A stretch of DNA of 47,690 nucleotides, taken from positions 1-47,690 of the forward strand of contig JAFDMD010000002.1 in the NCBI GenBank assembly GCA_019306185.1. Reading direction: 5' to 3'. Source of the DNA: Deltaproteobacteria bacterium (lineage in GTDB: Bacteria > Desulfobacterota > Desulfobacteria > Desulfobacterales > JAFDMD01). Below the pieces are notes generated by a model, which ran no database searches, was not told where the DNA came from, and saw nothing but the letters and a program-made list of their open reading frames with translations. The translations under genes and the position numbers were made by a program. This document shows positions 1 to 47,690 of this stretch, in pieces; position 1 is the first letter of the stretch, and each line of letters begins with the position of its first letter.

Positions 1-2
1 TC

Positions 3-125
3 GGATTTGTTAAATTTGATGTGATGAAAAATGAAATTGATAAAATGAAAATCGGTAAAACCTTGCGCGCTCTGACCAAACTCATAAGCCTCATTGGAGA
101 TTCCTTTTTTGTTTTTATATGTTGA
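3..125 (+). pseudogene. C-terminal fragment resembling the end of an EAL-domain protein
   Basis: An open frame enters from the left edge and stops at 123-125. The readable residues begin GFVKFDV and continue through IDKM and TLRALTKLI. The VKFD motif followed by IDKM and a leucine/isoleucine-rich helix resembles the VKxD region of EAL cyclic-di-GMP phosphodiesterases. In a complete EAL domain an AEGVE-type segment and roughly 80 more residues should follow, but this frame stops early. It is therefore either a truncated EAL protein or an unrelated C-terminus. The similarity is read by eye from a very short stretch. Confidence 0.3.
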
Positions 126-398
126 TTGTATAACTATTTTTTGAATTAAGGGTTTTCTACTCGGCAAAGCAAATTTTTTTTTTATATTATATTGTGTCTA
201 AAAAAGTGGATAGCAAAAGAGATATGCTCAAAGAGCGAAAAAGTAAAGAGTAAAAAGGAGCATGTGGTCAAAAGATAGAGCAATAGACAATTGTTTGGGG
301 TTAAAGCTGTTTGTTTTTTTTAATAAAGCGATTTCTCCCTTTGCTTGGCAGGATACGATAAAAAAGAATATAATAGATATATAAAGAGAAAAGATATA
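126..398. other. Intergenic stretch without a recognisable gene
   Basis: AT-rich DNA between the end of the left-edge fragment and the convergent DUF3147 gene. No open frame with family resemblance, tRNA or strong terminator is visible. Around 331-357 a short piece with GATTTCTCCCTT recalls the start of the dispersed repeat at 12341, but the match is too short to call a copy. Confidence 0.5.
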
Positions 399-731
399 TT
401 ATTTTAAAAAAAATTGATGAACTGCAGCCCCAATCCCCCATATTCCAAAGCTTACAGGCAAAACAATATATAAAGGCATCTCTTTTTTGAAACATAAAAA
501 TACGGCTATAAAAAAAAGAATTGTAGGCAAAAGACCCAAGAGCGCTCCTTTTGCAAAATTTTGCATAATTGTGGTCTCGCCTCTGTTTTCCAGATAAACC
601 CATATTAAAACCAAAGCTCCTGTTAAAGGCATTACCGCTATTAAACCTGCTATGGAAGGATATTTTTTGCTTATTGCCGATGCGGTTAAAATAATAATTA
701 AACTAACCGCCGCTTTTATTATAAGTTGCAT
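399..731 (-). CDS. DUF3147 (GlpM-like) small membrane protein
   Basis: A 110-residue, almost wholly hydrophobic protein with about four membrane segments: residues 3-20, 28-48, 62-82 and 88-106. The YPSIAGLIAVMPLTG segment near residues 24-38 and the VPxSFGIWG-like end fit the DUF3147/GlpM family of inner-membrane proteins. The biochemical role of the family is not established. The gene stands alone and is transcribed away from lptFG, so both may be driven from the 732-906 gap. The family assignment is by recognition of the pattern. Confidence 0.65.
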   Translation of the reverse strand: MQLIIKAAVSLIIILTASAISKKYPSIAGLIAVMPLTGALVLIWVYLENRGETTIMQNFAKGALLGLLPTILFFIAVFLCFKKEMPLYIVLPVSFGIWGIGAAVHQFFLK

Positions 732-906
732 TTTTTTATATTTTTATCAGGTTGTTTTAAACTTAAATTTTATATCTACTTTGTATCTCTACTATTATAA
801 GGTTTTTGTTCAAATATCCGATATGCAATTTTCGATCAACTTTTTTTAACAAAATTATACTTTTTAAACTTTATACTTTTATAAATATTTGTTATTGCAA
901 CCTCCT

Positions 907-2058
907 ATGTTAAACAAGATAAGAACAATACTAAACGGATATATAATAAAGGAGATGCTTTTTCCTTTTATAATAAGCCTTGCTTTTTTTTCATTTATAT
1001 TTCTAATGACGCGAATTTTAGAAATTACGGACTTAATAGTTAATTATAAAATAGCCGTTTCTATGGTTTTGCTTCTGCTTTTTTATTCGATCCCTTCTTT
1101 CTTGGTATTTGTAATTCCAATATCGGTTATGATGAGTATAATCTTAACCTTTTTAAAAATGTCTAAAAATAACGAAATAATAGCTCTTAACTCCTGTGGA
1201 ATAAGCATTTACAAACTTTTGATACCTGTTGCGGTTTTTTCGGTTATCGGAGCGTTATTTACGTATTATTCAATTAGTTATGCAATGCCATGGGGACGGA
1301 TATCTTTTAAAAATACGGTTTATGAAATTGCGACGTCAAATATCAGCGTAGCTCTTACAGAAAGAACCTTTAACGACAGCTTTAATAACGTAATGCTATA
1401 CATTAATGAAATAGATAAAAAATCAGGAGAATTAAACGATATATTTATAGAAGACAAAAGAACAAAAAATATAATAAGTTCTGTAATAGCTCCGAAAGGA
1501 GAATTATTTATAGAAAAAGATAAAAAAACTTTCCATATAAGATTGTATGACGGAATTATCAATTATACAAATATAAATAACAACTCGGCTCATTCCATAA
1601 AATTTGACGATTATGATATAAGATTAAACGCAAAAAAGATAGATGCAAGTAATGTTATAAAGCCTAAAAATATAAAAGAGATGAGCTTACAAGAACTTTT
1701 TTTTAATTTAAATAAAAGTAAGAATAAAAAAGATTCTTTTTATTGTTCGCTTCTTGTAGAGATACATAAAAAATTTGCTCTACCTTTTGCCTGCATAGCT
1801 TTGGGGCTTTTGGCGGTTTCGCTTGGGATACAGGCAAAAGAGATAAAAAAATCGTTTGGAGTAGTAGGCGGACTTATTGTTTTTATATTATATTATCTTC
1901 TGTTATCTGCAGGAGTCGTTTTCGGCGAAGCCGGCATATATCCTCCGGCAATAGGAATATGGGCGCCGAATTTTATAGCCGCAGGAATCGGAATGTATCT
2001 GCTTATAAAAGCTTCTGGAGCAGGTTTGATAAAAAAACACAATAAAAAAAATATATGA
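907..2058 (+). CDS. lptF: LPS export permease LptF (YjgP/YjgQ family)
   Basis: Inner-membrane permease subunit of the LptB2FG ABC transporter, which extracts lipopolysaccharide from the inner membrane and feeds it to the LptC-A-D bridge. The protein has three N-terminal membrane segments, a periplasmic beta-jellyroll (about residues 125-260) and three C-terminal membrane segments including FALPFACIALGLLAVSLG, the usual YjgP/YjgQ layout at usual length. The ATG at 907 is preferred; a TTG at 889 would add six residues, and neither has a clear Shine-Dalgarno. The stop overlaps the start of the next gene (ATGA), so the two are translationally coupled. LptF and LptG are paralogues and the naming rests on gene order. 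Confidence 0.88.
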   Translation: MLNKIRTILNGYIIKEMLFPFIISLAFFSFIFLMTRILEITDLIVNYKIAVSMVLLLLFYSIPSFLVFVIPISVMMSIILTFLKMSKNNEIIALNSCGISIYKLLIPVAVFSVIGALFTYYSISYAMPWGRISFKNTVYEIATSNISVALTERTFNDSFNNVMLYINEIDKKSGELNDIFIEDKRTKNIISSVIAPKGELFIEKDKKTFHIRLYDGIINYTNINNNSAHSIKFDDYDIRLNAKKIDASNVIKPKNIKEMSLQELFFNLNKSKNKKDSFYCSLLVEIHKKFALPFACIALGLLAVSLGIQAKEIKKSFGVVGGLIVFILYYLLLSAGVVFGEAGIYPPAIGIWAPNFIAAGIGMYLLIKASGAGLIKKHNKKNI

Positions 2059-3125
2059 AAATAATATCCAAATATTTATCCGTTAATATATTGAAATTTT
2101 TCGGCATAATAATAACAGCCGTTATCGGAATATATCTGGCGGTGGATTTTTTTGAAAAAATAGATGATTTCTTAGAAAAACAGGTCGAATTAAACAAAAT
2201 AATAGTTTTTTTTATATTCAAAATTCCTTTTATCATCGCAAACATTACGCCTATAGGAATTCTTTTATCTGTTATAATAATATTTTCTTTAATGAATAAA
2301 AACAATGAGCTTATGGCGTTAAAAGCCTGCGGAATAAGCCTTTATTATATTATAAAACCTGTTTTATTTATATCCGCTATGTCTTGTCTGCTTCTGTTTT
2401 TATTTTCCGAATTTATAGCTCCTGGCGCAACCGGAAAATCGAATCAAATATGGTTTGAAAATGTAAATAAAGATTCTATGATAACCGCTTTTGATAAAAA
2501 TATCTGGATTAAAGGAGAGAAAACCATAACCCGCATAAAATACTACGAACCTGTTTTAGAAGAATTTTTCGGTTTATCAATAAGCTTTTTTGATAAAAAT
2601 TTTAATCTTATAAAAAAGTTAGATGCAAAAAAGGCAAAATTTGAAAATAAAAAATGGGTATTATCCGGCATTATGGAGCAGTTTCCGAAAACAGAGGATA
2701 ATAAAATAAAAATATACAAAGAAAAAATCGTAGAACTCCCTTTTACGCCGGAAGATTTTTTAAGAGTGGCAAAACTACCGGACGAGATGAGCATATTTGA
2801 ACTTTTTCAGTATATAAAAAAGGTTAAAAAGGAAGGATACGACGCAAGTAAGTATATAGTGGATTTTTATGCAAAAACCGCTTTTCCTTTTGTATGTATA
2901 ATAATGACTTTAATAGGAATAGGGCTTTGTTTAAAAAGAAGCGGCAAAGATAACACAGCCTCTAACATTTCTGCCGGCATAGGAATTGCTTTTTTATACT
3001 GGGTTTTTCAAAGTTTCTGTTTATCACTGGGATACGGGAGTATGCTGCACCCTCTTATAGCAGTATGGACTCCGAATTTTATTTTTACATGTGCAGGAAT
3101 CGGAATGCTGCTTAATGCGGATTAA
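2055..3125 (+). CDS. lptG: LPS export permease LptG (YjgP/YjgQ family)
   Basis: Second permease half of the LPS exporter, 356 residues. It shares the LptF layout: N-terminal membrane segments with the conserved NELMALKACGIS stretch (about residues 84-95), a periplasmic jellyroll, and a C-terminal bundle containing FPFVCIIMTLIGIGL. It overlaps lptF by 4 bp and probably forms a two-gene operon with it. No lptB, lptA or lptC is in this window. A short duplicated phrase, 'taatgcggattaa', surrounds the stop codon (3114-3141). Confidence 0.88.
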   Translation: MKIISKYLSVNILKFFGIIITAVIGIYLAVDFFEKIDDFLEKQVELNKIIVFFIFKIPFIIANITPIGILLSVIIIFSLMNKNNELMALKACGISLYYIIKPVLFISAMSCLLLFLFSEFIAPGATGKSNQIWFENVNKDSMITAFDKNIWIKGEKTITRIKYYEPVLEEFFGLSISFFDKNFNLIKKLDAKKAKFENKKWVLSGIMEQFPKTEDNKIKIYKEKIVELPFTPEDFLRVAKLPDEMSIFELFQYIKKVKKEGYDASKYIVDFYAKTAFPFVCIIMTLIGIGLCLKRSGKDNTASNISAGIGIAFLYWVFQSFCLSLGYGSMLHPLIAVWTPNFIFTCAGIGMLLNAD

Positions 3126-3228
3126 CTTTTAATGCGGATTAAAATTTGAGATATGAATATACTAATGATAACAAAAAACGGATACGTTTAAAAGATTACA
3201 ATAGCATAATAATTACAAGGAGAATGTT

Positions 3229-4467
3229 ATGTTTAAAAAAATAAAAATGATAAATTACCGAACTCATATTGAAACGGAATTAGAGCTAAGCGATATTACA
3301 TTGCTGATAGGCTCTAATAATTCCGGCAAAACCAATCTGCTTAAAGGCATTAACTATTTTTCCAGACTGGTAAGCGCTGCATATCCGGGGGGTAGAAGAG
3401 AAATAACGAATCTGTATAGAAGTCATTATTTCCCTAATAAACATAGACTTATTGATTCCGATAAACCTATTGTTTTTTCTTGCGAATGGGAAAAAGAGGG
3501 TAAAAAAATTGAGTATGAATTACTAATATATGTTATCAAAGACGGAAATATAGGCTGTAAAGAAAAAGTAATAATTCATAATAATTCTGGCGAAAAAAAA
3601 GAGATATTATATGGACATGATAAGCCGTCCGATAGAATGCTTTTAAGAAGCAATCTGCAAAACCAAAACTTAACGCAAGAGGAAAAGAATATAACGGAGA
3701 TGTTTTTTCGTTCGCTTTCATCTATGTATTATTATAATTTTCAGCCGGGTTTTTTGAAAGGATTGGCTCATTATAACGGTAATGCCAAAAAGAAAAACTA
3801 CTTGGAAGAATTTGAAAATTTAAACAAATTTCCGAATATTGCAACAGAGATCGGGCAGGAAGGATCTAACTTTATTGAATTGGTTAGATTTCTTAAAGAA
3901 AAGGATGAAATAGGATACGGAAAATTTTTAGGTTACTTAAAAAGATTTGTTAAATCGTTTAACGGGATAGTAATTGATAGAGATATTCCGAAATGGCAGT
4001 TTGACATGGGAGAAAATACTTTTCCGTATTTTGAATCAATTGACGTTTCGGACGGGCTTATTAAAGCCGGAGCCGTAGCTTTGCTATGCGCTATGAGAAG
4101 CCCGGCTCCCGTAATAATGATTGAAGAGATAGAAAACGGCATTAATCAAAAGAATATATCCAAATTTTTAAGCTGGTTAAAAACGGTTGCGGACGGAGGA
4201 AAAAATACCCAGTTTATATTAACCACCCATAGCCCAAGCGTTATACGCGAATTTTCGGACTGTCTGGAAAATGTTTACAATTTGCATCTTAGGGCAAAAG
4301 ATTACAGAACATTAACTACAAATCTTAACGACGCAATAAAACCTCTTGTAAACATGGGACGCATAAAAGAGGAAGATATTATAACAAGAGACGGAAAAGA
4401 GATAGTTAAGGTTAGCCCTTACGAATTAACCGAGTTGTTTTACGACGGAATATTAGGCGAACTGTAA
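3229..4467 (+). CDS. ABC/SMC-like AAA ATPase (RecF/OLD type), pair 1
   Basis: A 412-residue ATPase of the RecF/OLD-like 'AAA_15/AAA_21' group. Walker A is GSNNSGKT at residues 28-35, an ABC-signature-like VSDGLIKAGAVALL lies near 274-287, Walker B is PVIMIEEIENG near 294-304, and the switch histidine is in TTHSPS near 340. The start at 3229 has an AGGAG ribosome site. The next gene begins 11 bp downstream and has a TOPRIM-like start. ATPase plus TOPRIM pairs are typical of OLD-family nucleases and of PARIS-type anti-phage systems, in one or two chains. The defence role is inferred from this architecture and from the toxin-antitoxin genes that follow. Confidence 0.85.
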   Translation: MFKKIKMINYRTHIETELELSDITLLIGSNNSGKTNLLKGINYFSRLVSAAYPGGRREITNLYRSHYFPNKHRLIDSDKPIVFSCEWEKEGKKIEYELLIYVIKDGNIGCKEKVIIHNNSGEKKEILYGHDKPSDRMLLRSNLQNQNLTQEEKNITEMFFRSLSSMYYYNFQPGFLKGLAHYNGNAKKKNYLEEFENLNKFPNIATEIGQEGSNFIELVRFLKEKDEIGYGKFLGYLKRFVKSFNGIVIDRDIPKWQFDMGENTFPYFESIDVSDGLIKAGAVALLCAMRSPAPVIMIEEIENGINQKNISKFLSWLKTVADGGKNTQFILTTHSPSVIREFSDCLENVYNLHLRAKDYRTLTTNLNDAIKPLVNMGRIKEEDIITRDGKEIVKVSPYELTELFYDGILGEL

Positions 4468-4478
4468 GGCGGTTAATA

Positions 4479-5192
4479 ATGAGAAATATAGCTATTATAA
4501 GAGAGGGTTTCAGCGATTATTGCGTTATAAAACATTTTATAAGCGCGATTTTACAAGATGATTTTGTCCAATTAACCGATGATAATTTTTTGGATATGGG
4601 AAAGCTAACTATAAGCGATGCTGTTGCAAAATATTTTAAGTCCGGCGGCGGAAATAATTTGGACGATAAAAAAGCGATTGAATTAAAAAAACGTATAATT
4701 GATGTGTTATACACGGCATTTAAGAAGTTTAAGCGAGAAAAAGATAAAGTTTCCAATAAAGATATTTTGGCGATTAATTCGGATGCAGAGAAGATATTAA
4801 AGGATAAAGATAATTATTTTAATAAAGAATTTTATATATTAAATGAAATCTCGCAGCTTGCTATTGAAGAGTTTTATAATAAAATGGTTAAACATGGTTG
4901 GGCTTATGAAAACCTTCCTTTGATTTTGCCTTTAATTTTTTTCCCAAGTTCCGAAATACTGGCGGCGTCATGCATATACGATTTTAAAAGCGAAAGTAAA
5001 AATTTTAGAAAATTACGCGCAAAACCGGATCTTAAATTGAAGGTATATGAAACGGATAATATACCGAGAGCTATTGAAACCGGAAAAATGGAAGAGGTTT
5101 TATCAAAATTTATTACTCCAGAAGCTATTGAAAAAGTATATAAAGAGATTCCGGAAGCAAGAAAATTTATACATATATTAAGTTGCTTATAA
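4479..5192 (+). CDS. TOPRIM-like effector candidate paired with the upstream ATPase
   Basis: A 237-residue soluble protein I do not recognise as a named family. Its N-terminus, IAIIREGFSD (residues 4-13), matches the hydrophobic-strand-then-EGxxD entry of TOPRIM nuclease folds. A second strand, ILAINSDAEK near residue 92, ends in acidic residues where a TOPRIM DxD would be expected, although only one aspartate plus glutamate is seen. A PSSEILAAS segment near residue 158 resembles the helix that follows in DUF4276/DUF4435-like proteins. It sits 11 bp after the ATPase and is surely co-transcribed. A divergent metal-dependent nuclease is likely but unproven. Confidence 0.6.
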   Translation: MRNIAIIREGFSDYCVIKHFISAILQDDFVQLTDDNFLDMGKLTISDAVAKYFKSGGGNNLDDKKAIELKKRIIDVLYTAFKKFKREKDKVSNKDILAINSDAEKILKDKDNYFNKEFYILNEISQLAIEEFYNKMVKHGWAYENLPLILPLIFFPSSEILAASCIYDFKSESKNFRKLRAKPDLKLKVYETDNIPRAIETGKMEEVLSKFITPEAIEKVYKEIPEARKFIHILSCL

Positions 5193-5273
5193 TAATTATA
5201 TTTTATAAAACAGCGCTTTTTAAAAGCAAAAAAATATGATAAGTATCCTCCGAAAAGATTAAAAGGCAGCCTT

Positions 5274-5669
5274 ATGAATAAAAATATAAGATGGATTCAA
5301 CGCTTCGATAATTTTAAAAAAGCGTTTATCAGATTAACCGACGCCGTTGATAGAAAAGAATATGATGAATTATCCGAAGCCGGTTTAATTCAAACATTTG
5401 AGTTTACATTTGAGTTAGCTTGGAAAACCTTAAAAGATTACCTTGAAAGCAAGGGAACAATTGCAAAATTGCCAAGAGACGTAATAAAAGTTTCTTTTCA
5501 AAATTCTATAATAGAAGACGGCGAAACTTGGATAGATATGCTTGAAAAAAGAAATTTGCTATCTCATGCTTACGACGAAAAAACAAGCAGGATAGCGTTG
5601 AGTTATATAAAAAATAATTATTTTGAAGCTATAAAACAGGTTTTTGATTTTTTAAAAAATGAATTGTAA
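5274..5669 (+). CDS. HEPN-type nucleotidyltransferase-substrate-binding protein (HI0074 family)
   Basis: A 131-residue all-helical protein of the HI0074/HEPN family, the toxin half of HEPN-MNT toxin-antitoxin modules. The FEFTFELAWKTLKDYL helix (residues 42-57) and the HEPN motif R93-N-L-L-S-H98 (Rx4H), the proposed RNase site, are both present. It is followed with an 11-bp overlap by the MNT gene. In known modules (HepT-MntA) the nucleotidyltransferase adenylylates a tyrosine near the HEPN motif. Here Y100 lies two residues after H98, matching that arrangement. Confidence 0.85.
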   Translation: MNKNIRWIQRFDNFKKAFIRLTDAVDRKEYDELSEAGLIQTFEFTFELAWKTLKDYLESKGTIAKLPRDVIKVSFQNSIIEDGETWIDMLEKRNLLSHAYDEKTSRIALSYIKNNYFEAIKQVFDFLKNEL

Positions 5670-5985
5670 AATGCAGGAATTCGGCTTATCCGAAAAAAAT
5701 ATTTTATTAATTAAAGATACTTTTAAAAAATATCCTCAAATAGAAGAAGCTGTAATATTCGGCTCAAGAGCTATGGGAAATTATAAAAAAGGCTCGGATA
5801 TTGATATGGCGCTTAAAGGAGAAAATATTAATTTTAACATAACCGCAAAAATTAATTATAAATTAAATGAAGAATTTCCTCTGCCTTATATGTTTGATAT
5901 TGTAAATTACAATAATATTGATAATGAAAATTTAAAGCGTCATATAGATAACGAAGGAAAAATATTTTACAACAAAACTGTATGA
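5659..5985 (+). CDS. MNT-type nucleotidyltransferase antitoxin (HI0073 family)
   Basis: A minimal nucleotidyltransferase of 108 residues. The catalytic GSRAMG followed by GSDIDMAL (GSx10DxD signature, about residues 36-52) is intact. It is expected to neutralise the HEPN partner by AMPylation, as in MntA-HepT. The start at 5659 overlaps the HEPN gene. A second ATG at 5671, four codons in, is also possible. Its position beside an ATPase/TOPRIM pair suggests a small defence block. Confidence 0.85.
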   Translation: MNCKMQEFGLSEKNILLIKDTFKKYPQIEEAVIFGSRAMGNYKKGSDIDMALKGENINFNITAKINYKLNEEFPLPYMFDIVNYNNIDNENLKRHIDNEGKIFYNKTV

Positions 5986-6015
5986 CTATAAAATTGCGGT
6001 AAGGGACGTTGTATT

Positions 6016-6183
6016 ATGAAAAATAGGTCTATTAATGAAGAAAGAAGATTGATAATTGAAGGTTATCAGCCTGCCAAAGGTAATTTGGATAGAAATAATC
6101 CTCCCGGCAAGAGCAGCCTTGCATCTTTAAACATAAATCAGACTTCAGGCGTTTCGCAATCAAATCCATCCGATAAAAAATAG
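6016..6183 (+). CDS. Small hypothetical protein, 55 residues
   Basis: ATG at 6016 is preceded by AGGGA about seven bases upstream and runs to TAG at 6181-6183. The product is short, polar and rich in Asn, Ser, Pro and Gly after residue 18, with EERRLIIEGYQPAKGN near the start. No membrane segment or known domain is visible. It lies between the HEPN/MNT pair and argH, in the same direction. The good start signal and non-random composition favour a real gene. No function can be assigned. Confidence 0.5.
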   Translation: MKNRSINEERRLIIEGYQPAKGNLDRNNPPGKSSLASLNINQTSGVSQSNPSDKK

Positions 6184-6221
6184 ACCGGCTACAAGATAAA
6201 TAAAATAATAAGCAAAAAAAT

Positions 6222-7613
6222 ATGACTACAAAATTATGGGACGGTAGATTTGCCGAAAAAACAGACGAGTTGGTTGAAAAATTTACATCCTCGATAGATA
6301 TAGATAAAAATTTATATTCTTACGACATACAAGGCAGCATTGCCCATTGTAAAATGCTTGCCAAACAATTGATTATATCGGACAAAGAGGCGGAACAAAT
6401 AATAAAAGGGCTTCTTGAAATAAAAGAGGAGATTGAAAGCGGCAACTTTAAGTATAACGATAAGCTTGAAGATATACATATGCACATAGAGGCAAGACTT
6501 ATCGAAAAGATAGGGGAAACCGCAAAAAAACTTCATACCGCAAGAAGCAGAAATGATCAGGTAGTATTAGACGTTAGAATTTATCTTAAAGAAAAAACCG
6601 CTTTTATAATAGAAGATATTATAAAGCTTCAAAAAGCTTTGGTTAAATTTGCAAAAGAGCATGTAAATACAATAATGCCCGGATATACCCATATGCAAAG
6701 GGCGCAGCCGGTTCTCTTTGCTCATCATATAATGGCTTATTACGAAATGTTCGGGCGCGATATTGAAAGATTTCAAGATTCTTTAAAACGAACGGATGTT
6801 ATGCCGCTTGGAGCGGCGGCTTTGGCCGGAACAACTTATCCTATAGACAGAGACTATACTGCAGAATTATTAAATTTTTCCAATGTATCTTCAAACAGTA
6901 TAGATACGGTTGCAGACAGAGATTTTATAATAGAGTTTTTAAGCTGCGCCAGCATCTGTATGATACATTTAAGCAGAATTTCGGAAGAATTTATTTTATG
7001 GTCCGGCGCAGAATTTGGTTTTATAGAGCTGCCGGACGCTTTTACTACCGGAAGCAGTATAATGCCTCAGAAAAAAAATCCGGATATCTGCGAGTTGGTA
7101 AGGGGAAAAACAGGAAGGGTATTTGGCGATCTTATTTGCATGTTAACGGTTATGAAAGGGCTTCCTCTTGCTTACGACAGAGATATGCAGGAAGATAAAG
7201 AACCTCTTTTTGATGCGGTAAATACATTAAGCTTATGTATAAAAATTTATACAAATATGCTGCCGAAAATAAAGGTAAATAAGGATATGATGAAAAAGGC
7301 GGCGTCTGTCGGTTTTTTAAACGCTACGGATTTGGCGGATTATTTGGCTTCAAAAGGAATGCCGTTTAGAACCGCTCATAACTGCGCGGGAAAAGCGGTA
7401 AGTTATGCCTTGAAAAATAAAAAAGAGCTTGATCAGCTTACTCTTGAAGAGCTTCAAAGTTTTTCTTCGCTTATAAAAAAAGATGTATTTGAGGCTTTGG
7501 AGCTGGAGCAGATGATAGAAAAAAGAATCTCGGACGGTTCCACATCTTATAAAAATGTTTTTTATGCTATAGATAGCGCCGGAAAAAAAAATGAAAAGGA
7601 GCAAAATGAATAA
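6222..7613 (+). CDS. argH: Argininosuccinate lyase
   Basis: Cytosolic enzyme of the fumarase/aspartase superfamily that splits argininosuccinate into arginine and fumarate, the last step of arginine synthesis. The 463-residue length is normal. The superfamily signature GSSIMPQKKNPD lies near residues 277-288, with the catalytic serine in the GSS loop. The HTARSRNDQV motif (about 106-115) and GYTHMQRAQP (about 153-162) are also intact. The start WDGRFAEKTDE is typical. It is the first gene of the tight biosynthetic operon reaching to pgsA, and its last codons overlap the following lipoprotein gene. Confidence 0.95.
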   Translation: MTTKLWDGRFAEKTDELVEKFTSSIDIDKNLYSYDIQGSIAHCKMLAKQLIISDKEAEQIIKGLLEIKEEIESGNFKYNDKLEDIHMHIEARLIEKIGETAKKLHTARSRNDQVVLDVRIYLKEKTAFIIEDIIKLQKALVKFAKEHVNTIMPGYTHMQRAQPVLFAHHIMAYYEMFGRDIERFQDSLKRTDVMPLGAAALAGTTYPIDRDYTAELLNFSNVSSNSIDTVADRDFIIEFLSCASICMIHLSRISEEFILWSGAEFGFIELPDAFTTGSSIMPQKKNPDICELVRGKTGRVFGDLICMLTVMKGLPLAYDRDMQEDKEPLFDAVNTLSLCIKIYTNMLPKIKVNKDMMKKAASVGFLNATDLADYLASKGMPFRTAHNCAGKAVSYALKNKKELDQLTLEELQSFSSLIKKDVFEALELEQMIEKRISDGSTSYKNVFYAIDSAGKKNEKEQNE

Positions 7614-7752
7614 ATATAAATTTAATTTAATAGTAATAATATTAAGCCTTTTCTTTTTGGGAGCGTCCGTTTTAAATTTTGCGGGATGCGGTAAAAAAGG
7701 AGACCCTATAGCCAAGTCAACGGTTACGGAGAAAGAAAAATGTTCGGAATAG
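7606..7752 (+). CDS. Small LptM-like lipoprotein
   Basis: A 48-residue lipoprotein: a positively charged start (MNKYK), one hydrophobic segment, then the lipobox LNFAGC with the acylated cysteine at residue 28, followed at once by GKKGDP. The C-G-x-K-G-x-P pattern is the hallmark of LptM (YifL), which in E. coli assists LptD maturation at the outer membrane; members elsewhere are often encoded next to lysine-pathway genes. It overlaps argH by 8 bp and dapL by 13 bp, which supports a real translated gene. A strong AAGGAGC ribosome site precedes it. Confidence 0.75.
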   Translation: MNKYKFNLIVIILSLFFLGASVLNFAGCGKKGDPIAKSTVTEKEKCSE

Positions 7753-8906
7753 ATATAGCTCAAAGAGTAAAAGAGCTTCCTCCTTATTTGTTTAAAGAGA
7801 TAGATAAACAGAAACAAGAGGCTGTTAAAGCGGGAGCGGATGTTATTAACCTAGGGGTAGGCGACCCTGATTTGCCTACGCCAAATTATGTAATAGAAGC
7901 TTTAAATAAAGCGGCGGTAGAACCCGCAAATCATAGATACCCTTCTTATGCGGGTATGGAAGCTTTTAATAAAGAGGCTGCCTTATGGCTGAAAAAAAGA
8001 TTTAATATAAATATTAAATTAGACGAAATTATAACCCTTATAGGCTCGAAAGAAGGAATTGCCCATACTCCGCTTGCATTTATCAACCCCGGAGATATAG
8101 CCTTAATACCAGATCCTGCTTATCCTGTATATGAAAATGCCGTCCGATTTGCAGGAGGCGTCCCTTTTTATATGCCTCTTAAAAAAGAGAATGATTTTTT
8201 GCCGGATCTTGATGCAATTCCTAAAGATATTGCCCAAAAAGCAAAGCTGATATTTTTAAATTATCCTAATAATCCCACTTCAGCCACAGCCGAACTTTCT
8301 TTTTTTAACCAGCTGGTATCATACGCAAAAAAATATAATATTATAGTATGTCATGACGCGGCTTATACGGAAATTTATTATAACGGCAAAAAACCGGCAA
8401 GCTTTTTGGAAGCCGAAGGCGCTAAAGAGGTAGGGATAGAATATCATTCCCTTTCAAAAACGTATAACATGACAGGCTGGAGAATAGGGTTTGCCGCAGG
8501 CGGCTCCGATATTATAAACGCGTTGGGAAAAATTAAAAGCAATGTTGATTCCGGAGTATTTCAGGCTATTCAGATTGCAGGAATTGCAGCTTTAAAAAGC
8601 GAAGAAACATATATAAACCGAATAAACGAGATATATGAAAAACGGAAAAAAATAATCCTTGACGCTTTAAACTCCGTAGGAATAAAAGCTTACGATCCGA
8701 AAACAACCTTTTATATATGGTTTGAAGTCCCAAAAGGTTATACATCTGCTCAATTCGTGAGCCTTCTTTTATCAAAGGCTCATATCGTAACCATTCCGGG
8801 CAACGGATTCGGAAAAGCAGGAGAAGGTTACGCGCGAATAGCGCTTACTGTAAGCGAAGAAAGAATAAAAGAGGCGGCTTTACGAATTGAAAATGCAAAA
8901 TTCTAA
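7740..8906 (+). CDS. dapL: LL-diaminopimelate aminotransferase
   Basis: PLP-dependent class I/II aminotransferase of 388 residues, most likely DapL, which makes LL-diaminopimelate directly from tetrahydrodipicolinate. The VINLGVGDPDLPTP start, NYPNNPT substrate loop, and the SLSKTYNMTGWRIG segment holding the Schiff-base lysine (about residue 242) are intact. Related aspartate/alanine aminotransferases look similar, so the substrate is inferred from the DapL-like N-terminus and the neighbouring LptM-like gene. It overlaps both its upstream and downstream genes. Confidence 0.85.
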   Translation: MFGIDIAQRVKELPPYLFKEIDKQKQEAVKAGADVINLGVGDPDLPTPNYVIEALNKAAVEPANHRYPSYAGMEAFNKEAALWLKKRFNINIKLDEIITLIGSKEGIAHTPLAFINPGDIALIPDPAYPVYENAVRFAGGVPFYMPLKKENDFLPDLDAIPKDIAQKAKLIFLNYPNNPTSATAELSFFNQLVSYAKKYNIIVCHDAAYTEIYYNGKKPASFLEAEGAKEVGIEYHSLSKTYNMTGWRIGFAAGGSDIINALGKIKSNVDSGVFQAIQIAGIAALKSEETYINRINEIYEKRKKIILDALNSVGIKAYDPKTTFYIWFEVPKGYTSAQFVSLLLSKAHIVTIPGNGFGKAGEGYARIALTVSEERIKEAALRIENAKF

Positions 8907-9411
8907 AAACCATTACGCCTTTATATCCATAGGCTCGAATATAGGAGATAAAATTGGCGCCTGCCGAAAAGGAATAGATAAAATTAAAGGCTTGCCGTCT
9001 TGTTTTGTAACCGATATTTCAAAATTTTATGAAACCTCTCCGGTTGATTATACGGATCAGGATTGGTTTGCAAACTGCGCTATTAAGATAAAAACCGAAT
9101 ATAGCCCGGAAGAGCTCCTGTTTAATTTGCGAGAAATAGAAAGAAATGTAGGCTCTATCAAGAAAAAGATAAGATTTGGACCAAGAATACTTGATTTAGA
9201 TATTATCTTTTACGATAATATTATAATAGATTCAAAAAGGTTAAAAATACCGCATCCCAGAATGCATAACCGATACTTTGTTTTGCAGCCTATATCGGAT
9301 ATCGAAACAGATTTTATACATCCCGTATTAAAAATAAGCATCAAAAGCTTGATAGAAAATCTTAAAAGTGATATTCAATACAATTGCCAGAAAGCGCTGC
9401 TTATAAAATGA
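8887..9411 (+). CDS. folK: 2-amino-4-hydroxy-6-hydroxymethyldihydropteridine diphosphokinase
   Basis: Folate-pathway kinase (HPPK) that transfers pyrophosphate from ATP to the pterin. It has the expected GSNIGD start, a YETSPVDYTDQDWFANCA loop region, and the signature RFGPRILDLDIIFYD near residues 97-111 with the two magnesium-binding aspartates. The PHPRMHNRYFVLQPI segment follows. Its start overlaps dapL by 20 bp and its stop overlaps the next gene (ATGA), so it is coupled within the argH-pgsA operon. Confidence 0.93.
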   Translation: MKMQNSKNHYAFISIGSNIGDKIGACRKGIDKIKGLPSCFVTDISKFYETSPVDYTDQDWFANCAIKIKTEYSPEELLFNLREIERNVGSIKKKIRFGPRILDLDIIFYDNIIIDSKRLKIPHPRMHNRYFVLQPISDIETDFIHPVLKISIKSLIENLKSDIQYNCQKALLIK

Positions 9412-9674
9412 GATTATTAATATTTTTATCACTTATATATCTTTGTTATATATTATTAAAATCCCGTTGGAAATCTTCGGGTAAAAAATCGGCTATTAAT
9501 AAAGAAATGGAAAAAACCGCTGATGATATAATGATTTACGACCCTTGCTGTAAAATATATTATCCGAAAAAAAACTGCATAGCATTTAAGGATAAAGATA
9601 AAATATTATATTTTTGCGGCAAAGAATGTAAAAATAAATTTTTGGAAGATAGAAAAAAAGGAGATTTTAAATGA
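9408..9674 (+). CDS. YHS-like metal-binding membrane-anchored protein
   Basis: An 88-residue protein beginning at the ATG overlapping the folK stop; an upstream start at 9384 is less likely. A single N-terminal membrane segment (residues 2-18) is followed by a linker and a small cysteine domain: [16 protein letters not shown], then [13 protein letters not shown]. This spacing matches the YHS/PP0621-type family, in which DPxC and FCS-x-ECxxKF bind metal. The role is probably metal binding at the inner membrane. Its partner is unknown. The downstream transaldolase overlaps it by 4 bp. Confidence 0.7.
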
Positions 9675-10315
9675 AATTTTTTATAGATACTGCAAATATA
9701 AAAGAGATCAAAGATGCCCATAGCATGGGAATGGTTGACGGGGTAACTACAAATCCTTCTCTTATTGCAAAAGAAGAAGGGAAATTTGAAGATATTATAA
9801 AACAGATATGCGAGATAGTAGATGGACCTGTAAGCGCGGAAGTAATAGGGCTTGATACTAAAACTATGGTAAAAGAGGCTAAAAACCTTGCGGCAATTGC
9901 TTCTAATATAGTTGTAAAAATACCTATGACAATAGACGGAATAAAAGCCGTAAAAATTTTATCCCAAGAACAGATCAAAACAAACGTAACCTTAATATTT
10001 TCACCTCTTCAGGCGCTTATGGCGGCAAAATCAGGCGCCTCTTACGCGAGCCCTTTTGTAGGCAGATTAGACGATCTTTCACAAGATGGTATGACTTTGG
10101 TAGAGCAGATTGTGGATATTTATGACAACTATGCCTTTGATACCGAAATAATAGTTGCAAGCATAAGAAACCCGATACATGTTCTTGAGGCCGCGCTTAT
10201 GGGTGCAGACATTGCAACAATACCATTTAACGTTTTATCCAAACTCGCGGCTCATCCTCTTACGGATAAAGGGATAGACGCGTTTTTGGCAGATTGGAAT
10301 AAAGCGAAAAAGTAA
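9671..10315 (+). CDS. Transaldolase / fructose-6-phosphate aldolase family (TalC type)
   Basis: A compact 214-residue class I aldolase of the short transaldolase subfamily. [12 protein letters not shown] at the start, [12 protein letters not shown] (about 24-35) and the catalytic-lysine strand IVVKIPMT (about 81-88) are present. [29 protein letters not shown] is the following barrel core. It would join the pentose-phosphate pathway by moving a dihydroxyacetone unit; some close relatives act as fructose-6-phosphate aldolases instead. It begins at an ATGA overlap with the preceding gene and has an AAGGAG ribosome site. Confidence 0.9.
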
Positions 10316-10324
10316 GATAATCTA

Positions 10325-10888
10325 ATGAATAAAATAACCGACATAATAAGTCACCCTAATTTTTTAACCATTTTTCGGATAGCTGCGGCCCCTATATTGG
10401 TGCTTCTGCTATTATCCACAAATAAAATGTTAACCTTTTTATCCGCTATGGTATTTAGCGCGGCTGCAATAACCGATTATTTTGATGGTTATATAGCAAG
10501 ACAAAAAGGACTTGTATCAAGCTTCGGAAAAATTATGGATCCTGTAGCGGATAAACTTTTAATATCTTCTGCAATTATTATGCTTGTATCCCACGGATGG
10601 ATACCTGCATGGATGGGGTGTATTATAATAGGAAGAGAGATTTCAATAACAGGATTAAGAAATCTTATTATAAAAAAAGGGGGCGATATATCTGCCTCCA
10701 AACTAGGAAAATATAAAACCGGCTTTCAGATAGCCGCTATAATACCGCTTTTAATTCATTATCCATATTTTGGCGTTAATATAAATATAATAGGAATTTT
10801 TTTTTTATGGTGGGCTTTGGTATTTACTGTATGGTCTGCGGTTGACTACATTATAAAGTTTCACAAAATAGAGCCGTTTAAGTTGTAA
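10325..10888 (+). CDS. pgsA: CDP-diacylglycerol-glycerol-3-phosphate 3-phosphatidyltransferase
   Basis: Inner-membrane enzyme making phosphatidylglycerol phosphate. The CDP-alcohol phosphatidyltransferase motif DG-x2-AR-x8-G-x3-D-x3-D is complete in DGYIARQKGLVSSFGK followed by IMDPVAD (about residues 54-76). About five membrane helices and a length of 187 are usual. It is the last gene of the argH operon. A strong palindrome lies 100 bp after the stop (10987-11017). Confidence 0.92.
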   Translation: MNKITDIISHPNFLTIFRIAAAPILVLLLLSTNKMLTFLSAMVFSAAAITDYFDGYIARQKGLVSSFGKIMDPVADKLLISSAIIMLVSHGWIPAWMGCIIIGREISITGLRNLIIKKGGDISASKLGKYKTGFQIAAIIPLLIHYPYFGVNINIIGIFFLWWALVFTVWSAVDYIIKFHKIEPFKL

Positions 10889-10986
10889 GTAATAAAGCGG
10901 CAAAGTAACAGAGTAACAAAGTTTTATCCCGTCTTTTTATTATTTTTGTAATTGTTATCACTTTGGATAAAAATTTTTAATAATAT

Positions 10987-11017
10987 ATGTTGGGTTATGC
11001 GAAGCGCAACCCAACAT
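10987..11017. repeat. Strong palindrome downstream of pgsA
   Basis: ATGTTGGGTT and AACCCAACAT face each other across a short centre that itself contains GCG/CGC. The predicted hairpin has at least 13 base pairs with a two-base bulge. There is no immediate run of T, so it is not a classical intrinsic terminator. It may still mark the 3' end of the argH-pgsA operon and shield the convergent HicB-like gene. Similar TTGGGTT...AACCCAA palindromes are common dispersed intergenic elements in other bacteria. Confidence 0.75.
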
Positions 11018-11045
11018 ACTTAACTGTTTTTACGTATTACTAAAT

Positions 11046-11246
11046 CTATGCATACATTAATCTTCTGCCTTTTGCTTGAGGAATAGGGTTTGCCGTATCT
11101 ATCCAAAGCCGAATTGCTTCTTTTGCATTGGAAAGAGCCGATTCATAGGAATTCCCATGCGCCATACATCCGGAAAGTTCCGGAACTTCAGCCAAATAAG
11201 CTTTGTCTTCTTCGCTCCAATAAATTATTGTTTCGTATTTAAACAT
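11046..11246 (-). CDS. Orphan HicB-family antitoxin-like protein
   Basis: A 66-residue single-domain HicB-like protein. YETIIYWSEEDKAYLAEVPELSG followed by AHGNSYESALSNAKEAI is the typical partial RNase-H fold of HicB. GGGAGG lies five bases before the ATG. No HicA toxin gene is next to it: the 70 bp upstream and the 28 bp downstream cannot hold one. It may be a solitary HicB or the survivor of a lost module. It lacks a C-terminal DNA-binding domain. Confidence 0.8.
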   Translation of the reverse strand: MFKYETIIYWSEEDKAYLAEVPELSGCMAHGNSYESALSNAKEAIRLWIDTANPIPQAKGRRLMYA

Positions 11247-11315
11247 TATTGCCTCCCAATCTCGGACTCCTTATCAATAATCACTGGAGCGAGGAACGAG
11301 TGCCCTGTGGATTTT

Positions 11316-11700
11316 TTAATTCTCTATTTTGATTGATTTGATAATTTGTTCAATTTCTTTCATAGAGCCAGTTTTTTCATCTTGTCTTGTGGTAGCGCCA
11401 ATCATAAAGAAATAATCGCCTCGCGGTACAATCCACATCTTCGATGTGATTGGGAATGTCCGTCCGTCCATAATCCGTAACAAATAATTGAACTGCATAT
11501 AGGCTGCGTTTAACTCATCCATCTTAACATCTATAGGAGATTGCGCTAACTGAAAGTTTTCGAATATCTTTTGCATTAGAGGCAAGATTGAAGATATAAT
11601 TTCTTTACCATCTTTTCCTTTTAGCTGACCGTATGGTTTGATCATTGGCAGTGACGGTTAACAATATAACTAAAAATGGGATTAATTTAATGTATTTCAT
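11316..11700 (-). pseudogene. Frameshifted small exported protein
   Basis: Reading leftward, an ATG at 11698-11700 gives MKYIKLIPFLVILLTVTAN, a convincing signal peptide. The rest of the protein, an about 105-residue domain ending in MKEIEQIIKSIKIEN, continues in a different frame from about 11645 to 11316. The two pieces join near 11640 with a one-base shift. The body contains WIVPRGDYFFMIGATTRQDE, which reads like a complete periplasmic domain. Either this is a recent frameshift or a sequence error. No family name is offered. Confidence 0.6.
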
Positions 11701-12007
11701 TTGTTTATTTTTTTCAGTTAATAAGTAGTTTTATAGTTTAAATATAATAATCAAAGTTCAAAAACATTCCTTATATCATTTATTTTTTAATAATATAAGA
11801 TACCCTTTATATTTGAAATTTTTATAATATTATAGAGTTAATTTGTCAACCTACTAATTAAAGAAATATAATCTGCCCTGCCTATTTGTAATTATTACAG
11901 GAATATAAGTTATATTGTTAATTAATTTTAGATGATTACTATATAAAAAATGATTTTTTGAGATTTATACAAACGCTTTAAAAAACAGAAGATATTCTAT
12001 TTTTTTA
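11701..12007. other. AT-rich intergenic region upstream of the tRNA cluster
   Basis: About 300 bp of very AT-rich sequence with no open frame of note and no recognisable RNA. It probably holds the promoter of the minus-strand exported-protein gene on its left side. The tRNA promoter follows immediately at 12008. Confidence 0.5.
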
Positions 12008-12036
12008 TTGACATAAAATCGTTCAAAAGTTAAACA
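12008..12036 (+). promoter_or_regulatory. Sigma-70-type promoter for tRNA-Gly/tRNA-Cys
   Basis: TTGACA at 12008-12013, a 17-bp spacer and TAAACA at 12031-12036. Transcription would begin near 12043, about ten bases before the tRNA-Gly 5' end. The -35 box is perfect and the -10 box is moderate. Confidence 0.55.
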
Positions 12037-12053
12037 ATTCTTTTGTATTTTGG

Positions 12054-12128
12054 GCGGGAATAACTCAGCGGTAGAGTGCGACCTTGCCAAGGTCGAAGTC
12101 GCGGGTTCAAATCCCGTTTCCCGCTCCA
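12054..12128 (+). tRNA. tRNA-Gly (GCC)
   Basis: A full cloverleaf: acceptor GCGGGAA pairs with TTCCCGC, the anticodon loop CTTGCCAAG gives GCC, the T loop is GGGTTCAAATCCC, and CCA is encoded. It lies 9 bp before tRNA-Cys and is probably co-transcribed with it. Confidence 0.97.
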
Positions 12129-12137
12129 TTTTTTTAT

Positions 12138-12212
12138 GGCGGCATAGCCAAGTGGTAAGGCAACGGTCTGCAAAACCGTTATTCACCGGTTCGAATCCGG
12201 TTGCCGCCTCCA
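12138..12212 (+). tRNA. tRNA-Cys (GCA)
   Basis: Acceptor GGCGGCA pairs with TGCCGCC, the anticodon loop TCTGCAAAA gives GCA, the T arm is CCGGTTCGAATCCGG, and CCA is encoded. The D arm (AGCCAAGTGGTAAGGCA) is typical of bacterial tRNA-Cys. Confidence 0.97.
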
Positions 12213-12340
12213 TCTACGAAACTTCTTTAACAACTTATAAGATACCGTTTTATGTATAACAAAATAAACGCTTATGATTAAATATAAGACACAACAAGGA
12301 ATAGATTATACCCCCTGTATCAATAGGAGGTTAAGAGGAA

Positions 12341-12434
12341 ATAATAAAGGGATTTCTCCCTTCGGTTCGAAATGACAGGAAGCAATTTTTTTACCGTGTA
12401 ATGTCAACGAGCGCGTCGAGGAGAAATCTTATAA
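12341..12434. repeat. Dispersed repeat with terminal GATTTCTC/GAGAAATC, copy 1
   Basis: A 94-bp element that matches, in reverse orientation, the sequence at about 25432-25524. The shared stretches are ATAATAAAGGGATTTCTC at one end, GACAGGAAG and TTTTTTTACCGT in the middle, and AATGTCAACGAGCGC then GAGGAGAAATCT at the other end. GATTTCTC and GAGAAATC form an inverted terminal pair, as in small palindromic mobile-like elements. It lies between two tRNA pairs and has no coding capacity. Confidence 0.85.
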
Positions 12435-12494
12435 AACAGGACAGTTTCCGTAGAAAATCTTGCAGGAATTTTTTAAATTTAAACTAAAAACTTA

Positions 12495-12523
12495 TTGACC
12501 TGTTTTTTATCAAATGTTATCAA
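12495..12523 (+). promoter_or_regulatory. Candidate promoter for the tRNA-Ser pair
   Basis: TTGACC at 12495-12500, a 17-bp spacer and TATCAA at 12518-12523, ending 16 bases before the tRNA-Ser(TGA) 5' end. A match to the sigma-70 pattern at the expected distance. Confidence 0.5.
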
Positions 12524-12539
12524 TTTCAGGTTAATTTTA

Positions 12540-12625
12540 GGAGGGATGGCCGAGTGGCTTAAGGCGGCGGTCTTGAAAACCGTTGAGCGAAAGCTCCGTG
12601 GGTTCAAATCCTACTCCCTCCGCCA
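12540..12625 (+). tRNA. tRNA-Ser (TGA)
   Basis: Class II tRNA with a long variable arm (GAGCGAAAGCTC). Acceptor GGAGGGA pairs with TCCCTCC, discriminator G, CCA encoded. The anticodon loop TCTTGAAAA gives TGA, reading UCA and UCN codons. Confidence 0.97.
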
Positions 12626-12656
12626 GTCGTTTTATGAAAGATTTATAAAAAATATC

Positions 12657-12749
12657 GGAGAGATGGCCGAGTAGGTCGAAGGCGCTCGCCTGCTAAGCGA
12701 GTAACGGGTGAAAGTTCGTTCGAGGGTTCGAATCCCTCTCTCTCCGCCA
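12657..12749 (+). tRNA. tRNA-Ser (GCT)
   Basis: Class II tRNA with acceptor GGAGAGA/TCTCTCC, discriminator G and encoded CCA. The anticodon loop CCTGCTAAG gives GCT for AGC and AGU codons. The variable arm is long. It is separated from tRNA-Ser(TGA) by 31 bp and is probably from the same transcript. Confidence 0.97.
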
Positions 12750-12779
12750 TAACCTTTAAGGCTGATAAATATAAAAATG

Positions 12780-12802
12780 AACAAAATGGTTTGTTATGCA
12801 AC
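12780..12802. repeat. Half copy of the GTTGCATAAC/GTTATGCAAC repeat
   Basis: AACAAAATGGTTTGTTATGCAAC carries the right arm (GTTATGCAAC) and the AACAAA-TGGTTTGTT centre seen at 25543-25559 and 26876-26888. The left arm is lost. It follows the tRNA-Ser cluster. Confidence 0.6.
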
Positions 12803-12846
12803 CGTCTTTAATCGAAATATAAACATATAAAAGATATAATTTATAG

Positions 12847-13065
12847 ATGGCAAATAATAAAAAAACTTTTCAATTGATTTGGGGAACAGCTTTTTTTCTA
12901 TCAGGTATAGGGGTATTTATTAGAATTCCTCAAGTAATGCCTCAAATCGAATCTATAAAACATTTTTCTTCCGTATTACCCTTTATTAAAATATGCTTTT
13001 ATCTTATGGGGCTTATACTTACGGCTGGCGGAGGAAAAAAAATATATCTTTATTTTAAGAAATAA
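12847..13065 (+). CDS. Small two-helix membrane protein
   Basis: A 72-residue protein with two hydrophobic segments (residues 9-26 and 44-63) and a basic tail, KKIYLYFKK. No family is recognised. It begins at an ATG without a strong ribosome site, 97 bp after the last tRNA and 155 bp before dsrC. The dsrC promoter follows it, so it is probably a separate unit. The even spacing of charged ends argues for a real protein. Confidence 0.5.
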   Translation: MANNKKTFQLIWGTAFFLSGIGVFIRIPQVMPQIESIKHFSSVLPFIKICFYLMGLILTAGGGKKIYLYFKK

Positions 13066-13112
13066 TTCGAAGAAATTATCATAAGGCGTTAGCTTTAAAA
13101 AAGAGAATTTTA

Positions 13113-13141
13113 TTGACAATCATTTATATAAATAATATAGA
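13113..13141 (+). promoter_or_regulatory. Strong promoter of dsrC
   Basis: TTGACA at 13113-13118, a 17-bp spacer and TATAGA at 13136-13141. The start would be near 13148, leaving a leader of about 70 bases before the ATG at 13220, which has an AAAGGAGGAA ribosome site. This is the best promoter plus ribosome site combination in the window, consistent with high dsrC expression. Confidence 0.7.
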
Positions 13142-13219
13142 AAATAGCTTAATGAAATTAGAGATAATCAGGCTTAAACAGCTAATTGATAATTAATAAA
13201 TATTAAAGGAGGAATTTAA

Positions 13220-13537
13220 ATGGCACAAGTAGAACACCAAGGTAAAACATTTATCGTAGATGAAGATGGCTTTATAGACGATTACGCGTCTTGGTCCGAA
13301 GAATGGGTTGATTACGTCAGAAAAGAGGAAGGTATCAAAGATATGACTGACGAACATAGAAAAGTAGTAGATGTGCTTCGCGATTATTACGAGAAAAACG
13401 GAATCGCTCCTATGGTTAGAGTTTTATCTAAAGTTACAGGTTTTAAACTCAAATATATTTACGAGCTTTTCCCGTCAGGCCCCGGCAAAGGAGCTTGCAA
13501 AATGGCAGGGCTTCCCAAACCGACGGGCTGTGTGTAA
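13220..13537 (+). CDS. dsrC: DsrC, sulfite-reductase sulfur-carrier protein
   Basis: A 105-residue DsrC/TusE-fold protein. The C-terminal arm GACKMAGLPKPTGCV carries both conserved cysteines, C93 and the penultimate C104. Two cysteines mark true DsrC rather than TusE-like relatives with one. In sulfate and sulfite reducers DsrC accepts sulfur from DsrAB as a trisulfide between these two residues and returns it to the DsrMKJOP membrane complex. The gene stands alone, with its own promoter and terminator, as is common. The other dsr genes are outside the window. Confidence 0.95.
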   Translation: MAQVEHQGKTFIVDEDGFIDDYASWSEEWVDYVRKEEGIKDMTDEHRKVVDVLRDYYEKNGIAPMVRVLSKVTGFKLKYIYELFPSGPGKGACKMAGLPKPTGCV

Positions 13538-13565
13538 AGTTTTTATATTACGGCATCAATGCCAT

Positions 13566-13597
13566 AAAAAAACCCTGTTTAACTACAGGGTTTTTTT
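13566..13597 (+). terminator. Intrinsic terminator after dsrC
   Basis: AAAAAACCCTGT and ACAGGGTTTTTT form a 12-bp stem over a seven-base loop, ending in a run of seven T. It lies 29 bp after the dsrC stop. The flanking A run makes it potentially bidirectional. Confidence 0.9.
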
Positions 13598-13647
13598 ATG
13601 CATTTTTTTTATGACTGCAAATAAACCTAAACATATCTATCCAGTTT

Positions 13648-13745
13648 TATAACAAAGTATTTTGTTATTTTTACGATATGCGAAAATTTTAACCGCATGA
13701 ATGCTAACAGTATTTCGAGGATTATAGTTTGAGCATAACGAAGAA
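13648..13745. repeat. Diverged copy of the 143-bp GTTGCATAAC element
   Basis: Shares with 25541-25635 the order ATAACAAAGT, TTTGTTA-like centre, GAAAATTTTAACCG, a gap, TTCGAGGATT and TTGAGCATAACG. The outer GTTGCATAAC arm is degraded (TTATAAC). It lies between the dsrC terminator and the Ahb-like gene. Confidence 0.65.
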
Positions 13746-13818
13746 AATAGTCAAAAAACAAAATTATAAAACGGGCTAATGAAAGAAACAATTATAAATA
13801 GGCAAATAGGCGGCTGTT

Positions 13819-14265
13819 TTGGACGATTCCGACAAATTAATAATAAATCATATACAATCCGATTTTCCGATAACAAAACGTCCTTATATTGCAATTGCAG
13901 AAAAGATTGGCTCCTCGGAACAAGAGGTTATAGAACGTATTCTGCGTTTAAAAAAAAATGGGATTATACGAAGAATCGGAGGAAACTTTGTTCCGGGCAA
14001 ACTCGGCTTTGTAAGCACCTTATGCGCCGCAAGGGTTTCTAAAGATAAAATCGAAATTTTTGTAAAAAAGGTCAATATTTTTAATGGAGTAACTCATAAT
14101 TATAAAAGAGATCATAAATATAATATATGGTTTACCTTTATAGCGCCTGATACTGACGAGATAAAGGCAAATTTGGAAGAGATAAAAAAAGAAACAGGGG
14201 TAACCGAAATTTTAAATCTTCCCGCTTCCCGCGTTTTTAAAATCAAGGCGGAATTTAACGTATAA
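13819..14265 (+). CDS. Siroheme decarboxylase-like protein (AhbA/AhbB, Lrp/AsnC fold)
   Basis: A 148-residue Lrp/AsnC-type protein of the AhbA/AhbB/NirDLGH family. Siroheme decarboxylase removes two acetate carboxyls from siroheme on the alternative heme (Ahb) pathway and is also related to heme d1 enzymes. Family marks are KRPYIAIAEKIGSSEQEV (about 20-37), the IIRRIGGNFVPGKLGF strand (about 49-64) and TLCAARVS. A stop at 13807-13809 limits the frame, so the TTG at 13819 is the only plausible start, with AGGCGG just upstream. The partner subunit is not adjacent. It fits functionally with hemC and cobA-hemD at 23.9-26.6 kb. Assignment to AhbA or AhbB is not attempted. Confidence 0.75.
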   Translation: MDDSDKLIINHIQSDFPITKRPYIAIAEKIGSSEQEVIERILRLKKNGIIRRIGGNFVPGKLGFVSTLCAARVSKDKIEIFVKKVNIFNGVTHNYKRDHKYNIWFTFIAPDTDEIKANLEEIKKETGVTEILNLPASRVFKIKAEFNV

Positions 14266-14339
14266 GACTTATCATCTTATGAAACACAGGCGCCTATGAC
14301 TATCTTATAGATATAAAAAAAGGATAATTATAAAAGGAT

Positions 14340-14612
14340 ATGAGTAAAGTTTTTTCACCAGTGATAAAGCAAGAAGCGGAGCAAACAACTTGGACATATC
14401 CAACCCAAATATAATTATATGAAATTTTAAAAGATAAAGAATTTGCCAATAATATAGAGGCTATACATAACCTGTCCGCAAAAAAAAACTATCAACGATC
14501 TTCTTATCTTTTTATATCACCCTGATCAAACCGTAAAAGAAAACAGAATATAATGCAATTGGCTCGGTTGTTTCGGACCGGATTTGCTTTCCGAAGTTGC
14601 TCATCTTTTATA
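14340..14612 (+). pseudogene. Decayed coding remnant, possibly HEAT-like (DVU0298-type)
   Basis: Short open pieces in different frames, each stopped after 20-40 codons. One piece reads TINDLLIFLYHPDQTVKEN, then a stop, then CNWLGCFGPDLLSEVAHLL. The order of a two-helix repeat followed by a glycine turn recalls the HEAT-like DVU0298 family of sulfate reducers. That likeness is weak. What is firm is that no intact frame exists here although the codon pattern looks protein-like. Confidence 0.35.
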
Positions 14613-15563
14613 GCTATATGCGCAGGTAGGAAAATCGTTATATCGTAAAATTACCGCAAGCCCTGTTAAATTCCATCCGTATAACGCGCAGACCGCATGC
14701 ATTCTTATAATCATCTGAATGTTATCATAATAATTTTGTGGAAATAGATTTATTTTTATATATAAAATTCCCATTGTCGCCGTAACTATCAGAAAAAAGA
14801 GTCCTGAAATCAATAAAAATTTTTGCTGGGATGCTTTCGAAAATCTATAAAAAAGTATAAAAATATTTATAACCGCAGCAATCAAAATTACGGATATAAA
14901 AAACTGAGCGGTTTTTATATTAAGAAGAATAAATGCAAACAATATAATAACTCCGGTATTTATAGTTCAAAAGCTTATATTTTTTAAAAAGGCAATTAAA
15001 ACGAATTCCGTTTTTTTAATGAAGGAAAATATCAAAGAAAAGGTAATAAGAGATAAGGGAAAGGAAAAATCGAGAAAAAAGGTATTAAGCTCAGCCTGAT
15101 CCGAATGCACAACTTGATAATATTGTCGGTTAATAATTGCAAAAACGGATAAAACCAATCCTATGGAAAGGCATAATAAAGAAGCGTTATGAAATTTTTC
15201 CGCAGGCAAAACATCCGATTTGAAAAATTGAAAAGGAAAAAAAGAAAATTTTTTCATCCTAACCGTCTCCGTTTTATAAAAGCCAATATTAATAAGATAA
15301 TAATCGAGACAATATAGAGGTTTAAAAAAGCCGTTATGGCAAATATAGACGAGAGTAAAAAAAGGCTGCTGTTGTATAACAAATTTTATTTTTTGTTTGG
15401 GTATAACATAGAATAATTGTTCCGCCGCAGCATAGATTAAAAAAAATATATGTATCCTTTCTAAGTCATAAACGGTTATTTCCAGAAAAAGAGTATCGCA
15501 AAAACCGGCTCCGAAGCCGATAATCATTAAAACGGTTAGTATAATTTTAAATTTTATGCTCAT
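14601..15563 (-). pseudogene. YndJ-like membrane protein with an internal stop
   Basis: Two hydrophobic frames, 15563-14967 and 14942-14601, are in the same phase. They are separated only by a TGA at 14969-14967 and eight codons, so together they form one membrane protein of about 320 residues broken by a nonsense codon. The N-terminal part has GFGAGFCDTLFLE and ERIHIFFLIYAAAEQL; the C-terminal part has RMHAVCALYGWNLTGLA. The RLHA-N-GF pattern resembles YndJ-family proteins. The neighbour to the right is an SDR-epimerase remnant. The gene has probably decayed at both ends too. Confidence 0.6.
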
Positions 15564-15584
15564 TATGTCCGTAATCTCAAAAAT

Positions 15585-15890
15585 TTTTTTAAGGCGTTTT
15601 TAAGTTTGGTATCATAAAATTATATCCGTCGGTTATAAGCTTTTTCGGTATGACTCTGCATCCTTTCGATAAAATCTCTTTTCCCCTGTTTTGAAAAAAA
15701 GCTTTTATCAAGACAGGAGGAATTGTAAAAAACGCTGGTTTTGATAAAAATTTGCATAGTATTTGAGAAAATTGATAATTTGTAACGGGATGAGGCGACG
15801 TTATATTTACGGGTTTTTTTATAGAATTGTTTTGCAGCAGATGATAAACTGCTCCTTATAAGATCCTCTACTCCTATCCGACTCATATAT
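15585..15890 (-). pseudogene. Remnant of a TIGR01777-type SDR epimerase
   Basis: Reading leftward, one frame begins SRIGVEDLI (the end of the Rossmann domain, typically W-I-H-x-D-D-L). After a one-base shift near 15850 the text continues GAVYHLLQNNSIKKPVN, then ITSPHPVTNYQFSQIL, KPAFFTIPPVLIKAFF and KKLITDGYNF. That is the DUF1731 C-terminal segment of the TIGR01777 epimerase family. The N-terminal two thirds are absent. It stands upstream of the broken YndJ-like gene on the same strand, so the pair was probably an operon that is now decaying. Confidence 0.7.
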
Positions 15891-15929
15891 TGCAATTAAA
15901 AGCTATTAGTATAACAAAAAACCCGCCGT

Positions 15930-16590
15930 TTTTTCAAAATTTTTCGGATAAATGCTCTGAAGGAGAGGTGAGCTGCGGTTTTAATAAACAATCTTTTGAA
16001 GGTCGAGTTGAAGGTGAAATTCCAAATTTAGAAGCGCCAATCGAGAGAATGGAAATCGTTCAAGAACAGCAAGATAAATATGCGGTTTTGGATTTTATTC
16101 AATTTTATTATAAAAACATTAGCGATCCGACAATACTTTATTGTGATCCCGCTCATTCTTCTTTTCATGGACACAACCATTATTCATAGAAGATATAAAT
16201 AAAATATTTGAACGAAATGGGATAGTATTTTATCTTGGAGAAGACGGTCAGATAAAGCGGGCTATACCTAAAGGTATGAAACAAATAATAAAAGATATTA
16301 CTTTTAAAACTTCCGATAAACAACTTAATAAGCTTTTGGAAGAAGCGTATTTAAAATTTACCGAACCGAAAATTGAAAGCCGCGTTGAAGCAATTCAAAA
16401 AATATATCTAAAGAAAACAAAGCCTTTCAAGAAGAATTGGACGTAGAATTTAAAAAGCTAACGGTACGGCAATAATTTTGGAATAAGACATTCCGAAAGA
16501 GAGCAAAAAGAGTTAAAATCGCCCGAACATATCGATTGTATGTTTTATAGGATAGCTTTTCTTATTTATTTGTGTTTAAATGAATTGTAA
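15930..16590 (+). pseudogene. Decayed AbiJ-like abortive-infection protein
   Basis: Four frame pieces read in order as one protein. The first ends YAVLDFIQFYYKNI plus HSSFHGHNHYS and stops at 16187-16189. The second gives FIEDINKIFERNGIVFYL, GEDGQIKRAIP, KTSDKQLNKLLEEAYLKF and SRVEAIQKIYL. The third gives NKAFQEELDVEFKKL. The fourth gives NNFGIRHSEREQKEL, IDCMFYRIAFLIYLCL and a stop at 16588-16590. This order, with R-N-G-x-x-Y-x-L-x-x-x-G-x-I-x-R and a late IRHSE, is the layout of AbiJ-type proteins with a C-terminal HEPN domain. At least three frameshifts make it non-functional. Confidence 0.7.
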
Positions 16591-16617
16591 AATAAGAAAA
16601 AGGATATAAAAATTTAA

Positions 16618-16660
16618 ATAAACCGTAAGGATTTTTTAAAAAAATATCCTTACGGTTTAT
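16618..16660. terminator. Bidirectional terminator at the end of mrp
   Basis: ATAAACCGTAAGGAT and ATCCTTACGGTTTAT form a perfect 15-bp stem over a 13-base A/T-rich loop. It lies 29 bp after the mrp stop on the minus strand and after the AbiJ-like remnant on the plus strand. A/T tracts flank it, so it may serve both. Confidence 0.8.
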
Positions 16661-16688
16661 ATTTAGTCATATATTTTATCGTCAATAT

Positions 16689-17561
16689 CTATTTTATATT
16701 ATCAATAATTTTTTGCGCAACTTCCAAAAATGCTTTAGCCATAAGAGAATCCGGATATTTTTTTAAAAAGGAAGTTCCGGCGTCGCCGCATTTAACCATG
16801 TTGCCGTCAAAAGGAATTCTGCCTAAAAAATCTATTTTGGCGTCTGCAGCGGTTTTTTCTCCGCCGCCTGTTCCGAATAATTGTATTGTCTCGTTACAAT
16901 GAGGACATACGCAGCCGCTCATATTTTCTATAAGCCCTAATATTCCCATTTTTACGGTTTTGCAAAAGTTTATTGATTTTCTAACGTCTGCCAGCGATAT
17001 TTCCTGCGGAGTCGTTACGATAACAGCCTTTGCATCCGCTATTTTCTGAGCCACCGTTAAAGGCTCGTCTCCTGTTCCTGGAGGAGAATCTATAAGAAGA
17101 TAATCAAGCTTGCCCCATTTTACTTCGCCTATAAACTGATTTATAGCCGAATATTTCATAGGACCGCGCCATATAATAGCGTCATCTTTATTAACGGATA
17201 AAGCCTCTATTGATACCGCTTTAAGATTATCCGAATATGTAAGCGGCGCAAGTTTTTTATCTTCCGTTAGCTCCAGCATATCGGTTATGCCAAGCATTCT
17301 CGGAATATCGGGCCCGTGTATGTCAACGTCTAAAATTCCTACTTTAAATCCTTTATCTGCAAGAGCCATTCCGAGGTTAATTGTGGTGCTGGTTTTGCCT
17401 ACTCCTCCTTTGCCGCTCATAATCATAAGTTTGTTTTTAATTTTATCCAAAGTCTCTTTTATTGCTTCGTCCGAGCCGGGCTGCTTTGTTTCTTGCGTTT
17501 GCGAGGGGCATGAACTTGCAATTTTGTTTGAACCGCAGCTTTGGCTGCTACAATTTTCCAT
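16689..17561 (-). CDS. mrp: Mrp/NBP35-type iron-sulfur carrier ATPase (ApbC family)
   Basis: A 290-residue P-loop ATPase of the Mrp/NBP35/ApbC family, which assembles and delivers Fe-S clusters. The deviant Walker A GKGGVGKTS lies near residues 50-58, followed by DVDIHGPDIPRMLG and DYLLIDSPPGTGD (Walker B region). The cluster-bridging CxxC is in CVCPHC (about 217-222). The N-terminal 40 residues contain four cysteines in a Ser/Gln-rich stretch, recalling the extra N-terminal cluster of NBP35-like members. It lies 2 bp after purN and ends the long minus-strand run. Confidence 0.92.
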   Translation of the reverse strand: MENCSSQSCGSNKIASSCPSQTQETKQPGSDEAIKETLDKIKNKLMIMSGKGGVGKTSTTINLGMALADKGFKVGILDVDIHGPDIPRMLGITDMLELTEDKKLAPLTYSDNLKAVSIEALSVNKDDAIIWRGPMKYSAINQFIGEVKWGKLDYLLIDSPPGTGDEPLTVAQKIADAKAVIVTTPQEISLADVRKSINFCKTVKMGILGLIENMSGCVCPHCNETIQLFGTGGGEKTAADAKIDFLGRIPFDGNMVKCGDAGTSFLKKYPDSLMAKAFLEVAQKIIDNIK

Positions 17562-17563
17562 AA

Positions 17564-18352
17564 TTATACCATCCTTTCTGAAATTTTTACTATTTCTCTT
17601 TTTATTTTAAAACCGCCGCATCCGACGGCGTTTCTTTTTGCCAATTTTAATTTACCTTCTTCAAAAAACTTTATAGCTTTTGTATAAAGCTCCCATTCGA
17701 CTTTTAGTCCTTTTTTTTTAATTGTTTCCAAAGTGTCGTCTTCAAGTATCAGAAAGCTTTTTTGCGCTATAATAGCTCCTGTGTCTTCGCCGTAATCTAC
17801 AAAGTGAACGGTGCATCCGCCTATTTTTGCGCCGTATTCAAAGGTGTCTTTATATCCGTTTGTTCCTGCAAAAGCCGGAAGCAAAGCGGGATGGATATTC
17901 ATAATTTTTGGCTTGTTCGGCTCCGTATTTATTTTATCTATAAAATAAGGGGTGAGTTTTCTCATAAAGCCTGCAAGAATTATAAGATCGAATTTAAATT
18001 TGTCCAGTTTGTTTAACAGGTCTGCTTCGGCTACGGCTCTTGTTTTAAAAAAGAGTTCGGTTTTTTTATTTTTTATTTTAAATAATTTTTGAAGGGATAA
18101 TATTTTTTCTATGTTAAAATCTGTTGGAAGTTTGTTTTCAATGTTTTTATCCGCTATTATTTTTTTATAATCTGTTATAAAGGTAGGTATGTTGTATTTT
18201 TCGGCTTTTTTAAGTCCGAACGCGTCAAATTTATCTGCTCCTACGCATACTATTTTTGCGTTTATCTCTTTTTTAATGCAGGAATCTATTACAGCCTGAA
18301 GATTTGTGCCGTTTCCTGAAATCAAAGCGGCTATTTTTAGTTTTTTTTTCAT
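17564..18352 (-). CDS. purN: Phosphoribosylglycinamide formyltransferase (GAR transformylase)
   Basis: Transfers a formyl group from 10-formyl-THF to GAR in purine synthesis. The ISGNGTNLQAVID start, the catalytic MNIHPALLPAFAGTNGY and the VHFVDYGEDTGAIIAQ loop (catalytic N, H and D) are intact. At 262 residues it is about 55 longer than usual. The extra, lysine-rich piece lies between about residues 60 and 115 (through KLPTDFNIEKILSLQKLF), in the region before the FDLIILAGFMRKL strand. The conserved active-site parts suggest that the insert is tolerated. It starts 6 bp after the TPR gene. Confidence 0.9.
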   Translation of the reverse strand: MKKKLKIAALISGNGTNLQAVIDSCIKKEINAKIVCVGADKFDAFGLKKAEKYNIPTFITDYKKIIADKNIENKLPTDFNIEKILSLQKLFKIKNKKTELFFKTRAVAEADLLNKLDKFKFDLIILAGFMRKLTPYFIDKINTEPNKPKIMNIHPALLPAFAGTNGYKDTFEYGAKIGGCTVHFVDYGEDTGAIIAQKSFLILEDDTLETIKKKGLKVEWELYTKAIKFFEEGKLKLAKRNAVGCGGFKIKREIVKISERMV

Positions 18353-18358
18353 TGCCCG

Positions 18359-20560
18359 CTATCTATCAGCGCTAATATACTGTTCGGAAGCGCGGAAAAG
18401 AATTGCTTTATTTTGCGGGCTTAAATTTTCAAAAATAGGTTTCGGATTAACCGTATTGATATTTTCAAAACCTGCAAAGAGGCTGTTTGCGATTGTTTGG
18501 CAAAACCAGTTTTCGCGCTTTTGATTCGGATCAAACGTATCTGTTGTATCGGCTTTTATTCTTTTTTTTAAGATATTAAGCGGTTGAGCGTTCTTTGTTT
18601 CGTTATAATATCCGTTTTGCCCCTGTATAAGCTGTTCCAAAGCTATTGCGGTTTTTTGTTTGGGAAAATTTTGATAAAGTTGTTTCCATTCATCTTCGGT
18701 TCCGTTGTTATGCGCCAGATGTTTATAGCGCAGCTCCGCTATATTTATACCCAAATCGTTATCATATTCTTCGGAGTTTTTTTCAAAGAATAAGTCCGCC
18801 TCTTCAGATTCGGAATAGGAATAATGCCATGCTTGTTCTTTTATTACAAAAATATTGTCCGGATAATCTTTTTCAATCTCTTTTAAAAAATTATCGGCTT
18901 TTTTTGTATATTCGGCTTTTTTATTCTTTTCTTTTTCAAATACGCTTAACCCGCGGTATAAATTTATGCGTCCGATTTTTATTTCAATGTCCTCTTCGGT
19001 TAACTCGGTTTTTTGCAATTTATTAAAGTTATTATCAGGCGCTGCGGAATATATTTTATTTTTGCTATCTACAGCGCTATTAATAATATTATGTATATGC
19101 TTTTTTTTTTCTCCGGTGTCTTTTATATCTTTTAACCATAAAATATTATCTAATGCTCTTTTATAATGTTCGAAATCAGGAGATTGTTTTTCAAGCAATC
19201 GTTTATATATGGTTTCGGCTTCGTCCAACCTGTCTTGTTGAGATAAAAGCGTAGCAAGTCCTGTGCTGCATACCTCATCTTCGGGGAAATCTGCTATAGT
19301 TTCGCGATATACCGCTTCGGCTAAATTCGTTTCTCCGGTTTTAAAAAGATGATGCGCAAGATTATTTCTTATAAAATCATCTTCCGGAAATTTCCTTTTT
19401 GCCTTCCATAATATACTTTCCGCCTTTTTATATTCCTTTTTTTGCTTATGTATATTAGCTCTTAATATCCATATAAAAGGATCGTAAGGCTCCCATAAAT
19501 ATGCCTCTTCAGCCAACCTTTCGGCTATATCAATATTTATTTCCAAAAGAGCGTTGGCTGTTCTATGAAACGCCTTTACAAGATTTTTAGAGTAACCGGT
19601 ATTCATAGCATAATTTATGCTTTTTGAAATAAAGGTATTAAGCTGTTTTGTTTCGGACGGACTTTTTTTTAGCAGATTAATTATTCTGTCCGTTTCTTTT
19701 TGATTAGGATACTGTTGCGGCTTATAGGATTTTTTTACTTTATCGGATGAATTAAGCTTTTTATGAAAGTTCGGAAGAACAGAGTTAAGCCATTTTACCG
19801 CAGTCTTGTTTTGTTCGTTTGTTGCCAAAGGGATAAATTTTTTTATCCAATACTGTTCGGTTCTTGGGTAAAGCCCCATAATAGAGGATAATTTTAATGT
19901 CCAAAACTCTTTTGCCTTTTTAAGATTATAAGGTTGATTTTTTTTAAGGGCTTTTGCCAGATCAAAAAAACTTTTTAATACTATGTCTCCAATATCGCCG
20001 GGCGGGCTGCCGTCTTTTTCCGGCATTATTCTAATCCCGAGTATAGCAATAGAGGCATAATCTGTAGGCATATCTTCTTGCATGTTTATAATTTTAAACC
20101 ACAAAGGCATAAGGCTTTGATTTTTTTGCCCGCGGGCAAGCATTCTTAATAAAGAGCCTTCCGGGTCGTTGCCGCTTCCTTTATATAAACTTTTAAGCCA
20201 GATTCTATCCTCTATATATTTTTTACAGGCAAACTTGTAAGATTTATTAAGTTTTAGTCTGTCTATTGTTATAAATACCTGAGACAATAATGCAGACCAG
20301 CGCGCAAGCGGCATTGAAGAAGGAACTTTTCCCCAGTTTTTTTGAAGCCATTCGCATATTGCGTTATCTAATAAATCGGCTTTACTTGTATGAAAAATAC
20401 GAAATAATATTTCGCTTATTTCGTTTCTATTAAGCGCGCCCATATATACGCGGCGCATAAGCAGATTATCCAAAGAGGTTAAAGGCTCTTTTTCAAAATC
20501 AAGCTCCCATTTTATAACCGCAGGATTTTTGCTTCCCGGTTTTTTATTGGTATTTTCCAT
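18359..20560 (-). CDS. Large TPR protein of unknown function
   Basis: A 733-residue soluble protein. Tetratricopeptide repeats are visible at about residues 350-480: DPFIWILRANIHKQKKEYKKAE, then DDFIRNNLAHHLFKTGE, then a third at EVCSTGLATLLSQQDRLDEAE. The N-terminal 300 residues are helical with many aromatic residues and show no domain I can name. The C-terminal 230 residues look like further degenerate helical repeats. It lies 29 bp after the 316-residue protein on the same strand. These two appear to be partners. Function is unknown; TPRs imply protein-protein binding. Confidence 0.75.
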   Translation of the reverse strand: MENTNKKPGSKNPAVIKWELDFEKEPLTSLDNLLMRRVYMGALNRNEISEILFRIFHTSKADLLDNAICEWLQKNWGKVPSSMPLARWSALLSQVFITIDRLKLNKSYKFACKKYIEDRIWLKSLYKGSGNDPEGSLLRMLARGQKNQSLMPLWFKIINMQEDMPTDYASIAILGIRIMPEKDGSPPGDIGDIVLKSFFDLAKALKKNQPYNLKKAKEFWTLKLSSIMGLYPRTEQYWIKKFIPLATNEQNKTAVKWLNSVLPNFHKKLNSSDKVKKSYKPQQYPNQKETDRIINLLKKSPSETKQLNTFISKSINYAMNTGYSKNLVKAFHRTANALLEINIDIAERLAEEAYLWEPYDPFIWILRANIHKQKKEYKKAESILWKAKRKFPEDDFIRNNLAHHLFKTGETNLAEAVYRETIADFPEDEVCSTGLATLLSQQDRLDEAETIYKRLLEKQSPDFEHYKRALDNILWLKDIKDTGEKKKHIHNIINSAVDSKNKIYSAAPDNNFNKLQKTELTEEDIEIKIGRINLYRGLSVFEKEKNKKAEYTKKADNFLKEIEKDYPDNIFVIKEQAWHYSYSESEEADLFFEKNSEEYDNDLGINIAELRYKHLAHNNGTEDEWKQLYQNFPKQKTAIALEQLIQGQNGYYNETKNAQPLNILKKRIKADTTDTFDPNQKRENWFCQTIANSLFAGFENINTVNPKPIFENLSPQNKAILFRASEQYISADR

Positions 20561-20589
20561 TTTGATATATTCGGCTCTAATTATAAATG

Positions 20590-21540
20590 TTATTTTTTAT
20601 TGATTTCATTTATGTTTTTTAATCCGTTTTTAAGCAGGTTTAAATGAAACCCTCGGATATTTTCACATTTTTCGGCAGAAGAAGAATCTATTTCGCCTAT
20701 GCGGTAAATATGAGTATCTTTATATTCTATAAAACTATGGAGTATTTCTTTGTTAAAATAGTATGCGGATTCCTTTGTTGCGCTGAGGTTTAAAGTCTGT
20801 CCTTCTTCGGAACTTGAACTTGTAGGGAAAAAGAATTCTGAAAAACCGGAATCAAGAACCGTAGGTATCGAAAATCCGTTTTTTTTTTGATAACTTAAAA
20901 CTTCGGAAACTCTGTATCTGAGAAGCAATACCGGAATGTTTTCTCCAGTTTCTGGGGCGTAATGCCCTAATCCCAGTCTGTCTCTTAATAGGTTTGCCCA
21001 GTTTTTATTTTGATTGTCGAATATATTTTTTATTTCTCCCCAAAAGCCTGCAAATATGGGGCGTTTATCTCTTTTTAAATTCCAAGAATTCAAAAAGTCA
21101 TGCAAGGTTTTTTCCCGATTATTTTCGGAAGGCGGTTTGCCTGTTTCGGAAATTTTGTTTAATATATTGAATAATTCGGCTTCCTCGTCTTTAAAGTCGG
21201 TTAAAGATATTGCTCCGTTTAAGTTTTCAAGCCTTACTAAATATTGATTTTTATCTATTTGGTTAAGAAAGTTTATATAGTTTATTTTTGTAAAGGTTTC
21301 GGGCCGTTTATTTTTATTCTGTTCTATATAAATTTTTCGGTGCAGATAATTCTCATGCTCAAATTGCCAGTCTCCGAATTTTTCGCTATCATCTTTAATG
21401 AATTCCGAATAAACCTCTTCCCGCTTTTTTTGTAATCTTTCTTCCAAAATAAAATTTTCAGCTATAAAACTATCGGAGCCTGATAAGGATGCTATATTTT
21501 TTAAGTTGTTATAAAAATTTTTATATTCTTTAAACGCCAT
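20590..21540 (-). CDS. Conserved-looking hypothetical protein encoded with the TPR protein
   Basis: A 316-residue soluble protein without signal peptide or membrane helices. A charged helical N-terminal half precedes a more strand-rich C-terminal half containing LRDRLGLGHYAPETGE, IPVLLLRYRVSEVL, IPTVLDSGFSEFFFP, KEILHSFIEYKDTHIYRIGEI and RGFHLNLL. The glycine, proline and histidine positions in the second half look like a conserved domain. I recall similar reading in unannotated proteins next to TPR genes, but cannot name a family. It sits between rsmA and the TPR gene in an otherwise housekeeping run. Confidence 0.65.
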   Translation of the reverse strand: MAFKEYKNFYNNLKNIASLSGSDSFIAENFILEERLQKKREEVYSEFIKDDSEKFGDWQFEHENYLHRKIYIEQNKNKRPETFTKINYINFLNQIDKNQYLVRLENLNGAISLTDFKDEEAELFNILNKISETGKPPSENNREKTLHDFLNSWNLKRDKRPIFAGFWGEIKNIFDNQNKNWANLLRDRLGLGHYAPETGENIPVLLLRYRVSEVLSYQKKNGFSIPTVLDSGFSEFFFPTSSSSEEGQTLNLSATKESAYYFNKEILHSFIEYKDTHIYRIGEIDSSSAEKCENIRGFHLNLLKNGLKNINEINKK

Positions 21541-21594
21541 TTTTTATTCCGTATATGTTTTTAAAGTAGATATTAAACCCATTTTATTGCTTTT

Positions 21595-22437
21595 TCAAGT
21601 TAAAAAGAGTCTGTTACTTAAGCTGACAAATTCTTCTATTGTAAGGGTTTCGCCGCGGCGGGTAGGATCTATTTCGGCATCTTGAAGAGCTTTGATGCAG
21701 ATTTGCGGCTCTATGTTGAGAACGCCGCTTTTTGTAAGGGTGTTTTTTAAATTTTTACGGCGCTGGGCAAAACCGGCTTTTATTACGGAGAATAAAAATT
21801 TTTCATCCGCAGCTTTTATAGGGTAATTTTTTAAAAAATCTATTTTTATAATGGCAGAATCTACTTTCGGCTTTGGATAAAAAAGATGAGAGTCCACATT
21901 GCAAAGTTTGGTTGTTTTACTACAGTAATTTAGCATTGCGGTAAGCCTGCCGTAATCTTTTGTTTTGGGTTTGGCGAGAAGTCTTTGAACTGTTTCTTTT
22001 TGCAGCATAATAACCGCTTTTTTTATTATATCTCTGTTGTTTATAAGTTTTACTATTATTTGAGAAGATATTTTATACGGGAGGTTTCCGATTACTATAA
22101 TTTTTTGTTTGTTTTTACATAGGCTGTTTATATCAAAGTATAATATGTCATTATTGATTAATTCTATATTTGAAAAGCCTTTTTTGATAATTTGATGGTT
22201 TAATATGTTTATAAGTTTTGTATCTTTTTCTACGGCATAAACTTTTTTAACCGTAGAAGCTATGGGAAAGGTAAGTCCGCCAAGCCCGGGACCTATTTCG
22301 AGAATAGTATCTTGGGGCAGCAGTTCGGCTTTTTTTATTATCATGTTTGCAGTGGACGGATCGGTTAAGAAATTTTGCCCCAAATTTTTATTCGGTTTTA
22401 CTTTATATTGAAATATCGGCTTTAAAACTGACGTCAT
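21595..22437 (-). CDS. rsmA: 16S rRNA (adenine1518/1519-N6)-dimethyltransferase
   Basis: KsgA/RsmA methylates two adjacent adenosines in helix 45 of 16S rRNA. NLGQNFLTD opens the SAM fold, motif I is LEIGPGLGGLT, and the active-site IV motif is VIGNLPYKISS (NLPY). The C-terminal QRRKNLKNTL and PTRRGETLTIEEF segments are typical. Length 280 is usual. It overlaps the DUF2062 stop by 4 bp (ATGA), which is a common type of neighbourly coupling in these runs. Confidence 0.95.
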   Translation of the reverse strand: MTSVLKPIFQYKVKPNKNLGQNFLTDPSTANMIIKKAELLPQDTILEIGPGLGGLTFPIASTVKKVYAVEKDTKLINILNHQIIKKGFSNIELINNDILYFDINSLCKNKQKIIVIGNLPYKISSQIIVKLINNRDIIKKAVIMLQKETVQRLLAKPKTKDYGRLTAMLNYCSKTTKLCNVDSHLFYPKPKVDSAIIKIDFLKNYPIKAADEKFLFSVIKAGFAQRRKNLKNTLTKSGVLNIEPQICIKALQDAEIDPTRRGETLTIEEFVSLSNRLFLT

Positions 22438-22925
22438 TTTTTTATGCTTTTTATTTTTATAAATGCTTTTTTTGTTACAAAATAGGCAATAACAGCCGGA
22501 ATTATTCCTAATATCGCTCCTCCGGCAAACATTGCCGCGGCTATATCGGTTCCGTAATTAAGCGTTTCGGCGATGCTTATTTTTTTTATGTCAAAAGTAT
22601 GGATATCTTTTAAACATATAGAACCTATTTTATAGCTTCCCCAATATATAAAGGGTATGGTTAAAGGGTTGCTGAATAATGAGCCTATTGCGGCGGCGGC
22701 TTTGCTTGCGCGCAGTATAAAGGCAAGCCCTATTGCAAAAAAGGTTTGAAAAGGAAATGTGGGCGTTGCCGCCACAAAAACTCCTGCAGCCATACCGAGA
22801 GCTATATAATGCGGATCGCCTTGAAGGTTTTTTATTTTTTTTTTAAGTTTTTGAAAGTATTTTTTCAAATAGTTTTCCGTTATTGCAAAGCCTTTTATCC
22901 GCCTATTGCAGACATTTGCCCGCAT
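22434..22925 (-). CDS. DUF2062 membrane protein
   Basis: A 163-residue inner-membrane protein with three to four hydrophobic stretches. The GVFVAATPTFPFQTFFAIGLAF segment (about 48-69) and SNPLTIPFIYWGSYKIG (about 86-102) are the conserved core of DUF2062. The family function is unknown, although members are often linked to envelope glycan or lipid genes. The first ATG at 22925 lies inside moaA with a 31-bp overlap. The first 15 or so residues are not family-like, so translation may start further in from a non-ATG codon. Confidence 0.8.
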   Translation of the reverse strand: MRANVCNRRIKGFAITENYLKKYFQKLKKKIKNLQGDPHYIALGMAAGVFVAATPTFPFQTFFAIGLAFILRASKAAAAIGSLFSNPLTIPFIYWGSYKIGSICLKDIHTFDIKKISIAETLNYGTDIAAAMFAGGAILGIIPAVIAYFVTKKAFIKIKSIKK

Positions 22926-23884
22926 GCGCCGATTGCTTGATTTGCGGCGGTCAGATTATGTTTTTTCGGTTTTTCGGATACCGCGGTTAATATTACTTCG
23001 ATTATTTCGTCGTCCGAAGCCCCGGCTCGCATTAAAACCGCTAAATCCGTTTCATCCGGCGAAAGCAGACATGTTCTAAGGGCTCCTTTTGCAGTTAATC
23101 TTAATCTGTTGCAATCCGCGCAAAAATGTCGGCTTATGGGAGATATAAAACCTATTTCTCCTTTTGCGCCGTTCGGTTTATAAAGTTTTGCAGGTCCCGC
23201 GTTTTTATCTCGTTTTATTTCGTAAAGTTTGCCTACGGAGGCTATTTTTTCCATTATTTGTTCGGTTAATATTAAGTGTTTTTTGCCGTTTTTTTCTGTC
23301 GCGCTAATCGGCATATATTCTATAAAACGTATCTGAAACGGATAATCAAATGTAAGCTTTGCAAAATCTATCAGCTCGTTATCATTTATTCCTTTTAAAG
23401 CCACAACATTTATTTTTATAGGATTAAATCCCAATTCATAAGCTGTTATTATGCCGTCCCATACTTTTTCAAAACCTTTTTTTCCTGTAATTTTTTCAAA
23501 TTTTTTATTTTTAAGAGTATCTAAACTTATGTTAATTCTTTTTATTCCGGCATCTTTTATTTTATCAATATTGTTTTTTAATAAAACTCCGTTTGTAGTA
23601 AGAGATATATCTTTTAATTTTTTAAATTCGGATAAGCGTTTTAAAAAATCATATACTCCTTTGCGGACCAAAGGCTCGCCCCCGGTTACTCTTACTTTTT
23701 TAATGCCGAGTTTTATAAATATTTTAAGCAGCCGAATTATCTCTTCGTATCTAAGTATTTTATTGTGAGTAAGTTTCGGAACGGCGATGTTCGGCTTGCA
23801 ATACAAACAATTAAGATTGCATCTGTCTGTAATTGATATTCTAATATAATTAAGGTTTCTGTTATGGTTGTCTATTAACGGCAT
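22895..23884 (-). CDS. moaA: GTP 3',8-cyclase (molybdenum cofactor step 1)
   Basis: Radical SAM enzyme converting GTP to 3',8-cyclo-GTP for molybdopterin synthesis. The radical cluster motif is ITDRCNLNCLYCKP (CxxxCxxC, about residues 16-29). VTGGEPLVRK and NISLDTL follow. The second cluster motif is HFCADCNRLRLTAKGALRTCL near 252-272. The C-terminus should end in a conserved Gly-Gly; here it ends IGACGQMSAIGG, so the GG tail is present. It lies 4 bp after the cobA-hemD gene. Confidence 0.94.
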   Translation of the reverse strand: MPLIDNHNRNLNYIRISITDRCNLNCLYCKPNIAVPKLTHNKILRYEEIIRLLKIFIKLGIKKVRVTGGEPLVRKGVYDFLKRLSEFKKLKDISLTTNGVLLKNNIDKIKDAGIKRINISLDTLKNKKFEKITGKKGFEKVWDGIITAYELGFNPIKINVVALKGINDNELIDFAKLTFDYPFQIRFIEYMPISATEKNGKKHLILTEQIMEKIASVGKLYEIKRDKNAGPAKLYKPNGAKGEIGFISPISRHFCADCNRLRLTAKGALRTCLLSPDETDLAVLMRAGASDDEIIEVILTAVSEKPKKHNLTAANQAIGACGQMSAIGG

Positions 23885-23888
23885 TTTT

Positions 23889-25412
23889 TTAATCTTTTAT
23901 GTTTTCGGCTTTTAAAATTTCTTGGCATAACCCGTCTATTGTAAATTTTTTTGCTTCTATGCTCACTTTAAAACCGAGTTTTTTTGCGGTTTCGGTAGTA
24001 ACGGGTCCTATGCTTGCTATTTTTATGTTTTTTGTAAGTTCATCGAATTTTTCTTCCTGTATTAAGGCTTTGAAATTTTTAACGGTAGAAGAGCTTGTAA
24101 ATGTAATTATATTTATTTTTTTATTTTCAAGCATTGCTATAAGTTCGTTTATATTTTTTTTTGAAGGCTCGGTTTTATAAGATATTATTTCTTGTACTAT
24201 TGCTCCCATTTTTTTTAGTTGTTCCGGAAGTATTGTTCTTGCTTCTTTTGCTCTTGGCAGCAGTATTTTTTTATCTTTTATATTATAATGCGAAAAAGCC
24301 TCTATTATGGATTCCGCAACGTAGCTTTTGGGTATTATATCACTTTTTATGCCGTAGTTTTTAAGTTTTTCCGCTGTTGCGGGCCCTATTGACGCTGTGT
24401 TTAAACCTCCTAATGCTCTAGAATCTAATTTTTGTTTAAATAATCTTTCAAAAAAGGAGGTTACTCCGTTTACGCTTGTAAATATTATCCACTGATAAGA
24501 ATTAAGTTTTTCCAAAGCGGTATCTAACGGTTTGTAATCCGGAGCGGGCATTATTTGTATTGTCGGATATTGAACGCATAATGCTCCGAGTCGGTTTAAT
24601 TTTTTTACAAGTTCGCTTGCCTGATGTCTTGCTCTTGTAACAAGTACTGTTTTACCAAAAAGAGGACGTTTTTCGTACCAGTTAAGCGTATCTTTTAAAG
24701 TTGCTACTTTTCCTATTAATATTATTGCCGGCGCTTTTATTCCGGCTTTTTTAACGTTTTGAGCTATGGTGTCTAATGTTCCGGTTACGGTTTTTTGTTT
24801 GGGCGTAGTTCCCCATCTTATAACCGCTGCTGGAGTTTCGGAATTCATTTGGTTGTTTTTTAATTGTTTTACTATGTTAGGGAGATTTTTTACTCCCATA
24901 AGAAATACAAGGGTTCCTATTTTGGTTAATGCCGCCCAGTTTATTGAGGTTGTTTCTTTTTCCGGGTTTTCGTGTCCGGTTATAAAGGCTATTGTGGAAG
25001 TGAATTTTCTGTGTGATAGGGGTATGCCCGCATAAGCGGGTGCGGCTATAGCGGATGTAACTCCGGGTATTATTTCAAAATCTATTCCCGCTTTTTTAAG
25101 TTCTTCCGCCTCTTCTCCGCCTCTGCCGAATATAAACGGGTCGCCTCCTTTTAATCTTGCCACTATGTTGTTTTGTTTTGCTTTTTGTATAAGGAGTTTA
25201 TTTATTTTATTTTGCGAAAGGGTATGAGCCCCCCCTTTTTTTCCTACATATATTATTTCGGCTGTCTCGGATGCGTATTGTAAAAGTTCCGAGGACGCAA
25301 GATAATCGTATATTATAATATCCGCTTTTTTGATGCTTTGTTTTCCTTTTACGGTTATTAATTCGGGGTCTCCGGGGCCGGCTCCTATTAAATATACTTT
25401 TTTGTCGCTCAT
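23889..25412 (-). CDS. cobA-hemD: Fused uroporphyrinogen-III C-methyltransferase and uroporphyrinogen-III synthase
   Basis: A 507-residue fusion. The N-terminal half (about 1-245) is SUMT/CobA: VYLIGAGPGDPELITVKG, VARLKGGDPFIFGRGGEEAEEL and PGVTSAIAAPAYAGIPLSHR. It makes precorrin-2, the siroheme precursor. The C-terminal half (about 250-507) is HemD, closing hydroxymethylbilane to uroporphyrinogen III, with WIIFTSVNGVTSFF and ITFTSSSTVKNF. Such fusions are common in sulfate reducers and clostridia. hemC lies upstream on the same strand, separated by 246 bp holding two repeats. Confidence 0.94.
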   Translation of the reverse strand: MSDKKVYLIGAGPGDPELITVKGKQSIKKADIIIYDYLASSELLQYASETAEIIYVGKKGGAHTLSQNKINKLLIQKAKQNNIVARLKGGDPFIFGRGGEEAEELKKAGIDFEIIPGVTSAIAAPAYAGIPLSHRKFTSTIAFITGHENPEKETTSINWAALTKIGTLVFLMGVKNLPNIVKQLKNNQMNSETPAAVIRWGTTPKQKTVTGTLDTIAQNVKKAGIKAPAIILIGKVATLKDTLNWYEKRPLFGKTVLVTRARHQASELVKKLNRLGALCVQYPTIQIMPAPDYKPLDTALEKLNSYQWIIFTSVNGVTSFFERLFKQKLDSRALGGLNTASIGPATAEKLKNYGIKSDIIPKSYVAESIIEAFSHYNIKDKKILLPRAKEARTILPEQLKKMGAIVQEIISYKTEPSKKNINELIAMLENKKINIITFTSSSTVKNFKALIQEEKFDELTKNIKIASIGPVTTETAKKLGFKVSIEAKKFTIDGLCQEILKAENIKD

Positions 25413-25431
25413 TGTTTTTATTTCTTTATTT

Positions 25432-25524
25432 GTTTATGAGATTTCTCCTCGCTGCGCTCGTTGACATTATACGGTAAAAAAAAATACTTCCTGTCGAGTA
25501 AAGTGAGAAATCCCTTTATTATTT
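25432..25524. repeat. Dispersed repeat with terminal GATTTCTC/GAGAAATC, copy 2
   Basis: Reverse-orientation match to 12341-12434. GAGATTTCTCCTCGCTGCGC begins one end and GAGAAATCCCTTTATTATT ends the other. It occupies most of the gap between cobA-hemD and the neighbouring 143-bp element, so two repeat families stand side by side here. Confidence 0.85.
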
Positions 25525-25530
25525 TGATTA

Positions 25531-25673
25531 AATAGCGTTGCATAACAAAGTGGTTTGTTCGTTTTCGAGGCTTGTAGAAATTTTAACCGACAAGCTTACG
25601 AAATATAAGTTGAGGATTAAAATTTGAGCATAACGCCGAGAACGTACAAGATACGGAGTTATGCAACGCTATT
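25531..25673. repeat. 143-bp element with perfect 16-bp terminal inverted repeats
   Basis: AATAGCGTTGCATAAC at 25531-25546 is the exact reverse complement of GTTATGCAACGCTATT at 25658-25673. The right end forms the last codons and the stop of hemC (AAT AGC GTT GCA TAA on the minus strand). The inside shares GAAATTTTAACCG and TTGAGCATAACG with 13648-13745, and its right third is repeated at 39555-39595. It has no coding capacity. Confidence 0.9.
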
Positions 25674-26591
25674 TTTTATTTCTTGTAATATGTCATCCGC
25701 TCCCATATCAATTAGCTTTTCCGCAAGCTTTAAACCGAGTTTTGCCGCATCTTTTAAATTTCCGTTGATTTGGTTTTTTATTATTATTTTGCCGGAAGTG
25801 TTCGCTATAAGTCCGGTTAATGCGTATTTATTATTGTTTGCTTTTCCGAAAGCGGCTATTGGTATTTGGCAGTCGCCTTCAAGTTTATGTAAAAGCGCTC
25901 TTTCTCCGGCAACCTCGTATTGAGTTGTTTCGGAATTTAATTTTTCCGCAACGGACAGGATTTTATTATCTTCTTGTCTTATTTGAACGCATAAAGCGCC
26001 TTGTCCTGCCGCCGGCAGTATTATTTCGGGATCGATATATTCGGCGATATGTTTTTGGTATCCGAGTCTTTTTATGCCTGCCGCCGCTAATATTATGCCG
26101 TCTATTGCTTCGGTTTGAAGCTTTTTTAATCTGGTATCCAGATTTCCTCTTAAGGGGCTTATTTTCAGATCCGGTCTATAAAAAAGAATCTGAGTGGCCC
26201 TTCTTAAAGAACTTGTGCCTATAACGGCTCCGGTTTTTAATTCCGAAAGTTTTATGTTGTTTTTTGAAACTAATATGTCTTGCGGATTTTCTCTTTTCGG
26301 AATAGCTCCTATACATAATCCGTTCGGCATTACTGACGGCATATCTTTTAAGCTGTGAACGGCTATATCTATTTGGTTATTAAGTAGGGCAAGTTCTATT
26401 TCTTTTACAAATAGCCCTTTGCCTCCTATTTTTGCCAAAGGAACATCTGTTATTATGTCTCCTTTGGTTTTAATTGTTGTTACGGTTACGTTGTATTGTG
26501 GATTTAGTTTTTCTATTTCCGATTTTATATATCCCGCTTGCCATAACGCAAGTCTGCTTCCTCTGGTTCCGATTTTTATTTGCCGTGTCAT
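25659..26591 (-). CDS. hemC: Porphobilinogen deaminase (hydroxymethylbilane synthase)
   Basis: Polymerises four porphobilinogens to hydroxymethylbilane. The IGTRGSRLALWQA start, HSLKDMPS (about 77-84), GTSSLRRATQ and PLRGNLDTRL are intact. The dipyrromethane-cofactor cysteine is in LEGDCQIPIAAFG near residue 241. Length 310 is usual. Its last three sense codons and stop lie inside the 143-bp palindromic element, so the repeat has supplied the C-terminus Ser-Val-Ala. It begins 4 bp after the FmdB-like gene. Confidence 0.95.
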   Translation of the reverse strand: MTRQIKIGTRGSRLALWQAGYIKSEIEKLNPQYNVTVTTIKTKGDIITDVPLAKIGGKGLFVKEIELALLNNQIDIAVHSLKDMPSVMPNGLCIGAIPKRENPQDILVSKNNIKLSELKTGAVIGTSSLRRATQILFYRPDLKISPLRGNLDTRLKKLQTEAIDGIILAAAGIKRLGYQKHIAEYIDPEIILPAAGQGALCVQIRQEDNKILSVAEKLNSETTQYEVAGERALLHKLEGDCQIPIAAFGKANNNKYALTGLIANTSGKIIIKNQINGNLKDAAKLGLKLAEKLIDMGADDILQEIKNSVA

Positions 26592-26595
26592 AATT

Positions 26596-26832
26596 TTAAT
26601 GCCCGCATGTAGAACAACTTGCAGCGGAACAGGAACTGCATGCCGATGCTGCTGATGCCGCGCTTTTTATAGTTTCGCCTCCGCTTCCTTTGGTAAAGAA
26701 TCCACAGGAAGATAGCATTTTTTTTATTTGTTCGCTTTCGCATTTAGGGCAGTTTCGGGGACCTTTGCCGCCTATTGCCAGATATTCAAAGTTGTTTCCA
26801 CATTTTTGGCATTTGTATTCGTATATAGGCAT
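26596..26832 (-). CDS. FmdB-family zinc-ribbon protein
   Basis: A 78-residue protein opening MPIYEYKCQKCGNNFEYL, the standard FmdB start, with CPKCES as the second half of the zinc ribbon (C8, C11, C28, C31 approximately). The Ala/Ser/Cys-rich tail ends SCSTCGH. The family is small and regulatory in name only; its biochemical role is unclear. The ATG at 26832 with an upstream AGGAG is chosen over a longer frame to 26895. It heads the minus-strand run including hemC. Confidence 0.88.
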   Translation of the reverse strand: MPIYEYKCQKCGNNFEYLAIGGKGPRNCPKCESEQIKKMLSSCGFFTKGSGGETIKSAASAASACSSCSAASCSTCGH

Positions 26833-26864
26833 AATTCTGTTATTTCTCCTTTGTCTGAATTCTA

Positions 26865-26892
26865 CTGCATAACTGCGTGGTTTGTTATGCAG
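26865..26892. repeat. Short GCATAAC/GTTATGC palindrome
   Basis: CTGCATAAC and GTTATGCAG face each other across TGCGTGGTTT. The arms and the TGGTTTG centre relate it to the 143-bp element at 25531. It lies in the leader of the FmdB-like gene, 33 bp upstream of its start. Confidence 0.75.
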
Positions 26893-26943
26893 CAAACTTT
26901 TCTTTTATATTTTATAAGTAAGTTGTTAATGTTTTCTATCTAT

Positions 26944-27036
26944 TCAATAATTCGGTTTTCTATGCTGATGCGCTACGGCAATTATGAATATTTCCGCTTC
27001 TTCAATAGAATATAGAAGTTTGTAAGGAAATTTATG
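26944..27036 (-). pseudogene. C-terminal remnant of a RelE/ParE-type toxin
   Basis: In a frame that overlaps the antitoxin stop, the minus strand reads HKFPYKLLYSIEEAEI, then FIIAVAHQHRKPNY and a TGA. That is the C-terminal end of RelE/ParE toxins (FPY-x-LLY, I-x-AVAHxxRxPxYW). The TGA stands exactly where the family has tryptophan. The first two thirds of the toxin are missing and the remnant is joined directly to the end of the antitoxin gene. A deletion plus a nonsense change has removed the toxin. Confidence 0.75.
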
Positions 27037-27235
27037 AAGTAAACATTTCCTCCATAGGAATTTCGGCGAGTTTTCCCTCTCTATATGCTATAAGTCTTTT
27101 TTCAGCCTTTTTTGCCCATATTTCATCTGATTGATGATCAGGACTATCAAGGCTTTTCAATAAACCTTCGACGAGCATAAATCGTTCTTCCGGTTTAAGC
27201 TCTATTGCCCGCCTTAAAATTTTTTTACCGCCCAT
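27032..27235 (-). CDS. Addiction-module antitoxin (TIGR02574-like), toxin lost
   Basis: A 67-residue protein, ILRRAIELKPEERFMLVEGLL followed by KSLDSPDHQSDEIWAKKAEKRL. The pattern is that of TIGR02574 antitoxins, whose partners are RelE/ParE-type toxins. The C-terminal EEMFTS may have been altered by the deletion that fused it to the toxin remnant. It seems to be a surviving antitoxin with no partner here, which could still act on a toxin elsewhere. Confidence 0.75.
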   Translation of the reverse strand: MGGKKILRRAIELKPEERFMLVEGLLKSLDSPDHQSDEIWAKKAEKRLIAYREGKLAEIPMEEMFTS

Positions 27236-27518
27236 AATTATTCTGCCTCGCTATTTATTAAAATAAGTAAGTTATTAATTTTTTACTGTTATAATTTTTT
27301 TTAACGGTTATCTTAAAATATTAATTTTTTTTGCCTTTTTATATCTCTTTATCAAAAATTTTGCAACATTACATCTTTTTTTTAACTTGCCCGATTAGTT
27401 TCCATAAAAAATTTTTTCGGGTAATTAATTTTATTCCAAAGGTCAAGAAAAACTTTTGCCGAATGTCTACCCGAAATATTTGCTTGAAAAAATAATTATA
27501 AAAAGTTAGAAGCCTAAA
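27236..27518. other. Intergenic region upstream of SRP RNA
   Basis: Very AT-rich sequence between the antitoxin start and the SRP RNA. No gene is seen. The right end should contain the ffs promoter; TTGAAA-like (27484-27489) and TATAAA-like (27497-27502) hexamers are visible but the spacing is too short to be convincing. Confidence 0.45.
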
Positions 27519-27764
27519 AGATTGCGCTAGGCGGGGAGCCAGCGGTGCCCTGTAACCCGAAATCCGCTTTATGCGGGGCCGAAGTCCTCCCTAAGGGCAT
27601 TTACTTAATAAACGAATAGATTATCTTGGAAGCCGCGTAACGAATGCTTACGAACCTCGTCAGGTCCGGAAGGAAGCAGCGATAAGTATGAATATTCGGG
27701 TAGCGGACAATTTCGGGATAAGCTGTTGTTTGTTAATAGAAGCTCGTAAGGAGGCGCGCAATCT
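27519..27764 (+). ncRNA. ffs: Signal recognition particle RNA, large bacterial form
   Basis: The helix-8 core GTCAGGTCCGGAAGGAAGCA, with its tetraloop region, is at about 27658-27680. A 5' Alu-like domain (GGCGGGGAGCCAGCGGTGCC and CTGTAACCCG) is at 27530-27560. The ends pair as AGATTGCGC with GCGCAATCT, closing a molecule of about 245 bases. The large form with an Alu domain occurs in Gram-positive and several anaerobic lineages rather than the short 4.5S form of enterics. The RNA targets Ffh-bound ribosomes to the membrane. Confidence 0.95.
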
Positions 27765-27812
27765 AATCTTTTTAAAATATATCCTTATATCGGACGGAGA
27801 TACAAATCTCTT

Positions 27813-28718
27813 ATGGAACTCGAATATAGTAAAAAAGAGAAATTAGCCGGCATTTTTGTTATCGGCGTTATCGCAATGTTGATTGCCGTTGTAGTAATAA
27901 TAGGCAGAGGCAGAAGCTGGTTTAAATCTTATGTTACTTACTATGCTACATTTAACGAAAGTTATAATCTCAAAGTAAACGGAGACGTTAAACTGTATAA
28001 AGCCGATATAGGAAAGATAAAAAATATTACTCCCGCAGAAAACAGGGTTAAAATAGAGCTTTTGATATTAGAGGAGTTTGCATCTAGAATTAGAGCAGGA
28101 ACAATAGTAACTGTGGAAAGTCCTACTTTTATAGGTTCGGAGTATATATCGGTTTATCCCGGAAACCCGTCCGAAGCCTTGATTGCAGAAAACGGAGTGA
28201 TACCTTCGCGTGAAAAAAAATCTATTGCAGATATTATGGAAGAGTTTCAGATAGAAAAAACTGCAAAGATGCTAATAAAAACAATTCAGGATTTTGCCAA
28301 TGTTGCGCAAACTCTGCAAGATCCGTCCGGTCCTTTTTTTTCGGCTGTTGAAGAATTTAAAGATACTTTTGCAAATCTTCAAAAAATTACAGCAAGCATT
28401 AATAAAGGGAAGGGGACTATAGGAGATTTAATAAACTCGAAAAAAACGATTGATTCGGTAAATAATATAATCGATTCTACAAATGAGGTAATAGATTCCC
28501 TTAAAAGAATAGCGGCAAATATTGAAAAGGGGAGCGAAGATGTTCCGAAAATAACAGACACTACAATGAAAGGTATTGAAGAGATCAGAGAAGGAGTTGA
28601 TAATATAGACAGGCTTGTAAAATCTTTAGAACAAAATTTTTTAATTAAGCGAAATCTTCCGAAAGAAACCAAGGGCGAAAATATAGACGCCGGATTGCGA
28701 GGCGGCTTTATAGATTAG
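27813..28718 (+). CDS. mlaD: MCE/MlaD-family lipid-transport protein
   Basis: A 301-residue membrane-anchored periplasmic protein. One N-terminal helix (residues 11-31) is followed by an MCE domain (about 37-115) with the usual LKVNGDVKLYKADIGKIKNI and GSEYISVYPG, then a long coiled-coil-like C-terminus (about 140-290). MlaD hexamers carry phospholipid between membranes with an MlaEF ABC transporter. No mlaE, mlaF or mlaC is beside it, so this is an orphan locus or the end of a split operon. Symbol by family. Confidence 0.82.
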   Translation: MELEYSKKEKLAGIFVIGVIAMLIAVVVIIGRGRSWFKSYVTYYATFNESYNLKVNGDVKLYKADIGKIKNITPAENRVKIELLILEEFASRIRAGTIVTVESPTFIGSEYISVYPGNPSEALIAENGVIPSREKKSIADIMEEFQIEKTAKMLIKTIQDFANVAQTLQDPSGPFFSAVEEFKDTFANLQKITASINKGKGTIGDLINSKKTIDSVNNIIDSTNEVIDSLKRIAANIEKGSEDVPKITDTTMKGIEEIREGVDNIDRLVKSLEQNFLIKRNLPKETKGENIDAGLRGGFID

Positions 28719-28759
28719 GGTATGATTTTTTACCCCGCCAACACAAGATACCCCCTAAT

Positions 28760-29252
28760 GTAATTATAAAAAGTTGCAGCGAGAGTTTGAAACGATTGAT
28801 AGATTCCGATAATTTTTCCATTGCGAATTTACAATTGCCTATTTTAGGCGTCCGGTTGTCAATCGGATGTTTGCAACTACCTGTCGGACGCTTACAATTA
28901 CCAATTGCAGCTTTGCAACGACGGATTGCAGGCGAAAATTGATAAATCTATTAAACAAACAATTAGAACGTTAAAAATTTATATGAACAGGTAAGCGAAA
29001 CTGCCGAATATTGCTATAAAGTTACCAAAGAATAAAGCCCTTCTTGCAAAAGTAGGTTTAACCCCTCGCGCGGAAAAAAAGCCTGTGGAACTCCCGGGAC
29101 GATGCCGCTATTTTATCGTAGTAAAGCAGGAAATAGAAAAAGCGGCGTTTAAATGGAAGCATCCAGTATCCGGCGGACAAATAAGAGCATATATAATACA
29201 GCATAAAGAATTCGAAGCGCCGGCAGACAATATTACAAGCCGGAATCCTTGA
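28760..29252 (+). pseudogene. Decayed protein with heptapeptide repeats and a fibronectin-III-like part
   Basis: A first frame (to the TGA at 28940-28942) has tandem seven-residue units: IANLQLP, ILGVRLS, IGCLQLP, VGRLQLP, IAALQRR. A second short frame reads LYEQVSETAEYCYKVTKE. A third (about 29030-29252) reads NKALLAKVGLTPRAEKKPVE, then LPGRCRYF and AAFKWKHPVSGGQIRAYIIQ, a fibronectin-III-like strand pattern. The frames follow one another in order, so they look like one broken gene. The Fn3 suggestion is by eye. Confidence 0.5.
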
Positions 29253-30082
29253 GGAAAAATTTGCTTCATATGAAGACGCCTTTTCGCTTTACGCCTTTTT
29301 GCTTGATTACAATGGCAGTCAAATAATTTTACAATTTATATATGTTCCGGAAGATGACTCGATAAATTTTTATACTCCTGCAAGTTTAAGTTTGGCGGAC
29401 GTCGTAAACACTATATTAGGTATGTCTCAAATGCCCGATATGGCTATAGCTTCTCCGTATAACTTTTTATAACAACAATTCAAAATTATGGTTTTCGATT
29501 GTTGATAAGAGTTATAATTATCAGAATATGAAAGAAAATATTGAAACAATAGGATTTGATACAAATATATTTGATAATCTTTTAATCAGCGTAGCCTATT
29601 CAAACGGAGATATAACAACCGATAGTATAGAAATAGAAAAGTCTGTATATTCCTTGTATGGAAAATTAAGATACGGTAATTTTAGCTTTTATGATGTTAT
29701 TTCTATTGATAGAAATAAAGGTTTAGTATCCGTTGATAATATATCCAATTATATAGAAGCCGATTATGTAATAGATTTCGGTAGGTTTAAGTTAATACCC
29801 AAAATAAATTTATCAACAATATACAATTCGGATAGTTATATTATACTTGCGGATACAAGCATTAAATTCAGAGCGAATATAACGAATAACTTGGAGTTGA
29901 CTAATGGAATAAAATTTTCCGATGTTATTAAAAACAAAGGAACAACAGGAGATTTTTTTAATAATGTAATAACAAACGAAACAGGTTTGAATTTTAGGTA
30001 TAAAAAAATAACTTTAGGCTTAATATACGGCTTTCCAAACGGCGGAGCGAACTCTTCTGACCGGATAGGATTTAATTTATAA
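29230..30082 (+). pseudogene. Frameshifted outer-membrane-type beta protein
   Basis: One frame gives KFASYEDAFSLYAFLLD through SLADVVNTILGMSQMPDMAI and SPYNFL, with a stop near 29472. After a one-base shift the next frame reads YNNNSKLWFSIVDKSYNYQN and runs on through an ATG at 29528 to 30082. The second part (184 residues from that ATG) alternates polar and hydrophobic residues (KLRYGNFSFYDVISI, FKLIPKINLSTIY, NETGLNFRYKKITLGLIYGF), as in a C-terminal beta-barrel. It has no signal peptide at 29528, so that ATG is probably not the true start. Confidence 0.5.
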
Positions 30083-30187
30083 TTTTTAAATGGTTCCTAA
30101 TAAGCCCCGATTTATTTTAACTCTTAAATTATTATCGGTTGATGCCGTATGAATTCTTTAAGTCTGATTTTGATTAAGTAAGTAAGA

Positions 30188-30219
30188 GCGTTGCATAACA
30201 AAATACCTTGTTATGCAAG
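30188..30219. repeat. GCGTTGCATAAC/GTTATGCAA palindrome at the end of the fusion gene
   Basis: GCGTTGCATAAC and GTTATGCAAG face each other across AAAATACCTT. The right arm supplies the final Leu-Ala and stop of the minus-strand gene that ends at 30211. It is the same repeat family as 25531-25673. Confidence 0.8.
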
Positions 30220-31923
30220 AGGATTGATTTTATTTATTACGGATAATAACTTTTTGTTATCGGTTTTGTCTATGTTTGAATGCAGGCTTTTTAACGCCGC
30301 CGGTATGTAGCGTTTAAAGTTTGTTTTTCCTTTTAAGGTTAAAAACCCGAAAGCCCCGAGTATTTGCAGGTTTCTTGTTATTAAGCAGGCTTTGAAACAT
30401 TTTAGAAATTTTTCTTTGTTAAATTCGGCATAGTTTAAAAGTTGTTTTACCGTATAATTAAATAGTATTTTTTGTATGCCGCGGGAAAGATTAACGTAAG
30501 GGTCTATTAATAAAGACGCCAAATCGTATTCTATGGGTCCTATTTTTGCGGATTGAAAATCTATGAAATATATTTTGTTTTTATAGATCATAATGTTTGC
30601 AGACTGCATGTCTCTGTGCATTAATCCGAATAATGCGGAATTTGTCGCGTTATCCGCGAGGTTGTTAAACTCTTTGGCAAAATCCGAATATGTAAGTTGA
30701 AGTTTTAAATAACCGTTTAAAAAGGAATCGGTAAAATATCGGCATTCTTTATCGAGTATAAGGTTTTTATTGTAATAAGGCGTTTGAAAGCATAGCGTTG
30801 TATTGAAGTTTTCTTTTCCTTTTATACAAAAGGTTATAAGTAGATTTATTACTTTTTTATATAATGAAATTATTTTATTGATGTTGTTTTCTTTTACTAT
30901 GATATCTTTCAGACGGATATCTCCGAGGTCTTCGGAAAATACAAAGCCGGCGATTGTATCGTAAGCGGCTATTTCGGGAACGGGGATTTGTTTTTGATGA
31001 AGATATTTTCCTATTTTAACAAAGGAATTTGTTTGAGATGAATTTGTATTTATATTTATTGTATCTTCCGCCGCAATTATGCTTTTTTCGCCTTTTGCAG
31101 ATACTCTGCGCCATGTTCTGTCCGAGCCGTCTCCTTTTAATTTTTCAACCGTAATATTTTTTAAAGGGGTTTTAAAAACGGATTGCGTTAAGGTATTGAA
31201 AACCGCTTTTTTATAAGATTGCGGAGTTCCTATGTCTTGCCAGTAATTTTTTGTTATAAAAGCTTTTATGGGTTTTTGTAAGGTTATAAGCTTTTGAAAG
31301 GTTTCTATAAGCCCTATGGCTTTGTTACTCGGTATTGTTTTTATTATTTGCGGATTTATTACGCTTATTCCGGTATATGTAAAAAGCTTCCGGTTGTCCG
31401 CGTTTTTATTTTGCCCGTTTTTTTTGTTATGCAAGGGTTTTATCGGTTTGTTTTGCAGGTTGTTTGAACGGAAGTTTTTTATAAAATGGTTTTTATCTAT
31501 TGTTACTTTGTTGAACTGCGGACAGTCGCGCATAACAGCGGTAACTAAAAAGGGATGGGTTTTGTGGAAGTTGTAAACTTGTTTTATGTCTATGTCGGTT
31601 ATTATGTCTGCATTTATTGTTAAAAAGGGGGAGTCGTTTAAAAATTTTGCAGCGTTTTTTATTGCTCCGGCGGTGTCTAACGGTTGCGGTTCGTATAATA
31701 TGTTTATTTTTACCGGATAGCGTTTGGATAGTATGTAGCTTTTTATTTGTAGCGCAAGGTGATGGGTATTTATAATTAGTTCCGTAAAGCCTGCGTTTAT
31801 AAGTTTGTTTACGGTGATGTCTATAATCGGGGTATTTTGTATGGTAAAAAGCGGTTTTGGCAAGGCGTTTGTATGGGGACGAAGCCTTGTTCCGTAACCT
31901 GCGGCAAATATTAAGGCTTTCAT
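30211..31923 (-). CDS. Fused sugar nucleotidyltransferase and phosphotransferase (MurU-AmgK-like)
   Basis: A 570-residue two-domain protein. Residues 1-235 are a nucleotidyltransferase of the MurU/ManC group: AAGYGTRLRPHTNALPKPL, then INADIITDID. Residues about 265-570 are an APH-type kinase, opening GDGSDRTWRRVSAKG, with the catalytic loop HRDMQSANIM (HxDxxxxN) and the DFQSAKIGPIEYDLASLL metal-binding loop. In Pseudomonas AmgK phosphorylates MurNAc at C1 and MurU makes UDP-MurNAc, a peptidoglycan-recycling bypass, from separate genes. Here both activities could lie on one chain. The exact sugar is inferred. Confidence 0.82.
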   Translation of the reverse strand: MKALIFAAGYGTRLRPHTNALPKPLFTIQNTPIIDITVNKLINAGFTELIINTHHLALQIKSYILSKRYPVKINILYEPQPLDTAGAIKNAAKFLNDSPFLTINADIITDIDIKQVYNFHKTHPFLVTAVMRDCPQFNKVTIDKNHFIKNFRSNNLQNKPIKPLHNKKNGQNKNADNRKLFTYTGISVINPQIIKTIPSNKAIGLIETFQKLITLQKPIKAFITKNYWQDIGTPQSYKKAVFNTLTQSVFKTPLKNITVEKLKGDGSDRTWRRVSAKGEKSIIAAEDTININTNSSQTNSFVKIGKYLHQKQIPVPEIAAYDTIAGFVFSEDLGDIRLKDIIVKENNINKIISLYKKVINLLITFCIKGKENFNTTLCFQTPYYNKNLILDKECRYFTDSFLNGYLKLQLTYSDFAKEFNNLADNATNSALFGLMHRDMQSANIMIYKNKIYFIDFQSAKIGPIEYDLASLLIDPYVNLSRGIQKILFNYTVKQLLNYAEFNKEKFLKCFKACLITRNLQILGAFGFLTLKGKTNFKRYIPAALKSLHSNIDKTDNKKLLSVINKINPLA

Positions 31924-31968
31924 AGGTTTTTTCCCTTTTAACTCGAATAAGATTTATTTTTTTGGGAT

Positions 31969-32912
31969 TTAATCCGAAATGATTTGTTTATATTGTATAA
32001 AAACAGGTTGTAATAGTTTTTCCAAATCCTTAAAAATTTCCGAAGATTGATTGTCTCTTAAATTTTTTAGTATGTCTTTTTTAAATGCCTCTATATTGAA
32101 GTTTTTAATTTCTAATTTTTCCATTAATGTATTGCAAAGCTTGTTAAAAGCCTCTTTTCCTCTGAAATTTTGATTGGCGAATTCAAATAGATTATTATCT
32201 TTTAAGTTATTCCATTTAAAATACTTCGTAATATCATCAAAAAGCTGTTCCGGGCTGCATAATTGATCGATTTCGGCTTGTAAGCCTGCGGCGGTATTGC
32301 AAAACCAGTTTTTGATTTGTTCGAGGCTTTCCTTTACTAAGTTATTTGGAACGCCGATTTTAGGATATATTATTTTATACGTATTAGACAAATTAAACTT
32401 TAGGCATTCTCGAAATTCTTCATCTATAACTAATTTATAATAGTTTTTTAAAATATCTTCTATTGATATTTTATCCGCTTTTTTGTCTTTGTTTTTATAT
32501 GGCTTGTTTCCATTGGATTTATCAGGAAGCAGGTTTATTAAGTCTGCAATAAGTTTGGATTCTACAAGCAGATAATTTTCCCATTCATGCCCGCGCCAAT
32601 ATAATATATTAGGTTTTTTATTTTTGATAAGAGTTTTGTCGTTGTCCGCCTTTTTTCTATTGTTTTAAAGGGTCTGTAATCTCTGTCTGATATGGCTATT
32701 ATCGGTATTTTTTGATGCAGTTTGGAATGAAGGTATATTCTGCGGGCAAAGATATTAAATGACGAGGCGCTTCCCGTATCAAACAGATTAAAATTAACTT
32801 CAAAAGAATTTTTATCAATTATATTTTTGATAGCGGATTCAAAAAAAACCAATTCCGGACTATTCGGCTCTCCTTCAACCAGAATATACAGATTGTTTTT
32901 AGATACTTTCAT
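31969..32912 (-). pseudogene. TOPRIM (DUF4435-like) nuclease gene with a frameshift at an A-run, pair 2
   Basis: The minus strand starts at 32912 with NLYILVEGEPNSPELVFFES (TOPRIM glutamate E13) and IIAISDRDYRPFKTIEK (DxD at 76-78). At an A6 run near 32652 the frame must slip by -1. It then reads ADNDKTLIKNKKP, ILYWRGHEWENYLLVESK and on to the stop at 31969. The ENYLL segment is typical of DUF4435/PARIS AriB-like proteins. The joined product would be about 314 residues. In frame 0 the protein ends at 32562 after 116 residues. It overlaps the ATPase gene by 14 bp. It may be inactivated, a sequence error, or read through slippage. Confidence 0.7.
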
Positions 32913-33975
32913 CCAAATCTCCCAAATCTATAATTTCGTCGTCAAAAAAGAGCTGTTTTACAAACTGAGAATGGGTTGTAAAAACATATTGATTGTTTAA
33001 AGAATCGTTTCTTAATGTTTCTATAAGTTTTCTTTGCCACGCAGGATGAAGATGAAGCTCTATCTCGTCAATAAGAACTATTGAGTTTTCGGCTGTTTCG
33101 GCTATTAATCCTACTAATATTCTTAATATTTGATGTTCGCCGGAGCTCATTTGAGCCAGATCGTATTCAACCCCGTTTTTTCTGATAATAAGAGTATCTA
33201 TATCGGGTCCGGATTCGATTCCTATAAGTTCGGCGGGATAACAGATTTTATCGAATAATCTTTCAATCCTGCTCCAATAAGATTCTCCGTATTTTTCTTG
33301 ATTCCATGTTTGATTTCTTTGACGGTATATATTAAGCCAAGACAGCACATCGTCGTAAGGCAGATGCAATTCCTCTTTTTCGACGGAATAGCTTTTGGTA
33401 ATTCTAAAGGAGCGTCTTTGATCTAAATAGCAGACGCTTCCTATTTTTTCAAATATGCTTTTTCCTATAAAATTTTCCGCTACTCCTTTTCTTGCGTTTC
33501 CTCTTGCGCCTATTACCTTCGCGGCATTTCGGGGAGAGGTAAATGCTGAAAAAGGTTTTTTGTAGGTTTTATTAGGGTTTGGAAACTGCCATTTTATATT
33601 TGAAGGTATATCAAGAGGAGGTGTTTTATCTTTAAAAGAAAAAGGAGTATTCCATCGAAGCGCTTTATATACTTCATTGATAGCCTCCGCTTCTTTTAAA
33701 TCAATACCGGAAGAAAAATTAATTTCAGCGATATTTCCTCTTCCTTTTACTATTTGTTGAGCTGAAAATTCCAGTCCTTCGCGCAGTCTCGGATTATAAG
33801 GGTCTTCCAATGTGCGGACTACGATATGAATGGCGTCTAAAACAGAGGTTTTTCCGCTTCCGTTGGGTCCTACAATTAAGGTTACGGTTCTCGGCTTGGA
33901 AAAATTGTCTGTAAAATCGAAAGCGCCGGATTCTATCGCTCTAAAGTTTTTAATTGTAATAGAATGTAGTTTCAT
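32899..33975 (-). CDS. ABC/SMC-like AAA ATPase, pair 2 (PARIS AriA / OLD-like)
   Basis: A 358-residue ATPase. Walker A is GPNGSGKTS at residues 36-44, the signature-like QMSSGEHQILRILVGL lies near 272-287, Walker B is NSIVLIDEIELHLHP near 295-309, and TTHSQF follows near 334. The FRAIESGAFDF start is usual for RecF-type DNA-repair or defence ATPases. It overlaps the TOPRIM gene by 14 bp, so the two are coupled. This order and pairing match PARIS (AriA ATPase, AriB DUF4435 TOPRIM). It is not homologous in close detail to pair 1 at 3.2 kb, as far as the eye can tell. Confidence 0.85.
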   Translation of the reverse strand: MKLHSITIKNFRAIESGAFDFTDNFSKPRTVTLIVGPNGSGKTSVLDAIHIVVRTLEDPYNPRLREGLEFSAQQIVKGRGNIAEINFSSGIDLKEAEAINEVYKALRWNTPFSFKDKTPPLDIPSNIKWQFPNPNKTYKKPFSAFTSPRNAAKVIGARGNARKGVAENFIGKSIFEKIGSVCYLDQRRSFRITKSYSVEKEELHLPYDDVLSWLNIYRQRNQTWNQEKYGESYWSRIERLFDKICYPAELIGIESGPDIDTLIIRKNGVEYDLAQMSSGEHQILRILVGLIAETAENSIVLIDEIELHLHPAWQRKLIETLRNDSLNNQYVFTTHSQFVKQLFFDDEIIDLGDLDESI

Positions 33976-34025
33976 AATTATATTCTTTTTATGTAATTAT
34001 AGGTATAGGCGTTTTTATAAGAAAA

Positions 34026-36632
34026 TTATTTTGTAACAGCTTCTATAAATGTTGTTATTTTTTGTTGATGGATTAAGATTTTGTCCTTATCCGCATTTAT
34101 TTTGTTTATGCCGTGATAAGCAAAATAATCCAAAGCGTTTTTATAGTTGATAACGGAAAGGGCTTCGGGTAGTTTTATTTTTTTTGTTTTATATTGGTTA
34201 TTGCCGAAAGTCTGTATTTTTTTTAATAAAACTTTTGTCGAGTAGTTTTTATTATTATGATTTTTTAAAAAGAGTAGAACTATTAAGTAGGATTCAAAGA
34301 ATTTTTTTATAAAAGAAGCGTAATGTTTAAGCTTTGTTATTCCTGAAGGGGATACTCGGTATTCGTCTTTGTTTGTATTTGACGCGGTTATTATTTTTTC
34401 TTTTACAAAAGCCGCTATTGTTTTTTCTATAAAATATCTCGGCGCTTTTTTCTGATCGTAAGTAAATTCGTTTTTTAAGAATTCTTTTAAAACGAGATAG
34501 GTTTTTTCAAGATTTGCGGCAAAAAAGGTAAAGTCGTCGCATAGTAGTATGGCTGTCGCTGTATATGCGGCGGGTATAAAGAAGTATGTGCAGTTATTTC
34601 TGTAATAATCAAGAATTTGCCTTTTTTCTGTATTTACCGTATATTCCGATATGTTTTTGTCTGGCGGTTTTTCTATTAATTTTCTATTCTCGTAAGATGT
34701 TAAACTGTTTTTGATGCTATTTCGGTAGTCTTTTGTTAATGTATCTGCAAGGCTTGCGTTAAATAGGTTAAGATAATTGCAATAGCTTTGAATGTGGTCT
34801 GTTATTGTTTTGTAGGTTAAAACTTCTTGGGAATGGTTTAATATTGCGCTTGCAACAAGAGCCTGCGGAGTTATAACGGACGACTCGTCTATTGAATTTA
34901 AAATTTTATAGCTTATGGTTTTGCATAATGTGTCGCGTTGTTTTGTATTTGTATTTTTTATATTTGATCCGGATTCTCTTAAAAACTCGTTTAAGGAGAT
35001 AGGCTCCGGAAATTTCATGTAGATTTTTCCGTATTTTTTTTTTAAAATTTTTCTTGCGCCTATAATTTGTTTGATGGTTTCCGGCTTTTTTTCCGCGCCT
35101 TCCATTTCTTTTATATATTCTTTTTCTTCAATAACTCTGTCGTAGCCTATAGATACGGGGGCGAATATTAAGTCGTCGCAAGCCCCTTTTGCATAAGCGT
35201 TAAGAAGCATATTCATAAATCCGAGTTTCGGTTTTAATAATTTTCCGGTTCTGCTTCTTGTGCCTTCTATAAAAACCTCTATGTTGCCTCCTTCTTCAAG
35301 CAGGTTGTAAACATATTCTTCGAATACTTTTGAATATAGGGCGGCGCCTTTAAAGGTTCGTCTTATAAAAAACGCGCCTCCTCTTCGGAATAAAGCGCCA
35401 AAGGGCCAAAAGGACATATTTTTACCTGCGGCTATGTGCGGAAGATAGAGTCTGTTTAAATAGATTGTAAAGTATAATACCATATAATCTATATGACTTT
35501 TATGACACGGTATGAATATAATAGGACCTTTTTTAGACATCTCTTTAAGTTTTGCAATTTGCGCGGGATCGGCTTTGAATTCTTCGAACATTAAATTAAG
35601 AATAAATTTTAATATCGGCATTACAAGTCTTATTACGGCAAAATTATGCTTTGAAGCTATTTCGTCCAAATAAGCGCCGGCTTTTTTATATATTGAAGAT
35701 ACCGGCTTTTTGCCGGAGCCGGTTTTGTCTTTCATGTAATTCATTAAGCTTGCTTTTGTAAGGATGTTTTGTTTTATCTCTTCATAAGATTTTATTATGG
35801 GTCCCGTTACTCCTTGTCTGTGTCTGTTGATCTGTTTTATAAGGATTGTTCTTATGTTATGCGTAAGTTCTCGGGTTTGTTTATTTATGTTTTCCGGTTT
35901 GTTTAAAAACTCTTTAAGGTTGAAGGGCGCGGATATTTCCATAAAGATTTTTCCGGGGTTTTTAAATAAGGTTATTGTTCTTCTTATAATGCCCGGTTTT
36001 TCTTCGGAGCCGAACAGGGCGTCTATAAGTTTATAATGACTTTTATGGGGGTTTTTGCTAAAAAAGGTAAGATGCGGAACGATATATATGGTTTTGTCTG
36101 TCTGCCTTTGTATGTTTATCAGATATGTTACGGGGCATGTTTGTTCTTTGACAAATTTGTTATTAAACCATTGTTTTTCTATTAAAGGGAATAGCCCTGT
36201 GTTGTTTTTTAAAATAGATTCTTTTATATAACCGCTTTTATACGGGTTTTTAAAAGAGAGGTTTTTATAAAAATAATGGGACGCGGCTATAAAAGTTTTA
36301 AATATTTTTGACGCCGGCTGCCATAAAAATATTTTAAACCCGAAGGCAAGCGTCGGAACGGGAAGCTTTTCTTTTTTATATTTTGTATATAGAAAAAGGT
36401 ATTCAAAGAAGTTTTTATATTTTACGGTATATATAACTATGCTGTCTCGAGATAATCGCTTTAAAGAATTTGTTTCTTCTTTATTTGTTTTTATTCCTCT
36501 GTAAAAGGTATTTAATATATAGGAAGCAAAAGAACCTATATTTTCCGGCAGATAACATAAAAAGTAGTTATCGGGCTCGTTTAAAACTTTATCTATCCAA
36601 AGCCGGATTTTTTTTTTAAATTCCGAAAGCAT
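34026..36632 (-). CDS. plsB: Glycerol-3-phosphate 1-O-acyltransferase (PlsB type)
   Basis: An 868-residue membrane-associated acyltransferase that starts phospholipid synthesis. The acyltransferase blocks are in order: IFIPCHKSHIDYMVLYF (block I, HxxxxD), GALFRRGGAFFIRRTFKGA (block II), VFIEGTRSRTGKLLKPKLGF (block III) and FAPVSIGYDRVIE (block IV), spanning about residues 370-520. Large N- and C-terminal helical regions match PlsB. It uses acyl-CoA or acyl-ACP. The next gene on the strand, DUF6178, is 44 bp away in the upstream direction. Confidence 0.92.
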   Translation of the reverse strand: MLSEFKKKIRLWIDKVLNEPDNYFLCYLPENIGSFASYILNTFYRGIKTNKEETNSLKRLSRDSIVIYTVKYKNFFEYLFLYTKYKKEKLPVPTLAFGFKIFLWQPASKIFKTFIAASHYFYKNLSFKNPYKSGYIKESILKNNTGLFPLIEKQWFNNKFVKEQTCPVTYLINIQRQTDKTIYIVPHLTFFSKNPHKSHYKLIDALFGSEEKPGIIRRTITLFKNPGKIFMEISAPFNLKEFLNKPENINKQTRELTHNIRTILIKQINRHRQGVTGPIIKSYEEIKQNILTKASLMNYMKDKTGSGKKPVSSIYKKAGAYLDEIASKHNFAVIRLVMPILKFILNLMFEEFKADPAQIAKLKEMSKKGPIIFIPCHKSHIDYMVLYFTIYLNRLYLPHIAAGKNMSFWPFGALFRRGGAFFIRRTFKGAALYSKVFEEYVYNLLEEGGNIEVFIEGTRSRTGKLLKPKLGFMNMLLNAYAKGACDDLIFAPVSIGYDRVIEEKEYIKEMEGAEKKPETIKQIIGARKILKKKYGKIYMKFPEPISLNEFLRESGSNIKNTNTKQRDTLCKTISYKILNSIDESSVITPQALVASAILNHSQEVLTYKTITDHIQSYCNYLNLFNASLADTLTKDYRNSIKNSLTSYENRKLIEKPPDKNISEYTVNTEKRQILDYYRNNCTYFFIPAAYTATAILLCDDFTFFAANLEKTYLVLKEFLKNEFTYDQKKAPRYFIEKTIAAFVKEKIITASNTNKDEYRVSPSGITKLKHYASFIKKFFESYLIVLLFLKNHNNKNYSTKVLLKKIQTFGNNQYKTKKIKLPEALSVINYKNALDYFAYHGINKINADKDKILIHQQKITTFIEAVTK

Positions 36633-36676
36633 AATTTGTCTCCATAATACGTCGGATTAATCGCGGTTAAGATAAT

Positions 36677-38407
36677 TTACTGGGCGGTTATTAAAAACAG
36701 CTTAATATATCTTGCATCCAAAAGTTTAAAGTTTTCAATATATTTATACTCTTCTTCCAATTCGTCAAACAGCTCTTTTAATATTTCCGCCAGTCCTATG
36801 CTTATATCCGCTTTGGTTTTAAAAGCTTTTAAAATAACTTCCGATAAAAAATCTTGTTTTGCGCTTTTTTTTATTTGGTTTGTTTTATTATTATTTTTTT
36901 CAAATATTGTATTTAAAAATTTTATTAACTCCTCTTTTGTAAGCGGGGTTAGTAATTTTTCTTTTTTAACCCAAAAGGTTAAAAGTATATTTTTATAATT
37001 AATAAAGGTAGCAAAGCTTGTTTTTTTTATTTCATCTGTTTGTATATCAAGCTTTTTTAAAAATATATCCGCAATAATCGCTTTATTCAACTTTTTTTCG
37101 GCGTTTTGTATTTCTTTTTGCGAAGCAAAATTTTTGTAAAGACTGCCGTTTTTATAATTATCAAAAAAAAGAGGTTTATCAAGTAGAAGTCCTCCGCATA
37201 CTCCTGCAAGTTTTTCGTCTAAAAAGCTTAAAGAGAATTTGTTTTTTTTAAAGAAGCTTTCTTTAACAAATTTTTCGGCTTTTCTTTTAAGAGATAATAC
37301 GGGTTGATAACCGAATCGAAAAATATCCGCTAGCATATATTTTTGTATAATGTCCGCGCAAAACTCATCTTTGGTTTTTCGCGTCGGGTTTTCTTTTTTA
37401 TAAGAAGCTTCCAAACTTATATTTAAATATCCGCGCGCTTTTTCAATGAATTGGTTAAGCTCTTTTTTGTTTTTTATGATTTTTTTATCCGCAGATATTA
37501 TCTGATTGCATAAGGAGGCAAATTCATAATATATGCCGGAAATTATATCCGGGTTTTTTATAAGATTAACCGCCGTCGCAAAAAGGTCTTTTTGTTTTGT
37601 ATGTTTGAAAAAGATTTTCGGCAGGTCTGTTAATTTTGTTTCCGTTTGTTTGAAAAAGATTTTTTTTTCTTTTTTTTTAAAAATTTCATAAGTTAAAGGC
37701 TGATATATCCCTACGGCTTCGTAGTATGGAACAAAACCTTTTTCCGCAAGCCGGATATTTTTTATTCTAAAAAGTTCTTCTTCAATTTCCGAAGATATTA
37801 CGGCGGAGGATGTAAATAGAAGGTTTTGCAATAGATAATAATCGTAATTTGCTATATCTTGTAAAAAGTTTTTTATAAATTTTTCCGCCTGTTCGTCTTT
37901 TTGTTCGTAGAGAGATTTTATTTTGATATAAAAGGTATCGTCAAAAGTAAAAAAATCATCGTCAAAATCGGACGGATCCATATTTTTGTCTCTTATTCCT
38001 ATGCTTATAAAACGATTTAATATAAAATTAAGCAGGTCTTTTTTTTCTTCCGGCTCTTCTTTAAAAAACCAGTTTACAAGTCTTTTGGGAGCCGCCGTTT
38101 TAAAAACTTTAAGCCAGTTTAAAGCGGCGTTAAAATCGAATCTGTCTTTATTCCAAGATTCTATGTCTAGAATGTATGTAAGTTGTTTTGAAGATGCCAT
38201 AGCAATAATAGGAAGAGCGTCTTGTATGCCGATTTCGTGTATTAATAAATGAAGGTCGTCTTCGCAAAAGGAGTGAATTAACGGCGCCGCCTCGTTATCG
38301 TTTATGATTGCGTCAAGGGCTTGTTCCGGCGTTAAAGCGAGAATTTTTTCTCTTTTTACTTTAAGTTTTTCAATTATTTTATTGTGATTTAACAGTGATT
38401 TTTTCAT
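36677..38407 (-). CDS. DUF6178 family protein
   Basis: A 576-residue soluble protein of the DUF6178 family, known mainly from sulfate reducers and related deltaproteobacteria. The recognisable parts are ALDAIINDNEAAPLIHSFCE, DDLHLLIHEIGIQDALPIIA, ASSKQLTYILDIESWNKDRF and the acidic DPSDFDDDFFTFDDTFYIKI (about residues 140-159). The function is unknown. It is just upstream of plsB on the same strand and probably co-transcribed. The family supports a deltaproteobacterial-type host. Confidence 0.8.
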   Translation of the reverse strand: MKKSLLNHNKIIEKLKVKREKILALTPEQALDAIINDNEAAPLIHSFCEDDLHLLIHEIGIQDALPIIAMASSKQLTYILDIESWNKDRFDFNAALNWLKVFKTAAPKRLVNWFFKEEPEEKKDLLNFILNRFISIGIRDKNMDPSDFDDDFFTFDDTFYIKIKSLYEQKDEQAEKFIKNFLQDIANYDYYLLQNLLFTSSAVISSEIEEELFRIKNIRLAEKGFVPYYEAVGIYQPLTYEIFKKKEKKIFFKQTETKLTDLPKIFFKHTKQKDLFATAVNLIKNPDIISGIYYEFASLCNQIISADKKIIKNKKELNQFIEKARGYLNISLEASYKKENPTRKTKDEFCADIIQKYMLADIFRFGYQPVLSLKRKAEKFVKESFFKKNKFSLSFLDEKLAGVCGGLLLDKPLFFDNYKNGSLYKNFASQKEIQNAEKKLNKAIIADIFLKKLDIQTDEIKKTSFATFINYKNILLTFWVKKEKLLTPLTKEELIKFLNTIFEKNNNKTNQIKKSAKQDFLSEVILKAFKTKADISIGLAEILKELFDELEEEYKYIENFKLLDARYIKLFLITAQ

Positions 38408-38501
38408 AAGTTTATTTATAATTTATTTTAATATTTTGTCCCTACGGGATTTTAAATTAATCGAATATTTCGAATTTTGTTAGGGATCAAGTATTTACGG
38501 T

Positions 38502-39527
38502 TTAGGCGATTATATTATAAAAGCAATCTCTTTGCGCGGGTTTAAAACCCGCTTCTTTTATAAGTCTTATTATTTCTTCTTTTGGAAGCCGAAATTTAAC
38601 TCCTGCCGCCGCGACGACATTTTCTTCTATCATTGTGCTTCCGAAATCGTTTGCTCCGAAAAAAAGGGCTGTTTGGGCTATTTTATCTCCTTGCGTAACC
38701 CATGAGGCTTGAATATTGTTAATATTGTCTAAAAAGATTCTGGATAATGAAAGAATTTTTAAATACTCGGCCGCCGTAGCCTTTGTAACTTTTATTTTTG
38801 TATTATCCGGCTGAAATGTCCAAGGTATAAAAGCCGTAAAGCCTCCGGTTTCGTCTTGAAGGTCTCTTATTGCTTTTAAATGCTCTATAATGTGTTTGGT
38901 TTTTTCTATGTGTCCGAACATCATTGTAGCGCTGCTTTTAAGCCCGAGTTTGTGGGCGCGTCTCATAACGTTTAACCATTCTTCTTTACCGCATTTATTG
39001 GGAGATATTCTGTTTCTTATGGTATCGGATAATATTTCGGCTCCGCCTCCGGGTATTGAGTTTAACCCTGCATCTATTAATTTTATAAGGGCGTCTTTTA
39101 TTGTAAGGGAGGATTTTTTTGCGATGTAAGATATTTCCGGCGGCGAAAATCCGTGTATATGTATAGAAAAATTATTCTTTATGTATTTGAGTATGTCCGT
39201 ATAAAAATCAATTGTAAGTTCGGGATGCATTCCGCCTTGTAAAAGTATTTGGGTTCCGCCGAGTTCTATTGTCTCTTTGATTTTTTCAAAAATATCCTTT
39301 TTTGATATTACATAAGCGCCTGATGCTCCCAAGTCTTTATGAAAAGCGCAAAACAAACATTTTGATACGCATATATTGGTATAGTTGACGTTTCTATCAA
39401 CAACATAAGTTATAATGTTTTCGGGATGCAGTTTTTTTTTTATATTATCTGCCAGCATTCCAAGCTGCAATAGATCCATCTCTTTTAAAAGGGTTCGGGC
39501 ATCTTTTTCCGAAATTCTTTTTTGCAT
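38502..39527 (-). CDS. mqnC: Cyclic dehypoxanthinyl futalosine synthase
   Basis: Radical SAM enzyme of the futalosine menaquinone pathway. The cluster motif is NICVSKCLFCAFHK (CxxxCxxC). GGTQILLQGGMHPEL and HGFSPPEI mark MqnC rather than MqnE. Other conserved parts are GLNSIPGGGAEILSD and GGFTAFIPWTFQPDNT. Length 341 is usual. It lies downstream of mqnE on the same strand, 59 bp away, with a partial repeat between them. The pathway supplies menaquinone for anaerobic respiration. Confidence 0.93.
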   Translation of the reverse strand: MQKRISEKDARTLLKEMDLLQLGMLADNIKKKLHPENIITYVVDRNVNYTNICVSKCLFCAFHKDLGASGAYVISKKDIFEKIKETIELGGTQILLQGGMHPELTIDFYTDILKYIKNNFSIHIHGFSPPEISYIAKKSSLTIKDALIKLIDAGLNSIPGGGAEILSDTIRNRISPNKCGKEEWLNVMRRAHKLGLKSSATMMFGHIEKTKHIIEHLKAIRDLQDETGGFTAFIPWTFQPDNTKIKVTKATAAEYLKILSLSRIFLDNINNIQASWVTQGDKIAQTALFFGANDFGSTMIEENVVAAAGVKFRLPKEEIIRLIKEAGFKPAQRDCFYNIIA

Positions 39528-39554
39528 TTTTTTTCTTTCCTGTTTTTAAATTTC

Positions 39555-39595
39555 GCCATAACGCAGAAAATAAGCAAAATACGAAGTTATGCAAC
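39555..39595. repeat. Right-end copy of the 143-bp GTTGCATAAC element
   Basis: CATAACGCAGAA through AATACGAAGTTATGCAAC aligns to 25628-25667 with scattered changes. Its end supplies the Val-Ala-stop of mqnE (GTT GCA TAA on the minus strand). Confidence 0.75.
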
Positions 39596-40687
39596 GGGAT
39601 TATAAAAAGAGTCGCGGCAAACCGGCGTCAACCCCGCCTTTACTATAAGATTTTTTATATACTCTTCGGTTAATCCTTTTGCGGTTTTTGCGCCGGCAAA
39701 ATGGGTTATTTTTTCTTCTATTATGGTTCCGTCCAAATCGTCCGCTCCGAAAAACAGAGCGGTTTGGGCAAGTTTTGCTCCTATCATAACCCAGTATGCT
39801 TTAATATGATTAAAATTATCAAGCATAAGTCTTGATATTGCTATTGTTTTTAAATCGTCAACAGCGGTAGTTGCCGGCAGGCGAGAAAGTTTTGTGTTTT
39901 GAGAATGAAAAGCAAGCGGAATAAAAGCTATGAAGCCGTTTGTTTCGTCCTGCAACTCGCGCAGTTGAATAAGATGGGATATTCTTTCTTCTATGGTTTC
40001 TATATGTCCGTAAAGCATTGTAGCGTTTGTTTTTATTTTTTCTTTATGAACGGCTTTTATTACTTGAAGCCATTTTGAGCCGGAGATTTTTTTCGGGAAA
40101 AGTTTTTTTCTAATTGTATCGCTTAAAACCTCGGCGCCTCCTCCCGGCATCATATCAAGCCCCGCTTGTTTAAGCTTTTTTATAACCTGTTGGATGCTTA
40201 AACCGGAGATTCTGGCAAGATAATCTATCTCTACCGCAGTAAAAGCTTTTATAACCGCATTGGGTCTTATCAGTTTGATGGTTTTAAGCATGGTTAAATA
40301 ATAATTAAAATCAAGTTCCGGATTAAGCCCGCCTACTATGTGAAGTTCTGTTATGGGTTCGTCAATCCGTTCGTAAATTTTTTGTTTTATATCTTCAATA
40401 GAATAAAGAAAAGCTTCGGGCTGGTTTTTTTTTCTTGAATACGCGCAAAAAAGGCATTGGTTTATACAGATATTGGTATAATTGATATGCTGATTATAGA
40501 TATAATAAGCCTTATTGCCGCATTTTTTTTTACGCGCATAATCCGCAAGGGCTCCTATGGATATAAGATCCGGGCTTTTGTATAGGTTTATGCCGTCTTC
40601 GACGGTTAGTCTTATTCCGTTTACAACTTTATCTTTTATGCCGGCAAAAAACTTTGTCGATATATTTAAATTATTTTTTTTTAGCAT
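39587..40687 (-). CDS. mqnE: Aminofutalosine synthase
   Basis: Radical SAM enzyme that joins adenosine to the 3-carboxyvinyl benzoate skeleton in the futalosine pathway. The cluster motif is NICINQCLFCAYSRKK, followed by ELHIVGGLNPELDFNYY (typical of MqnE), GLDMMPGGGAEVLSD and GFIAFIPLAFHSQNT. The ATG at 40687 gives 366 residues. A TTG at 40723 would add 12 residues that are not family-like. It precedes mqnC. Its last codons come from a repeat end. Confidence 0.92.
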   Translation of the reverse strand: MLKKNNLNISTKFFAGIKDKVVNGIRLTVEDGINLYKSPDLISIGALADYARKKKCGNKAYYIYNQHINYTNICINQCLFCAYSRKKNQPEAFLYSIEDIKQKIYERIDEPITELHIVGGLNPELDFNYYLTMLKTIKLIRPNAVIKAFTAVEIDYLARISGLSIQQVIKKLKQAGLDMMPGGGAEVLSDTIRKKLFPKKISGSKWLQVIKAVHKEKIKTNATMLYGHIETIEERISHLIQLRELQDETNGFIAFIPLAFHSQNTKLSRLPATTAVDDLKTIAISRLMLDNFNHIKAYWVMIGAKLAQTALFFGADDLDGTIIEEKITHFAGAKTAKGLTEEYIKNLIVKAGLTPVCRDSFYNPVA

Positions 40688-40887
40688 AAATGGTTTATTA
40701 ACAATAAGGGATGAAAATGACAAATAAAATTTTTGTTTTTTAAAAAGAAAGACAGAGATGCAAAGATACAGAGATAAAAAGGGAGCAAGCGAATAGGTTT
40801 TTATTTTTTTATCGGAAGATATAAAAGGCGGTAGAGACGTTGCGTTTTAGAGTTTACGGCAGAATTTGCAAAACAGAATAAATCCGG

Positions 40888-41460
40888 TTATTTTAAGCCT
40901 GTAGGATCGGTTTGCCCTGTAAATTGATTCGGAGCGGTTACAGGCTCGCCGCAAATTTTTTCGATAATCAATTGACAAATATACATTTTTGGAACTAAAA
41001 GAAAAGTTATTGTGCCGAGATTTATTATTTCAAGAGTAATTTTTCCTTTAAAATTGGCATGAATTGTCGGCGCCGTAAAATGTATAAGAATTCCGCATCT
41101 TGCAAGCGAACTTTTTCCTTCAACCCTGGCTCCGTAACAAGTTTCTCCGTTTCTTAGAGGAAAATTAACCTTTTCATACGTATTTGCCAAAACCAATTTA
41201 TTAGGTTCTAAAGAAAAAGGTTGTTCTTTTGTTAGGTTGTGTAATTTTGAATTATTAGCTAAAAATTGAGCTATGCTTCCTTTGGTTAGATCTAATTGAG
41301 CGGGTATATCCTTATTTAAAGTTCTGATTGTATCTCCTAATCTTAAATCAACGGCGCTGGTATTAAATGGCGCTTTTCCCGGGTCGTTTCCTGCGAGCGG
41401 GTCAATTGAAAAAGACTTGTTTTGAACGCCTTTGATTATTTCCGTATTGCTTAATATCAT
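40888..41460 (-). CDS. dCTP deaminase / dUTPase-fold protein
   Basis: A 190-residue trimeric-dUTPase-fold protein most like Dcd. NTSAVDLRLGDTI (about 42-54), VEGKSSLARCGILIHFTAPT (about 120-139) and ITLEIINLG follow the Dcd order. Dcd usually has R-S-S-L-A-R, and here the arginine before SSLAR is lysine. The usual D-x-G-F is HANFKG. The catalytic glutamate of TLE is present. It might deaminate dCTP or hydrolyse dUTP; the altered active site makes the substrate uncertain. It overlaps the upstream small gene by 4 bp (ATGA). Confidence 0.72.
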   Translation of the reverse strand: MILSNTEIIKGVQNKSFSIDPLAGNDPGKAPFNTSAVDLRLGDTIRTLNKDIPAQLDLTKGSIAQFLANNSKLHNLTKEQPFSLEPNKLVLANTYEKVNFPLRNGETCYGARVEGKSSLARCGILIHFTAPTIHANFKGKITLEIINLGTITFLLVPKMYICQLIIEKICGEPVTAPNQFTGQTDPTGLK

Positions 41461-41726
41461 AATATTTCTGTTGACGGCACTTCCGCCCAATGCGTTTGGG
41501 TTTCAAATGCTTCTACAGGCAGCAATATATGCTTTTTATCATTTGAGCTGGCATCTCCGGTTAATGCTTTTAAATACCAATGATCGCCTTCTTTTTTAAA
41601 CAGGCTTTCATCTGCAAAAAAAGTTACTACTTGTTTATCATATAATTTAAGCGCCGCGCCGCATTCTTCGTTAAACATCCCTTCAAATTTTTCTTCCAAT
41701 TTAACCCATATTTCTTCATTTTTCAT
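41457..41726 (-). CDS. Small hypothetical protein coupled to the Dcd-like gene
   Basis: An 89-residue acidic soluble protein with no family I recognise. A predicted alternation such as ALKLYDKQVVTFFADESLF and HWYLKALTG suggests a beta-rich fold. AGGGAG precedes the ATG by about eight bases. The stop overlaps the Dcd-like start, so the two are coupled. A four-unit tandem repeat lies just upstream in its leader. Dcd-type enzymes serve both metabolism and phage defence, so a partner here is of interest. Confidence 0.6.
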   Translation of the reverse strand: MKNEEIWVKLEEKFEGMFNEECGAALKLYDKQVVTFFADESLFKKEGDHWYLKALTGDASSNDKKHILLPVEAFETQTHWAEVPSTEIL

Positions 41727-41739
41727 TATATTTACTCCC

Positions 41740-41798
41740 TAATAATCTATCTGCTAATAATCTATCTGCTAATAATCTATCTGCTAATAATCTATCTA
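41740..41798. repeat. Four tandem 15-bp units upstream of the Dcd-like operon
   Basis: TAATAATCTATCTGC is repeated three times exactly (41740, 41755, 41770), and a fourth copy at 41785 changes at its end. It lies 14 bp upstream of the small gene's start on the minus strand, in the leader or promoter region. A 15-bp period could change spacing by slippage without changing a reading frame. Confidence 0.9.
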
Positions 41799-41981
41799 TT
41801 TGAAAAGTCGATTCTTGTCAATCTTAAACTATCTATATATTAGCCTGTATTAATATAGAATTTTTAGAGCCTAAAAGCCTATTATGCGCATTGATATGTG
41901 AGAATGATTTAAACAGGTTAATCTTTAAAGCAGGTTGTTTTTTCAACTGGCTTGACAATAAAATAAGCGCAGATTCATAAA

Positions 41982-43559
41982 TTATTCAAATTCTATAACG
42001 GACGAATGTTTTGCATATTTTTTTCTTAATTCCGGTTTTTCTATTTTGCCGGTAGGGTTTCGGGGAACTTTATCGAAAAATATTTTTCTGGGACGTTTGT
42101 ATCGGGGAAGTTTTTCGCAAAAAGTTTTTATTTCTTCTTCTACAAGAATATAATTTGGTTTTGCTTCTATTATTGCGGCTGCAATTTCTCCGAGTCTGTC
42201 GTCATGTATTCCTATTACTGCGGCGTCTTTTATTTTGTTGTTTGTCATTAAAAAGTTTTCTATTTCTACGGGGTATATGTTTTCGCCTCCTGTTATAACG
42301 AGGTCTTTTTTTCTATCTACAAGCCATATAAATCCGTCTTTGTCTTTTTTTGCCAAATCTCCGGTATATAGCCATTCGTTTTTTAATGCCTTTTTAGTTT
42401 CTTCCGGGTTTTTATAGTATTGTTTCATTACCCCGGGTCCTTTTACAAGTAGTTCGCCTATTTGGTCCGCCGCAATCTGTTTGCCGTTGTCGTCAACTAT
42501 TTTTGTATTCCATTTGTAGCCCGCAAGCCCGATTGCTCCTACTTTACGGGTATTTTCCATTCCGAGATGAACGCAGCCGGGTCCAGTAGATTCCGTAAGT
42601 CCGTAATCCGTATCGTATTGTCTGTTAGGAAAGTATTGCATCCATTTTTTTATAAGCGTCGGCGGAACGGGCTGGGCGCCTATGTGCATAAGACGAAGCG
42701 AACTTGCGTCGTAATCTTTAAGATTTAATTTTTTGTTTTCCAATGCTATTAAGATATCGTGCGCCCATGGGACAAGAAGCCATACTATTGTTATTTTTTC
42801 TTCGGATATGGCGTTAAGTATCCATTCCGGTTTTACCCCTTTTAACAAAACGGATTTTGCGCCTGCTATAAAGTTGCCGAACCAGTGCATTTTAGCGCCT
42901 GTATGATAAAGCGGAGGAATACATAAAAAGTTGTCTTCATTGGTTTGATGATGATGTTTTTGCTCGGTAATGCAGGCGGATTCAAGATTTTTATGGGTTA
43001 AAAGAACAGCTTTCGGCAAACCTGTCGTGCCGGATGTAAAATATATTGCGGCGTCATCTTCTATGTTTGGTTTTTCGTTCGGCTCGTTATCTTGCGCATT
43101 TGCAATAAATTTTTCGTAAGAAATTGCATAAGAGGGGCAAATATCCTCGCCGCCGGTAAAGATATATGTTTTTATTATTTTATCTAAAGAATTTTTTATC
43201 GATTCTATGCGCTCAATAAACTCTTTTCCGAAAAATATTGCTTTTGCTTCGGATATTTGAGCGCATTTTTTTATTTTTTCCGCAAAGAATCTAAAGTTTA
43301 AAGGAACAGCCAATGCGCCGGATTTTAGTATTCCGAAATAGATAGGAAGCCATTCCATTGAGTTTGTCATAAGTTGTATGACTTTATCTTGCTTTTCAAT
43401 TCCGATTGCTCTAAGAGCGTTTGCCGCTTTATTTGTTTTTTTGTTAAATTGTTTCCATGTAATTTCGCGGCGGCTGCCTATTGCCGGCTCAAGCTCTATA
43501 AGAGCGGTTTTGTTTCCGTATTTTTTTGCATTTTCAGTTAGTATTTCGGTAATTATCAT
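41982..43559 (-). CDS. Acyl-CoA synthetase (AMP-forming, class I adenylating)
   Basis: A 525-residue enzyme activating a carboxylic acid as acyl-adenylate and then CoA thioester. P-loop YFTSGTTGLPKAVLLTH, QYDTDYGLTESTGP (A5), WLYTGDLAKKDKDGF (A7), LVDRKKDLVITGGENIYPVEIE (A8) and the A10 lysine region RNPTGKIEK are all present. The ATG at 43559 starts TEILTENAKKYGNKTALIE, the usual N-terminus. An upstream start at 43667 would translate a palindrome and is rejected. It resembles long- and medium-chain types. The substrate is unknown. It follows cooC on the strand. Confidence 0.9.
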   Translation of the reverse strand: MIITEILTENAKKYGNKTALIELEPAIGSRREITWKQFNKKTNKAANALRAIGIEKQDKVIQLMTNSMEWLPIYFGILKSGALAVPLNFRFFAEKIKKCAQISEAKAIFFGKEFIERIESIKNSLDKIIKTYIFTGGEDICPSYAISYEKFIANAQDNEPNEKPNIEDDAAIYFTSGTTGLPKAVLLTHKNLESACITEQKHHHQTNEDNFLCIPPLYHTGAKMHWFGNFIAGAKSVLLKGVKPEWILNAISEEKITIVWLLVPWAHDILIALENKKLNLKDYDASSLRLMHIGAQPVPPTLIKKWMQYFPNRQYDTDYGLTESTGPGCVHLGMENTRKVGAIGLAGYKWNTKIVDDNGKQIAADQIGELLVKGPGVMKQYYKNPEETKKALKNEWLYTGDLAKKDKDGFIWLVDRKKDLVITGGENIYPVEIENFLMTNNKIKDAAVIGIHDDRLGEIAAAIIEAKPNYILVEEEIKTFCEKLPRYKRPRKIFFDKVPRNPTGKIEKPELRKKYAKHSSVIEFE

Positions 43560-43647
43560 AATAAATATCCATAAATAAATTAAGACGTAACAAAGTATAA
43601 AGGAAGAAAGGTATGGAAGAAACGGTAATTGCAAAATATAAGATGTG

Positions 43648-43676
43648 GTAGAGACTTTGTAATTCAACGTCTCTAC
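43648..43676. repeat. GTAGAGAC/GTCTCTAC palindrome between cooC and the acyl-CoA synthetase
   Basis: GTAGAGACTTTG and CAACGTCTCTAC pair in 11 of 12 positions over a TAATT loop. It lies 6 bp after the cooC stop, though without a T run on that side. A half copy (GTAGAGACGTTGCG) lies at about 40831. GTAGAGACGTTG palindromes are known as dispersed elements in varied bacteria. Confidence 0.8.
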
Positions 43677-43682
43677 TTTCTA

Positions 43683-44450
43683 TCATCCTCTCTTAATTAA
43701 ATTATCTACTATTTCTTTTGCTTTTATTTTTGCTTCCGAATCTATGTCGTAAGAAGCGGTTGAGTTTAAATCCGCCTCTATTAATTGGTTATCGTAAGGG
43801 ATAAATCCGAGAAATTTAAAATCGGCAAGTCGTGTTTTTAAAAAATCTTCATCTTTTTTATTTCTTATTTTGTTTCCTACTATAACTATGTTTTTAAGAG
43901 CTATTTCGGATGCAAGCTGTTTAATATTAAGCGCGGTATCAATGCTTCTTTGCCCGGGTTCCACAACTATTATAAGTTTATCGACTCCGGTTGCCGTAGC
44001 CCTGCCCAAATGTTCTATTCCCGCCTCCATATCCATTATTACAAATTCGTCTCTTAAAAGAACAACATGCATTACAAGGGCTTTTAATAATGTGCTTTCA
44101 GGGCAGATGCAGCCGCCGCCGCCTTTTTTTACGCCTCCGAGTTTCATAAGTTTTATATTCTCTAATTTAACGGATAAGGAATCTGGCAGGTCGTCAACTT
44201 TTGGGTTTAAACTAAAAAAACCGCCTATGGTTCCGGCTTTTGCGCCTGTTCTTTCAAAAATAAGCTCTTTCATTTTGGCTATGGGGGTTATTTTATCCGC
44301 ATTTGCAATTCCTATTGCAGACGCAAGGTTTGCATCCGGGTCTGCGTCTATTGCCAAAACTTTTTTGCCTTCGGCATTTAATGTTCTTATAATAAGAGCG
44401 GATAATGTGGTTTTGCCTACTCCGCCTTTGCCTGTAACCGCTATTTTCAT
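43683..44450 (-). CDS. cooC: CooC-type nickel-insertion ATPase
   Basis: A 255-residue MinD/NifH-type ATPase, opening with the P-loop GKGGVGKTTLS (residues 7-17), then IDADPDANLASAIG. The nickel/Zn-binding CxC is in GGGGCICPEST (about 111-121). CooC inserts nickel into CO dehydrogenase or the acetyl-CoA synthase complex. No cooS or acs gene is in this window, so its client is elsewhere; presence implies a Wood-Ljungdahl or CO metabolism gene set. A good AAGGAGC ribosome site is present. Confidence 0.88.
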   Translation of the reverse strand: MKIAVTGKGGVGKTTLSALIIRTLNAEGKKVLAIDADPDANLASAIGIANADKITPIAKMKELIFERTGAKAGTIGGFFSLNPKVDDLPDSLSVKLENIKLMKLGGVKKGGGGCICPESTLLKALVMHVVLLRDEFVIMDMEAGIEHLGRATATGVDKLIIVVEPGQRSIDTALNIKQLASEIALKNIVIVGNKIRNKKDEDFLKTRLADFKFLGFIPYDNQLIEADLNSTASYDIDSEAKIKAKEIVDNLIKRG

Positions 44451-44501
44451 ATAAGCTCCTTTGTATCTCTGTATCTATCTATTTATTTTTATAAAAAAAT
44501 T

Positions 44502-44568
44502 TTCTATATTTCAAAAAATAAGTTTTGCAAAGGGTAAATTTATTTTTTTGCATGGATTTTGTTTTATT
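44502..44568. repeat. 67-bp direct repeat, left copy
   Basis: TCTATATT opens it, TTTTGCAAAGGGTAAATTTA is the core, and GATTTTGTTTTATTA closes it. It matches 45153-45219 with only a few changes and no gaps, in the same orientation. It overlaps the stop of the DUF2442 gene. Confidence 0.92.
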
Positions 44569-44809
44569 ATACAGGCTCCGAGTAATCCCACAAAGTTTCC
44601 GGCGCAATATCAATACGCCCGGGCCAAACAACTGTTCCGTAAGCGACAAAAGCTTTTAAAAATAACGGCGAATCTTTAAGTTTTACAAACGGCTTTTTTT
44701 TTAAAAAAGGAGTCATATCAAATCGGCGTTTTTTTCCGTTTTCAAATTCCAATAATAATGTATTATTTTCGCAAGCTTTTACATTTATAACATCTATAAG
44801 TAATTCCAT
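44567..44809 (-). CDS. DUF2442 family protein
   Basis: An 80-residue protein, VINVKACENNTLLLEFENGKK followed by FDMTPFLKK and VVWPGRIDIAPETLWDYS. This is the DUF2442 pattern (a ligand-like small beta fold). DUF2442 and DUF4160 genes are often paired; a toxin-antitoxin function has been proposed but not shown. It lies 12 bp after the DUF4160 gene and its stop falls in the 67-bp repeat. Confidence 0.85.
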   Translation of the reverse strand: MELLIDVINVKACENNTLLLEFENGKKRRFDMTPFLKKKPFVKLKDSPLFLKAFVAYGTVVWPGRIDIAPETLWDYSEPV

Positions 44810-44821
44810 AAATAACCTTCT

Positions 44822-45091
44822 TTACCGTAAAGCTTCAATACGAAACGGCTCTTCTCCCGAAACAGCTAATTCCCAATTTGCAAGGAGTTCTTCTTTATGA
44901 ATATCAATCCATACCCGAACCATTCGCAGTTGTTTTGCAGGAAAATCGCCTGCAAGCAGCGCGCCGTCTTCAATTGAAACGGCAGCTTTTTTACCTTGAT
45001 AACGAACATGTATGTGAGGAAGATTATGACGTTTATTATCTTCATAAAAAATAGCGACTAATATACCATAAAACATTGAGATTGTCGGCAT
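44822..45091 (-). CDS. DUF4160 family protein
   Basis: An 89-residue protein with MPTISMFYGILVAIFYEDN, then HNLPHIHVRYQGKKAAVSIE and HKEELLANWELA, the typical DUF4160 sequence with its PHIH motif. The ATG at 45091 with AGAGG upstream is preferred. It heads the two-gene DUF4160-DUF2442 cassette, which is flanked by direct repeats. Confidence 0.88.
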   Translation of the reverse strand: MPTISMFYGILVAIFYEDNKRHNLPHIHVRYQGKKAAVSIEDGALLAGDFPAKQLRMVRVWIDIHKEELLANWELAVSGEEPFRIEALR

Positions 45092-45152
45092 CAATAAACC
45101 TCTTTAAGTATTGGTTCTATTGTAAAAATATTTTATTGCTCTAATAAGCCTC

Positions 45153-45219
45153 TCTATATTGAAAAAAAATGGTTTTGCAAAGGGTAAATTTATTTTTTTG
45201 CATAGATTTTGTTTTATTA
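45153..45219. repeat. 67-bp direct repeat, right copy
   Basis: The second copy of the repeat that starts at 44502. The two copies enclose the DUF4160-DUF2442 cassette exactly, which suggests that the cassette arrived as a unit, with the repeat as its join, or that a segment was duplicated. It follows the upstream side of the DUF4160 gene. Confidence 0.92.
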
Positions 45220-45306
45220 ATTGGCTGCACTCCGATTTTAAGTTATAAGAGGAGTTAATCTATAGAAATATTATGCGGTTATTAGAAAAAATAAAAATGA
45301 GGAATT

Positions 45307-45670
45307 ATGGATAGATTTGATTCTCATTGTCATATTTTCAATATGACTAGCGTTGGCTTGGAAGCGATTTTAAAACTGATGGATACCGACAAAAGAAAGA
45401 GTTGGACAGATAAAAAAAATAATTAATTTAATTAAAATTTTTAAAGGAAATAGCACAACAATATTTGACATGTTGAACGAACGTTATGTCAAATATGATA
45501 AACGATATAAGCTGCTTCCTTTGATGTTTGACGGCTAATTTATTCTTAATGCAGATAGAAGAGATGAATATTTGTCATATATAACAGGTTTATTTAATGA
45601 AGTTTACGAATCAAATAAAGAACAAATTAAAGCAGAAATCGAAATCCCCTATATTTTCCGTTTTTTATAA
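45307..45670 (+). pseudogene. Remnant of an amidohydrolase-type metal-dependent hydrolase
   Basis: An ATG at 45307 gives MDRFDSHCHIFNMTSVGLEA, the HxH metal motif that opens amidohydrolase-2-like proteins, and stops after 39 codons. In other frames it continues IFKGNSTTIFDMLNERYVKY and KLLPLMFDG (stop), then DRRDEYLSYITGLFNEVYES and IPYIFRFL. The pieces read in order as the first 130 or so residues of a hydrolase with several breaks. The C-terminal catalytic part is missing. Confidence 0.6.
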
Positions 45671-45799
45671 AGCTTTACGCAAAACCGTTTTATCTTTCAG
45701 TTGATAAAAGACAAAATTCATTTTAGATAACTTTGCATACAATTAACAAAAATAACAAGATAAAGAGATTTCTCGCTTTGCTTAACAGGATAAAACATA

Positions 45800-47690
45800 A
45801 TGAATAACAAACCTATGATTTTGGCGCCTGCCGGCGGAAAGGCATCTTTTTTTGCCGCGCTGGCGGCAGATGCAGACGGAATTTACTGCGGGCTTAAAGA
45901 GTTTTCCGCAAGAATGAAAGCGGATAATTTTACCGTAGAAGAGCTTGCTCCTTTGGCGGAGCTTGCCCATGATAAAGGCAAAAAGATTTTTATTGCGATG
46001 AATTCCTTATTAAAAGAGGATGAAGCCGATTATGCGGGAAAGCTTATTAAGGCGCTTGAAAAGCATGTCAAACCGGACGCTTTGATTATTCAGGATACCG
46101 GTTTTATTAAGCTTGCAAGGGATGCCGGATTTTCAAAACAAATTCATTTATCCACCCTTGCATGCGTTACTTTCGGAGCGGGGTTAAAAACCGCAAAAGA
46201 TTTGGGCGTTAAAACGGTTGTTTTGCCGCGGGAACTTAATATTGACGAAATAAAGATGATGACCGCGGCTGCGCCGTCCGCAATTGATCTGGAAATTTTT
46301 GTTCACGGCGCGCTTTGTTACGGAGTTTCCGGCAGATGTTACTGGAGCAGTTTTTTGGGAGGAAAAAGCGGGCTTCGCGGAATGTGCGTTCAGCCTTGCA
46401 GACGTTTTTATAATTACGAAGATAAAAAGGAGCGTTTTTTTTCTTGCAAGGATTTATGCCTTGATTTTTTGGTAAAGGTTTTGCTTCCGTTGAAAAATAT
46501 TCGCGCATGGAAGATAGAAGGAAGAAAAAAAGGACCTCATTATGTTTTTTATACCGTTAAAGGATATAAGCTGCTCCGAGATTACGGAGATGATTCTTTG
46601 GCAAGAAAAGAGGCTTTTAATCTTTTAATGCGGGCTTTGGGCAGAGAAAGAACTCATTATAATTTTTTGCCTCAGAGGCAGTTTAATCCTACGGCTTTGG
46701 AGGGGGATACCGCATCGGGACTTTTTATAGGCAAAATTAAAAAACAGAACGGAAAATTTTTTTTTAATACGGAAGAAGCGCTTATCCGAAGTGATCTTTT
46801 GCGTATAGGATATGAAGATCAAAAAGGACATCGGGTATTAAAAATAAAAAGATACATTCCGAGAAGAGGGCGTTTTTATATTAATGTAGAAAGCAGATTT
46901 GAAAATATAAACGGCTTTTCCGTGTTTCTTATAGACAGAATGGAAAAAGAGCTTGAAGATAAAATTGAAAAGTTAAAATCCGAAATTAAAGAACCGGACG
47001 TTAAAATTGCGGAACCTTATTTTAAAAGCCAAACGCCTTCTTATATTTACAAAAGCCAAACGCCGGTTAAAAATTTATATATTTACGCGGATATTCCGAA
47101 TAATAGCGCTTTAGATACGGCGGCGAATTTAACTTATAAAAATATAACCGGCATTTCGGATAAAAAGGCTTCCTTTATATATTGGAATCTGCCTTGCGTA
47201 ATATGGCCCCAAGATGAAGCGGATATTAAAAAGAATATAGGATATTTGCTTAAAAAAGGATGTTTTAATTTTATTATTAATTCTTTATGGCAGCTCTCTT
47301 TATTTGAATATCCGAAAAAATTAAATATTATTGCCGGCGCATTTTGCAATATTGCAAATACGCCGGCGATTATCTATGCGCAAAATTCGGGCGTAAAAAA
47401 GGTTGTTTTAAGCCCGGAACTGTCAAAGGATGATTATCTTAATATGCCGAGCAAAAGTCCGCTTCCTTTGGGAATTATAACAAACGGGCTTTTCCCGTTA
47501 TCTATTTCAAGAATTATTCCCGATGATATTAAAGAAAATACCCTTTTTACAAGCCCCAAAGGGGAGGGCGGTTTTATAAAAAAATCCGGCTCAAATTACA
47601 ATGTATATCCTAATTGGGTAATCGATTTGAACGATAAGAAAAAGGAGCTTGAAAAAGCGGGGTATTCTTTTTTTGTCGATATAAAAGAGC
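45800..47690 (+). CDS. U32 family peptidase / collagenase-like (partial at the right edge)
   Basis: At least 630 residues and still open at the window edge. It opens KPMILAPAGGKASFFAALAA, then ADGIYCGLKEFSARMKADNF, as in U32 peptidases; VLPRELNIDEIK and EIFVHGALCYGVSGRCYWSS follow. The conserved cysteines (CYGVSGRCYWSS and GMCVQPCRR, about residues 173-200) fit the family, several members of which (YhbU, RlhA, TrhP) act on RNA hydroxylation with iron-sulfur clusters rather than as proteases. The C-terminal half contains the U32 domain continuation with long extra regions. The start ATG at 45800 has AGGA about ten bases before. Confidence 0.85.
   Translation, partial: MNNKPMILAPAGGKASFFAALAADADGIYCGLKEFSARMKADNFTVEELAPLAELAHDKGKKIFIAMNSLLKEDEADYAGKLIKALEKHVKPDALIIQDTGFIKLARDAGFSKQIHLSTLACVTFGAGLKTAKDLGVKTVVLPRELNIDEIKMMTAAAPSAIDLEIFVHGALCYGVSGRCYWSSFLGGKSGLRGMCVQPCRRFYNYEDKKERFFSCKDLCLDFLVKVLLPLKNIRAWKIEGRKKGPHYVFYTVKGYKLLRDYGDDSLARKEAFNLLMRALGRERTHYNFLPQRQFNPTALEGDTASGLFIGKIKKQNGKFFFNTEEALIRSDLLRIGYEDQKGHRVLKIKRYIPRRGRFYINVESRFENINGFSVFLIDRMEKELEDKIEKLKSEIKEPDVKIAEPYFKSQTPSYIYKSQTPVKNLYIYADIPNNSALDTAANLTYKNITGISDKKASFIYWNLPCVIWPQDEADIKKNIGYLLKKGCFNFIINSLWQLSLFEYPKKLNIIAGAFCNIANTPAIIYAQNSGVKKVVLSPELSKDDYLNMPSKSPLPLGIITNGLFPLSISRIIPDDIKENTLFTSPKGEGGFIKKSGSNYNVYPNWVIDLNDKKKELEKAGYSFFVDIKE

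Follow-up and report, generated by a model that had tools for sequence, protein, structure and literature searches.

A divergent PARIS-like ATPase and TOPRIM pair with a probably inactivated effector gene in a Desulfobacterales genome

In PARIS, an ATPase keeps a nuclease sequestered and lets it go on sensing a phage anti-restriction protein, after which tRNA is cut and the infection is aborted (PMC11455837). In the 47,690-nucleotide stretch of DNA analysed here (the window), two overlapping genes on the minus strand resemble this arrangement, and the second of them changes reading frame at a run of A. The locus raises the question of which family the pair belongs to, and of whether the break reflects decay, a sequence error or slippage on the A-run, the three explanations offered in an initial annotation of this DNA. 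The best reading, which we consider fairly probable, is that the pair is PARIS-like and divergent, and that its effector was inactivated recently. The coordinates that the annotation had given were all found to be right, as were the 14-bp overlap and the presence of HEWENYLL in the second frame. The coding features are the following.

32899..33975, minus strand: AriA-like OLD/ABC ATPase, intact, 358 aa, recognized by Pfam, PADLOC and alignment
32562..32912, minus strand: TOPRIM zero frame, 116 aa, of which about 86 are family residues, followed by about 30 out-of-frame residues up to the stop
31969..32655, minus strand: -1 frame with the rest of the TOPRIM protein, 228 codons, containing the family elements HEWENYLL and FRGKE

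The ATPase carries a Walker A motif (GPNGSGKT), a signature motif (SSGE) and a Walker B motif (VLIDEIELHLHP), and was matched in Pfam by both AAA_15 (96.9 bits) and AAA_21 (91.8 bits), each past its cut-off. It passes the ATPase part of the published PARIS detection rule, which requires AAA_15 at 32 bits or more or AAA_21 at 27 bits or more (PMC9122126). Its better full-length relatives, 23-32% identical to it, were found at loci of the same order, on cyanobacterial plasmids and chromosomes, and in Chlorobiaceae and Chloroflexi. Throughout the nearest group a TOPRIM gene of about 275-300 aa lies directly 3' of the ATPase gene, bar decayed or orphaned cases, and beside somewhat more distant ATPases the partner is a Septu-like HNH protein. 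Septu and the retron PtuA-PtuB systems do share an ATPase of the same broad family, and PADLOC matched the window protein with both the PtuA and the AriA models and gave PtuA the top score. However, the partner of PtuA is an HNH nuclease, whereas in the window and in its nearest relatives the partner is a TOPRIM protein, and Septu was rejected on that ground.

The TOPRIM gene starts with an ATG at 32912, overlaps the ATPase gene by 14 bp (32899-32912, minus strand), and its zero frame ends after 116 codons. The catalytic motifs are found in this frame and align with those of the family, namely VEG, with EG at residues 13-14, and SDRD at residues 75-78, so that the TOPRIM catalytic acidic residues (the E of EG, and DxD) are present as they are in PARIS. 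An open -1 frame extends from about 32664 as far as its stop at 31969, and past the junction it includes GHEWENYLLVESK. No stop codon occurs in the 228 codons of this tail, where simulated sequences that keep its dinucleotide make-up had a mean of 17.7 and never reached 0 in 5000 trials; the tail is therefore taken to be real coding sequence. In the two remaining frames of the actual tail, 17 and 26 stops were counted.

Nine intact TOPRIM proteins, each the partner of a related ATPase, were combined into a profile (A3). When compared with it by hhalign, the read-through protein scored 84% over residues 1-117, a match that spans the break, as against 22% for the first frame alone, 5% for the second alone and 1.3% for the best shuffle. 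A similar order was given by hmmsearch, in which the joined protein reached 20.7 bits, the first frame by itself 10.7 and the best shuffle 5.5. Furthermore, residues conserved in the family fall in the -1 frame, namely the E and the Y within ENYL and the GK within F-x-GK. Given the homology across the break and the location of these elements, we conclude from the sequence that the zero and -1 frames are one broken gene. The initial annotation had made its reading depend on a match of the product after the run to the DUF4435/AriB partner family, and such a match was obtained, as part of the read-through protein.

The effector part of the PARIS detection rule asks for an adjacent DUF4435 gene, with PF14491 at 27 bits or more (PMC9122126). 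Neither frame nor the read-through protein was matched by PF14491, and among three relatives tested only the Nostocales one was, at 26.0 bits. No DUF4435 or AriB match for the window effector was found in Pfam, NCBIfam or PADLOC, and the effector is about 20% identical to its relatives. PARIS also calls for an intact effector, and the window frame is broken after about 86 family residues. The published rule would miss the window pair, and since the effector fails it and lacks a DUF4435/AriB match, the label PARIS-like is used here instead of PARIS. The earlier description of a DUF4435-like TOPRIM gene thus stands as regards its EG and SDRD motifs, but the protein itself falls below Pfam detection of DUF4435.

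The predicted structure of an intact TOPRIM partner from a related locus, L003 (pLDDT 78, pTM 0.82), had as its top Foldseek match in the PDB the AriB protein of the PARIS complex (8ux9_A, E 3.4e-4, prob 1.00), the global superposition of the two being poor, with a TM-score of 0.36. The tail of the window protein, predicted alone, gave a pLDDT of 40.6, too low for a usable model. The TOPRIM-partner profile likewise finds AriB by sequence (E 0.0033), a match that is weak when taken alone, several unrelated chains, mostly ubiquitins, scoring better. Like PARIS, which consists of AriA and the DUF4435/TOPRIM tRNase AriB, the window pair has a gene for a sensor ATPase followed by one for a TOPRIM nuclease, and it shares the catalytic EG and DRD motifs as well as ENYL; a relative of its effector has AriB as the top structural match. 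It differs from PARIS in its distant ATPase of 358 aa, compared to 464 aa in the solved AriA chains, and in an effector that lies below DUF4435 detection and is encoded by a frame-shifted gene. The PARIS-like ATPase and TOPRIM pair that had been proposed agrees with the layout, with the motifs, with the relatives and with the AriB-type fold predicted for the intact relative, and the view that the two genes form a divergent PARIS-like branch, composed of an OLD/AriA-type ATPase and a TOPRIM nuclease, is supported.

A pair with the same two-gene order was found on Nostocales plasmids (NZ_CP047244, AP018182), the ATPase of which is among the closest full-length matches (27.6% over 96%). The second gene there is annotated as DUF4435 in one record and only as 'hypothetical' in another. 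The Nostocales pair is nested inside a DISARM operon, whereas the window pair stands alone between housekeeping genes. On two Nostocales conjugative plasmids (L036 and L037), the pair lies between a DNA methyltransferase gene and drmA of that operon.

The closest relative of the window ATPase was found in a genome of the same phylum (G436, 34% identity), and in a maximum-likelihood tree of 34 ATPases the two were sisters with 99/98 support, a pairing of two long branches that the tree program warns may be falsely joined. No TOPRIM partner was found beside the G436 ATPase (locus L147, G436:C589), and because of this the window pair may differ from PARIS in detail. At that locus the ATPase gene is followed by one for a 316-aa protein and then by one for a large P-loop protein (GESGAGKTS) that, judged by eye, resembles a STAND NTPase; L147 is possibly a different defence layout.

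The two frames of the TOPRIM gene could be joined at any point from about 32664 to about 32600, an interval that holds two A6 runs.

32651..32656, minus strand: A6 run, best-supported site of the -1 shift and best codon-usage breakpoint
32614..32619, minus strand: second A6 run, forming the heptamer A AAA AAC in phase, a less probable place for the shift

Each candidate breakpoint was given a score derived from codon usage in 28 intact genes of the window. A break at 32614-32619 scored about 4.8 nats worse than one at 32651-32656, because the zero frame, which reads ATA GAA AAA AGG CGG at the first run, would use rare codons such as AGG and CGG once past it. Codon usage therefore places the break best at 32651-32656, in agreement with the -1 shift that had been assigned to the A-run near 32652.

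Since neither the catalytic motifs nor the downstream frame has yet been spoiled, the shift is most likely a recent loss of one base from this run. Such a loss would inactivate the effector, orphan the ATPase and switch off a costly suicide system. It was also suggested that slippage on the A-run might be at work, and a programmed or tolerated shift, making both a short TOPRIM core and a full-length nuclease, would keep a toxic effector scarce. The perfect preservation of the -1 frame speaks for this idea, as does the presence of a heptamer in canonical phase (A AAA AAC, 32614-32619) in the overlap of the frames. Nevertheless, a programmed -1 frameshift calls for an in-phase slippery heptamer together with a stimulatory element, and this combination was found at neither A6 run. 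Read in the zero frame, the run at 32651-32656 is divided as A AAA AGG and does not have the form X XXY YYZ. At 32614-32619, where the phase is right, no stable structure was found just downstream. Compared with shuffles, the downstream RNA showed no gain in folding (z-scores 0.13 and 1.24). In-phase A AAA AAN is also common in this DNA, occurring 119 times in 10,270 intact window codons (about 1 in 86), which leads to an expectation of 0.39 in the overlap, and in the same 28 intact genes 118 A6 runs and 85 longer ones leave the frames unaffected. The short product, moreover, would comprise about 86 family residues without the ENYL element and the helical C-terminal half. Finally, all 17 intact relatives have a single frame (17/17), and split frames were seen only in clear pseudogenes. 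The proposal of two products from one A-run is thus not borne out, and we regard programmed or tolerated slippage as quite improbable. A related view, in which the A-run would on rare occasions switch a suicidal defence nuclease on or off, or alter its dosage, with slippage during replication (phase variation) or during expression giving the full effector in a few cells, appears to us very doubtful.

A comparison of the A-run with that of a near relative carrying the same cassette was sought, and none such was found. Viral contigs searched with the ATPase and with the tail, genome contigs searched with the ATPase alone and plasmids searched with the tail gave no close relative. In 389 genomes of the same order, the joined effector found only the window itself and two weak matches that were taken as chance.

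A sequencing or assembly error would leave the real gene as one open frame and the cassette intact. The assembly is a draft of metagenome-like character, in 170 contigs and with an estimated contamination of 5.87%, and the gene has a single defect, located in a homopolymer, apart from which neither the catalytic motifs nor any of the downstream frame is damaged; these points favour an error. On the other hand, six A is short for a homopolymer error, no other examined gene of the window is visibly broken, and 38 runs of 8-10 A or T occur in intact genes, the list of which was picked for intact genes and is a weak control. We therefore hold an error to be possible but rather unlikely. Decay by recent loss of a base is favoured among the explanations that had been put forward, in view of the clean motifs and frame.

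Loss of the effector was also seen in relatives. Besides the 17 loci in which ATPase and TOPRIM genes are both intact, four related loci other than the window have an intact ATPase with a damaged or lost effector. In Calothrix sp. PCC 7103 (L046, 4020-4924) the TOPRIM gene is a pseudogene in three pieces, with a frame shift and an internal stop, and its motifs are altered from EG to SG and from DRD to DSD, while the ATPase is intact. At a second locus (L042, G037:C1, 2926-3423) the TOPRIM catalytic core has been removed by an internal deletion, which leaves the start and the C-terminal half in one frame beside an intact ATPase. In the other two, L114 (G143 C96) and L045 (Symploca), only apparent TOPRIM scraps lie 3' of the intact ATPase. 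The converse, a broken ATPase beside a close TOPRIM gene that is intact, was not seen when the 389 genomes of the same order were searched with the TOPRIM profile. The numbers behind this pattern are small, and a search led by the ATPase is biased towards seeing loss of the effector. In PARIS, deleting one gene or the other does no harm but abolishes defence, and AriB is toxic once activated (PMC9122126, PMC12409363); loss of a gene by mutation is therefore tolerated, and recurrent loss of the effector is consistent with the known biology of PARIS.

It might be argued that the ATPase is retained for another job and that the effector is dispensable, as in G436, where the sister ATPase (99/98 support) lacks a TOPRIM partner; the orphaned ATPases of L045 and L114 point the same way. 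Yet the G436 pairing is the one flagged as unsafe by the tree program, and the frame of the window effector, unlike older remnants, is nearly perfect, which argues that the effector was under selection until recently. Another role for the ATPase seems to us most unlikely.

The pair occupies a short segment between two intact genes.

31933..34025, no strand assigned: inserted segment of about 2.1 kb holding only the two genes, delimited by the short junction in a same-genus genome (L044)
34026..36632, minus strand: upstream neighbour, an intact gene for a PlsB-like glycerol-3-phosphate acyltransferase, 86% identical in DNA to its counterpart in the same-genus genome
30211..31923, minus strand: downstream neighbour, an intact gene for a MurU/AmgK-like fusion of a nucleotidyltransferase with an APH kinase, 81% identical in DNA to its counterpart in the same-genus genome

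In the same-genus genome G002 (locus L044) the two flanking genes are adjacent, with a short spacer and no pair between them. Most simply, the cassette would be an insertion at plsB / murU-amgK that damaged neither neighbour. As the site is empty in the congener, the insertion most likely took place after the window genome and the congener split; loss from the congener would give the same picture, and the comparison is one of two genomes only. No terminal repeats and no target duplication were found at the edges of the insert, and the only long inverted pair, at 31882-31900 and 33879-33897 (79%), was dismissed as chance, since its arms lie inside two genes. Predicted promoters were no commoner than in shuffles. 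The similarity of the flanking genes to those of the same-genus genome also shows that this is a contig of the genus and no contaminant. The window also encodes DsrC and a siroheme decarboxylase-like protein, from which the host is a probable sulfate reducer.

Two further observations were made in the course of this work. In another genome of the genus (G001, 93% complete) no PlsB-like match was found, and the match in G002 had 82% identity. Elsewhere in the window, genes for a DUF4160 protein (44822-45094, minus strand) and for an adjoining DUF2442-like protein, named by eye (44567-44809, minus strand), are small and resemble a toxin-antitoxin-like pair.

By analogy to PARIS, the window ATPase would hold the nuclease inactive until a phage anti-restriction protein is sensed, and the freed nuclease would cut host tRNA and stop growth. 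In the window genome the effector is, we infer, off. Our verdict is that this locus has an ordinary explanation, that of a disabled effector or, less likely, of a slip in the sequence. The pair adds a very divergent PARIS-like branch, one that standard detection by the DUF4435 cut-off and PADLOC misses, and the clean empty site in the congener would date the arrival of the cassette to after the split. The repeated finding of a broken TOPRIM gene next to an intact ATPase suggests that, in suicide systems of this kind, loss may tend to fall on the effector.
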